In this document: one piece after another, positions 1 to 44,749 of the stretch
Position numbering within the stretch: the first letter of the stretch is position 1
Layout of the letters: the number at the start of each line of letters is the position of its first letter
Assembly: GCA_028286725.1 (NCBI GenBank)
Contig: JAQBQZ010000008.1
Span: 1-44,749 of the forward strand
Direction: 5' to 3'
From: Candidatus Tayloriibacteriota bacterium
Lineage (GTDB): Bacteria; Patescibacteriota; Minisyncoccia; Phycocordibacterales; CAIRYW01
DNA length: 44,749 bases
Position numbers and translations under genes: made by a program
Notes under the pieces: model-generated
Seen by the model: the letters and a program-made list of their open reading frames with translations, nothing else
Databases searched by the model: none
Told to the model about the DNA's origin: nothing

Positions 1-86
1 TTAAATGATCTCTAAAAGAGATCTGCTGTTTTTCTATATATAAAAATACCTATATATACTATGTAAAAAATGAGATTTTACTGAAA

Positions 87-2123
87 TTGCTACGAGGGAA
101 ATACCAACACGAAATGTTACTTAACCCCACGCTTTGGGTACCGAGCACCGATCATGGTGGATACGAAACAGAAATCACTTTTGAAAAAAAACTTTTAAAC
201 GAAGGAATGAAAAAAAGTGACTACAAAAAATCAGAGCTCTTTAATGAGATAAGTAAATTTGTCTCCCAAAATAATGACTCAATTAAAGAGCAAATAAAAA
301 GACTTGGAGCAAGTGTTGATTGGACCCGTTTTCGTTTTAATATGGACAAGGAATGTTTAAATGAAGTAGAAATAATTTTTAAAAAACTAGTTAAAGAAAA
401 TCTCATCTTGCGAAAACCGTACATGGTTTATTACTGCCCAACATGCGCAACGGTACTTTCTGATATCGAACTGAAAGAAGTAAATTCCAACAATCCCCTT
501 TTCTATATAAAATTTAATTTTATAGATAATCCTGATCAATACCTATCACTCGCAACGACACGACCTGAATTAATTTTTTCAGTGACACATGTTCTTGTGC
601 ACCCAAGCGATAAGAAAAACTTTTCTTTGATTGGAAAAAATTTAATAAATCCAGTGACTGGAAATATTGTCAAAATTGTTGCAAGTAAAAGAAAACCAAA
701 TCCCCAAGATCAAAATGCACTGTCACCACTTTTGCAATCATATGTTAAATACGATTACGAATATTCTTTGCTGTATGACACAAATATTTCTGCAAAAAAT
801 TTAATCGATTGGAATGGTAAAATGTTAGAACGATACCCAGGCCTCTATCCAAAAGAAGCACGACAAAAAGAGATAGAATATTTAAAAGAAAATAATTACA
901 TGGAAAGAATTGACACCGATCACATCGATTCAGATCTTTGGTGTAAAAGTGCCCACCAAGTTGAACCTACAATCATATACACATGGTCACTTGATCTGGA
1001 CAAAGATGGAATGTCATTAAAAAAGAAAGCTCTTGAAGAAATAAATAATACACCTCTAACAGTATTTCCAGAATGGAGAAAAAAAGATCTAGTTAAATGG
1101 TTAGACACTACAAAGCAGTGGCCTATCGCCCGACAGAATGTATGGGGAATCAGAATTCCAATCTGGTACGATATCTCAAATCCTCAAAACTTCACTGTTT
1201 GGTTTATAGATAATCAAGGAAATAAACAGGTAGGAAACTTGAAAAAAATCCTAGATTCAGGCACCAGTATAAATGAAATTAAAAACGGGTTAGAAAGAAT
1301 ATATACCAACGATCTCACTTCATGGACGACTGAACAAAAAGCAGATAAAGCATACCTGCCGGAAACTGATGTTTTGGACACTTGGTTTTCTGGACAGTGG
1401 GCGACAATGTTTTATGGTAATACCGAGTCAGATGATTTCAAATATTTTTACCCTAATCATTCAATAGTAATTGGATATGATCTCGTGAGACTCTCTGTTT
1501 CAAGAGAGATTTTACTCAATACATATCTCACCAGTCAATTACCCTATAAATTTGTTTATTTTCACAATCTCATCAATGGTCCAGATGGCAAAAAAATGAG
1601 CAAGAGTTATGGAAATATAATTACCTTAGAGAGTTTTCTTGAGAAATATGGATCAGATGTAACACGTGCTGCGCTCATATCATACAGTTCTCTGAAAGAG
1701 GATTTTATTATTTCACCAGAACGTCTAAATAGTTTAACTGAATTTACACAAAGATTATGGAAAATGGGAAGAATCGCAGAGATTGCCAATCAATTCGTTT
1801 CAGAAAACTTTAAAAATATTCACACCAAATCAAACAACCTTATTGACTCATTGCAAAAAACACAATCAAGAATCGGATATCAAATTGAAAAATTCGCATT
1901 TGCATATGCTCAGTCATCTACACTTGAATTTCTATTCACTTTAGAAGAATTTGCTTTTTCTATTCAAGGTCAAAATAATACGGAAGAAAACCTATCTATC
2001 TTTAGAGAAGCATTTCTGCGATACCTGATAGTTTTGCATCCATTTATGCCATTTATTACTGAAGACTTATACCAAAAATTATTCAAAAAAGAGGGTTCGC
2101 TCTCTTCCCTATCTTGGTTTTAA
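87..2123 (+). CDS. Valyl-tRNA synthetase-like protein, N-terminally truncated/degenerate
   Basis: ValS-like blocks: LWVPSTDHGG (cf. LWLPGTDHAG), YCPTCATVLSDIELKEV, ATTRPE, WPIARQNVWGIRIPIWY, DVLDTWFSGQW, KKMSKSYGN. No HIGH segment; in-frame TGA at 6-8 upstream. Confidence 0.75.
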   Translation: MLRGKYQHEMLLNPTLWVPSTDHGGYETEITFEKKLLNEGMKKSDYKKSELFNEISKFVSQNNDSIKEQIKRLGASVDWTRFRFNMDKECLNEVEIIFKKLVKENLILRKPYMVYYCPTCATVLSDIELKEVNSNNPLFYIKFNFIDNPDQYLSLATTRPELIFSVTHVLVHPSDKKNFSLIGKNLINPVTGNIVKIVASKRKPNPQDQNALSPLLQSYVKYDYEYSLLYDTNISAKNLIDWNGKMLERYPGLYPKEARQKEIEYLKENNYMERIDTDHIDSDLWCKSAHQVEPTIIYTWSLDLDKDGMSLKKKALEEINNTPLTVFPEWRKKDLVKWLDTTKQWPIARQNVWGIRIPIWYDISNPQNFTVWFIDNQGNKQVGNLKKILDSGTSINEIKNGLERIYTNDLTSWTTEQKADKAYLPETDVLDTWFSGQWATMFYGNTESDDFKYFYPNHSIVIGYDLVRLSVSREILLNTYLTSQLPYKFVYFHNLINGPDGKKMSKSYGNIITLESFLEKYGSDVTRAALISYSSLKEDFIISPERLNSLTEFTQRLWKMGRIAEIANQFVSENFKNIHTKSNNLIDSLQKTQSRIGYQIEKFAFAYAQSSTLEFLFTLEEFAFSIQGQNNTEENLSIFREAFLRYLIVLHPFMPFITEDLYQKLFKKEGSLSSLSWF

Positions 2124-2130
2124 GGAAATA

Positions 2131-2164
2131 AAAACAGGAGCACCTTTTGAGGATGCTCCTGTTG
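2131..2164. terminator. Hairpin terminator between convergent genes
   Basis: aacaggagca-ccttttgagga-tgctcctgtt. Confidence 0.7.
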
Positions 2165-2187
2165 ATTGGATTCAAGAACGAGTCAGA

Positions 2188-3279
2188 TTAAAGCTGGAGA
2201 GTAAGCTTGGCGCAGTCGCGATTGCCGCGCTGAGGATTTGGAGCGTGGTTAACGGCCACCCAGGTCATTGGTTTGATCACGGGGCAAAACCCACGTAAGT
2301 AAAGTTTGTGAATGTCGCCGTCAACAATGGAGTTAAAGTGCACATGCACCATTTCCCCATTCATCAACCGAACAAAACCTCCACCATACATCACATTAAA
2401 CCAGAAGACTTGGGCGAGTTCGAAACCCCACTTTGCCATGTGAGCAGGCAATGCGGGCGGTTGGGTTTTATCCCATTCGGCCACAATGCACTGACTGAGT
2501 GGAGCGGAGTAATCCCGAGCAAGGGCGTAAGGCATCAGTGATTCACCGATTTTCTCACGTGCTTTGAGCCAGTTGAAGCCAGGGTAGGCATCTTCCGACT
2601 TAGCAGGCACAATGATGGCATATTTGCCTCCAGCACCAGTGCGATACGCATTGCTCTTGAGACCATGTTGCTCAATCTTCTCACGAGTCGTCCGCACGAT
2701 TTGTGCAGTGGACACTTCCTGAATAGTTACAAACAGAAACTTGCCCCCACGGACCACAACACCGACCTCGAGCTCAATGAAGAGCCCGTCCTCCCGGAGA
2801 AAAACCAGGATGATCTCGTCGTCGTTGTCGTCACGCTTCGACGCTTGGGGCTTGCACACTTCAGCATACTCGATTCGACCACCAGCGCCCGCCTTCCAAT
2901 TCATCGGAACAACAAACTGAGGAATGCTGCTTTTGCTCACATCCATCATTCGATTGTTTTTGAAGTAAAGGAGATGGGTCTTGGCGGCGAGTTTGAAACT
3001 GATATTGGTCTTGATGTGATGCTGAAGACGATTAACTTTCTCCGTCTCCATGTTCAAGGGTGCGATCGTGAATCCGTCCTTGCTTTGAACCTCACCAAGA
3101 TCAGCGAGGATATTGAGCTGCAGCTTACCGAAGAGCTCGTGCTCCCAGGTAATCTCACTCCCTTTTCCCTTCCATTGCCGCGTTTGTGGCGGAGGAAGTT
3201 GCGGGGTGGTTGAGCCTTCGCTGGCCGATGCGGCCCTGAGTGCCAGTTCGAGTTGGAATAATCCTGGGTCTGAGTTCAT
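2188..3279 (-). CDS. Hypothetical protein, compositionally GC-rich relative to its surroundings
   Basis: Long 363 aa ORF ending beside a terminator; overlapping plus-strand ORFs look like shadows. Confidence 0.6.
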   Translation of the reverse strand: MNSDPGLFQLELALRAASASEGSTTPQLPPPQTRQWKGKGSEITWEHELFGKLQLNILADLGEVQSKDGFTIAPLNMETEKVNRLQHHIKTNISFKLAAKTHLLYFKNNRMMDVSKSSIPQFVVPMNWKAGAGGRIEYAEVCKPQASKRDDNDDEIILVFLREDGLFIELEVGVVVRGGKFLFVTIQEVSTAQIVRTTREKIEQHGLKSNAYRTGAGGKYAIIVPAKSEDAYPGFNWLKAREKIGESLMPYALARDYSAPLSQCIVAEWDKTQPPALPAHMAKWGFELAQVFWFNVMYGGGFVRLMNGEMVHVHFNSIVDGDIHKLYLRGFCPVIKPMTWVAVNHAPNPQRGNRDCAKLTLQL

Positions 3280-3331
3280 GTCGTTATAATGGGTTAACCT
3301 GCATTGAGTACTAGTCCAGACCGAGATTGGT

Positions 3332-3381
3332 ATGGCATAGCAAAAATACTTTCAAAACTAAAAGCATTTTTGCTATGCCAT
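3332..3381. repeat. 16-bp perfect inverted repeat (hairpin) in intergenic space
   Basis: atggcatagcaaaaat (3332-3347) / atttttgctatgccat (3366-3381). Confidence 0.85.
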
Positions 3382-3513
3382 TACTAACTGTTCTTGAATT
3401 TCAAGGTTCTAATTCTTATTTAATTATATACTAAATTTGACAAAAAGTCAATATAATGTCGTCAAATAAAAAGCAGGCTAAAAAAGGACTTTCTGTCACT
3501 TTATACCTTTAAA

Positions 3514-4557
3514 TTAGAACTTTGCTTTAAGTCCTTCTACTATGAGATCAGCCACTTTTGAGTGTGGAATCATAGTTGGAGGAACATCTTTGGTAGTAAG
3601 AGATCCGTTGAATGCAGAATCTTTTGTATGAAAAAGATACCAAGGGATTCCATCGATCATCCCCTCTCCTCCTAATATTGATTTATCCTCTATTTTGATT
3701 TCACCCCATTTGTAAAACTGTTCTGCCATTCGAAGTAACATAATTGAATTTGTAAGATCAAGACCTCTTTTTTGATAAGTAAAGATGGAAACGTTTCCTC
3801 GACTACTAAATTGGATTATGAGCTGTGCTCTTTGCGAACGAAACGCTTTACTTACCTCTTCATTATCAGAAGTCACAACTGCCATATCTATAGGTTGTCC
3901 GTCATTACCAACAAATCTTTCTTTGAGTGCCCCTTTGAATTCTTTGAGTGCCAATTGATATTGATCGTTCTGATATTTTCTTGCTTCTTCAATTGCACCA
4001 CTCCAAAATTCCAAATCCTCACTTTGCAATTCTTCAAGAATTTTCTTTGTATCTACTACTGTAAAAGGTCGGATCTCTCCCCTTTCGAGAAAGAATTTTA
4101 TATGAGCCATATAAGCAATCTCTGCCCATCTATATATTTTTTCATAGTCATCCTTAAAACATGAATGCAAAAATTTCATTCCAATAGAAAGCATATCTTT
4201 GTCTTTTGCAACGGCGAGATCTTCTTCTTTGATAATATTCAAAATTCCTTGCAGTTCTGGTTTGTTATCTATTCCCAAATATTTGGCAACTAATGTTGCG
4301 CACACTTCCCCACTTTCTCTTTCTTTATCTACTGTCGCATGCTCATCGAATGGTCCGCCGCCCACTCCGAGAAATATAGTATCCGGGAAATCCAAATATG
4401 TTTTATTTTCTGGAAGTTTCCCTGCTCCAAGAAATTGAACTTCAGCAGTAGATACACCCGGGAACTTCTCTTCCCCTTCTCCGAATTTTTTAAGTAACAT
4501 CAAAGCCACAAGTTCATCTGCATGTGGTCGATTGTGAGTTATTATTTTAGTTATCAC
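3514..4557 (-). CDS. MYG1/DHH-like putative phosphoesterase (tentative)
   Basis: N-terminal ITHNRPHADELVALMLLKKFG and FLGVGGGPFDEHA resemble MYG1-type THN..HCDE and DHH-type motifs; GTG start. Confidence 0.4.
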   Translation of the reverse strand: MITKIITHNRPHADELVALMLLKKFGEGEEKFPGVSTAEVQFLGAGKLPENKTYLDFPDTIFLGVGGGPFDEHATVDKERESGEVCATLVAKYLGIDNKPELQGILNIIKEEDLAVAKDKDMLSIGMKFLHSCFKDDYEKIYRWAEIAYMAHIKFFLERGEIRPFTVVDTKKILEELQSEDLEFWSGAIEEARKYQNDQYQLALKEFKGALKERFVGNDGQPIDMAVVTSDNEEVSKAFRSQRAQLIIQFSSRGNVSIFTYQKRGLDLTNSIMLLRMAEQFYKWGEIKIEDKSILGGEGMIDGIPWYLFHTKDSAFNGSLTTKDVPPTMIPHSKVADLIVEGLKAKF

Positions 4558-4642
4558 AAAATTTTAGAATTTAGTTTTGACTGAATCCCTCCGGGCCACA
4601 GATGTGCCCCGCACATCTGGTCTGTTTTTGAAAATATTAATC

Positions 4643-4757
4643 TTTTGTCACATACTTACGGTTTTTCGGGACGCCGGGATTTGAACCCGGACTGAATGCT
4701 CCCAAAGCATTTATGCTACCGTTACACTACGTCCCGTTAAGTAAGTATGTGACAAAA
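4643..4757. repeat. 17-bp perfect inverted repeat flanking tRNA-Pro
   Basis: ttttgtcacatacttac (4643-4659) / gtaagtatgtgacaaaa (4741-4757). Confidence 0.95.
4666..4736 (-). tRNA. tRNA-Pro(TGG)
   Basis: 7-bp acceptor CGGGACG/CGTCCCG, T-arm GGGTTCAAATCCC, anticodon loop TTTGGGA; CCA not encoded. Confidence 0.93.
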
Positions 4758-4786
4758 AACAAATATTCAATTTTCAAAAATCAGAC

Positions 4787-4825
4787 CTCGAAGCATTTAT
4801 TACTATTACACTACGTCCCGTTAAG
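4787..4825 (-). pseudogene. Partial duplicate of the 5' half of tRNA-Pro
   Basis: aagcatttattactattacactacgtcccgttaag is near-identical to the tRNA-Pro 5' half and leader, with no 3' half. Confidence 0.85.
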
Positions 4826-4924
4826 AATTAAGTGTATGAATAAAAAATCAATATTTATTAAATGAACATTCCGCCTTGTTATCGGTAGATATTATCACAA
4901 AATTCAAAAATATCTAGCTGCACC

Positions 4925-5653
4925 CTACTGACTCTTCTCCCACAACATCTCCCATACAGTTCGAAGACTTTCAGCAATCGACTGATTCTTGATCACAATC
5001 CCCATTTCGTCTTTTGTAGACAGCATAACAACCTTGTCATCAAAAATCATAACCTCATTTTGAACACTCTGACCTTTCGGTAAAAACCTCACTTCTCTCA
5101 AAGCATCACCTTCTTCATTTTTATCACGCCGACCCACTTCATCATCAGGCCAAAAACCTCTTATCTTTATACCCTTCTTAACTCTCTGTTTTACGTAATT
5201 TTCTATATAATCATTACCAAAGTAGTCTCTCAAATCTTTTGAATTGATAAAAGTAAGAATTTCAGTGTTTGATAGCAGGGTTTCTTCATAAATCTGCTTG
5301 AGACCCTCTTTGGTACTATAAGTTGTGATTTTCGGTCGTTTATAATCTGCTTTATTCTGGATAAGCTCCGTGAGACCCTTTTCCAGAAGCCCAAGACTCT
5401 CCCTTTGTTGTTTGATAAGTATTTGCGGATTAAGTGCTCCAAAGTACATCACTCCCTTCATCTTGAATCCTGAAACGATCCCTTTCTGGCTCAGGCGCTT
5501 TAACACCTCAAAAGCAGTAATCCTGTTAAGCCCCGACTTCTGAGCAATCTTAGAATTAGTTGCACTTCCAAGCTCGAGAAGCGCCAAATAGACCGCAGAT
5601 TCAGTATCTGAGAAACCGAGATGTTTTAGCTCATTTTTAAGATCAATTTCCAT
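4925..5653 (-). CDS. TrmB-family transcriptional regulator
   Basis: N-terminal wHTH typical of TrmB: LGFSDTESAVYLALLELGSATNSKIAQKSGLNRITAFEVLKRLSQKGIV. Confidence 0.85.
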   Translation of the reverse strand: MEIDLKNELKHLGFSDTESAVYLALLELGSATNSKIAQKSGLNRITAFEVLKRLSQKGIVSGFKMKGVMYFGALNPQILIKQQRESLGLLEKGLTELIQNKADYKRPKITTYSTKEGLKQIYEETLLSNTEILTFINSKDLRDYFGNDYIENYVKQRVKKGIKIRGFWPDDEVGRRDKNEEGDALREVRFLPKGQSVQNEVMIFDDKVVMLSTKDEMGIVIKNQSIAESLRTVWEMLWEKSQ

Positions 5654-5803
5654 ATATTTATGATAGTTGTAATATTTTTTTACAGTAAATTAATTATATA
5701 TTACAATATATTTTAGTCAAATTAACATATATTTGTAATATTAATTTACAAAATATATTTCTTATATATACTGAACATTGGTTAAATTGCACCTCTTAAA
5801 ATT

Positions 5804-6061
5804 ATGAAATTCAAGATACCGAACCTGACAAAAGCCCAAAAAATTAGAAACCTATGGTTAATTGCGTCTATGGCCTCACTGTGTTTTTTTATAATCGGCG
5901 CATTAATAATGACAAATCTAAGGGTCACCAATCCTGATTCTACAACTTATAAAATAATTTCTATTTTAATATATTTGATTGGATGTCCACTTAGTCTTTT
6001 TACTACCCGGCGCTGCCTAGTGTGTCACAAAAAGATTGATCGCAAGAACAGTAAAGATTAA
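5804..6061 (+). CDS. Small two-TM membrane protein, hypothetical
   Basis: Two hydrophobic segments; C-terminal CLVCHKK; divergent from the TrmB gene. Confidence 0.55.
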   Translation: MKFKIPNLTKAQKIRNLWLIASMASLCFFIIGALIMTNLRVTNPDSTTYKIISILIYLIGCPLSLFTTRRCLVCHKKIDRKNSKD

Positions 6062-6108
6062 ATGCGATCAGGGCAACAGATCCTACGGCGAGGACAACCT
6101 CGCCATTT

Positions 6109-6492
6109 TTAATTTCTGGCTTCAAGGATCTGATTCTCCAAAACCTTTACCTCAGCCTTTTTTGACACTTGATCTATATATACGATCACCACATCAAACT
6201 GCCAGCTTTTCACATGAAACGCTGATATGTATACCTGAATGACACGAGCAAGTTTCCTTAGCTTAGCCTCATGAACATTGTCCTCTGGACGAATGTTTTC
6301 ATGTGAAACGTTATTCAAGGATACAGACACACTTTTTACCTCTACAAAATGAGTTTTACCAGCCTTTTCACAGATTATATCTATTTCACCATATGGCTTC
6401 CAGTAATTTCTGTATAACACCTTAAAACCCTTGTTTATAAGGTATTTCTCTGCCAGATCCTCCCCTAGTTTGCCAATTTTGTTACCTATCAA
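6109..6492 (-). CDS. YraN/UPF0102 family endonuclease-like protein
   Basis: GKLGEDLAEKYLINKGFKVLYRNYWKPYGEIDIICE...HFVEVKS. Confidence 0.9.
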   Translation of the reverse strand: MIGNKIGKLGEDLAEKYLINKGFKVLYRNYWKPYGEIDIICEKAGKTHFVEVKSVSVSLNNVSHENIRPEDNVHEAKLRKLARVIQVYISAFHVKSWQFDVVIVYIDQVSKKAEVKVLENQILEARN

Positions 6493-7109
6493 GCGTTTTA
6501 TTTATAATATTCTTTATAAGAGTCAATTTAGACCTGTCTTTAACTACCGCACGTATGTAACTCTCACTATTGTTGATTTTGAGGAGAAATTCTATAGGAA
6601 CCCACTTGAACTCAGTATGCTCATCACTTAGCTTCACTTTACTGCCTAAACTAGTTTCATATGAAACATAAGTGAGGCGAATAACCCTAACTTCTGGCTT
6701 TATAATGTCTTGAGCCGCAATGATAGACAGTATTTTGGGGTTGAGACCAGTCTCCTCTTTGATTTCCCTCTTCAGGTTCTCTTCTAGAGTAGATTCGGGA
6801 TTGATTCTACCGCCTGGCATATCCCACATATTCTCTACACCCGGATACTTAATTGGATTTCGTTTTATAACGAGCACATTACCCTCTTTGTTAAAAATAA
6901 GTGACTTCACCCCTACTTGGAGGATATTTGAATGTTTCATAAATAACATTATAGCCCAAAGAAGTCAGGATGACATGTTGATAATCTATCAGGTTTCATG
7001 TGAAAATAGTCTCCTAATCATGTCGCCAATCGCTACAAATCTATCCTAAAATAGATCCAAATAGCCCAGGTTTTCACATGAAACCTATTTTAAAGTGTTT
7101 CTTATGAAA
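6208..7109. promoter_or_regulatory. Cluster of parS-like palindromes TTTCA-NN-TGAAA
   Basis: Exact cores at 6208-6219, 6297-6308, 6655-6666, 6994-7005, 7072-7083; one-mismatch core at 7098-7109. Confidence 0.55.
6482..6949 (-). CDS. NUDIX hydrolase
   Basis: Nudix box GGRINPESTLEENLKREIKEETGL. Confidence 0.93.
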   Translation of the reverse strand: MLFMKHSNILQVGVKSLIFNKEGNVLVIKRNPIKYPGVENMWDMPGGRINPESTLEENLKREIKEETGLNPKILSIIAAQDIIKPEVRVIRLTYVSYETSLGSKVKLSDEHTEFKWVPIEFLLKINNSESYIRAVVKDRSKLTLIKNIINKTLDR

Positions 7110-7217
7110 CACTTTTGGTCTAAAACCTATAAAGTACATCAAATCTTGATTATAACAATACAAAATAAGGGTATTTTAGAAAAGTCAGGTTAAAATAGTG
7201 TCTTTTATGAGTTTGTC

Positions 7218-7246
7218 TTATACACATATCCACTGAGTTATCCACA
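7218..7246 (+). promoter_or_regulatory. Pair of DnaA boxes; candidate oriC
   Basis: TTATACACA (7218-7226) and TTATCCACA (7238-7246), 20-bp phase, between oppositely oriented gene blocks. Confidence 0.6.
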
Positions 7247-7385
7247 GTTTGTTGATAAATATGACTGATTTCTGGGGAGAAGTAGAGCAAAAGGACAGGG
7301 GAATGAAGACCTCGATAATACTGATGAAGAATAGGTCGAGGGGGGGGAGTTCTTAGGGACAGATGTGGCGAGAGCGGGCAGGTAA

Positions 7386-7510
7386 GAGTAGGGAGAATCT
7401 CTCCTTACAGGAGCAGTATCCTGTTTGGATAATTTGTTTCGATTCCTCACAAATTATGCTCAAACAGGCTTCGATTCTCCCACGAAAGCGCCCCAGGCTT
7501 TCTTACTCGC
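7386..7510 (-). ncRNA. tRNA-linked structured element A (3' of tRNA-Gly)
   Basis: Gapless paralog of element B with compensatory stem changes; contains the reverse complement of the tRNA-Gly 3' end. Confidence 0.6.
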
Positions 7511-7567
7511 ACAAATATACAAAAAGACACAGAGAAATCTGTGTCTTTTTGTATATTTGTGCGAGTA
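7504..7567. repeat. 29-bp perfect inverted repeat that includes the tRNA-Gly acceptor 3' strand
   Basis: tactcgcacaaatatacaaaaagacacag / agaaat / ctgtgtctttttgtatatttgtgcgagta. Confidence 0.97.
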
Positions 7568-7630
7568 GGGAGAATCGAACTCCCGTCTCATCCTTGGCAA
7601 GGACGTGTTCTACCACTAAACCATACCCGC
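7560..7630 (-). tRNA. tRNA-Gly(GCC)
   Basis: GCGGGTA...TACTCGC acceptor, anticodon loop TTGCCAA, T-arm GGGAGTTCGATTCTCCC. Confidence 0.95.
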
Positions 7631-7709
7631 TTTATTGGAAATAGTATATCGGAAAATGGGGGAATGGCAATGGGGGAAAGGGGATTAAGGCAAAAACGTG
7701 GTCACGAAT

Positions 7710-7836
7710 CTATAGAGGGATATTCGATCCTTACAGGATCAGTATCCCGATTGGAGATTTTGTTTCGCTACCTCACAAAATCTGCTCAATCGAGCTTCGA
7801 ATCCCTCACGCGAGCGCCCCACGCTTGCTTGGGTGC
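7710..7836 (-). ncRNA. tRNA-linked structured element B (3' of tRNA-Arg)
   Basis: Gapless paralog of element A with compensatory stem changes; contains the reverse complement of the tRNA-Arg 3' end. Confidence 0.6.
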
Positions 7837-7896
7837 ACAAGAATACAAAAAATCTCAGAATATTATTCTGAGATTTTTTGTATTCTTGTGCACCCA
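7830..7896. repeat. 31-33 bp inverted repeat that includes the tRNA-Arg acceptor 3' strand
   Basis: tgggtgcacaagaatacaaaaaatctcagaata / tattctgagattttttgtattcttgtgcaccca. Confidence 0.97.
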
Positions 7897-7960
7897 GAGG
7901 GATTCGAACCCCCAACAACCGCTTCGAAGGCGGGTATGATATCCATTTCACTATGGGTGC
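7889..7960 (-). tRNA. tRNA-Arg(TCG)
   Basis: GCACCCA...TGGGTGC acceptor, anticodon loop CTTCGAA, T-arm GGGGGTTCGAATCCCTC. Confidence 0.93.
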
Positions 7961-8025
7961 CTATATCACTTTAGTAATATACATCTAAATTATGAAAAAG
8001 TAAAAAGATAATGTAGAATTGATTG

Positions 8026-9510
8026 ATGATTAAGAGCATTCTCACTATCCCCAAAGAGGTTTCACATGTAACAGAAGCACTAGAAAATGCTGGTTTTGAA
8101 GCATATTTGGTAGGTGGTTGTGTCAGAGACATGCTCATAAACCGTAAACCAAAAGACTGGGATGTGACCACAAATGCGACTCCTGAGCAGATTGTTTCAC
8201 TCTTTCCTAACACTTTCTATGAGAATGATTACGGAACAGTGGGGGTAGTGAACGAAGAAGAGGGAATTGATCCGACACTCAAGGTTGTGGAGATCACTCC
8301 ATACAGAATCGAAGGGAAGTATTCAAACAATAGGCACCCAGATGAAGTAAAATGGAGCAATAACATCCTCGATGACCTTGATAGACGAGATTTCACAGTA
8401 AATGCTATAGCAATAAGAAGCAAAGATGGCATGAATGCGATTGTAGATCCGCATAATGGACAGCAAGATCTAAAGGACAAACTCATAAAGACAGTAGGAA
8501 ATCCTCACGAACGATTCCAGGAAGATGGCCTTCGAATCCTTCGAGCAGTAAGAATTGCAACAGATTTAGACTTTATTATTGATCCTGAGACTGAAAAGGC
8601 GATTACAGAGGAGGGGCATCTTTTGAAGAATATCTCAGCAGAAAGAGTGAGAGACGAGTTTTCAAAGATTATTTCATCAGATCGACCCTCATTTGGAATA
8701 GAGCTTTGTGAAAAAACACATATACTTCAGTACTTTTTGCCTGAAGTTCGAGACGGAATAGGATGCGGACAGAATCAGGCGCACGCATTCGATGTGTTTA
8801 CCCACCTCATGAAGACGCTTGAGCACTCTGCAAAGAAGAAATACACCTTTGAAGTTCGTCTTGCGGCTTTGTTTCACGACATAGGGAAGCCTGCTACCAA
8901 AAAGCCATCAACGAAGACAGATGAGCCTACGTTTTATGGACACGATGTAGTTGGAGCACGAATAACAGAAAAAATCCTTAATCGACTCAAGTTTCCAAAG
9001 AAAACTATCGATATGGTTGTGAAACTAGTAAGGTGGCATATGTTCTTCTCTGATACTGAGACGATTACGCTTTCTGCGGTCCGTAGAATGATCAGAAATG
9101 TAGGCGAGGAAAACATATGGTACTTAATGGATGTGCGTACCTGTGACCGTATAGGAACAGGGAGGCCTAAAGAAAGTCCATACCGACTCCGCGTCTACCA
9201 TTCGATGGTTGAAGAGGCGATGAGAAACCCGATTTCTGTAGCAACACTCAAAATTAATGGTGCTCGAGTGATCGAGATCACAAAGATCCCGCCAGGACCA
9301 AAGATAGGGCAGATACTTTTGATCCTTCTCGAAGAAGCACTCGATAATGCAGATATAAATACAGTTGAATATCTGGAGAGTAGGGCGATAGAACTCGCAA
9401 AACTCGATGAAAAGGAACTGAAGCTACTTGGAGAGAAGGCTAAGGCGAAGAAAGAAGAAGTTGAAGAGAAGGAGATAGGGGAGATACGAAGTAAACATCA
9501 TGTAAAATAA
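8026..9510 (+). CDS. cca: CCA tRNA nucleotidyltransferase
   Basis: AYLVGGCVRDMLINRKPKDWDVTTNATPE, RRDFTVNAIA, HD-domain LFHDIGKP. Confidence 0.95.
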   Translation: MIKSILTIPKEVSHVTEALENAGFEAYLVGGCVRDMLINRKPKDWDVTTNATPEQIVSLFPNTFYENDYGTVGVVNEEEGIDPTLKVVEITPYRIEGKYSNNRHPDEVKWSNNILDDLDRRDFTVNAIAIRSKDGMNAIVDPHNGQQDLKDKLIKTVGNPHERFQEDGLRILRAVRIATDLDFIIDPETEKAITEEGHLLKNISAERVRDEFSKIISSDRPSFGIELCEKTHILQYFLPEVRDGIGCGQNQAHAFDVFTHLMKTLEHSAKKKYTFEVRLAALFHDIGKPATKKPSTKTDEPTFYGHDVVGARITEKILNRLKFPKKTIDMVVKLVRWHMFFSDTETITLSAVRRMIRNVGEENIWYLMDVRTCDRIGTGRPKESPYRLRVYHSMVEEAMRNPISVATLKINGARVIEITKIPPGPKIGQILLILLEEALDNADINTVEYLESRAIELAKLDEKELKLLGEKAKAKKEEVEEKEIGEIRSKHHVK

Positions 9511-9589
9511 AGGTTACACCTTTGTTTCGACGGCACTCGGACATTGTATATGAACAAGTTCAAACACATGATCCTCGTTTGTCGAAAAT

Positions 9590-9624
9590 AAAAAACACCC
9601 TTATAATATAAGGGGTTTTTCTAT
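9590..9624 (+). terminator. Rho-independent terminator downstream of cca
   Basis: aaaaacacccttataatataaggggttttt. Confidence 0.7.
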
Positions 9625-10267
9625 TTTGTATATAAATATTTCAGCAGTAGCTGATACCCGAGAGGGTGAAGGATTCAACAAGAAATGGAAAAGGCCGCAT
9701 CTGCGGAAAGGATCTTACAATTTCTCGCGCCAAACATGAAAAATTCTGGCGACTTGTAACAACTTACCTACAAAATACGGCCTTGTATATCGATATCTTC
9801 TCTATATATGTTTAGAGACTGCAGTTTCTGGTTTCACGAGAAACGTACGCATCGATACTAAGGAGTTATATAAATCAAAAGTCATGTGATTATGGACTTT
9901 AAGTAATTGTGAGATATCAAGTCTAAAGAATTTCCTTTTTATAATACTACACGATGTGTAGTTGAAAGAGATATAGTTGAGAAATCAATTTCTACTTATA
10001 TCAATCCAATTCTTCATCCTTAATCTAACTTTGATCTATCTTGACTCAAAGAACTTTCTCGCAGTTCTAGAGGTGTTTAAATTTTCAGCCGATTGATTTG
10101 TCCTATTCACAACTCAAATCGAATAAACCTTAAACCACTCTTCATTCCATGATTCATAATATGCTGACTTCAAAAGTCCGAGGCAACGAAACATTTGGAA
10201 TATATTTTTGCGACTAAGATAATTATATATTTTATAAAAGACATGTAAAGGACATAGGTGTTGATAA

Positions 10268-10309
10268 CTTAAATTGCTGATGTCTTTCATAAAAGACATC
10301 AGCAATTTA
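10268..10309 (-). terminator. 17-bp hairpin downstream of exodeoxyribonuclease III gene
   Basis: aaattgctgatgtcttt-cata-aaagacatcagcaattt. Confidence 0.75.
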
Positions 10310-10324
10310 ATGAGTGTTTTCAAC

Positions 10325-11122
10325 TTAAAAATCTAATTCGAGAGTAACTGGGCAGTGATCAGATCCCATCACTTCATTTAAAATTTCTGCTTTTTTTATT
10401 TTCTTTTCGAGTTTTTTTGATGCGAAAAAATAATCTATTCTCCATCCAACATTTCGCGCACGTGCTCCAGCCCACGCAGTCCACCACGTATAGTTCCCAC
10501 CCTCTTTGTTAAAGAATCTAAAGGTATCTACAAATCCACTCTCGATCATGTTATTCACACCCTCTCGCTCTTCAGTTGTGAAACCATGCTCTCCTTCATT
10601 TTCTTTTGGTCGAGCGAGATCAATTGCTGTGTGTGCCACATTCAGATCTCCACAGAAAATAACAGGTTTTTTGGTTTCCAAGATTTTGCAGTATTCAAGG
10701 AACGCTGGATCCCAGTGTTTGTGTCGAAGCTCAAGTCGGCTTAAATCATCTTTGGAATTAGGGGTATACACATTGACCACGAAACATTTGTCGAATTCAG
10801 CCGCAATAACACGCCCTTCTGTATTAGGATCTCCATATGAATCAGTATCGAGCTTGTATTTATGGGCGATTTCCTTTGGAAATCCAAGAAGTACAGACAG
10901 AGGCTTTATCTTTGTGAAAATTGCGACACCGCTGTAGCCTTTTTTTATAGCGGAATTCCAATATTCTTCATATTCTGGAAGATCTATCTCTGCCTGGCCT
11001 TGCTGCGCCTTGGTTTCTTGAAGACAGATGACATCTGGCTTGTATTTGGCAACAAAGGGAAGAAAGAGTCCTTTGTTATGGACAGCGCGAATACCATTTA
11101 CGTTCCAAGATATGAGTTTCAT
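10325..11122 (-). CDS. xth: Exodeoxyribonuclease III
   Basis: MKLISWNVNGIRAV, DVICLQETKAQ, FCGDLNVAH, WRIDYFFAS, GSDHCPVTLEL; start set at MKLIS. Confidence 0.95.
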   Translation of the reverse strand: MKLISWNVNGIRAVHNKGLFLPFVAKYKPDVICLQETKAQQGQAEIDLPEYEEYWNSAIKKGYSGVAIFTKIKPLSVLLGFPKEIAHKYKLDTDSYGDPNTEGRVIAAEFDKCFVVNVYTPNSKDDLSRLELRHKHWDPAFLEYCKILETKKPVIFCGDLNVAHTAIDLARPKENEGEHGFTTEEREGVNNMIESGFVDTFRFFNKEGGNYTWWTAWAGARARNVGWRIDYFFASKKLEKKIKKAEILNEVMGSDHCPVTLELDF

Positions 11123-11287
11123 ATATATAATTGTATAAAGTATTAAAATAAAGTAAAACCTCAACCTCGATTTAAAATTCTATAAAATGAATTCATCCTC
11201 TTGTCAAAAATTAGAATCGGAGTAATATACTCTGCAGTGCTCATTCCAAACTTATGGATGGCTTAGAAACCAACAACAGCGACACCT

Positions 11288-11605
11288 ATGTATCCCCAAT
11301 TCATCACTACCTCAACAAGTCTCCTGGCATGTGCCTTCTGGGGCTTCCTGGCCACGGCAGCCACGCGTGACCAGACCGAATACGAAATTCCCACGGCATT
11401 CATGCACCGCGCTCCAGAAATCACCAACCATGCGAGTGACTGGAAGCAGTTCGGCGTTACAAATGTAACGATTAAAGGCACAGTGGTCACGTTCCGCCGT
11501 GACCCAGACCACAAAGCAAACAAAAAGATTCCGGTTATCCAGACCGTCTACGGCTGGGACCTTCGCCACTCTTTTGAGGCCATGCCTCTGAAATCAGCAG
11601 CCTGA
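11288..11605 (+). CDS. Small hypothetical protein with N-terminal hydrophobic segment
   Basis: 105 aa ORF, GC-rich relative to flanks, followed by a strong plus-strand terminator. Confidence 0.5.
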   Translation: MYPQFITTSTSLLACAFWGFLATAATRDQTEYEIPTAFMHRAPEITNHASDWKQFGVTNVTIKGTVVTFRRDPDHKANKKIPVIQTVYGWDLRHSFEAMPLKSAA

Positions 11606-11650
11606 GCCGTCCATAAAATCCTGTATACCAGGCAATACTCCAGACTTCTC

Positions 11651-11672
11651 GCAAGAGAGGTCTGGTTTTTTA
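11651..11672 (+). terminator. Rho-independent terminator
   Basis: ccagacttctcgcaagagaggtctggtttttt. Confidence 0.85.
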
Positions 11673-12596
11673 TTAATTCCCACCCTTTGAATGAAACTTT
11701 TTATGTATTTCCTTCAAATGTGAATCTGTTATGTGTGTGTATATCTGAGTTGTTGCGATATTTGCGTGTCCCAAAAGCATCTGAACTGATCGGAGATCTG
11801 CACCGTTTCGAAGTAAGTCTGTTGCGAAGCAGTGCCGAATCACGTGAGGTGTAACCTTTTTTGATACTCCAGCTTTGATCGCATAATACTTAACAAGTCT
11901 TTGTATTGAACGACTTGTAAGCGCACCATCTTCCTTTTTACTTCTTTCTTTGCCAACTTTGACGAAAAGGGCATCATCCATATCTTTACGAAGACTTAAA
12001 TAGGTCTTAAGTATTGTTTTGGCATCATCTGATATGAATACCACACGCACCTTGCTTCCTTTTCCGCGGATCGAGAGCTCGTCTTGATGGAGATCAATAT
12101 CTCGATTCAAGGCACAAAGCTCAGAAACTCGAAGTCCCGTAGAAAAGAGAAGCTCCAAAATAGCCTTACCGCGAGCCTTTTTTTCTGGATCTTTCTCATC
12201 GTTTGGTGCGTCCATGATTCTCTGAAGTTCTTGTGGAGTAATGAGATCAAGAGACCTTTCACCGGTCTTGGCAAGCTCTATATAGTCTGCGGGAAGGGTA
12301 ACAATGCCTCTTTTAGCTATGAATTTGAGAAATGTCCGGAGGGCAATAAGATAATAGTTTTGGGTTTTCTTCTTCAGAGTCTCATTTGTTCTTCTATTAT
12401 TACCTGTTACTTGCCGATTAAGCCAAAGACGGTATTCTCGCATTATTTCAGGAGTAATATCCTTTGGGTCAGTTTTTTTTAAAAATTCCAAGAAACGAGT
12501 GAGATAGTGATCGTAATTCTCAACTGTTTTGAGACTGCGACCCTTTTCTATCTCGATATGTTCGAGAAATTGTCTTTTGAGAGTTAGAAGGTCCAT
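11673..12596 (-). CDS. xerD: Tyrosine recombinase XerC/XerD family
   Basis: STGLRVSEL, GKGSKVRVV, HVIRHCFATDLL, LGHANIATTQIYTHI. Confidence 0.93.
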   Translation of the reverse strand: MDLLTLKRQFLEHIEIEKGRSLKTVENYDHYLTRFLEFLKKTDPKDITPEIMREYRLWLNRQVTGNNRRTNETLKKKTQNYYLIALRTFLKFIAKRGIVTLPADYIELAKTGERSLDLITPQELQRIMDAPNDEKDPEKKARGKAILELLFSTGLRVSELCALNRDIDLHQDELSIRGKGSKVRVVFISDDAKTILKTYLSLRKDMDDALFVKVGKERSKKEDGALTSRSIQRLVKYYAIKAGVSKKVTPHVIRHCFATDLLRNGADLRSVQMLLGHANIATTQIYTHITDSHLKEIHKKFHSKGGN

Positions 12597-12677
12597 GAAT
12601 TATAGTATAACAAAATATAATAATATTGTGCGACATTTAAAATTGGTTGCAAATTAAATTAGTTGTATAATATTGAA

Positions 12678-15476
12678 ATGAATAATAAAGAATGGTTTCC
12701 ACCAGTAGAGGATATAAAACAAAAGAAAGGAATGGATTCTTTTAGTGAAGCCCTCGCAACAATTGAGGCTTTTAAAAATGAACACATGCCAATTCCAATT
12801 GATTTTATTCACGAGCTTGAAAGAGCGGTTCTAAAGCCTGGTGAAAATGACTTCGCAAAGGGTGATTACCAAATTCAAAGACAGACTATTAGAGATTTGC
12901 TTTCTGATAGCGAGATAATGATTGTTGATGGGATTCACAGGATCGACAACGCAGGACTTTTAGCAGATTATGAACGAATGGTTGATGTTGAAAGTATTGA
13001 TATAGACGAACTCATCAAGGAGATCAAATCTCACAATGGAGACGCCCCATCAGAACTAATTACCCAGGCAACTAAATATTTGAACCTACAATCTACACGC
13101 CAGATCAGTTCACAAATTCTTGACGCTCAGAGAGCAGAGCTTGAATATCACGCATTCGGTATAACAAAATCTGGAGAGAAAAAACAAAAAAAAGGACCTG
13201 TACCTAATAATCAAGCAGGGAATCCTGTTCCTACCGGCAAACCAAAACGAGAACGTAAAAAAAAGGATCCGTCTCCAGCACCAGCAACAAACCCGCAACC
13301 TGCTCCAGAAGCAAATAATAACGAAGCTGAGTCACAAAACAAAATCAGTGAACAAGAATTGAACGCAAAGGAAACGCGAATCGAAAGTCTTGCCCGTTCA
13401 TCAAAAAAGCAAATCCCATACGCACTCGTAAACGAATTGTGGACTATATATAATGGCACGAACGAAGATCCTGATATGCAAGCGAGTATTGAAAGACGAA
13501 AGAACAAATTCGTGGAAATCATTAGTAAAAGAGATGTGAAAATAATTCAAGAAAATAAAAGGGAAATAACTTGGAGTGATTTTCTAGCGCAACACACACC
13601 GGAAGGACAAGAGGCGAAAACACTTATTCAATCACTTAAAGAGGCAATTGATAATGAGAGACTAGTACCTCAAGCTCTTATTGAGGAATTGTACGAAACT
13701 TTAGGCTCTGGAAACACGGCTTTAGTATCAGAACTTTTGAAGGGACAGATATTGTTAGACTTTCAAAAAGCCGCGAGAAGAAAAGGTGTGTCAGTAGTTT
13801 TAACAAGGGATGCAACAATAGATAAAGTGGGTGCGGAAATTTTCATGTCACCAAGTGCAACACTTATATTAGGTAAAAATCTCAGTACAGAAAATGTGTT
13901 AGCAGACCACATGCCAGACGGAAGAGGAAATTTGATACCAAAACCTGAAATACCAACATTTGGCGGAGAAATACCAAAAGATCTTATTTCAGATGGTAAT
14001 GGAAATTTAGTGCCAAGAGAACCTATGCCTGAGTTTGCAAGTTTAGGAGATGATGCTCAATTTGTAGCTGTTGAAACAGTAGGTGAAGGACGAAATCAGG
14101 GGCAAGTTGTAAGAAAGTATGAAAAAGAGGTTCCAACTGAATTTGGAAACATAGGAGAGGGAATAAAATTTGTAACAAACGAAGTGACTGGTAAAAATGG
14201 TGAAACTATTATAAGAGAAGATGTGTCAATGCGAGAAATAGATCCAGAAGCGTTTCGAGCTCAACTCGGTGATCTTCTTGAGCATATTAATGATCATATT
14301 GTCCAAGAACAATTGGACAGAATAGTTGAGGAATTTGATGAACTTTCAGAAGCCGACAAAGAGAAGTTCAAAGAATTATACGAAGGACTTGCGCCCGTAC
14401 ATCACACCGAAGGGCACGGACACAATGATCACCATGGACATGACGGGCACGGTGGACACGATGAACAAGGAGGGCATGCTGAGAAGACTCCAGAACAACT
14501 TGGAAATATAGTTGATGAATTTCTCAAAAAACTTCAATCAGACGAGGAGTTTGATATGGACCGCGCAACTCAAGATTCTTTGATCGGCAAGTTTATTAGA
14601 CTGAAAGTTGAAATGCAAAAGGTTGCGATGGGTAAATTAGATGAAGAAAAACTCCTTAAAGATGACAAAAAAAATATCCACATCTTTAAAGGTCTTTCGC
14701 AACAGAAAAAAGTTGCAGAAGAGGAACATTCAAAAGAAATTGAAAAAATAGAATCTGGATTGGAAGCTTCAAGAGGTGACGAGAGTGTCAATGATAGTTA
14801 TCGTATTGGATTACTTCGAAGTAAATTTACTGAGATATTGAAGCACAACATACGTATGAGAGTGGTATTCGCCGAAGAAATTAGAGAATTAAAAAGAATA
14901 CTTGAAGAAAAAGAAAGAGAACTTGAGGATAAAAGACAAGTTCTTGAGGAGGCAAGAACAAACATGAGAGATGCGGCCAGAAACAGAGATGAGGGTGCGA
15001 TCAGATCAACAACAGAAGCATATCAGGCAGCCTTAAAAGATTTTACCAAAATGGAAGTTGTTGTTGAGGGTATCAAACTCAAACTCAAAAGCAAGGTAGA
15101 TAGTTTGAAAAAAATATCTGATAAAATAACTGAAATTGAAGAGGGGAGTGCCGATATGAATAATTGTGAAGATCTAGAAGAAGCGATACGAATCTCTGAA
15201 GCAGCAGAAACGGTGTCGAAGGAAATAAAAAACGAATTAAAACCAGGGCAAGAACATGACGAGCACGAACATGATGAACATGGACACGAAGGAGGACCAT
15301 CTAGAAGATCTAAGATGATAACATGGGGGCTTGTGGGAGGAGGATTGTTGATTGGAATGTTCAATATATTTGCAACAAATCTATACAATACACTCCGAGG
15401 AGTGAAAGCTAGTGGAGGTGGGGGCTCTAAAAGTGGAGGTGCGCACGGAGGGGGAGGAGGACACGGAGGACATTAA
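12678..15476 (+). CDS. Large coiled, His-rich protein with C-terminal TM and Gly/His tail; hypothetical
   Basis: HHTEGHGHNDHHGHDGHGGHDEQGGH, HDEHEHDEHGHEGG, TM MITWGLVGGGLLIGMFNIFA; start reset to ATG 12678. Confidence 0.8.
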   Translation: MNNKEWFPPVEDIKQKKGMDSFSEALATIEAFKNEHMPIPIDFIHELERAVLKPGENDFAKGDYQIQRQTIRDLLSDSEIMIVDGIHRIDNAGLLADYERMVDVESIDIDELIKEIKSHNGDAPSELITQATKYLNLQSTRQISSQILDAQRAELEYHAFGITKSGEKKQKKGPVPNNQAGNPVPTGKPKRERKKKDPSPAPATNPQPAPEANNNEAESQNKISEQELNAKETRIESLARSSKKQIPYALVNELWTIYNGTNEDPDMQASIERRKNKFVEIISKRDVKIIQENKREITWSDFLAQHTPEGQEAKTLIQSLKEAIDNERLVPQALIEELYETLGSGNTALVSELLKGQILLDFQKAARRKGVSVVLTRDATIDKVGAEIFMSPSATLILGKNLSTENVLADHMPDGRGNLIPKPEIPTFGGEIPKDLISDGNGNLVPREPMPEFASLGDDAQFVAVETVGEGRNQGQVVRKYEKEVPTEFGNIGEGIKFVTNEVTGKNGETIIREDVSMREIDPEAFRAQLGDLLEHINDHIVQEQLDRIVEEFDELSEADKEKFKELYEGLAPVHHTEGHGHNDHHGHDGHGGHDEQGGHAEKTPEQLGNIVDEFLKKLQSDEEFDMDRATQDSLIGKFIRLKVEMQKVAMGKLDEEKLLKDDKKNIHIFKGLSQQKKVAEEEHSKEIEKIESGLEASRGDESVNDSYRIGLLRSKFTEILKHNIRMRVVFAEEIRELKRILEEKERELEDKRQVLEEARTNMRDAARNRDEGAIRSTTEAYQAALKDFTKMEVVVEGIKLKLKSKVDSLKKISDKITEIEEGSADMNNCEDLEEAIRISEAAETVSKEIKNELKPGQEHDEHEHDEHGHEGGPSRRSKMITWGLVGGGLLIGMFNIFATNLYNTLRGVKASGGGGSKSGGAHGGGGGHGGH

Positions 15477-15487
15477 TCCTAGTAAAT

Positions 15488-15519
15488 TCAATGCACGGCG
15501 TCATACGCCGTGCATTTTT
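15488..15519 (+). terminator. Rho-independent terminator
   Basis: aatgcacggcgtcatacgccgtgcattttt. Confidence 0.9.
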
Positions 15520-15604
15520 CTATAGATTAATGACCCATTTACCCAACAAGTGGGCCATAGACTACCGACTTGTGTTTCCAAGTCTTTTATGGTAAGATAC
15601 CACC

Positions 15605-15877
15605 ATGATAACAAAGACAAAGAAAACTAAAGTAATCAAAGAACTCCAAGTTCACGACAAAGATACTGGATCTCCAGAGGTACAGATTGGTATCTTGTCT
15701 AAGAGAATTGACGAACTTGCTCTGCACCTAAAGACTCACAAGAAAGACAATCACTCACGAAAAGGACTTCTCCAGCTCGTAGCAGACAGACAATCTCATA
15801 TGAAATACCTTATGAAGAAAGATGCTAAGAGATACGCCACAGTAGTCAAAAAACTAGAACTCAAAAAGAAGGCGTAG
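15605..15877 (+). CDS. rpsO: 30S ribosomal protein S15
   Basis: DTGSPEVQIGILSKRIDELALHLKTHKKDNHSRKGLLQLVADRQ. Confidence 0.98.
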   Translation: MITKTKKTKVIKELQVHDKDTGSPEVQIGILSKRIDELALHLKTHKKDNHSRKGLLQLVADRQSHMKYLMKKDAKRYATVVKKLELKKKA

Positions 15878-15993
15878 GCCTTCTTTTTTGTTTTAGGTAC
15901 CATTTAAGGTATACTTTTTATAACGTTTTCATTTTTAATAATCGGAAGTGGGGCATATGCTTTACTACCTAATCGGCCTTCGGGCATTTTTAT

Positions 15994-16593
15994 ATGACAG
16001 TAATTAAACACAAAGAACAGAGAGTAGGAGTTTTTATAGATACACAGAATCTTTACCATACAGCCAAAAACCTATACCACGCAAGGGTTAATTTCGGCGC
16101 AGTACTCAAAGACGCAGTAGCAGGACGAAATCTTATCCGAGCTATTGCATACGTGATCACAACCGAAGCGGGAGACGAGCGAGCCTTTTTCGAAGCGCTC
16201 ACAAAGATGGGGATCGAATCAAAGACGAAGGATCTTCAAATATTTGCAGGAGGAAGCAAGAAAGCTGACTGGGATGTGGGACTTGCAGTGGATGCGATCA
16301 AGATCGCGCCAAAGCTTGATGCGGTCATCATCGTTTCAGGAGATGGAGACTTTATTCCACTTGTTGAATACCTTCGAACAAACATGGGTTGCCAGGTAGA
16401 AGCAGCATCATTCGGTAAGTCAACTTCAAGCAAACTCAAGGAAGCGGTGGATGATTTTATCGATCTCGACGATAATCCACGAAAATATCTCCTCGGACAA
16501 GCGGGAGGCGGATCTAGAAATCCAAGAGGACCAAAAGGGCAAGACAATAGTGATTTGGCAGACATGCTTAAGGAAGCTGGGGAGGTGTTGTAA
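15994..16593 (+). CDS. NYN-domain (LabA/DUF88-like) protein
   Basis: GVFIDTQNLYHTAK, KKADWDVGLAVDAI, VSGDGDFIPLVEYL. Confidence 0.92.
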   Translation: MTVIKHKEQRVGVFIDTQNLYHTAKNLYHARVNFGAVLKDAVAGRNLIRAIAYVITTEAGDERAFFEALTKMGIESKTKDLQIFAGGSKKADWDVGLAVDAIKIAPKLDAVIIVSGDGDFIPLVEYLRTNMGCQVEAASFGKSTSSKLKEAVDDFIDLDDNPRKYLLGQAGGGSRNPRGPKGQDNSDLADMLKEAGEVL

Positions 16594-16625
16594 CAGCCAG
16601 ATTTAAAGTTTTAAGTATTTAAAAA

Positions 16626-16666
16626 TCAAAGAAAAAGCGACGTCTAAGGCGCCGCTCTTTCTTTGT
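16626..16666 (+). terminator. Hairpin between NYN gene and pnp
   Basis: caaagaaaaagcg...cgctctttctttg. Confidence 0.6.
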
Positions 16667-16778
16667 CAAAACAGGCTTTTTGTGCTTTAATGTCTTTATT
16701 ATTATATGTAGTCTTTGCATATAGGTTTGAAGACAAAACTTCAAATTTACATTGTAAAGATTACTTAAAAGTTTATTT

Positions 16779-18878
16779 ATGCAATCAAAAGAATATACAT
16801 TGGATGTCGCAGGGTTCCCTATGACAGCCACATTCACCGATCTCGCCGATCAGGCACAAGGATCTGTGATCCTCTCTTATAGAGACACAACATTACTCGC
16901 AACTGCATGTATGGGAAAGCACGACAAAGAAAGTGATTTCTTTCCTCTCACAGTAGATCTTGAAGAAAGATTCTACGCTGCAGGAAAGATCCTCGGATCA
17001 CAATACATTCGTCGAGAAGGTCGTCCATCAGATGATGCGATTCTTGCTGGACGAGTAGTTGACCGAACTATCCGACCACTCTTTGATCACCACATCCGAA
17101 GAGAAATCCAGGTTGTTGTCACAACTCTCGCTCTCGGAGAAGTAGAAGTAGATACTCTCGCTGTGATCGCAGGATCTCTCGCACTCGCAACTTCAAACAT
17201 CCCTTTCAATGGACCAGTATCTGCTGTACACATTGGGTACATCGGTGGACAGATGGTTGTGAATCCTTCATTTGATGATGTGAAGAACAATCCATTCTAT
17301 TTCGATGTAACTGTTTGCGGAAAAGACAACAACGTTACAATGATCGAAACTGTTGCAAAACAAATCTCAAATGATGTCGCGGGACAGGCACTCGATGCTG
17401 CTGTAGTAGTCATCGAAAAGATCCAGACTTGGCAAAAGCAGATCGTATCTGAGATCGGCAAAACAAAAACAGTTCTTGAATTCAAAAAAGCTCCAGAGGG
17501 AATGGTAGAACTCTTTGCTGAGAAAATCGAAAGCAAATTCTACGATGCAGTATTCACAGGTTCTGCTGGTAAAGAATCAATGAGTGCACTTAACGAAGAA
17601 TGGATGACTGTATACAAAGAAAAATTCCCAGAGGAAAAAACTTTCTTTGCATACGAATACATTGATACAAAGATAAACGATATCATCCACAAAGAAGCGA
17701 TCGAAAAAGGTAAGCGACCAGACGGAAGAACTATCGACGAGGTTCGACCACTCTTTGCAAAAGCAGGAGGAATTTCAAAAGTACTTCATGGGTCTGGAAT
17801 ATTCTATCGAGGAGGAACTCACGTATTCTCTGCAGTAACTTTGGGTGCGCCTGGAGATGCTCAGACAATTGAAACGATCAAAACAAGTGGTGAGAAAAGA
17901 TTTATGCACCACTACAACTTCGCACCATATTCAGTAGGTGAGCCAGGACGAATGGGAGGACTAAACAGAAGAATGATCGGTCACGGATACCTTGCAGAAA
18001 AATCTCTTGCGCAAGTTATTCCTTCTAAAGACATATTCCCTTACACTATCCGGCTCGTTTCAGAATCAACTGCATCAAATGGTTCTACTTCTATGGGATC
18101 TGTATGTGCATCATCTCTTGCGATGATGGATGCAGGTATTCCAATCGAAGCTCCAGTTGCAGGTATTGCATCAGGACTCATGATGGAAACTCCAGAAAAA
18201 TATGCGCTCATCACTGATATTCAGGGACCTGAAGATCATCACGGAGATATGGATTTCAAAGTTGCAGGAACACGAAAGGGAATCACAGGAATCCAAATGG
18301 ATATCAAAGTTGGTGGAATCCCTGTAAAGATTTTGAAAGAAGCTTTGATCAAAGCTGAGAAAGCTCGACTCCAGATCCTCGATGTTATGGAAGCGGAGAT
18401 CTCAAAACCTCGTGGAGATATCTCACCTCGAGCACCAAAGATCCTTTCAATAAAAGTGAAAGTAGATCAGATCGGACTTGTGATCGGTACGGGAGGAAAG
18501 ACGATCAAAGAAATGATGGCAACATCAGGAGCTGAGATCGATATCGATGATGACGGAACAGTATTCTTCACAGGTACAAATGGAAGCGCAGAGATCGCAA
18601 AGAAACTTGTTGAAGATCTCACAAAAGAATTTGTAAAAGGAGAAAAGTTTGAAGGAACAGTAACAAAGATCGCTGAGTTCGGCGCATTCGTAAAGATCGC
18701 TGGAAACACAGAAGGACTTGTGCACGTTTCTGAAATGGCACCATTTCGAGTTGATCATGTAACTGATTATTTGAAAGAAGGGCAGGTGGTTCCGGTGATC
18801 GTCAAAGATGTTGACGAGCGAGGACGAATCGCGCTTTCAATTAAGCAAGTGAATCCAGATTTCTTTAAGCAGAAGTAG
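16779..18878 (+). CDS. pnp: Polyribonucleotide nucleotidyltransferase
   Basis: Two RNase PH-like domains, KH (LVIGTGGKTIKEM) and S1 (GTVTKIAEFGAFVKI). Confidence 0.98.
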   Translation: MQSKEYTLDVAGFPMTATFTDLADQAQGSVILSYRDTTLLATACMGKHDKESDFFPLTVDLEERFYAAGKILGSQYIRREGRPSDDAILAGRVVDRTIRPLFDHHIRREIQVVVTTLALGEVEVDTLAVIAGSLALATSNIPFNGPVSAVHIGYIGGQMVVNPSFDDVKNNPFYFDVTVCGKDNNVTMIETVAKQISNDVAGQALDAAVVVIEKIQTWQKQIVSEIGKTKTVLEFKKAPEGMVELFAEKIESKFYDAVFTGSAGKESMSALNEEWMTVYKEKFPEEKTFFAYEYIDTKINDIIHKEAIEKGKRPDGRTIDEVRPLFAKAGGISKVLHGSGIFYRGGTHVFSAVTLGAPGDAQTIETIKTSGEKRFMHHYNFAPYSVGEPGRMGGLNRRMIGHGYLAEKSLAQVIPSKDIFPYTIRLVSESTASNGSTSMGSVCASSLAMMDAGIPIEAPVAGIASGLMMETPEKYALITDIQGPEDHHGDMDFKVAGTRKGITGIQMDIKVGGIPVKILKEALIKAEKARLQILDVMEAEISKPRGDISPRAPKILSIKVKVDQIGLVIGTGGKTIKEMMATSGAEIDIDDDGTVFFTGTNGSAEIAKKLVEDLTKEFVKGEKFEGTVTKIAEFGAFVKIAGNTEGLVHVSEMAPFRVDHVTDYLKEGQVVPVIVKDVDERGRIALSIKQVNPDFFKQK

Positions 18879-18903
18879 AATCAAACATAGTGAATTAAAA
18901 AAA

Positions 18904-18938
18904 TTAACCTGCGTAGTACTAAAGTACTACGCAGGTTT
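18904..18938. terminator. Bidirectional hairpin terminator
   Basis: aacctgcgtagtac-taaa-gtactacgcaggtt. Confidence 0.9.
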
Positions 18939-18948
18939 TAGTATGAAA

Positions 18949-19536
18949 TTATTGAATAGTTCTGTAAATAAGACTACGTAATTGACCTCCGAGACCAAGA
19001 TATGGATGATTATCGTGGATGGAGTTCCACTCTTCTTTCTCATCGCAAAATACCATATACTGGGGCTCAGAACTGCTGCAATTTATCATTCTAACATCTG
19101 ATAATTCAAGAGATTTGTCTTGAATTATTGTTCCAGTATAAACCCTTTCCACACCCTTTGATTTAGCAAAGAGTGCAATTTCATGAGCCACCTTCCAAGC
19201 ATTTATATCATCAGATATACCAAGATCCCTCCTGCAGGCATACCATACCTTAAAGTTTATAGAGCCCAGCCCATGAGTCACTTTTAAGAGCGAATAGGTA
19301 CATTTACATGTAGAGACATCAGTAAGTAAGGAAGCTTTTCCTACAAATGTTTTAAGTAGAGTCAGCTCTTTACCATTAGAGATGGTAAATCTGAATGTCT
19401 CAAAATTTGCAGGAAAAGTATCTACATCTTTTACTGTTAGTAAATCCCTTATTTCACCGATTCGTTTTTTAAGGCACTCTTCACGAGCCCTAATCTCCAA
19501 AATTTCTTTAAAATGTTGCTCAAGTTCTTCTTTCAT
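18949..19536 (-). CDS. Hypothetical protein
   Basis: 195 aa ORF bounded by a terminator and a divergent TrmB gene. Confidence 0.65.
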   Translation of the reverse strand: MKEELEQHFKEILEIRAREECLKKRIGEIRDLLTVKDVDTFPANFETFRFTISNGKELTLLKTFVGKASLLTDVSTCKCTYSLLKVTHGLGSINFKVWYACRRDLGISDDINAWKVAHEIALFAKSKGVERVYTGTIIQDKSLELSDVRMINCSSSEPQYMVFCDEKEEWNSIHDNHPYLGLGGQLRSLIYRTIQ

Positions 19537-19739
19537 ACTATTTGATTGATTGTTATTGAACAGATTTACCTCGCAACATTGCTTGGTGAACTGTGAGTAT
19601 TAAACAATACAATCTAATTATTGTAGATTAAGAATTACAAAATAGAGAATAAATAAAAATTAATCTATAATATAGTTATATAATGCAAGGATATATTGAA
19701 ACTTGAAATTCTGATTAAGTTGTAATATTATAACTACAA

Positions 19740-20516
19740 ATGGATAAAATAAAGGAAATCTTGAGAGAATTGGGCCTAAATGACATAGAAATGCAGGTTT
19801 TTCTTGGTCTTTTAGATATTGGATCAGGAGTGGCCAGTGTTATAGCTAACAATACAGGACTTAACCGTATTACCACTTATGAAGCTCTGAAAAGGTTGTC
19901 TAAGAAGGGTTTGGTGAAGATCAGGGCCAAAAAGGGAAGTTCTGTTAAATATTTTGTACCAGAAGAATTTGAAACAATTAAAGAGAAGTTGGAGTTAAAA
20001 AAGAAAACTATTGAAACTGCAATCTCTAGAGCAGGAGAAATGAAATCGTATTTTGATGCCAAGTTTCGACACAAGGAAGGCAAGCCGGAAGTATTATTCT
20101 ATGAGGGTAAGGAGGGAATTGAAAAAGTATTGATGGACACGCTAAAAGAATGTCCGGGTGAGATACTGTCATTCTCTTCAGCCGAATCGCTCGAGGAGGG
20201 ATTTGACAGTTCATTTCTCAAGGGATATTGGAACAAAAGAGTTGCCCTAAAGATAAAAACACGAGGTATACTTCCTGATACAGAAAAGGCTCGAAAGGAC
20301 TTTAATAAAGAAAGAAATCAAAAGGAGTTACGAGAACTTCTCTTTTTACCATCAAACTTATTTTCTTTTAAAAATGAAATTGATATGTATGGAGATACTA
20401 TGGTGATTATTTCTCTTACAAAAGGCTCTGAACATGCTGTTGTTATCAAAAGTCCGTCAGTAGTACAGGGAATGAGATCGGTTTTTGAAACTATGTGGAA
20501 TATTGCTAAAAAATAG
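19740..20516 (+). CDS. TrmB-family transcriptional regulator
   Basis: LGLNDIEMQVFLGLLDIGSGVASVIANNTGLNRITTYEALKRLSKKGLV. Confidence 0.85.
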   Translation: MDKIKEILRELGLNDIEMQVFLGLLDIGSGVASVIANNTGLNRITTYEALKRLSKKGLVKIRAKKGSSVKYFVPEEFETIKEKLELKKKTIETAISRAGEMKSYFDAKFRHKEGKPEVLFYEGKEGIEKVLMDTLKECPGEILSFSSAESLEEGFDSSFLKGYWNKRVALKIKTRGILPDTEKARKDFNKERNQKELRELLFLPSNLFSFKNEIDMYGDTMVIISLTKGSEHAVVIKSPSVVQGMRSVFETMWNIAKK

Positions 20517-20556
20517 CTTTATACTTAATACATAATACTTTATACTTAATACAACT

Positions 20557-21618
20557 ATGGCAAATCCATTCCAAGAAGGAGACGAAGCAAGAAATAAATA
20601 TATGGAAAAAGCTCTTCATGCAAATGAAGAGGCGATGGGTGGTGCCAAATTTTCTGATCTCATTGATAAGAATTCTAATGTCTACAAAGATCCAAATCCA
20701 GCAGAGCCACGAGAAAGAACTCCAATCCCTGAAAAACCAACAGTAGATTCTGAAGGGTACCCGATTATCCAGCATGTACATACTTACAAAGAAGATCTTG
20801 AGGGCATCATTAACTCCGACAAACTATCTTTGAGTCGTATTGCAATGATGCAGGAAGGCGCAAATAGAAGAACAGAAGCACCATCAAAAGCAGAAGCAGA
20901 GGAAAAAAAGAGCATAATATTTTATATCATTAGCATTTCGCTTGTCCTCATTGGTGTTGGAATCATTGGTGGAATTTATATGCTGACTGTAAGCAAAAAA
21001 CAAGCGGCAGTACAGCAAGCGGCAGCGCCAAAAGAAAAATACATTCTTTTTTCAGAACAAAATAAAACAGTAAATATTACTAAAGCCTCAAAAAGTGAAA
21101 TAGGGCAAGAAATCAGAAATATTCAAAGTGGATTTCAAGATGAAGACAGCATGCTTGAAATAGTACCTGCGATCTCAGATGATTCGGGGACATACAGAGC
21201 AGATATCTCGACACTCTTTAGTACAACAAACCAAAGAGCGCCTGATGAGCTTCTCCGTACGATCTATCCAAAATATTTTTTGGGATTGTATTCAAAGAAA
21301 GGGAAGACTGATCCATTCCTCCTTATGTTTACAAATTCTTATGACGCTGCGTATCCGGCACTACTCGATTGGGAAGGATTTATGCGCGATGACATGTCGT
21401 GGATGTTTGATACTAATATAAAGACAGGAACAACGACTTCAGCACTTTCATTTAAAGACAGGGTAGTTAACAACACTGACGCAAGATCGCTTGAAGATTC
21501 CACAGGGAGAGTAGCATTCTTCTATACCTTCATCGATCCAAACACAATACTTTTTGCAAGAAATACAGATACAGTAAAAAAAGTAGTCGATCGACTCCGG
21601 GAAGCAAAGTTTCAATAA
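20557..21618 (+). CDS. Single-TM hypothetical protein
   Basis: Central TM IIFYIISISLVLIGVGIIGGIYMLTV and a conserved-looking extracytoplasmic domain. Confidence 0.8.
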   Translation: MANPFQEGDEARNKYMEKALHANEEAMGGAKFSDLIDKNSNVYKDPNPAEPRERTPIPEKPTVDSEGYPIIQHVHTYKEDLEGIINSDKLSLSRIAMMQEGANRRTEAPSKAEAEEKKSIIFYIISISLVLIGVGIIGGIYMLTVSKKQAAVQQAAAPKEKYILFSEQNKTVNITKASKSEIGQEIRNIQSGFQDEDSMLEIVPAISDDSGTYRADISTLFSTTNQRAPDELLRTIYPKYFLGLYSKKGKTDPFLLMFTNSYDAAYPALLDWEGFMRDDMSWMFDTNIKTGTTTSALSFKDRVVNNTDARSLEDSTGRVAFFYTFIDPNTILFARNTDTVKKVVDRLREAKFQ

Positions 21619-21641
21619 ATAACTATTTTCTAAAATAAAAA

Positions 21642-21674
21642 ATGACGAGCAAAATAAAATATCTTGCTCGTCTT
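21642..21674 (-). terminator. Hairpin terminator
   Basis: gacgagcaa...ttgctcgtc. Confidence 0.75.
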
Positions 21675-21678
21675 AACT

Positions 21679-22356
21679 TTATCCAACCATAATCACTTCT
21701 GGCATAACCAAGTTGAAATTGGTTGCTGTCATCGAGAGTTTCTGCTCCAAATGAATGGCAGTGCAGCCTGGCAAAGGATTGGCCACAAGCAAATCACAAA
21801 CACGTTTTCCAGCAGGGTAAGTCGAAGTTTGCAAAGTGGCAATCTCCTCGGCGTGGCAGTGCGGAGTCTCTGGAGTGCTCACCCAATAAAACATCTTCTC
21901 CGAAAGATATGCTCTAACTTCATCTGGAACCTTGCCGTAAGGAAACTCAACGTGAACATCTGATTTGGCTCCGCCGAGTTTGCCTGATCCGGAAAACTTC
22001 AAGACATCAAGCGCCCTGTTAAACAAAATTCCATCTGACGGCTCAAAACGATAGATCTCGCGAACGAGTTCAACTTCAGTATAAAGCGCACACTCAGCAA
22101 TCATTGCCTTTTTGATGATGCCTGCTACCAAAGAATTAACTCGTGGTAAAAGATTGCGAAGATCTTTTTGAAGAACCCGCAACCTCCCTGTCATATGCGC
22201 AACATATCCAGTAGGGAAGAAAGTGGCGAATGGGTCATTTTCAAAACCCAAACCATTAAGCATCGCTGTGAATGCAGATGTTGTATGTTGGAGATCCAAA
22301 TGAACCTCGAGCACAATCCCTTCGCCTTCTGGCACATTGATTCCATTCAGTTTCAT
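21679..22356 (-). CDS. Hypothetical protein
   Basis: 225 aa ORF, GC-rich relative to flanks, terminator downstream, divergent TrmB gene upstream. Confidence 0.65.
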   Translation of the reverse strand: MKLNGINVPEGEGIVLEVHLDLQHTTSAFTAMLNGLGFENDPFATFFPTGYVAHMTGRLRVLQKDLRNLLPRVNSLVAGIIKKAMIAECALYTEVELVREIYRFEPSDGILFNRALDVLKFSGSGKLGGAKSDVHVEFPYGKVPDEVRAYLSEKMFYWVSTPETPHCHAEEIATLQTSTYPAGKRVCDLLVANPLPGCTAIHLEQKLSMTATNFNLVMPEVIMVG

Positions 22357-22483
22357 AGAGTTAGTTATATTTGGTTTTGATGAGCTATTCAGGAATATTG
22401 TGCAACATAATGCTCACTTGGTCAAAGATTATACGACAATAAAAATCTTATATAATAAGGATATTTAGACTAATATGCATTAA

Positions 22484-22514
22484 GTGTTGACAAATTTTAG
22501 ACAACACATATGAT
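22484..22514 (+). promoter_or_regulatory. Sigma70-like promoter with overlapping operator-like inverted repeat
   Basis: TTGACA (22487-22492), 16-bp spacer, TATGAT (22509-22514); GTGTTG-N12-CAACAC spans it; ATG 6 nt after the -10. Confidence 0.7.
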
Positions 22515-22520
22515 TTAATT

Positions 22521-23273
22521 ATGTTAGAAACCATTTTGAACAAGCTCAACCTAGGAGAAAAGGAAATTGTAATATTTAAATTACTTATTGAGTACGGCAA
22601 ACTTTCTGCATCTTCGCTCTGCCGACTATCAGGTATTCGTAGAACCACTGTTTATAGTGTGCTTAAGGAATTAGATACGAAAGGCTTGATATCAGAAGAT
22701 GGTACAAAAACTACTGCGTATTTTTCACCTGTTACCCAAAATGAATTAGACCTCATTATAGACAAAGAAAGCAAAAAACTTGAGGAAAAGAAAAATACGA
22801 TCTCCGAATTGAGAAATATATTAAAACAAAATGTCGGCTCAAAATATCACACAGTTCCAAAAGTAAAATTTATTGAGGAGGAGGGTATAGAGCCATACTT
22901 ATCTGAAGCGACAAAAAAATGGTATGAAAGTATGGGAAGTGCAAATACGATCTGGTACGGATTCCAGGATGCATCGCTTGTAGGGAAGTATGAAAAATGG
23001 ATCGATTGGTCTTGGAAGATCGCGCCAGAGGAAATGTCTTTGAAGCTCATAACAAACTATGACGAAATAGAGGAGAAAATGAAAAACAAGAAATACGCAC
23101 ATAGAAGAAAACTTAAGAAGCTGGAGAAAACAGAATTTACTGCGACCGAATGGGTGATCGGGAATTATGTGATATATCTTCAAACTTCTCTGAAGCCATA
23201 TTCGCTTGTTGAAATACACGATGCGGTACTGGCACACAATACCCGAGAACTGTTCAAGTTGTTTTGGAAATAG
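22521..23273 (+). CDS. TrmB-like transcriptional regulator
   Basis: LNLGEKEIVIFKLLIEYGKLSASSLCRLSGIRRTTVYSVLKELDTKGLI. Confidence 0.8.
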   Translation: MLETILNKLNLGEKEIVIFKLLIEYGKLSASSLCRLSGIRRTTVYSVLKELDTKGLISEDGTKTTAYFSPVTQNELDLIIDKESKKLEEKKNTISELRNILKQNVGSKYHTVPKVKFIEEEGIEPYLSEATKKWYESMGSANTIWYGFQDASLVGKYEKWIDWSWKIAPEEMSLKLITNYDEIEEKMKNKKYAHRRKLKKLEKTEFTATEWVIGNYVIYLQTSLKPYSLVEIHDAVLAHNTRELFKLFWK

Positions 23274-23313
23274 ATTAGTTTCAAAGCAAAAAATACTGTG
23301 ATAGAATTTCCAT

Positions 23314-23676
23314 ATGACCAAAGACAAACTAAAATACTTTGAAGGAAAACTTTCTGCTGAGAAAAAACTTCTTGAGGAAGAGCTCAAAACTGTAGGACGA
23401 CGAAACCCTCATAATCCTAATGACTGGGAACCGAAGTATACTAATACAAATACCGACACCGCCGATCAACTCGAAGTGGCTGAAGAACTTGAGAACTATC
23501 AGAACAATATTGCAATACTGAACAACCTGGAATCAAAATATAATGAAGTGCTGAAAGCAATCGAAAAGATTCATCAGAATAAATATGGAATCTGTGAAAT
23601 GGGCGGTGAATTTATCGAAATCGACAGACTTGAAGCAAATCCTTCTGCGAAAACTTGTAAGAAACATATGAATTGA
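23314..23676 (+). CDS. TraR/DksA-like protein with altered zinc-finger ligands
   Basis: Coiled coil plus YGICEMGGEFIEIDRLEANPSAKTCKKHMN (cf. YGICEVCGEPI...ERL.A.P.A..C..C). Confidence 0.8.
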   Translation: MTKDKLKYFEGKLSAEKKLLEEELKTVGRRNPHNPNDWEPKYTNTNTDTADQLEVAEELENYQNNIAILNNLESKYNEVLKAIEKIHQNKYGICEMGGEFIEIDRLEANPSAKTCKKHMN

Positions 23677-23717
23677 AAAAAATAATCTCAAACAATATTG
23701 TTTGAGATTATTTTTTT
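23676..23717 (+). terminator. Rho-independent terminator
   Basis: aaaaataatctcaaacaatattgtttgagattattttttt. Confidence 0.9.
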
Positions 23718-23966
23718 CTGGTATAAATTCATCCTCTAAAGTTTTATCTATCGTTATGCAATTTGTGATTATCTTACATATTGATAGAAAATTATTTTGT
23801 TGATTGAGTGTGTTCAGGAGATTATTTTACTTAAAATTGCATAACAAGAAAAAGCCAATTTGAAAAATGTGTACTTATAAAACATTCTATGTTTCAAACT
23901 TATACAAATATACGATATACTATAAATATATACGGCTTTTTTAATAGATAAAATTTTCTAGGATAA

Positions 23967-25511
23967 ATGAGCTTTTCTAAAATCTATAGCGGACAGAGCG
24001 ACATTATGGGAGCAAGCATTATCGATATCGAGTCTGATATATCTCGAGGACTCCATTCATTTAATATTGTAGGACTTGGGGATAAAGCTGTGGATGAATC
24101 AAAAGATCGAGTGAATTCTGCGATCAAAAACACTGGATTTGATGCTCCAAAAAGCAAAAATGAAAAAATAATCATCTCTCTCGCTCCTGCTGACATTAAA
24201 AAGGAAGGCCCAGCATTTGATCTTGGGATCGCGCTTTCATACCTTCTTTCATCAGGCGAGATACTGTTTGATACAGAGAAGAAACTTTTTCTCGGGGAAC
24301 TTTCGCTCGATGGAACATTGCGAAGTATTAATGGGGTACTCGGTATCGTAAAAGCAGCCAAAGAAAATGGATTTGAAGAAATATATCTACCGAAAAGCAA
24401 TATAAGAGAAGCGTCTCTTATAAGAGGCGTCAAAATATTCGGTATCGAAACACTGGATGAAATCATAAGACATCTTGATGAATCAAAAAGTGATAGGCCA
24501 AAAAAGAAACTTGATGCTGTAGAAGAAACTATAGTTAAAATTGAAAAAAGTGAATACAGTGCTGATTTTAAAGATATAAAAGGGCAAGACAATGCAAAAA
24601 GAGCGCTCGAGATCGCAGCCGCTGGAGGACATAATATCTTGATGTGGGGACCACCAGGAACAGGAAAGACTATGCTCGCCAAAGCATTCGCAAGTATTCT
24701 TCCGAACCTGACATATGAAGAAACGCTTGAGGCGACAAGCATTCATTCGATCGCAGGGACACTGAAAGATAATATAGTGACTTTGCCGCCATTTCGCGCA
24801 CCGCACCACACGTCGTCTCATGTTGCAGTCGTTGGAGGCGGAGCACACATTCGTCCCGGAGAGATCACATTAGCTCACAAAGGCGTTTTATTTCTTGATG
24901 AGCTTCCTGAGTTCGACAGGCGAGTGATCGAATCACTTCGAGAACCTCTCGAAGAAAAGATAATTAAAGTGTCCCGTGCAAAAGGCAACGCCACGTTTCC
25001 AGCTGATTTTATTCTCGTCGCTGCGATGAATCCTTGCCCTTGCGGAAATTATGGAAGCAAAAAAAGGTGCATCTGTAATCCTCTTACGATCAGCAAATAT
25101 AATCGAAAGATATCGGGACCTATAATGGATCGAATCGATATCTGTATCGAAGTATCGGATATTGATCATAAAACACTGAATGATTCAAAAATGGGTGAGT
25201 CATCAGAAATAGTAAAAACAAGAGTACTTAATGCAAGACAAAAACAAAAAGAAAGATTTGAAAAGTTAAATACTCAATATACAAAAAATAGTGAGATTAA
25301 AGCAAAACATATCAAAGAAATGATAGCGATAGAAGATGATGCGATTGAAGCACTTGTGGGATTCGCAGAGAAGCTTGAACTGTCACCCCGAGCGTATCAT
25401 CGAGTCATGCGACTATCGAGAACTATTGCGGATCTGGCTGGATCAGAGACTACAAATACAAATCATATTTTGGAAGCATTGCAGTTTAGGCAGAAGAGGG
25501 AAATAGTTTAA
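23967..25511 (+). CDS. comM: YifB/ComM-family Mg-chelatase-like AAA+ ATPase
   Basis: HSFNIVGLGDKAVDESKDRV, MWGPPGTGKTMLAKA, FRAPHHTSS, AAMNPCPCGNYG. Confidence 0.95.
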   Translation: MSFSKIYSGQSDIMGASIIDIESDISRGLHSFNIVGLGDKAVDESKDRVNSAIKNTGFDAPKSKNEKIIISLAPADIKKEGPAFDLGIALSYLLSSGEILFDTEKKLFLGELSLDGTLRSINGVLGIVKAAKENGFEEIYLPKSNIREASLIRGVKIFGIETLDEIIRHLDESKSDRPKKKLDAVEETIVKIEKSEYSADFKDIKGQDNAKRALEIAAAGGHNILMWGPPGTGKTMLAKAFASILPNLTYEETLEATSIHSIAGTLKDNIVTLPPFRAPHHTSSHVAVVGGGAHIRPGEITLAHKGVLFLDELPEFDRRVIESLREPLEEKIIKVSRAKGNATFPADFILVAAMNPCPCGNYGSKKRCICNPLTISKYNRKISGPIMDRIDICIEVSDIDHKTLNDSKMGESSEIVKTRVLNARQKQKERFEKLNTQYTKNSEIKAKHIKEMIAIEDDAIEALVGFAEKLELSPRAYHRVMRLSRTIADLAGSETTNTNHILEALQFRQKREIV

Positions 25512-25556
25512 ATAGGATTATGTATTAAGTATTAGGAATTAAGAATAGATTCAATA

Positions 25557-25590
25557 AAATACACCACGTCCTAGGACGTGGTGTATTTTA
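25557..25590. terminator. 34-bp perfect palindrome, bidirectional terminator
   Basis: aaaatacaccacgtcctaggacgtggtgtatttt. Confidence 0.9.
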
Positions 25591-25620
25591 TACTTAATAC
25601 ATAATTCTTAATTCAGTATT

Positions 25621-26658
25621 CTAGTTGAAAGGATTCCAATTCCTTGTTCCCAAGATCTCAAAGTGAAGATGTGGTCCTGTTGAGTTGCCTGTGTTTCCAG
25701 ACTTACCTATAGGATCCCCTTGTGAGACAGTGTTTCCTGCTGAAACATCTACAACAGAAAGGTGAGCGTAGATTGTTTGCATACCATTATTATGCTGGAC
25801 CACGATGTAGTTTCCATATCCCCCATTGTATCCACCAGTCTTTGCAACGAGCACTTTTCCTCCCGCTGCTGCATACACCTGTGTACCTACTGGAGTTCCA
25901 AGATCAACGGCAGTTCCATATTTACCATGAAGTCCCTGAGTCTTGATACCTCCTCGAAGAGGACGTGAAAAGTATCCACTCGCAGTTTTGCTTGCTGCAG
26001 GCTTTGAAGGAGTTTTGGTTGTTACAGATACGGCAGCAGCAACTTCTCCATCTGGAATAATAATCTCGTCGCCCACAGAAACACTCGTATCTGGCATATT
26101 ATTAAAATCTTGAATCTCTCCCGCATCTCCCTTGAATTTTGCTGCAATACTTTTGAGTGTGTCCCCCTTCTTTACAACGTATTTAACTCCAGAAATAGGG
26201 AGAATAACAAGCTCTTGTCCAAGCTTGAGATCTTTTGCGCTCTTAAGGTCGTTGGCCCACATGATTGTGTTTGAAGTCACTCCGAACATTTGAGCGATCG
26301 ATTGGAGAGAATCTCCACTTCGGACAACATACACGCTCACCTTATCTGTATTAGACATCTTTTCTTCTACCTCAAGGGCAGTCCCTCCGGGCCCTGTCGG
26401 AGTTTCAAGGGCGCTATCGTCTACAATACTAAGGTCGGTTGTCTGTGTCGGGTTTGGGTTGGTATTCACCGCAGCCTCAAGCAAAGTCATTGTCTGAGAA
26501 TTGGCACTCCCTGCACTAACCGCATTTACATTAGCGTTTGCTGTATTGCCTTTTATGAGGCTCGAAAAAAAAGAACCGACACTCGCATGAGTGTCTTCTG
26601 GAGTAACAAACGATATAACAGCAACAAAAAGGCCCACTGTCATGACAGAGGCGATCAT
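25621..26658 (-). CDS. LysM-repeat M23 family metallopeptidase
   Basis: LysM: YVVRSGDSLQSIAQMFGV, YVVKKGDTLKSIAAKF; M23: HGKYGTAVDLG, AHLSVVDVSAG, GPHLHFEI. Confidence 0.93.
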   Translation of the reverse strand: MIASVMTVGLFVAVISFVTPEDTHASVGSFFSSLIKGNTANANVNAVSAGSANSQTMTLLEAAVNTNPNPTQTTDLSIVDDSALETPTGPGGTALEVEEKMSNTDKVSVYVVRSGDSLQSIAQMFGVTSNTIMWANDLKSAKDLKLGQELVILPISGVKYVVKKGDTLKSIAAKFKGDAGEIQDFNNMPDTSVSVGDEIIIPDGEVAAAVSVTTKTPSKPAASKTASGYFSRPLRGGIKTQGLHGKYGTAVDLGTPVGTQVYAAAGGKVLVAKTGGYNGGYGNYIVVQHNNGMQTIYAHLSVVDVSAGNTVSQGDPIGKSGNTGNSTGPHLHFEILGTRNWNPFN

Positions 26659-26886
26659 TTTTTTGGCAAAAGAACAGGAACGGATTATAAGGTCTTTATG
26701 TGTATCAAGAGAGTAAATAAGTTTAAATTTATATAGTAATTCTGGTATTTCTGAAAATTAATGGCTTAACAGAGCCATTTCATCGATTGGGTATGAGTTA
26801 CTATATAATAGTATCGAATGGGTATCTTTAGTCAACAGAGGGGGAATATGCCTGTGGATAAGAGAATCCGTGATATATTTTAAAGC

Positions 26887-28854
26887 ATGGAAACACAAAA
26901 TGAACCTTCATATCTAAAAACCTTAAATACCCCGCAAAAACAAGCTGTTTTGACCACCGAGGGACCGCTTTTGATACTTGCAGGAGCAGGAGCAGGCAAA
27001 ACGAAGACAATTACGCACCGAATCTTACATATAATAAAACAGGGCAATAGACCTTCGTCAATACTTGCAATCACTTTTACGAACAAATCAGCAAGTGAAA
27101 TGCGTGAACGTGTCAGAAAGCTTCTTGAGGAGGATCGGGCACTTAATCAACCTGTCTCAATAGACGAGACTCCGTTTGTTTCGACATTTCACTCGCTTGG
27201 AGTACGAATGATCAAGGAGAATTCTGAATTTTTTAACCTCCCGAGACACTTCGGAATCTTTGATAAAGGGGATTCAAAGTCTGCAATCAAAGCAGCGATG
27301 GAAAATCTCGGCATTGACCCAAAGACCAACGAGCCTGCCAAGTTTATGCACTTTATTTCAAACCAGAAGGGAGGTGGTATAACCTTTGAGGAATTCAACC
27401 ACAAAGAGCCAAAAGGATATTTTGAAGAGACTGTAGCTAAAGTTTGGAGGGAATACGAACACGCGCTCAAAACTGAAAAAGCGCTCGACTTTGACGATCT
27501 ACTTTTGAAAACCTTGAAGCTGCTTCAGAATCCCGATATTCTCGAACGATATCAGAATCGATGGAAATACATTCATATTGATGAGTACCAGGACACAAAC
27601 AAAGTGCAGTATGATATCGCCAAACTTCTCGCAGGCAAACATCAAAACATTGCGGTAGTGGGAGATATTGACCAGTCGATCTACAGCTGGAGAGGAGCTG
27701 ATTTCAAAAATATTATGCGGTTTGAGAATGATTACAAGGATGCAACAACGCTTCTCCTCGAACAAAACTATCGTTCAACCAAAACAATCCTCACCGTAGC
27801 AAATACAATCATTGCAAAGAACGTGATGCGAAAAGAAAAAAATCTTTTTACAGAAAACGAAGACGGTGACCAAATCTCACTCTATATTGCAGGAGACGAA
27901 AAAGATGAAGCCAACTTTATTGCACGAACCGCAAAAATGCTTGTAAGCCAAGGGGTATCACCATCTGAAATCGCAGTACTCTATCGTGCCAACTTCCAGT
28001 CGCGAGTAATCGAAGAAGCGTGTATCAAAAAAGAATTAGCATACGAACTCATTGGTACCAAATTCTTTGAACGAAAAGAGGTGCGAGAAGTATTGTCATA
28101 CATTAAAGGAGCTTTAAATCCTGAATCACTTTCTGATCTAAAGCGAATCATCAATGTCCCAGCACGAGGAATCGGTAAAGTCACAATGCTCAAAATTTTT
28201 GAAGGAGGAGAGCATGAGCTTACTGGAGCCGTGAAGCTGAAGATCGAAAAATGGCGATCATTGCTTCAAGAAATAAAGGTCAAATCAGAAACAGTAAATC
28301 CAAGTGAGGTGGTGAAATTTGTTATAAAACACTCTGGACTTGAAATAATGTATATGGATGACAAGATCGAAGGGCCGGAAAGACTTGAAAACATTCGAGA
28401 ACTCGTAACGATCGCGACAGGATACGATGGATATGAAATAGGAGAGGGGATCGAAAAGTTTTTGGAACACACAGCACTCTCAAGCGACCAAGACGAAGTC
28501 GACAAAAAAATAGGAGTGAAGCTCATGACCATTCACGCTTCAAAAGGATTGGAATTTGATTACATATTTATAGGTGGACTTGAGCAAGGACAATTTCCAA
28601 GCGAGCGATCAAGCAAGGCAGCAAGCAAAGAAGATAGTGAAGAAGAGCGGAGACTATTCTATGTAGCACTCACAAGAGCGAGAAAGAAAATACACCTGGC
28701 ATACACTCAGATGCGAACAATCTATGGATCAAGACAGATCAATGTTCCATCAGAATTCATCGCAGATATTGGAGAGGAATTTATTCAATACGAAAATGGT
28801 GCGCCAGATGATCATGTGGATTGGAGTAAAGGACTTTTGCAATTAGACTTCTGA
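26887..28854 (+). CDS. pcrA: UvrD/PcrA-type ATP-dependent DNA helicase
   Basis: GAGAGKTKTITHRI, DEYQDTNKVQ, QSIYSWRGAD, LEQNYRST, MTIHASKGLEFDYIF, VALTRARKKIHL. Confidence 0.96.
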   Translation: METQNEPSYLKTLNTPQKQAVLTTEGPLLILAGAGAGKTKTITHRILHIIKQGNRPSSILAITFTNKSASEMRERVRKLLEEDRALNQPVSIDETPFVSTFHSLGVRMIKENSEFFNLPRHFGIFDKGDSKSAIKAAMENLGIDPKTNEPAKFMHFISNQKGGGITFEEFNHKEPKGYFEETVAKVWREYEHALKTEKALDFDDLLLKTLKLLQNPDILERYQNRWKYIHIDEYQDTNKVQYDIAKLLAGKHQNIAVVGDIDQSIYSWRGADFKNIMRFENDYKDATTLLLEQNYRSTKTILTVANTIIAKNVMRKEKNLFTENEDGDQISLYIAGDEKDEANFIARTAKMLVSQGVSPSEIAVLYRANFQSRVIEEACIKKELAYELIGTKFFERKEVREVLSYIKGALNPESLSDLKRIINVPARGIGKVTMLKIFEGGEHELTGAVKLKIEKWRSLLQEIKVKSETVNPSEVVKFVIKHSGLEIMYMDDKIEGPERLENIRELVTIATGYDGYEIGEGIEKFLEHTALSSDQDEVDKKIGVKLMTIHASKGLEFDYIFIGGLEQGQFPSERSSKAASKEDSEEERRLFYVALTRARKKIHLAYTQMRTIYGSRQINVPSEFIADIGEEFIQYENGAPDDHVDWSKGLLQLDF

Positions 28855-28882
28855 TGCAGGATTTAGATTCTAGAATAATTCA

Positions 28883-28914
28883 AATGCACCGCGGCTACGC
28901 CGCGGTGCATTTTG
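28883..28914. terminator. Hairpin terminator
   Basis: aaatgcaccgcggctacgccgcggtgcatttt. Confidence 0.9.
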
Positions 28915-28975
28915 TAAATTAAAAAAATCGCACGATTGTTAGTCGTGGGAGTTAGTGATTCAAGAACGGTTTAGT

Positions 28976-29683
28976 TCACGCAATATTCCAGATAAGTGCG
29001 CCCGGTTTTGCATGTTCACGAACAATTTGCCACTCCTTTGCGTCGTAGAAAACTGCAGATGGCCATGGTGGTGGATTCCAGACTTCTTCTGAAAGTTTTT
29101 CCGGAATGTTCCATACTTGATGAGGACTACCAAAATGTGCATTTGGACGCACATTAAGATTGACCACATTTACCCTAGTATTTGGCCAGGCAATCTGAAG
29201 ACACTTCGCAGTAACCCCAGATCCACCAGAGACCCAAACTTCTTCGGGCGATTCACACAGTGATTGAATCACATCCACATAACGACTGTTAAACGCGTCG
29301 TAGTCAAATCCGATTGGGAGTAGATAAGCACCGTTTTGAGACGCATACTTTGAAGCTTCTCCAAATGTCCCGTCTTGATGCTCAGCTGTGTCGACCGTAA
29401 CACAACTAACATTGTTGAGTGAGACTACTTGTCGATGAATGTAAGTATCCTTCTCCGGAGAAGGCAGGAAGAGTTTAATCTTTTTCCCCGTAAGAAATCC
29501 AGCGGTACCGAGTGCAAATCCAGAATGTCCAAAATAACATCCTGCATAGGCCACTTCTTTTTCTCGAATCACTTCGTGAAAAAGTTGAGTGAGCACCCGA
29601 CACTTGAGACCGCCAGGATAAAGATCTCCTCGAACAACATTGAATCCTTGATGCTGTTGAATAACAGTAGGGTAATAGTTCAT
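28976..29683 (-). CDS. Putative fold-type II PLP-dependent enzyme-like protein (tentative)
   Basis: RGDLYPGGLKCRVL, YFGHSGFALGTAGFLTGKKIKLFLP, GAYLLPIGFDYDA, VSGGSGVTAKCLQIA resemble D-cysteine desulfhydrase/ACC deaminase-type blocks. Confidence 0.5.
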   Translation of the reverse strand: MNYYPTVIQQHQGFNVVRGDLYPGGLKCRVLTQLFHEVIREKEVAYAGCYFGHSGFALGTAGFLTGKKIKLFLPSPEKDTYIHRQVVSLNNVSCVTVDTAEHQDGTFGEASKYASQNGAYLLPIGFDYDAFNSRYVDVIQSLCESPEEVWVSGGSGVTAKCLQIAWPNTRVNVVNLNVRPNAHFGSPHQVWNIPEKLSEEVWNPPPWPSAVFYDAKEWQIVREHAKPGALIWNIA

Positions 29684-29688
29684 AATTT

Positions 29689-30144
29689 TTATTCCGTTTT
29701 GACCATTTGGAGACGATCAGTTGATGTTGCATTGCGATAGTCGTTGCCGACCACCAAAAGAGTGAGTCCATCTGGTCCCGCATGAACAGAATGTGCTACA
29801 AGTGACCCGATGCTATAGCAATCTCCAGGAGAAAGTTCATGCCCCTGAAAAGATTGTCTTTCCGCAGGAATATTTATTTCAACCTTAACCTGACCTCTAC
29901 CTGCAAAACAGATGAGCACATGTGAACCTTCATGGGTGTGAAGTTTTACCTCCCCATTAGGAGGAAACTTAATCCACCCTAAACCGAATGGCTTTTCACC
30001 CGATGTATCACAGAGTATGTCGGTGCCTAGAGCATCACTATGATGCATCTGTCCCCAACCAACCTGACTAGGTAATAGGATTACTTCACCACGCAGTTCA
30101 AATAACCTTTGTGCCCGAAAATCAGGCGGAGCAAATTTTTTCAT
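29689..30144 (-). CDS. Cupin-domain protein
   Basis: KLHTHEGSHVLICFAGRGQVKVE...LSPGDCYSIGSLVAHSVHAGPDGLTLLVV. Confidence 0.85.
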   Translation of the reverse strand: MKKFAPPDFRAQRLFELRGEVILLPSQVGWGQMHHSDALGTDILCDTSGEKPFGLGWIKFPPNGEVKLHTHEGSHVLICFAGRGQVKVEINIPAERQSFQGHELSPGDCYSIGSLVAHSVHAGPDGLTLLVVGNDYRNATSTDRLQMVKTE

Positions 30145-30268
30145 ATTATATTTCTACACCAGTTCAACTCACTGGACAAAGCCGTTCTTTTCAAAGAGCA
30201 GTAAACATTGTCTTTATACTTTACTTATTACGCGTGGCAAATAGCACTCGCGAGTGATAGATACCACC

Positions 30269-30297
30269 TTTACAAAAATAGCCTTGTATTGTAATAT
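30269..30297 (+). promoter_or_regulatory. Sigma70-like promoter of a leaderless gene
   Basis: TTTACA (30269-30274), 17-bp spacer, TAATAT (30292-30297), 6 nt, ATG 30304. Confidence 0.7.
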
Positions 30298-30303
30298 CAG
30301 AAT

Positions 30304-31059
30304 ATGAAATACAGCGAAGTGCTCGAAAAACTAGGATTATCTAAAAATGAAGCAAAGATATATGAAGTCTTGCTTACTTTTGGTGAACAAAGTGTTGGTA
30401 CAATTTCTGAAAAATCAGGGGTTCACAGAAGAAATGTATACGATTCGCTCAATAGATTGATGGAGAAAGGGCTTGCGACAGAGATCATAGAATCAAGTGA
30501 GAACAGATACCAGGCATCGGAGCCAAAGAAACTCTCTGAAGATCTTGCGGGTAAATTTGAGATGCTTGATAATGTGATGCCAGAACTAGATAAATTATAT
30601 TTTTCTACACCTACAGAATATCGAGTTCATACATACAAGGGAGCAGAAGGGTGGAAGCAATATATGCGCGATATTATAAAAACAGGCGAAGATTTTTATT
30701 CTATTGGCGCCGAAGGAGCCTGGCTGGATGCGCGAGTAAAATCATTCTTTCCAGGATTTCTGGATCAGATCAAAAAGAAAAAGATTAAAATGCATCATTT
30801 GTTTGATTTTGATGTGAAGGAAAACAGTCATCCAATAATCAAAATAGTAGGCGAGAATTACAGATTTATTCCAAAAAAATATTCTACTAATTCTGGTATT
30901 GATGTGTTTGGTGATAGAGTGAACATTATGCATCACCAGTATTTGGGGCAGGTAGGCAATCCAGAGGAGATAATGTTTACAGTGATCGTCAATAAAAACT
31001 TAGCAGACTCATACCGAACTTGGTTTAAATTTATGTGGGATTCTTGTGATAATAAATAA
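30304..31059 (+). CDS. TrmB-family transcriptional regulator
   Basis: LGLSKNEAKIYEVLLTFGEQSVGTISEKSGVHRRNVYDSLNRLMEKGL. Confidence 0.87.
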   Translation: MKYSEVLEKLGLSKNEAKIYEVLLTFGEQSVGTISEKSGVHRRNVYDSLNRLMEKGLATEIIESSENRYQASEPKKLSEDLAGKFEMLDNVMPELDKLYFSTPTEYRVHTYKGAEGWKQYMRDIIKTGEDFYSIGAEGAWLDARVKSFFPGFLDQIKKKKIKMHHLFDFDVKENSHPIIKIVGENYRFIPKKYSTNSGIDVFGDRVNIMHHQYLGQVGNPEEIMFTVIVNKNLADSYRTWFKFMWDSCDNK

Positions 31060-31060
31060 T

Positions 31061-31837
31061 ATGATCTACGCAAAAAAGTCACTAGGACAGAATTTTTTGA
31101 AATCGGGGAGTGCGCTCCGAGCTATTATTGTAGCGGGTGATATTAAACCCACCGACATCATTCTCGAGATCGGACCAGGAAAGGGAGCTCTCACAGCAAA
31201 AATTCTTGAGACGGGTGCAAAGATGATCGCTGTAGAAAAAGATCGAGATCTCATTCCGTATCTTGAAACAAAATTCGCTACAGAAATAAAATCAAAACAA
31301 CTTACTCTTATGGAAGGAGATATTTTAGAATTGAATGCAAAACAAATTCTTGGAAAAATAACTTCGTACAAACTGATTGCCAACATTCCTTACTACATCA
31401 CAGGCGAGATTATTCGAAAATACTTTGAAGAAAAGATTCAGCCAGAAAAGATGGTGCTTCTTGTACAAAAGGAAGTGGCGCTACGAATCGTTGCTCGAGA
31501 TGGTAAAGCGAGTATTTTATCTATTGCCTGCAAGGCATATTCGACTCCTCGCTATGTTCAAACGGTCAAACGAGATGCTTTCAACCCTGCTCCAAATGTC
31601 GACTCTGCGATCATCGCCTTTGAAAATATAAATAAAGATCTATTTAAAAAAGATAAAGCGAGCGAAGGAAGATTTTTTGAGGTAATGAAATTGGGATTTG
31701 CGCACAAGCGAAAAAAAATTGGAGGCAATCTAAAGGAGATTGCAACCACTCTTAATCCACTCAAACTTGAACAGATCAAAGATAAAAGATCGGAGAATTT
31801 GATCGTTACAGATTGGGTAGAATTAATACAAAAATAA
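31061..31837 (+). CDS. rsmA: 16S rRNA dimethyladenosine transferase
   Basis: KKSLGQNFLKS, ILEIGPGKGALT, LIANIPYYITGEIIRK; start at MIYAKK. Confidence 0.96.
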   Translation: MIYAKKSLGQNFLKSGSALRAIIVAGDIKPTDIILEIGPGKGALTAKILETGAKMIAVEKDRDLIPYLETKFATEIKSKQLTLMEGDILELNAKQILGKITSYKLIANIPYYITGEIIRKYFEEKIQPEKMVLLVQKEVALRIVARDGKASILSIACKAYSTPRYVQTVKRDAFNPAPNVDSAIIAFENINKDLFKKDKASEGRFFEVMKLGFAHKRKKIGGNLKEIATTLNPLKLEQIKDKRSENLIVTDWVELIQK

Positions 31838-31863
31838 CCGCATCCTGGGATGCGGTTATTTTT
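31835..31863 (+). terminator. Rho-independent terminator
   Basis: ataaccgcatcctgggatgcggttattttt. Confidence 0.9.
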
Positions 31864-31873
31864 AATCTATCTT

Positions 31874-32221
31874 TTAGAGAATCAAACTATCTCCTAATAT
31901 GTACGCGGTCGGTACATAAAATCCGCCGATCCCTTCATAACAGAATCCTGCTATAAATGCATTACCAAGATCTTCTACACCAGGAACAAAGGGGATATAC
32001 TCTGGTCTCGGAAGCGTAATCGGAAGCTGGTAATTAATGATGGCGGGACTTGGAGGACCAACAATAATCACTAAACTTGTTGTACATGGAATAGTATACA
32101 AAACCAATCCTCCATAACTGAACATACCATCTACAGGCACTGTCATAGCCTCTGCACGAAAAGGTACAAATGCGCATGTAATTATTAAAATCGGAATTAT
32201 ATATTTTTTAATTTTTTGCAT
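31874..32221 (-). CDS. Small exported hypothetical protein
   Basis: N-terminal signal/TM YIIPILIITCAFVPFRAEA; overlaps the upstream gene end. Confidence 0.7.
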   Translation of the reverse strand: MQKIKKYIIPILIITCAFVPFRAEAMTVPVDGMFSYGGLVLYTIPCTTSLVIIVGPPSPAIINYQLPITLPRPEYIPFVPGVEDLGNAFIAGFCYEGIGGFYVPTAYILGDSLIL

Positions 32222-33479
32222 TGAAAGTTATATTAACTGAAGGAGCAGGAGCTGATCTTCCATTTTCATTCTGAACATAAAATATCACAGGAATACTGCC
32301 AGGAAGAACATTTTTATCTTCAGCCTCCTTCTTTGGATCTCTAAGAGTTTTCATTATGCCAGAAAGATATGGAGCATCCGCAAGCGAAAATCTAATTTCC
32401 TTATCAGATATACTCGGCACGTCTTTAATAATACCAAACGTAGTCACGATATCATTCTTGTCTGCAAAACGACTACCTTTCATAATAATAGTATCATTGA
32501 TTGAAATACTTGAAGAATCCTTGTCTCCCGTTATTGACGAAACGCTTGGAGAAATAGCATTTTTCTTTACAACAAGGACCGATGCCTGATTTTTCTCAAA
32601 TTTTTGATCATCTTTCTTGAAGGAAATAGCTTTTTGCCCAAAATCCATATCATAAGGAATGGTAAACGAAAATGTACTATCGGCCGTCTTTGTAAAAGGT
32701 ATTTTTTTGTCATCGAGAGTCAGCACAAGCGTATCATTATTAAGATTTATCCCCGATATCACCACCTTATCCCCAGGTGAAGCACTTTTTGGGGTCACCG
32801 TGAATATATGAGGGTATTTCTTCCAATTGTCTCCAAAGAAATAATTAGGATCTAAATTGGCCTTTTTAAGGATCTCTGTTGTTGATGCAGAGTACATATA
32901 TCCATACATAGAGCCATAATTTTTGGCATCGGTCGTTTGAGTCGTTGTCGCATATTTTGTATTGAAGTCGCTTACACTTTGATCAGTAAAGACGGTTGAT
33001 AGATACTTTGGAATTGCCACCCCAAGTGTTTTCATGGCATTTGTAACACTATTTGTCGCAGTTTTGATCATTGAAGAAGTGGCTGTAGTACTGGTTGTAT
33101 TTGAAGATTGTGTAGTTCCAGGTGTCGCTGTATTTGCAGATTGAATGAAGCTATTGAGCACAACTCTTGTTGATTTGCCCACAAATCCCGTGCCGACCGT
33201 TAAACCATTAGGTGCGAGGATCTTATCTTTGTATTTTTCTTGAAATCTTTTGACCGCATCTTTTGTCTTAGGTCCGAAATAAGTGATCTCATTACCTTTT
33301 GATCCGCTTCCTGACAGAGCAACAGTTGTATCATTGTTTTGATTCAAAATCTGTTGCAACACCTTTATATCGATATTATCCATTCCGAGCGAAAGATCTT
33401 TAGTAAAAAAATCATTTGCAGCAGAACAAGAAAGAGGGAGTGCTATTAAACAAAATGCAATGAATAGTTTTGATCTCAT
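32208..33479 (-). CDS. Exported protein with peptidoglycan-binding-like and IPT/TIG-like domains
   Basis: Signal peptide with CSAAN; VLQQILNQNNDT...TYFGPKTKDAVKRFQEKY; SASPGDKVVISGINL..., SINDTIIMKGSRF. Confidence 0.75.
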   Translation of the reverse strand: MRSKLFIAFCLIALPLSCSAANDFFTKDLSLGMDNIDIKVLQQILNQNNDTTVALSGSGSKGNEITYFGPKTKDAVKRFQEKYKDKILAPNGLTVGTGFVGKSTRVVLNSFIQSANTATPGTTQSSNTTSTTATSSMIKTATNSVTNAMKTLGVAIPKYLSTVFTDQSVSDFNTKYATTTQTTDAKNYGSMYGYMYSASTTEILKKANLDPNYFFGDNWKKYPHIFTVTPKSASPGDKVVISGINLNNDTLVLTLDDKKIPFTKTADSTFSFTIPYDMDFGQKAISFKKDDQKFEKNQASVLVVKKNAISPSVSSITGDKDSSSISINDTIIMKGSRFADKNDIVTTFGIIKDVPSISDKEIRFSLADAPYLSGIMKTLRDPKKEAEDKNVLPGSIPVIFYVQNENGRSAPAPSVNITFNAKN

Positions 33480-33556
33480 TCTTAAATTCTATCACACAAG
33501 ATCGCTTCACAAAACAGTCAATCTAATATAGAATTTAATATATAAAATCTCTCTCA

Positions 33557-34531
33557 ATGAAAAAACCAAGTAAAAAAATAATCATACTTCTCTCGTTTTG
33601 TTTTGCACTTGTTATCATCATTGCATTTGTAAAATCGCATACAGATTCAGAAGCTGGAAAAACAGATGCTCAAATTAAACAGGATCAGACTCCAGTAGAA
33701 AACATTGATGCTGGAGCGAGCAATGTAAAAAATATTGATGACATTTCAACACTTGATACAGACAAGGACGGTCTTCCGGATTGGCAGGAAGCACTCCTTG
33801 GTACTGATCCAAATAATCCAGATACAGATGGAGACGGCACAAAAGATGGTGAAGAAGTAAAACTAAACAGAGACCCATTAAAGGCAGGGCCAAATGATGC
33901 TGCAGGACAAAAGCCAACGATAGATCCGAACAATCCTTCAGGAGATGCTGAATCAATGTCTGACGAAGTGTCGAGAAAGATCTTCAGCACTCTTGCATAC
34001 GTATCGAGCGATACGCCGCTTACGCAAGACAGCCAGCAAAATATCATTGATGATGTGATGGGTCAGATCCAAACAAGCTTTAAATATAAGGAGTATCCAG
34101 AAAGCGGACTCTCATATATAGACAAAGAAACTCCAGAAACAATTAAATTTTACGGCGACATCTTTGCATCTCTTCAAGTAAAACTGATTTTGGATATGGG
34201 CAAGAATGTAACAGCAATACAAGGCGACTTTTCAGTGCTTGCAAAGATGTATCAAAAACAGGCTGATAATCTATACACAATCAAAGTACCGAAAGAAATG
34301 TCCGAGGAACATCTGGATGTGGTAAACAACTTTAGCAAATCTGCTGCAGTCTATATGGCGATAGCAAATGAGAAGAAAGATCCTCTTGCTCTCCCATTCG
34401 CAGTCAGTACATACCAAAAGGCGGCAGCAGATCAGCTCACCTCACTTACAAAAGTGGCAAATTTTTTGAAAAATAATGGTATAGTATATACAAGCGATGA
34501 AGCAGGCGGGTATTGGAATACATTTGAATAA
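33557..34531 (+). CDS. Exported protein with thrombospondin type 3-like calcium-binding repeats
   Basis: LDTDKDGLPDWQEALLGTDPNNPDTDGDGTKDGEEVKLNRDPLKAG. Confidence 0.85.
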   Translation: MKKPSKKIIILLSFCFALVIIIAFVKSHTDSEAGKTDAQIKQDQTPVENIDAGASNVKNIDDISTLDTDKDGLPDWQEALLGTDPNNPDTDGDGTKDGEEVKLNRDPLKAGPNDAAGQKPTIDPNNPSGDAESMSDEVSRKIFSTLAYVSSDTPLTQDSQQNIIDDVMGQIQTSFKYKEYPESGLSYIDKETPETIKFYGDIFASLQVKLILDMGKNVTAIQGDFSVLAKMYQKQADNLYTIKVPKEMSEEHLDVVNNFSKSAAVYMAIANEKKDPLALPFAVSTYQKAAADQLTSLTKVANFLKNNGIVYTSDEAGGYWNTFE

Positions 34532-34532
34532 A

Positions 34533-35798
34533 ATGCCAACAAGTTTTAATATTAAAAAAATGAAACAAGCAAAATCTCTTTTGGTAAAAGTGTTTATTGT
34601 TTTTTTTATCGTCTCTAATATTATTTCACCAACTATAGCATTCGCAGCAAGTGACACTGATGGATCTGACGCACAAGGTCTGGCAGAGTACAACGCAGCA
34701 CAAGCAAAATTGCAAGGACAATACAATGATGGCTCAAATAACGGAGCATCAGGAGGCACAGCATCTTTGCAAGGTATCGGAGGAGCATCTCTAGGTGCAG
34801 TAGGAACTTGTTCTATCGGCGCAATTCTTGGACGATTCCTCTCCTCAGCTATTGGCTCATTGGTTAATACTGTTGTTGGAAAAATAAAAGGATTCGTCAC
34901 AGATACTGTGGATGAAGTTATATCTATCTTTACCGTGCCAACGTCAGATACCAAAACACAGAAAAATACTGCGGCACCATCAATAAAAACAACAGGTATC
35001 GGACATGCTTCTACTACAGGGCTTTTGGATTGGGTAGGGAACATATCTCTCGACTCAATCATGTTTTGTATTGTGAACGAAATAATGACGTATATCACTC
35101 AATCAACTATTCAATGGATAAACAGTGGATTCAACGGTAACCCTGTTTTCGTTCAAAATACTGGTGCAATGTTCCAACAAATAGCCAATAGAGAAGCGTC
35201 AAACTTTACAAGGGAGGTAGCCAACGGAGCACAACAGGCAGCGTCACAAACAATAAACACAACAGTAAATGGTATAAAAAATACTTCATATAAAGTAGCA
35301 GCACCTTTTAGGAAGGGGGTATTCAATGCTATTGCAGGTGACCAGACTTATACTAGTCCACCGCCAATGACTAATCTATTGACCCAAAACTTTACGTCAT
35401 ATACAGGCGGTAACTATTATGCCGCAGGAGGAGGCAGAGCTGGTTTAGCAGATGTGGCTTTAAATAACCAGTGGACCAATAACTGGGATGCGAAAAATGT
35501 AGTGCAAATGCGAACGGCGCAATCTCAGCAAATTCAACAAAACATGATACAAGATGGTACGAGATCATTTACAAAATGTCGCGCAGGAGCAGCAAAAGGT
35601 GCTGACGGAAACTGTGATCCAAAGGATCTTCAAGTCACAACACCGGGGAAGGAAATTAATGATGAGAGTTCATTCCGACAAAACATGAAATACACAAGAC
35701 TCGCAATGGCTCAAAACTTCGACTCTGTAGTAACAGCGCTCGTAAACCAGCTTGTAAAGATAGCTATCAACAAGGTATATGAAAGTGTTCAAAATTAA
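34533..35798 (+). CDS. Exported hypothetical protein in T4SS-like cluster
   Basis: N-terminal signal/TM; Ala/Gln/Asn-rich; start set at MPTSFN, immediately after the preceding stop. Confidence 0.75.
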   Translation: MPTSFNIKKMKQAKSLLVKVFIVFFIVSNIISPTIAFAASDTDGSDAQGLAEYNAAQAKLQGQYNDGSNNGASGGTASLQGIGGASLGAVGTCSIGAILGRFLSSAIGSLVNTVVGKIKGFVTDTVDEVISIFTVPTSDTKTQKNTAAPSIKTTGIGHASTTGLLDWVGNISLDSIMFCIVNEIMTYITQSTIQWINSGFNGNPVFVQNTGAMFQQIANREASNFTREVANGAQQAASQTINTTVNGIKNTSYKVAAPFRKGVFNAIAGDQTYTSPPPMTNLLTQNFTSYTGGNYYAAGGGRAGLADVALNNQWTNNWDAKNVVQMRTAQSQQIQQNMIQDGTRSFTKCRAGAAKGADGNCDPKDLQVTTPGKEINDESSFRQNMKYTRLAMAQNFDSVVTALVNQLVKIAINKVYESVQN

Positions 35799-35819
35799 CA
35801 AACATCAGATTTAGAAAAA

Positions 35820-35855
35820 ATAAAAAACAAAGACTGTAGTCTTTGTTTTTTATTT
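35820..35855 (+). terminator. Rho-independent terminator
   Basis: aaaacaaagac-tgta-gtctttgtttttt. Confidence 0.85.
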
Positions 35856-36003
35856 TGAGTTTTATACAACATACCATATACAATGTACTATCTTTAGGTG
35901 TATAATTGTAGAGTAAAATACCGATAAGAGTAACTCGAAATGAATACTTTCTCTTTTTAAAGTAACATTAAAACGACCTGCCCCCAACATTTTTTTTAAT
36001 ACA

Positions 36004-38676
36004 ATGTTTTTCACAAATAAAATCAAACACAATATAAAACTCCTCTCGGTTTTGATCTTTTCTGTGTGTGTTTTATTAATAGGGGCATCAAGCGCCTTGG
36101 CAGTAACCGATAGTGAAGATGAGGCTGCAATGGATGCTGCAATAACCGAAGCCAACAAACTAATAACACAGGTACAAGGTGACTACCAAAAAATCCAAAA
36201 TCTTGCTCCTGCAACAACCGTTGAAGCTTTGCAACAGGTTTTAGATTTGACTAATGATATCAATACACAAAGCGCAAAAATACAAAATGATTTAGTGATT
36301 GCCAACACAATCATTAATTCAAGCGCAACAACTTATTCTAGAAGTACTGATGCCAAAGTTGCAGCTGAAACAATAAATACAAGAGCATTGGCATCACAGT
36401 CGACACAGGCTCAATTAGCGGCATATGTTGGCGGAGCGACACCAGACGAAGCTAGATCATCTGGCGCTGTTGCTAAAATACAGGATGACGTGAGTGCATC
36501 AATCGATAGAAAAAATGCTCTAGCGAAAGGTGTTAAAAACGATGGGCAGTGTTTTAATTACGGATGGTCAATCCCAGGAGGTATTTCTATTGATATATTC
36601 AACTGTATCTCGCAGATATTCTATTATATTTTGTCTGTGGCAACGATCATTCTTTCAATTGTTGCCAGTGCTTTTAATCAAGTCTTTGTACTTACAGTAA
36701 CGGACATGAAAGGTTTTATTGATGGTGTTGGTATCATCAATGTGGGATGGGTAGCAATCCGAGATATGGCTAATATTCTGTTTATATTCATGCTTTTATA
36801 TCTTGCTATTGCAACAATTCTTCAGCTTGACGAGCATGGAGTCAAACACGGACTCAGCCGCCTCATTGTAGGAGCAGTACTTATTAACTTCAGTCTCTTC
36901 TTCGTTAAAGTACCTATCGATATATCAAATATTCTCGCAATCGAAATATACGACAAAATAAATCCCTCTACAGCTGTTGAGTTTGGAATGGGTGACGCCG
37001 TCTTATCATCACTCAATTTTCAAAGTGTTTATGGAGTTCAAGGAATAAATTCAAATGGTAATCCGACTACAGACGCTCAAGCATTCGCACAAACTAATGC
37101 ACCGACTACCACATTCTTAATGGCGCTCATCATGATCGCTACGCTCATCTTTATCTTTATCGCCGTTGTTATCATATTTATTAAAAGATTAGTGACACTT
37201 ATGATGCTTATGATATTTTCTCCTCTTGCTTTTGCCGGCATCGCTATACCAAATCACAGCATTAGCCATGAGATTGATAGTAAATTTTGGGGGACACTTC
37301 TTCGAGAATCGTTCTACGCCCCTGTATTTATGTTCATAATGTATTTAGGCCTTATGATAATAAATAGCGATGGGTTTAAGGCGTCTGTGTTTAATGGAGG
37401 AACTTCATTTGCAGGGGGTATTGTAACGGTTGGCACTATCATCAATTACATTGTTGTTATCTTTATATTTATATTTGCTCTTACCGTCTCTGAAACAATG
37501 GGTGTTAAAGGTGCGGATGGTGCGATCAAAGCATTTGATGGTATGAGAGGTGCGGCTTCAGGATGGGTAGGTAAAAATACAATAGGAAGAATTGCAAACT
37601 CAACACTACAAAAAGGAGAATCAGCAGTATGGCTTCGAAAAGCTGCTGCAGGACAAGTAGGTGGTAACTTTGCATCAAAGTTTGCATACCAACAGCTTGC
37701 AAGAGGAGTGATTGGTACAACCTCAAGCTTAAGTGCGAACAAATTTGGAGGTGGTCAGAGTTATGATGATAAAGTTCATAAAAGAGAAGAGGAATTTAAA
37801 GCGATGCTTGATGAGTATCATGATGATCCTCAAAAAATGGCAAAGCTTCTTGCGGATAGTGCGGCTGATCGACTGGGTAAATTCGGTACAGATCGAAAAG
37901 CAGGAGATAAACTATTCCATCATTTGTCAGGAGAACAAAAGCTAAGTGTTAAGAAGTTCTTGGAAGAAGGTAAGGGTGATCTAAAGGGAAATCTTGCTTT
38001 ATCAAGATACTTCAAAGACCATGGACATGGACGATTAACACCTGATGAGGCGCTCGAACTCGAAAAGATGGAAAGAGAAAAGATCAGTACTTTTGACAAA
38101 CAAAGATTCCGTGAAGAGGCGTTTGGAGACCATGGAACTAGTATGGCTAAAATAGATGAAGCGGTTACAAGATTTAGAAATCTTTCGGACAAACAAAAAA
38201 CTGATCTTCTTGGAACACTCACTGCGGACGAACAAAACAAATTGTCTACTAATTCTAAGTTTGCAAAGGAAATGAAACTTTCACTCAAAAACTTTGATCT
38301 TCTCGAACGAGTAGGAAAAGGCTCAACCAATACAGACGCTATGAAAAAACTACTCTCACAAATCGCTTACCAAAAAAAGGCCAGATCGATTACATTGGAA
38401 GCTATAGAAAGTACAACAGATGCCATAAAAAAGTCAAAACTTATGAGTGTACTTGGAAGACAAATAGCCGAAATGAACAAAGACCTCCCCACAGCTGATC
38501 AAATTACAGGAGCAACACGTGAAGAAATAATTGAAAATTATAAAAAATCAGAGAAATACAATGAAGATTTAACATTCGGTAAAAATGGTGCCGACAAAAA
38601 TCTTACCAGATTTATATCACAAAGTGATGAATATAAAGCAATCGTTGACGAAATAGCAAAAATTACAACACCATAG
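36004..38676 (+). CDS. VirB6/TrbL-like multi-TM protein with long cytosolic C-terminus
   Basis: Several TM helices (about residues 190-500), including IRDMANILFIFMLLYLAIATIL; charged C-terminal ~390 aa. Confidence 0.75.
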   Translation: MFFTNKIKHNIKLLSVLIFSVCVLLIGASSALAVTDSEDEAAMDAAITEANKLITQVQGDYQKIQNLAPATTVEALQQVLDLTNDINTQSAKIQNDLVIANTIINSSATTYSRSTDAKVAAETINTRALASQSTQAQLAAYVGGATPDEARSSGAVAKIQDDVSASIDRKNALAKGVKNDGQCFNYGWSIPGGISIDIFNCISQIFYYILSVATIILSIVASAFNQVFVLTVTDMKGFIDGVGIINVGWVAIRDMANILFIFMLLYLAIATILQLDEHGVKHGLSRLIVGAVLINFSLFFVKVPIDISNILAIEIYDKINPSTAVEFGMGDAVLSSLNFQSVYGVQGINSNGNPTTDAQAFAQTNAPTTTFLMALIMIATLIFIFIAVVIIFIKRLVTLMMLMIFSPLAFAGIAIPNHSISHEIDSKFWGTLLRESFYAPVFMFIMYLGLMIINSDGFKASVFNGGTSFAGGIVTVGTIINYIVVIFIFIFALTVSETMGVKGADGAIKAFDGMRGAASGWVGKNTIGRIANSTLQKGESAVWLRKAAAGQVGGNFASKFAYQQLARGVIGTTSSLSANKFGGGQSYDDKVHKREEEFKAMLDEYHDDPQKMAKLLADSAADRLGKFGTDRKAGDKLFHHLSGEQKLSVKKFLEEGKGDLKGNLALSRYFKDHGHGRLTPDEALELEKMEREKISTFDKQRFREEAFGDHGTSMAKIDEAVTRFRNLSDKQKTDLLGTLTADEQNKLSTNSKFAKEMKLSLKNFDLLERVGKGSTNTDAMKKLLSQIAYQKKARSITLEAIESTTDAIKKSKLMSVLGRQIAEMNKDLPTADQITGATREEIIENYKKSEKYNEDLTFGKNGADKNLTRFISQSDEYKAIVDEIAKITTP

Positions 38677-38687
38677 AGGAAAATATT

Positions 38688-39716
38688 ATGAGTAAATATA
38701 CAAGCGAACAATACAACAAAGTGTTCTGGAAACTGCCTCAAGAAATTCGGGATGTAGTTTCTTCGTTTGAAACAACAAAGCATATTCAGATAGTGGCAGA
38801 GAAGCACAATCTACAGATAGATAAGACGGGGGAGCTTGTTGATGTCACACTCGATGTCATGATGGGTATTATTGCAACCCGAGACTTTGTCAAAGAACTC
38901 CAAGACGCTCTCCAGATTGGGGCGCTCGAAGCATCAGTACTCGCTCGAGATGTTGATGACAATATATTTAAACCCATCAAGACAACAATCGAGCATCTAT
39001 ATGCAGGAAGAGCCCCGTACAAACCATCAAGCTCGCTTGTACAATATTATGATGAAGACGAGGAGCATCCATCACTTAATAAAGAAACATTGCTTAAGGA
39101 GATCGAGGATCCGACTCCAGCGGAGGTTAAGAAAGAGATAATGATACCAAAGGAGGAACCAAAGGTTGTGCCTATCGAGGAAATAAAACCTGAAATTGTA
39201 ATACAAAATCAAAATGTCGTGGAGAAACCTACAGAAAAACCTCACACAGAGATCATCGAATACCACGAAGAGATCTCAAACACTCCGATCGTATCGCCAA
39301 TCAAAACAAATAGCATGATTCAGGACACTAAGAAGATCGCACTTCCTCCAATCAAGATTATTGAACCAGAGAGCCTCGAACCAAAAAAGAATGCTGATGC
39401 AGACAAAATGAAAGGAGATAGCATCCTAAACCAGCTCGCGTCAATCAAACTTTCTCAAGCATTTGTAATGCCAAAAGGACCTGAGGGAATACAGGAGCTT
39501 AGAACTTTACAAGAAACATCAATGAAACTTGGCGGAAATGTAGAAATCCCAAAAGAAAAGCCAATAGAACCTGCTCCTCAAATAACCTTAACGCCAGAGC
39601 CAGCCGCTGCAAAAGAAGTGCCCATCAGTTTGCCAAAATCAACAAACATTCAGAGTGTTATAGAAGTAGTCAAATCTTCAGAAACAAAAATCGATCCTTA
39701 CAGGGAGAGAATATAG
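38688..39716 (+). CDS. Hypothetical cytosolic protein, Pro/Glu/Lys-rich middle
   Basis: Intact 342 aa ORF 12 nt after the VirB6-like gene; low-complexity PE/PK region. Confidence 0.75.
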   Translation: MSKYTSEQYNKVFWKLPQEIRDVVSSFETTKHIQIVAEKHNLQIDKTGELVDVTLDVMMGIIATRDFVKELQDALQIGALEASVLARDVDDNIFKPIKTTIEHLYAGRAPYKPSSSLVQYYDEDEEHPSLNKETLLKEIEDPTPAEVKKEIMIPKEEPKVVPIEEIKPEIVIQNQNVVEKPTEKPHTEIIEYHEEISNTPIVSPIKTNSMIQDTKKIALPPIKIIEPESLEPKKNADADKMKGDSILNQLASIKLSQAFVMPKGPEGIQELRTLQETSMKLGGNVEIPKEKPIEPAPQITLTPEPAAAKEVPISLPKSTNIQSVIEVVKSSETKIDPYRERI

Positions 39717-39733
39717 AGAAGAGAGGAAATAAT

Positions 39734-39768
39734 AAAATGCACCGAAGCGTAGCTTCGGTGCATTTTAT
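39734..39768 (+). terminator. Hairpin terminator, same family as 28883
   Basis: aaaatgcaccgaagcgtagcttcggtgcatttta. Confidence 0.9.
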
Positions 39769-39812
39769 TCACTTACATTTAAAACAGATTGGTATTATAA
39801 TAAAATAACAAT

Positions 39813-40295
39813 ATGCAATACCAAGTTCCTCAATTCATTGAAATCGAAGACAAAATATTCGGGCCTTTGACATTCAAACAGTTCGTCTATGTCGCAGGTG
39901 GTGCTGGTATGTGCTTCATTATCTATCGTTTTTTACCGATGCCTTTTTCACTCCTTATCGTTGTGCCTCTTGGCGGATTCGCAGGAGCTCTCGCATTCTA
40001 TAAGGTTAACAATCGACCTTTTATTGACGCAGTTGAATCTGCAGTCCGATTTTATCTCGGGGGAAAGCTTTATCTCTGGCAAAAAAGAGATAAGCCGCCA
40101 ACACCAGAAGAAATATCTCAAATTCCAAAAGGTGGTATATATGTCCCCAAACTCTCTGAATCAAGACTTAAAGAGCTCACTTGGAGTTTAGATATCAATG
40201 AGACAGTATCAAATAATGCTACAATGAAACGTGATGAAAGACTTCAAACATTTGAAGGGTTGCCAGTAGATATATTTAAGAAAATAGGGAAGTAA
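39813..40295 (+). CDS. PrgI-family protein
   Basis: YQVPQFIEIEDKIFGPLTFKQFVYVAGGAGMCFIIYRFLP...AVRFYLGGKLYLWQKR. Confidence 0.9.
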   Translation: MQYQVPQFIEIEDKIFGPLTFKQFVYVAGGAGMCFIIYRFLPMPFSLLIVVPLGGFAGALAFYKVNNRPFIDAVESAVRFYLGGKLYLWQKRDKPPTPEEISQIPKGGIYVPKLSESRLKELTWSLDINETVSNNATMKRDERLQTFEGLPVDIFKKIGK

Positions 40296-40297
40296 AT

Positions 40298-40345
40298 CAA
40301 ATCACCCCGCCCTTCGGGCACCCCTCTTATCTTAAAGAGGGAAAA
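40298..40345. repeat. Compound hairpin, possibly dispersed CPR-type repeat
   Basis: ccccgcccttcgggcacccctcttatcttaaagaggg: gccc-ttc-gggc and ccctctt...aagaggg. Confidence 0.6.
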
Positions 40346-40374
40346 AGCAAAAATTAATTTTATAAACAAAAAAA

Positions 40375-41016
40375 ATGCCAACAACAGGTAAAAGCTCACA
40401 AGATTTCATACCGATCAAAGAGATCCGTGATGGAGTCGTGGTGCTCAAAGATAATAGTATACGAGGAGTTGTTATGACATCTTCAGTAAACTTCGCACTC
40501 AAAAGCGTTGACGAGCAACAGGCTATAATATTCCAATTCCAAAACTTCCTAAACTCAATTAACTTTTCTATTCAGATCTTTGCGGAGTCAAGAAGGTTAG
40601 ATATTAGACCTTATATTGCGCTTTTGGAGACTGTTGAAAGAGACCAGGAGAACGAACTTCTCAAAGTTCAAACCAAAGAATACATAGAATTCATAAAAAG
40701 CTTTACGACGAGCGTGAATATTATGACAAAGACATTCTTTATTGTTGTTTCATATGTTCCTGCTATTATTCAAAGCAAGGCAGGATTCTTCTCAATGTTT
40801 AGTAAAGGTGCTGATGCAGAAAAACAAAAAACTGAGAATTTTGAAGAAAATAGAACTCAGCTACTACAGAGAATGGAGGTGGTAATGGCGGGACTAACAA
40901 GGCTTGGAGTACGTGCAGTACCCCTTGGAACAGAAGAGCTTGTGGAATTGTATTACAAACTCTTCAACCCAGGAGATACAGAGAAGCCAATAAACATCAA
41001 TCAATTAGGGAAATAG
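40375..41016 (+). CDS. Stand-alone VirB4 N-terminal-domain-like protein
   Basis: FIPIKEIRDGVVVLKDNSIRGVVMTSSVNFALKSVDEQQAIIFQFQNFLNSINFSIQIFAESRRLD; no Walker motifs. Confidence 0.75.
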   Translation: MPTTGKSSQDFIPIKEIRDGVVVLKDNSIRGVVMTSSVNFALKSVDEQQAIIFQFQNFLNSINFSIQIFAESRRLDIRPYIALLETVERDQENELLKVQTKEYIEFIKSFTTSVNIMTKTFFIVVSYVPAIIQSKAGFFSMFSKGADAEKQKTENFEENRTQLLQRMEVVMAGLTRLGVRAVPLGTEELVELYYKLFNPGDTEKPININQLGK

Positions 41017-41074
41017 TGCCGAAGTGTACTATAATTAGGATGATACATATTTTAAATAAAAGTTCTATCCACAA

Positions 41075-42889
41075 ATGTCATTTATTGATTCAATTTTAGG
41101 AAAAAAGAAAGAAGAAGCTCCTGTAATAACATCTATTCTTCCTCAAGAGATCTATGAAACTGGAGTTTTGGAACTCAAGGATGTTATTGCACCCTCTGCG
41201 CTCAAGGTTTCTCCGCGAGAATTGAACCTTGGAGACAAGATTGCTCGAACATTCTTTGTTATTTCATATCCACGATTCCTCACTGAAAGCTGGTTTGCTC
41301 CAATCATCAACCTCGACCGTATTTTTGATATCTCAATATTTATTCATCCACTCGACACTGCACAGGTACTACGATCATTTCAAAAAAAAGTAGCCGAGGT
41401 ACAAAGTCAGATCGGAATGCGAGAAGAGAAAGGTCTTGTTCGTGACCCAGTACTTGATACTGCATATCAAGACCTTGAACAGCTTCGAGATCAGCTCCAA
41501 CAAGCACAAGAAAAGATTTTTGAAGTGGGACTTTATCTCACTTTATACGCAGCCACAGTAGAAGAGCTCGATAAAGTTGAATCTGAAGTGAAATCAATTC
41601 TCGAGGCAAAGCTTGTGTATATTAAGCCTGCTCTATTCCAGCAAGAACAAGGCTTTAGAAGCGTCCTTCCGATTGGTAATGACGAGCTCGAAGTTCATTC
41701 AAAGCTTAATTCATCACCGCTTTCAAGTATTTTTCCATTTATTTCTTTTGACCTTACATCAGACAAGGGAATACTCTATGGAGTGAACAGACATAACTCA
41801 TCTCTCATTCTTTTCGATAGATTTTCGCTTGAAAACTATAACTCAGTAACATTCGCAAAGGCAGGATCAGGAAAAAGCTACACGACAAAGCTCGAAATTC
41901 TTCGTTCTCTTATGTTTGATACTGACGTAATCGTGATCGACCCTGAGCGAGAATACGAATACCTTGCAGAAGCAACAGGTGGGCGATATTTTAATATCTC
42001 TCTTACTTCAGAGCACCATATCAATCCATTCGATCTTCCAAAACCTCGAGAAGACGAATCTCCAGCCGACGTACTCCGATCAAACATTATTAACCTCGTG
42101 GGACTTTTTCGACTTATGCTCGGAGGACTGACTTCCGAAGAAGACGCACTTGTAGACAAAGCAATTACAGAAACATATGCGCTCAAAGACATTACTGCGG
42201 ATGCGGATTTTACAAATGCTGAACCTCCGCTTCTTTCAGACTTTCAGCTCGTGCTTTCAGGTATGACAGGAGGGGAGTCTCTCGTACAGAGACTAGAAAA
42301 ATATACAAAAGGTACTTGGGCTGGATTCATCAACAAGCCATCAAACGTTGACATCAACAAAAAGTTCGTGACATTCTCACTTCGAGATATGGAAGACGAG
42401 CTTAAGCCTGTGGCGATGTATATCGTGATGCACTATATCTGGAATGCCATTCGAGAGAAACTCAAGAAAAGACTTCTCGTGATCGATGAGGCCTGGTGGA
42501 TGATGAAATCAGAAGACACTGCATCATTCCTACTTTCACTTGCAAAACGAGGACGAAAATATTTCTTGGGACTCGCAACAATCACTCAGGACGTCGAGGA
42601 CTTTCTTAAATCTCCTTATGGAACACCGATTATTACCAATTCTTCGATTCAGATCCTTCTTAAACAATCTCCATCATCTATTGATATGATTCAGCACACA
42701 TTCAACCTTACCGACGAAGAAAAATATCTTCTACTCGAATCTGATGTAGGAGAGGGAATCTTTTTTGCAGGACTCAAGCACGTAGCAATCAAGATTATTT
42801 CTTCATACACAGAAGATCAGATTATTACATCTGACCCATCACAGGTACTTGCAATCAAAGCAGCAAAGCAGGCGAGAGAAGAGATCTAA
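41075..42889 (+). CDS. virB4: VirB4/TraC-family T4SS ATPase
   Basis: FAKAGSGKSYTTKLEILRSL (Walker A), VIVIDPEREYEYLAEATGG, KRLLVIDEAWWMMKSED (Walker B). Confidence 0.95.
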   Translation: MSFIDSILGKKKEEAPVITSILPQEIYETGVLELKDVIAPSALKVSPRELNLGDKIARTFFVISYPRFLTESWFAPIINLDRIFDISIFIHPLDTAQVLRSFQKKVAEVQSQIGMREEKGLVRDPVLDTAYQDLEQLRDQLQQAQEKIFEVGLYLTLYAATVEELDKVESEVKSILEAKLVYIKPALFQQEQGFRSVLPIGNDELEVHSKLNSSPLSSIFPFISFDLTSDKGILYGVNRHNSSLILFDRFSLENYNSVTFAKAGSGKSYTTKLEILRSLMFDTDVIVIDPEREYEYLAEATGGRYFNISLTSEHHINPFDLPKPREDESPADVLRSNIINLVGLFRLMLGGLTSEEDALVDKAITETYALKDITADADFTNAEPPLLSDFQLVLSGMTGGESLVQRLEKYTKGTWAGFINKPSNVDINKKFVTFSLRDMEDELKPVAMYIVMHYIWNAIREKLKKRLLVIDEAWWMMKSEDTASFLLSLAKRGRKYFLGLATITQDVEDFLKSPYGTPIITNSSIQILLKQSPSSIDMIQHTFNLTDEEKYLLLESDVGEGIFFAGLKHVAIKIISSYTEDQIITSDPSQVLAIKAAKQAREEI

Positions 42890-42950
42890 ATTAAGGAGAT
42901 TTAAAATTTCTGCTTTATTGAGGGCGAATAGTTTAAACCAAAAAAACAAA

Positions 42951-43514
42951 ATGAAAGATCAGAGAATCACGTCAAATGTAATGATACTAATGGTGCTTTT
43001 TGCTCTTTTTATTGACACTATCGAACTCATTCTCGGTGTAGTTGCGATAGGGGAGTTTGTAAACAGCCTCATTGATATTGCTGTTACTGGAATCTATCTA
43101 TTTTGGTTTTGGGCTTATAAAGTTGATTTCAAAAAAACAAGGGCACTTATTTTCTTTGGAATCGCAGCTTTAGAATTTATCCCAGTTGTTAATGTGCTTC
43201 CACTGTGGATTATTGATGTCGTTGCGGTTATAATTACAGTAAGAATGGAAGATAGGCTCGGTATGTCTACTGAACAAATTTTAAATGACCCAGGAAAGAG
43301 AAAAATTCTTCAGAAGGGAATAACAAAAGCAGTTAGTGTCGCAGCAAATCTAAACCCAGAAGTTAAGGCTGCGCTTGCCGCAACAAGATGGCCACAAAGA
43401 AATACAAATCAACTAAAGGGTGTTAGAAATCAAGACAATACACCGGATCAAATAAGGCAAAATAAAATAGCTGCACAACAACCAAATAAATCGAATGCGA
43501 ACACTCAATCTTAA
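42951..43514 (+). CDS. Small multi-TM hypothetical protein
   Basis: Three hydrophobic segments; polar C-terminus; start reset to MKDQRI. Confidence 0.75.
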   Translation: MKDQRITSNVMILMVLFALFIDTIELILGVVAIGEFVNSLIDIAVTGIYLFWFWAYKVDFKKTRALIFFGIAALEFIPVVNVLPLWIIDVVAVIITVRMEDRLGMSTEQILNDPGKRKILQKGITKAVSVAANLNPEVKAALAATRWPQRNTNQLKGVRNQDNTPDQIRQNKIAAQQPNKSNANTQS

Positions 43515-44529
43515 AACAACATATCTAAAAATTATCCTTGGGCTATTTGTATTTTTTTCATTTCAGAATATCGTCTTCGCGGAAAACATGACAATTCCGA
43601 CTGAAATACCAGATCTCGAAGAGCAGATAGACGTCACTGTGGATCCCAAATATCCACAACCCAGTGATCCGGTCACGATCACACTTGATGCATACGGAGT
43701 TGATCTTAATAACTCTGATATTTCTTGGGCAAATGGCGGAAAAACTCTTCTTCAAGGAAAAGGCGAAAGAGTTTTGAAGACAACAGCTGGTAAAGCAGGG
43801 GAGATTGTTACCATTAGTGCAACAATTGCTCCGCCAAATAGCAGACAGTTAGTAAAAACGATCACAATCACTCCACAAAGTGTTGATATTCTCTGGGAAG
43901 CAAAGACATATACACCGCCTTTCTATAAAGGCAAAGCAATGTTTTCTCCACAAGAAGATTTGAAACTTGTTGCAATCCCAAACCAGATAAGTAGTTCAAA
44001 TGCAATCTACAAGTGGACTCAAGATGGCGTAGTGTACGCAGATAGATCTGGATTTGGAGTAAACACATTCAAATATACAGGAGATATCATTTCAAAACCC
44101 ACAGATTTTGTGGTGGATGTATCTGACGGAAATGGCAATACTGCTGAGAATTTTATGGCTATCGCACCAACTGATCCAGAAGTATATATTTATGAGAATA
44201 ACCCTCGATACGGAATACTTTTTAATAAAGATCTTTCAAATCTTTTTGATCTTGGTACCAATCAAGAGGGAAATATCTCGATCTATCCATTCTTCTTTGG
44301 AGCAACCGACAGAGCAAGTAAAAATCTAGAGTACAAATGGATGATAAATAACGCAACTATCGAAGTGCCAACAGACCAAAACGATATGACTTTCAGAAAT
44401 ACACAGAATGTAGACGGTAAATCACAGATAGATATCACCGTGACAAACACTGATAATTTCCTAGAAGAGATACAAAAAACAACTTTGATCAACTTCCAGA
44501 AAAATAGCGGTGACGGATTCTCATTTTAA
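43495..44529 (+). CDS. Exported Ig-like/beta-rich hypothetical protein of T4SS-like cluster
   Basis: Signal peptide IILGLFVFFSFQNIVFA; beta-sandwich-like repeats; overlaps the preceding gene. Confidence 0.75.
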   Translation: MRTLNLKTTYLKIILGLFVFFSFQNIVFAENMTIPTEIPDLEEQIDVTVDPKYPQPSDPVTITLDAYGVDLNNSDISWANGGKTLLQGKGERVLKTTAGKAGEIVTISATIAPPNSRQLVKTITITPQSVDILWEAKTYTPPFYKGKAMFSPQEDLKLVAIPNQISSSNAIYKWTQDGVVYADRSGFGVNTFKYTGDIISKPTDFVVDVSDGNGNTAENFMAIAPTDPEVYIYENNPRYGILFNKDLSNLFDLGTNQEGNISIYPFFFGATDRASKNLEYKWMINNATIEVPTDQNDMTFRNTQNVDGKSQIDITVTNTDNFLEEIQKTTLINFQKNSGDGFSF

Positions 44530-44531
44530 AA

Positions 44532-44749
44532 ATGATACAGAAAAAAACTTTAATCGTACAAGCTCTAATCATCATACTGGTTTCTTTTGGCGTGCACGAA
44601 TATGCGTTCGCAGCATCAGCGAGCTACACCCCACTCGCCCCCATCCCAGGTCTCACAGGAGGAACAACACTTGGAACAAATACAGCTCAATCAAGCCCTG
44701 GATTAAGTACATATTTAGCACAGCTTTACACTTGGACTGTAGCCGCTGC
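44532..44749 (+). CDS. Pilin-like (VirB2-like?) exported protein, truncated at window edge
   Basis: MIQKKTLIVQALIIILVSFGVHEYAFAASASYTPLAPIPGLTGGTTLGTNTAQSSPGLSTYLAQLYTWTVAA... Confidence 0.6.
   Translation, partial: MIQKKTLIVQALIIILVSFGVHEYAFAASASYTPLAPIPGLTGGTTLGTNTAQSSPGLSTYLAQLYTWTVAA

Follow-up and report, generated by a model that had tools for sequence, protein, structure and literature searches.

Several described systems resemble, each in part, the elements reported here. REP/BIME sequences are small, gene-less palindromes that occur many times per genome and are served by a RAYT (Y1) enzyme in trans. MITEs are short non-coding units with a target duplication (a perfect direct copy was observed at 28 of 74 loci of the present family). 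Integron attC sites and cassettes conserve the fold over the sequence, form tandem arrays, and would present a double-stranded site on the folded strand. The region between the T-loop and the 3´ end is used by tRNA-site phages and ICEs, which restore the tRNA, and T-box and other tRNA-binding regulatory RNAs contain a sequence fitted to one tRNA. Casposons insert at tRNA 3´ ends with a duplication of 14–15 bp, in which only the 3´ tip of the tRNA is included (PMC6977970), and CRISPR arrays gain units at one end.

The elements in the window, which is the whole 44,749-nt stretch analysed here (contig 8 of a 0.9 Mb genome), differ from each of these systems. REPs have no fixed association with tRNA 3´ ends and lack target-matched arms, and Y1_Tnp (PF01797) gave no match in the own genome. 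Unlike MITEs, the elements have no terminal inverted repeats of their own, their left end is variable, and the 'duplication' corresponds to a set portion of the tRNA (~19 nt). In contrast to attC, the stem matches the host tRNA in sequence; there is no cassette gene and no integron integrase past a Xer-type protein. The R´´/R´ boxes of attC read RYYYAAC/GTTRRRY, and an informal look at the element-end consensus showed no GTTRRRY. Compared with casposons and CRISPR arrays, Cas1 (PF01867) is absent from the own genome (rated 100% complete; Pfam search), the duplication differs in length and position (~19 nt, C56–C74), and the core is a conserved family rather than a set of arbitrary spacers. Phages and ICEs differ in that the present elements carry no integrase gene and no cargo, and one family occupies nearly every isotype with refitted arms. 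Unlike T-box RNAs, the elements sit 3´ of the tRNA gene itself, complement the T-arm and the acceptor, and lack a wobble-tolerant pairing signature. To our knowledge, no mobile element or RNA has been described with target-complementary arms that are refitted to each host tRNA. We call these refitted target arms the novelty; in a milder view, the element is an odd miniature transposon.

With moderate confidence, we interpret the family as non-autonomous, gene-less, folding mobile DNA elements of ~150–190 bp that are located at tRNA 3´ ends, are lineage-specific, and have their arms refitted to the host tRNA. If confirmed, they would represent a new kind of minimal selfish DNA, carried by roughly half of the genomes sampled from a large order of ultra-small bacteria, and would show a parasite that lives on essential tRNA genes without breaking them. 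They would also provide hundreds of natural cases in which selection for RNA pairing can be separated from DNA-level palindrome correction.

The two elements of the window, A (plus 7405–7510) and B (plus 7731–7836), are 106 nt each and align without a gap, at the coordinates given in a preliminary description of this DNA. Both are located downstream, in the minus-strand sense, of their own tRNA, and the same series was observed behind both genes: a perfect hairpin rich in A/T comes first, then a stretch complementary to the acceptor 3´ strand (arm 1), the hairpin hp1, a stretch complementary to the T-stem 3´ strand and T-loop (arm 2), the core, and finally D´, which repeats the tRNA 3´ end in direct orientation. 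The core comprises two stacked stems, P1 and P2, followed by a P3 hairpin with a TGTAA loop. All features described below lie on the minus strand. The host of A is tRNA-Gly(gcc) at 7559–7630 (ARAGORN; Rfam tRNA, 68.8 bits), in which segment D (7561–7579) runs from the T-loop through the 3´ strands of the T-stem and the acceptor. A perfect A/T-rich trailer hairpin (7510–7561) runs on from the tRNA end into the acceptor complement, as had been described, and its predicted fold is one long stem. Arm 1 (7504–7510) is the reverse complement of the acceptor 3´ strand at 7/7 positions, and arm 2 (7470–7481) is that of the T-loop and the T-stem 3´ strand at 12/12. The 22-nt hp1 (7482–7503) is inserted between the arms at the acceptor/T-stem boundary, where most loci have a similar hairpin. 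The core of A (7401–7469) forms P1 (7461–7468/7420–7427), P2 (7449–7457/7429–7437) and P3 (7401–7413, TGTAA loop); it is matched by R1, our covariance model of the element core, at 7390–7483 (E=1.5e-22), and its stems are supported by covariation. D´ of tRNA-Gly, GATTCTCCCTACTC, lies at 7386–7399 and resembles a target duplication; the 28 loci with a perfect copy are arranged alike.

Element B follows the same plan behind tRNA-Arg(tcg) at 7888–7960 (ARAGORN; Rfam tRNA, 63.2 bits), with D at 7890–7908. Its trailer hairpin (7837–7889) is A/T-rich and perfect according to the sequence and the predicted fold, arm 1 (7830–7836) and arm 2 (7796–7807) match the acceptor and T-arm complements at 7/7 and 12/12 positions, and a 22-nt hp1 (7808–7829) separates them. 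The inverted tRNA copies that had been noted in both elements are therefore exact, each with its 22-nt insert. The core of B (7726–7795) contains P1 (7787–7794/7746–7753), P2 (7775–7783/7755–7763) and P3 (7726–7740), with an R1 match at 7716–7809 (E=5.6e-23). The stems of A and B differ by compensatory changes as originally reported, except that the outer stem of B (cccgattg/caatcgag) contains one C-A mismatch. D´ of tRNA-Arg, CGAATATCCCTC, is partly decayed (7714–7726). Further downstream, a stretch at 7697–7710, GATTCGTGACCACG, is like the 3´ end of a second scaffold type and is a probable remnant of an older, displaced element. The direct copy, clear at 7386–7399 and decayed at ~7714–7726, was overlooked in the preliminary description and is the main sign of insertion. 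Behind a third tRNA of the window, tRNA-Pro(tgg) at 4666–4736, a hairpin similar to hp1, CAGATGTGCGGGGCACATCTG, is accompanied at 4582–4619 (minus strand) by a degraded stretch that resembles an arm; this piece is probably a decayed element.

The core defines a family that is confined to one lineage. R1 found 20 matches in the own genome at E<0.1, and of the 197 genomes searched in the order, 108 had matches. The 287 genomes drawn across the phylum, searched with strict filters, yielded seven with matches, all of the same order, and none from other orders. Among 84,980 species genomes, a pattern scan picked out 93 stretches, and the named records were almost all Paceibacterota/Parcubacteria (Taylor-, Kaiser- and Zambryskibacteria); the few stretches elsewhere are probably due to chance. 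Eighty loci fetched from public contigs contained 120 R1 matches. The search recovered many homologues 3´ of different tRNAs with matching arms, which is what the preliminary description had proposed to check, and the arms are tailored to the neighbouring tRNA at nearly all isotypes. Covariation in the core is pronounced: double changes occur at 15 of 22 pairs among 19 sequences (73 cells vs 18.7 in shuffled alignments) and at all 22 pairs among 119 distinct rows (591 cells vs 138.7). At the gathering score, Rfam 15 matched only tRNA, one tmRNA and one unrelated group I intron in the window and 22 further loci and left the element unmatched, in agreement with the preliminary description, which did not recognise a known family in it. 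Matches at a relaxed threshold were mostly miRNA-like hairpins, which we read as chance. A literature search for tRNA-linked repeats in these bacteria, in which subscription journals were poorly covered, found none.

The arms can also be detected independently of the model by scoring the best downstream match to the 12-nt reverse complement of the T-arm of each tRNA. A complement of 10–12/12 to the own T-arm lies just 3´, on the same strand, at 20 of 35 tRNA genes examined in the own genome. By our reading of the sequences, eight of these tRNAs lead into the type-1 core (the kind of A and B) and 12 into other scaffolds, of which at least four types occupy the same position. For the 32 tRNAs with full flanks, the scores are bimodal, with 18 at 11–12/12 and the rest at ≤10. 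Upstream of the same tRNAs the scores peak at 7/12 and reach at most 9/12, and 53 tRNAs from other orders of the phylum also do not exceed 9/12. The bimodal distribution against these controls indicates that the arm matches are not due to chance.

Placement behind tRNA-like genes is consistent across the loci. An upstream tRNA on the same strand within 700 nt was identified for 94 of the 120 model matches, mostly 24–80 nt from the core and for nearly all isotypes; several of the matches without a called upstream tRNA are contig starts. At L142, an element (2327–2404) lies 3´ of a tmRNA gene (2472–2878, minus strand) at a distance of 68 nt, with a T-arm complement of 12/12. At L103 (2092–2517, minus strand), a tRNA-Asn split by a 319-nt intron is followed by an element with matching arms. 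The part from the T-arm to the 3´ end is common to tRNA and tmRNA, both of which are occupied, suggesting that this part is decisive for placement. A group I intron (Rfam RF00028, 54.4 bits) was also observed at L123 (5372–5608, minus strand), near a tRNA-Met that bears an element.

Perfect D´, defined as an exact copy over 12 nt of the T-stem and the acceptor, was present at 28 of 74 loci, and the downstream copy is decayed at about half. The cleanest copies span about 19 nt, C56–C74. Perfect copies most commonly start at −1, +2 or +6 of the T-loop and end at N73–C74, and among these 28 loci the left end of the element varies and no conserved terminal repeats were observed. At four loci, D´ goes on as C75–A76 and completes the encoded CCA, and the upstream tRNA copy ends after C74; on sequence grounds, an entry of the element between C74 and C75 would give this picture. 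Cores also appear to have dispersed among tRNAs. On one contig, elements behind tRNA-Gly and tRNA-Pro lie ~1.2 kb apart with cores that are 98% identical, and their hp1 and arms are unrelated, the arms of each fitting its own tRNA. Tandem units occur with a step of ~120–190 nt; at L162, two such units have a common left part and different cores, an arrangement that a simple staggered-cut model leaves unexplained. One tRNA cluster bears different element types, or none, in related genomes, which represents turnover. No genome pair with filled and empty states of the same locus was found at the strain level. From the duplications, dispersal and turnover, we infer that the elements would be mobile, which favours the 'mobile palindromic element' among the options originally listed.

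The arms follow the tRNA rather than the direct copy. T-arm fit is 10.9/12 to the own tRNA, compared with 9.3 to tRNAs of other genomes with the same anticodon and a different T-arm and 8.25 to other isotypes; for the acceptor arm, the values are 5.8/7 vs 4.6. At 129 positions where the tRNA and D´ differ, the arm equals the tRNA at 127, D´ at none, and neither at two. The change rate is three times lower in the arms than in D´ (0.065 vs 0.196). The fit of the arm to the acceptor is poorer at loci with a perfect D´ (5.3 vs 6.2 of 7; Spearman −0.37, p=0.0013), where a perfect D´ serves as a proxy for presumed young age that gene conversion can confuse and the loci are phylogenetically non-independent. 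T-stem fit shows a similar, non-significant trend with the state of D´. The poorer fit at loci with a perfect duplication suggests that the arm match improves after insertion. The earlier proposal that the arms 'co-evolve' with the tRNA is refined accordingly: the arms match the own tRNA, and this match would improve after insertion. Two simple schemes were set aside: that the arms are copied at insertion, given the poorer arms at perfect-duplication loci, and that the element pairs with its own copy, given that the arms follow the tRNA wherever D´ differs.

The arms were probably fitted after insertion and kept fitted at the DNA level. Under the mobile-element reading, the insertion site would be the 3´ end of a tRNA-like gene, whether tRNA, intron-containing tRNA or tmRNA. 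The core would be inserted, and the tRNA 3´ end duplicated, by an event resembling a staggered cut or by copying from the tRNA; this duplication would leave the host tRNA intact. Newcomers would enter beside the tRNA and push older copies downstream. Both arms would later become, and then remain, exact complements of the host tRNA, and the displaced D´ would decay meanwhile; the core would thus travel between tRNAs, and the arms would be made or refitted locally. The process at the DNA level may be palindrome correction by template switching during replication, a published route to making and mending such stems at quasi-palindromes (PMC8794818). The other option for arm correction is a folded single strand that acts as a recombination substrate for a recombinase. 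Upkeep of the arms after the decay of D´ could also reflect selection for a function.

The most serious alternative, which we nevertheless regard as unlikely, is a cis-acting RNA: the element, as the 3´ trailer of the tRNA transcript, would pair alternately with the tRNA 3´ half, which blocks maturation, or with its own downstream copy, which allows it. The core stems covary, the arms remain matched to the tRNA though D´ decays, and the element lies on the same strand as the tRNA in 94 cases. In addition, the predicted minimum free energy of the tRNA plus element is 16–19 kcal/mol lower when the arms capture the tRNA 3´ half. On the other side, the arm is predicted in silico to destroy the fold of the tRNA, and strong covariation by itself need not imply a structured RNA. 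RNA pairing would favour G-U-compatible changes, and none were preferred: wobble-compatible and -incompatible transitions number 21:18 in the arms vs 37:31 in the unconstrained D´ (Fisher p=1), and therefore the attenuator reading is not supported. Most core pairs behave similarly. Among the best 80 matches, the G-T:A-C ratio is 16:9 in core stems and, for comparison, 51:7 in the stems of the tRNAs at these loci (p=0.016), although the core test is modest because the ratio becomes 51:12 when a single position with recurrent G-T and a single frayed terminal pair, both left out of the first figure, are included. Moreover, the alternative state depends on D´, which has decayed at about half of the loci; 15 of the 35 tRNAs examined in the own genome have no such arm; and at least four other scaffold types take the same position. 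At many loci, the tRNA and the element are separated by an A/T-rich hairpin whose 3´ arm is T-rich and which may end transcription, although a terminator scan found no site. The structured-RNA and attenuator options of the preliminary description are thus weakened.

A more speculative, rather doubtful form of the mobile-element reading is a nucleic-acid-guided element, in which the folded arm would choose the target by pairing with the T-arm of a tRNA gene, and would be rewritten to the new host on insertion. In young copies with a badly fitting T-stem, inspected by eye, the inner portion of the arm, for the T-loop, still fits in nearly every case, which is how a seed would behave.

Classical tRNA-targeted integration appears improbable. 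Here, tRNA-specific lineages would carry their own copy of one tRNA 3´ end as an attachment site, and a Xer-like tyrosine recombinase would integrate them into that tRNA only, perhaps as folded single strands like integron cassettes. The stretch from the T-loop to the tRNA end is the usual att region, and it is what the direct repeat spans; the arms and the copy would also rebuild a double-stranded T-arm in the folded strand. Tyrosine recombinases were detected in 58 of the 60 genomes searched among relatives. The single tyrosine recombinase of the own genome (window 11673–12596, minus strand) is located 4 kb from tRNA-Gly and tRNA-Arg, matches XerC/D and exceeds the cut-off of the XerA/integron-integrase model; it is probably the housekeeping Xer, and in several relatives it shares a contig with a tRNA-Gly. 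Against this explanation, near-identical cores occur at different tRNAs with wholly different arms, loci with a perfect repeat have worse arms rather than better, and the single recombinase is present also in relatives without core matches. Three long open frames of the window, at 12663–15476 (plus), 3514–4557 (minus) and 2188–3279 (minus), had no NCBIfam match; one encodes 937 aa.

Integration by Cas1 or a casposase-like enzyme, with the tRNA end as the repeat of a CRISPR-like array, is highly improbable. The elements recall casposons and CRISPR arrays (PMC6977970) in their duplication of the tRNA 3´ end and in arrays that grow beside the tRNA, but the own genome lacks Cas1, the elements have no conserved terminal repeats, and the Methanosarcina mazei casposon has a different, 14-bp duplication, just the final 4 bp of which lie within the tRNA (PMC6977970). 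That no mobile element is involved, and that repeated template switching or tandem duplication of tRNA 3´ ends yields look-alike palindromes, is barely credible as a whole: template switching is known to create and repair perfect hairpins (PMC8794818), but a ~65-nt conserved core found order-wide cannot derive from the tRNA itself, so that the model matches refute this reading for the core, although the arms may have arisen in this way.

As a gene-less mobile DNA, the element would have to rely on a host or helper enzyme. The own genome had no match to reverse transcriptase (PF00078), which speaks against a group II intron or retro-element. Y1_Tnp was detected in 39 of the 60 genomes of relatives, in many cases with the size of a RAYT (~220–250 aa), and its presence follows that of the core only weakly; it is a possible candidate for the mobilising enzyme in these relatives. 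Neither a pattern search of viral contigs nor blastn against phage and plasmid records gave a match, and no vehicle was found.

The type-1 core is accompanied by a wider set of related sequences. BLAST of the region against the own genome identified more copies by the Tyr, Ser, His, Asn and Asp tRNAs and similar arm arrangements at the Met, Leu and Gly-TCC tRNAs. The second scaffold (GGCGGAG..GAGCCGG..GTGACC) exhibits compensatory changes as well. A core variant with a 5´ extension, GGTGAGNTCGGGATNGGGACCCGANCGCAAGACC, and without tRNA arms is seemingly inserted inside type-2 scaffolds, as elements nested in elements. This variant was observed in the spacer between tRNA-Cys and tRNA-Leu(taa) at L101, and similar pieces lie behind the Tyr, Leu-tag and Thr-tgt tRNAs of the own genome.
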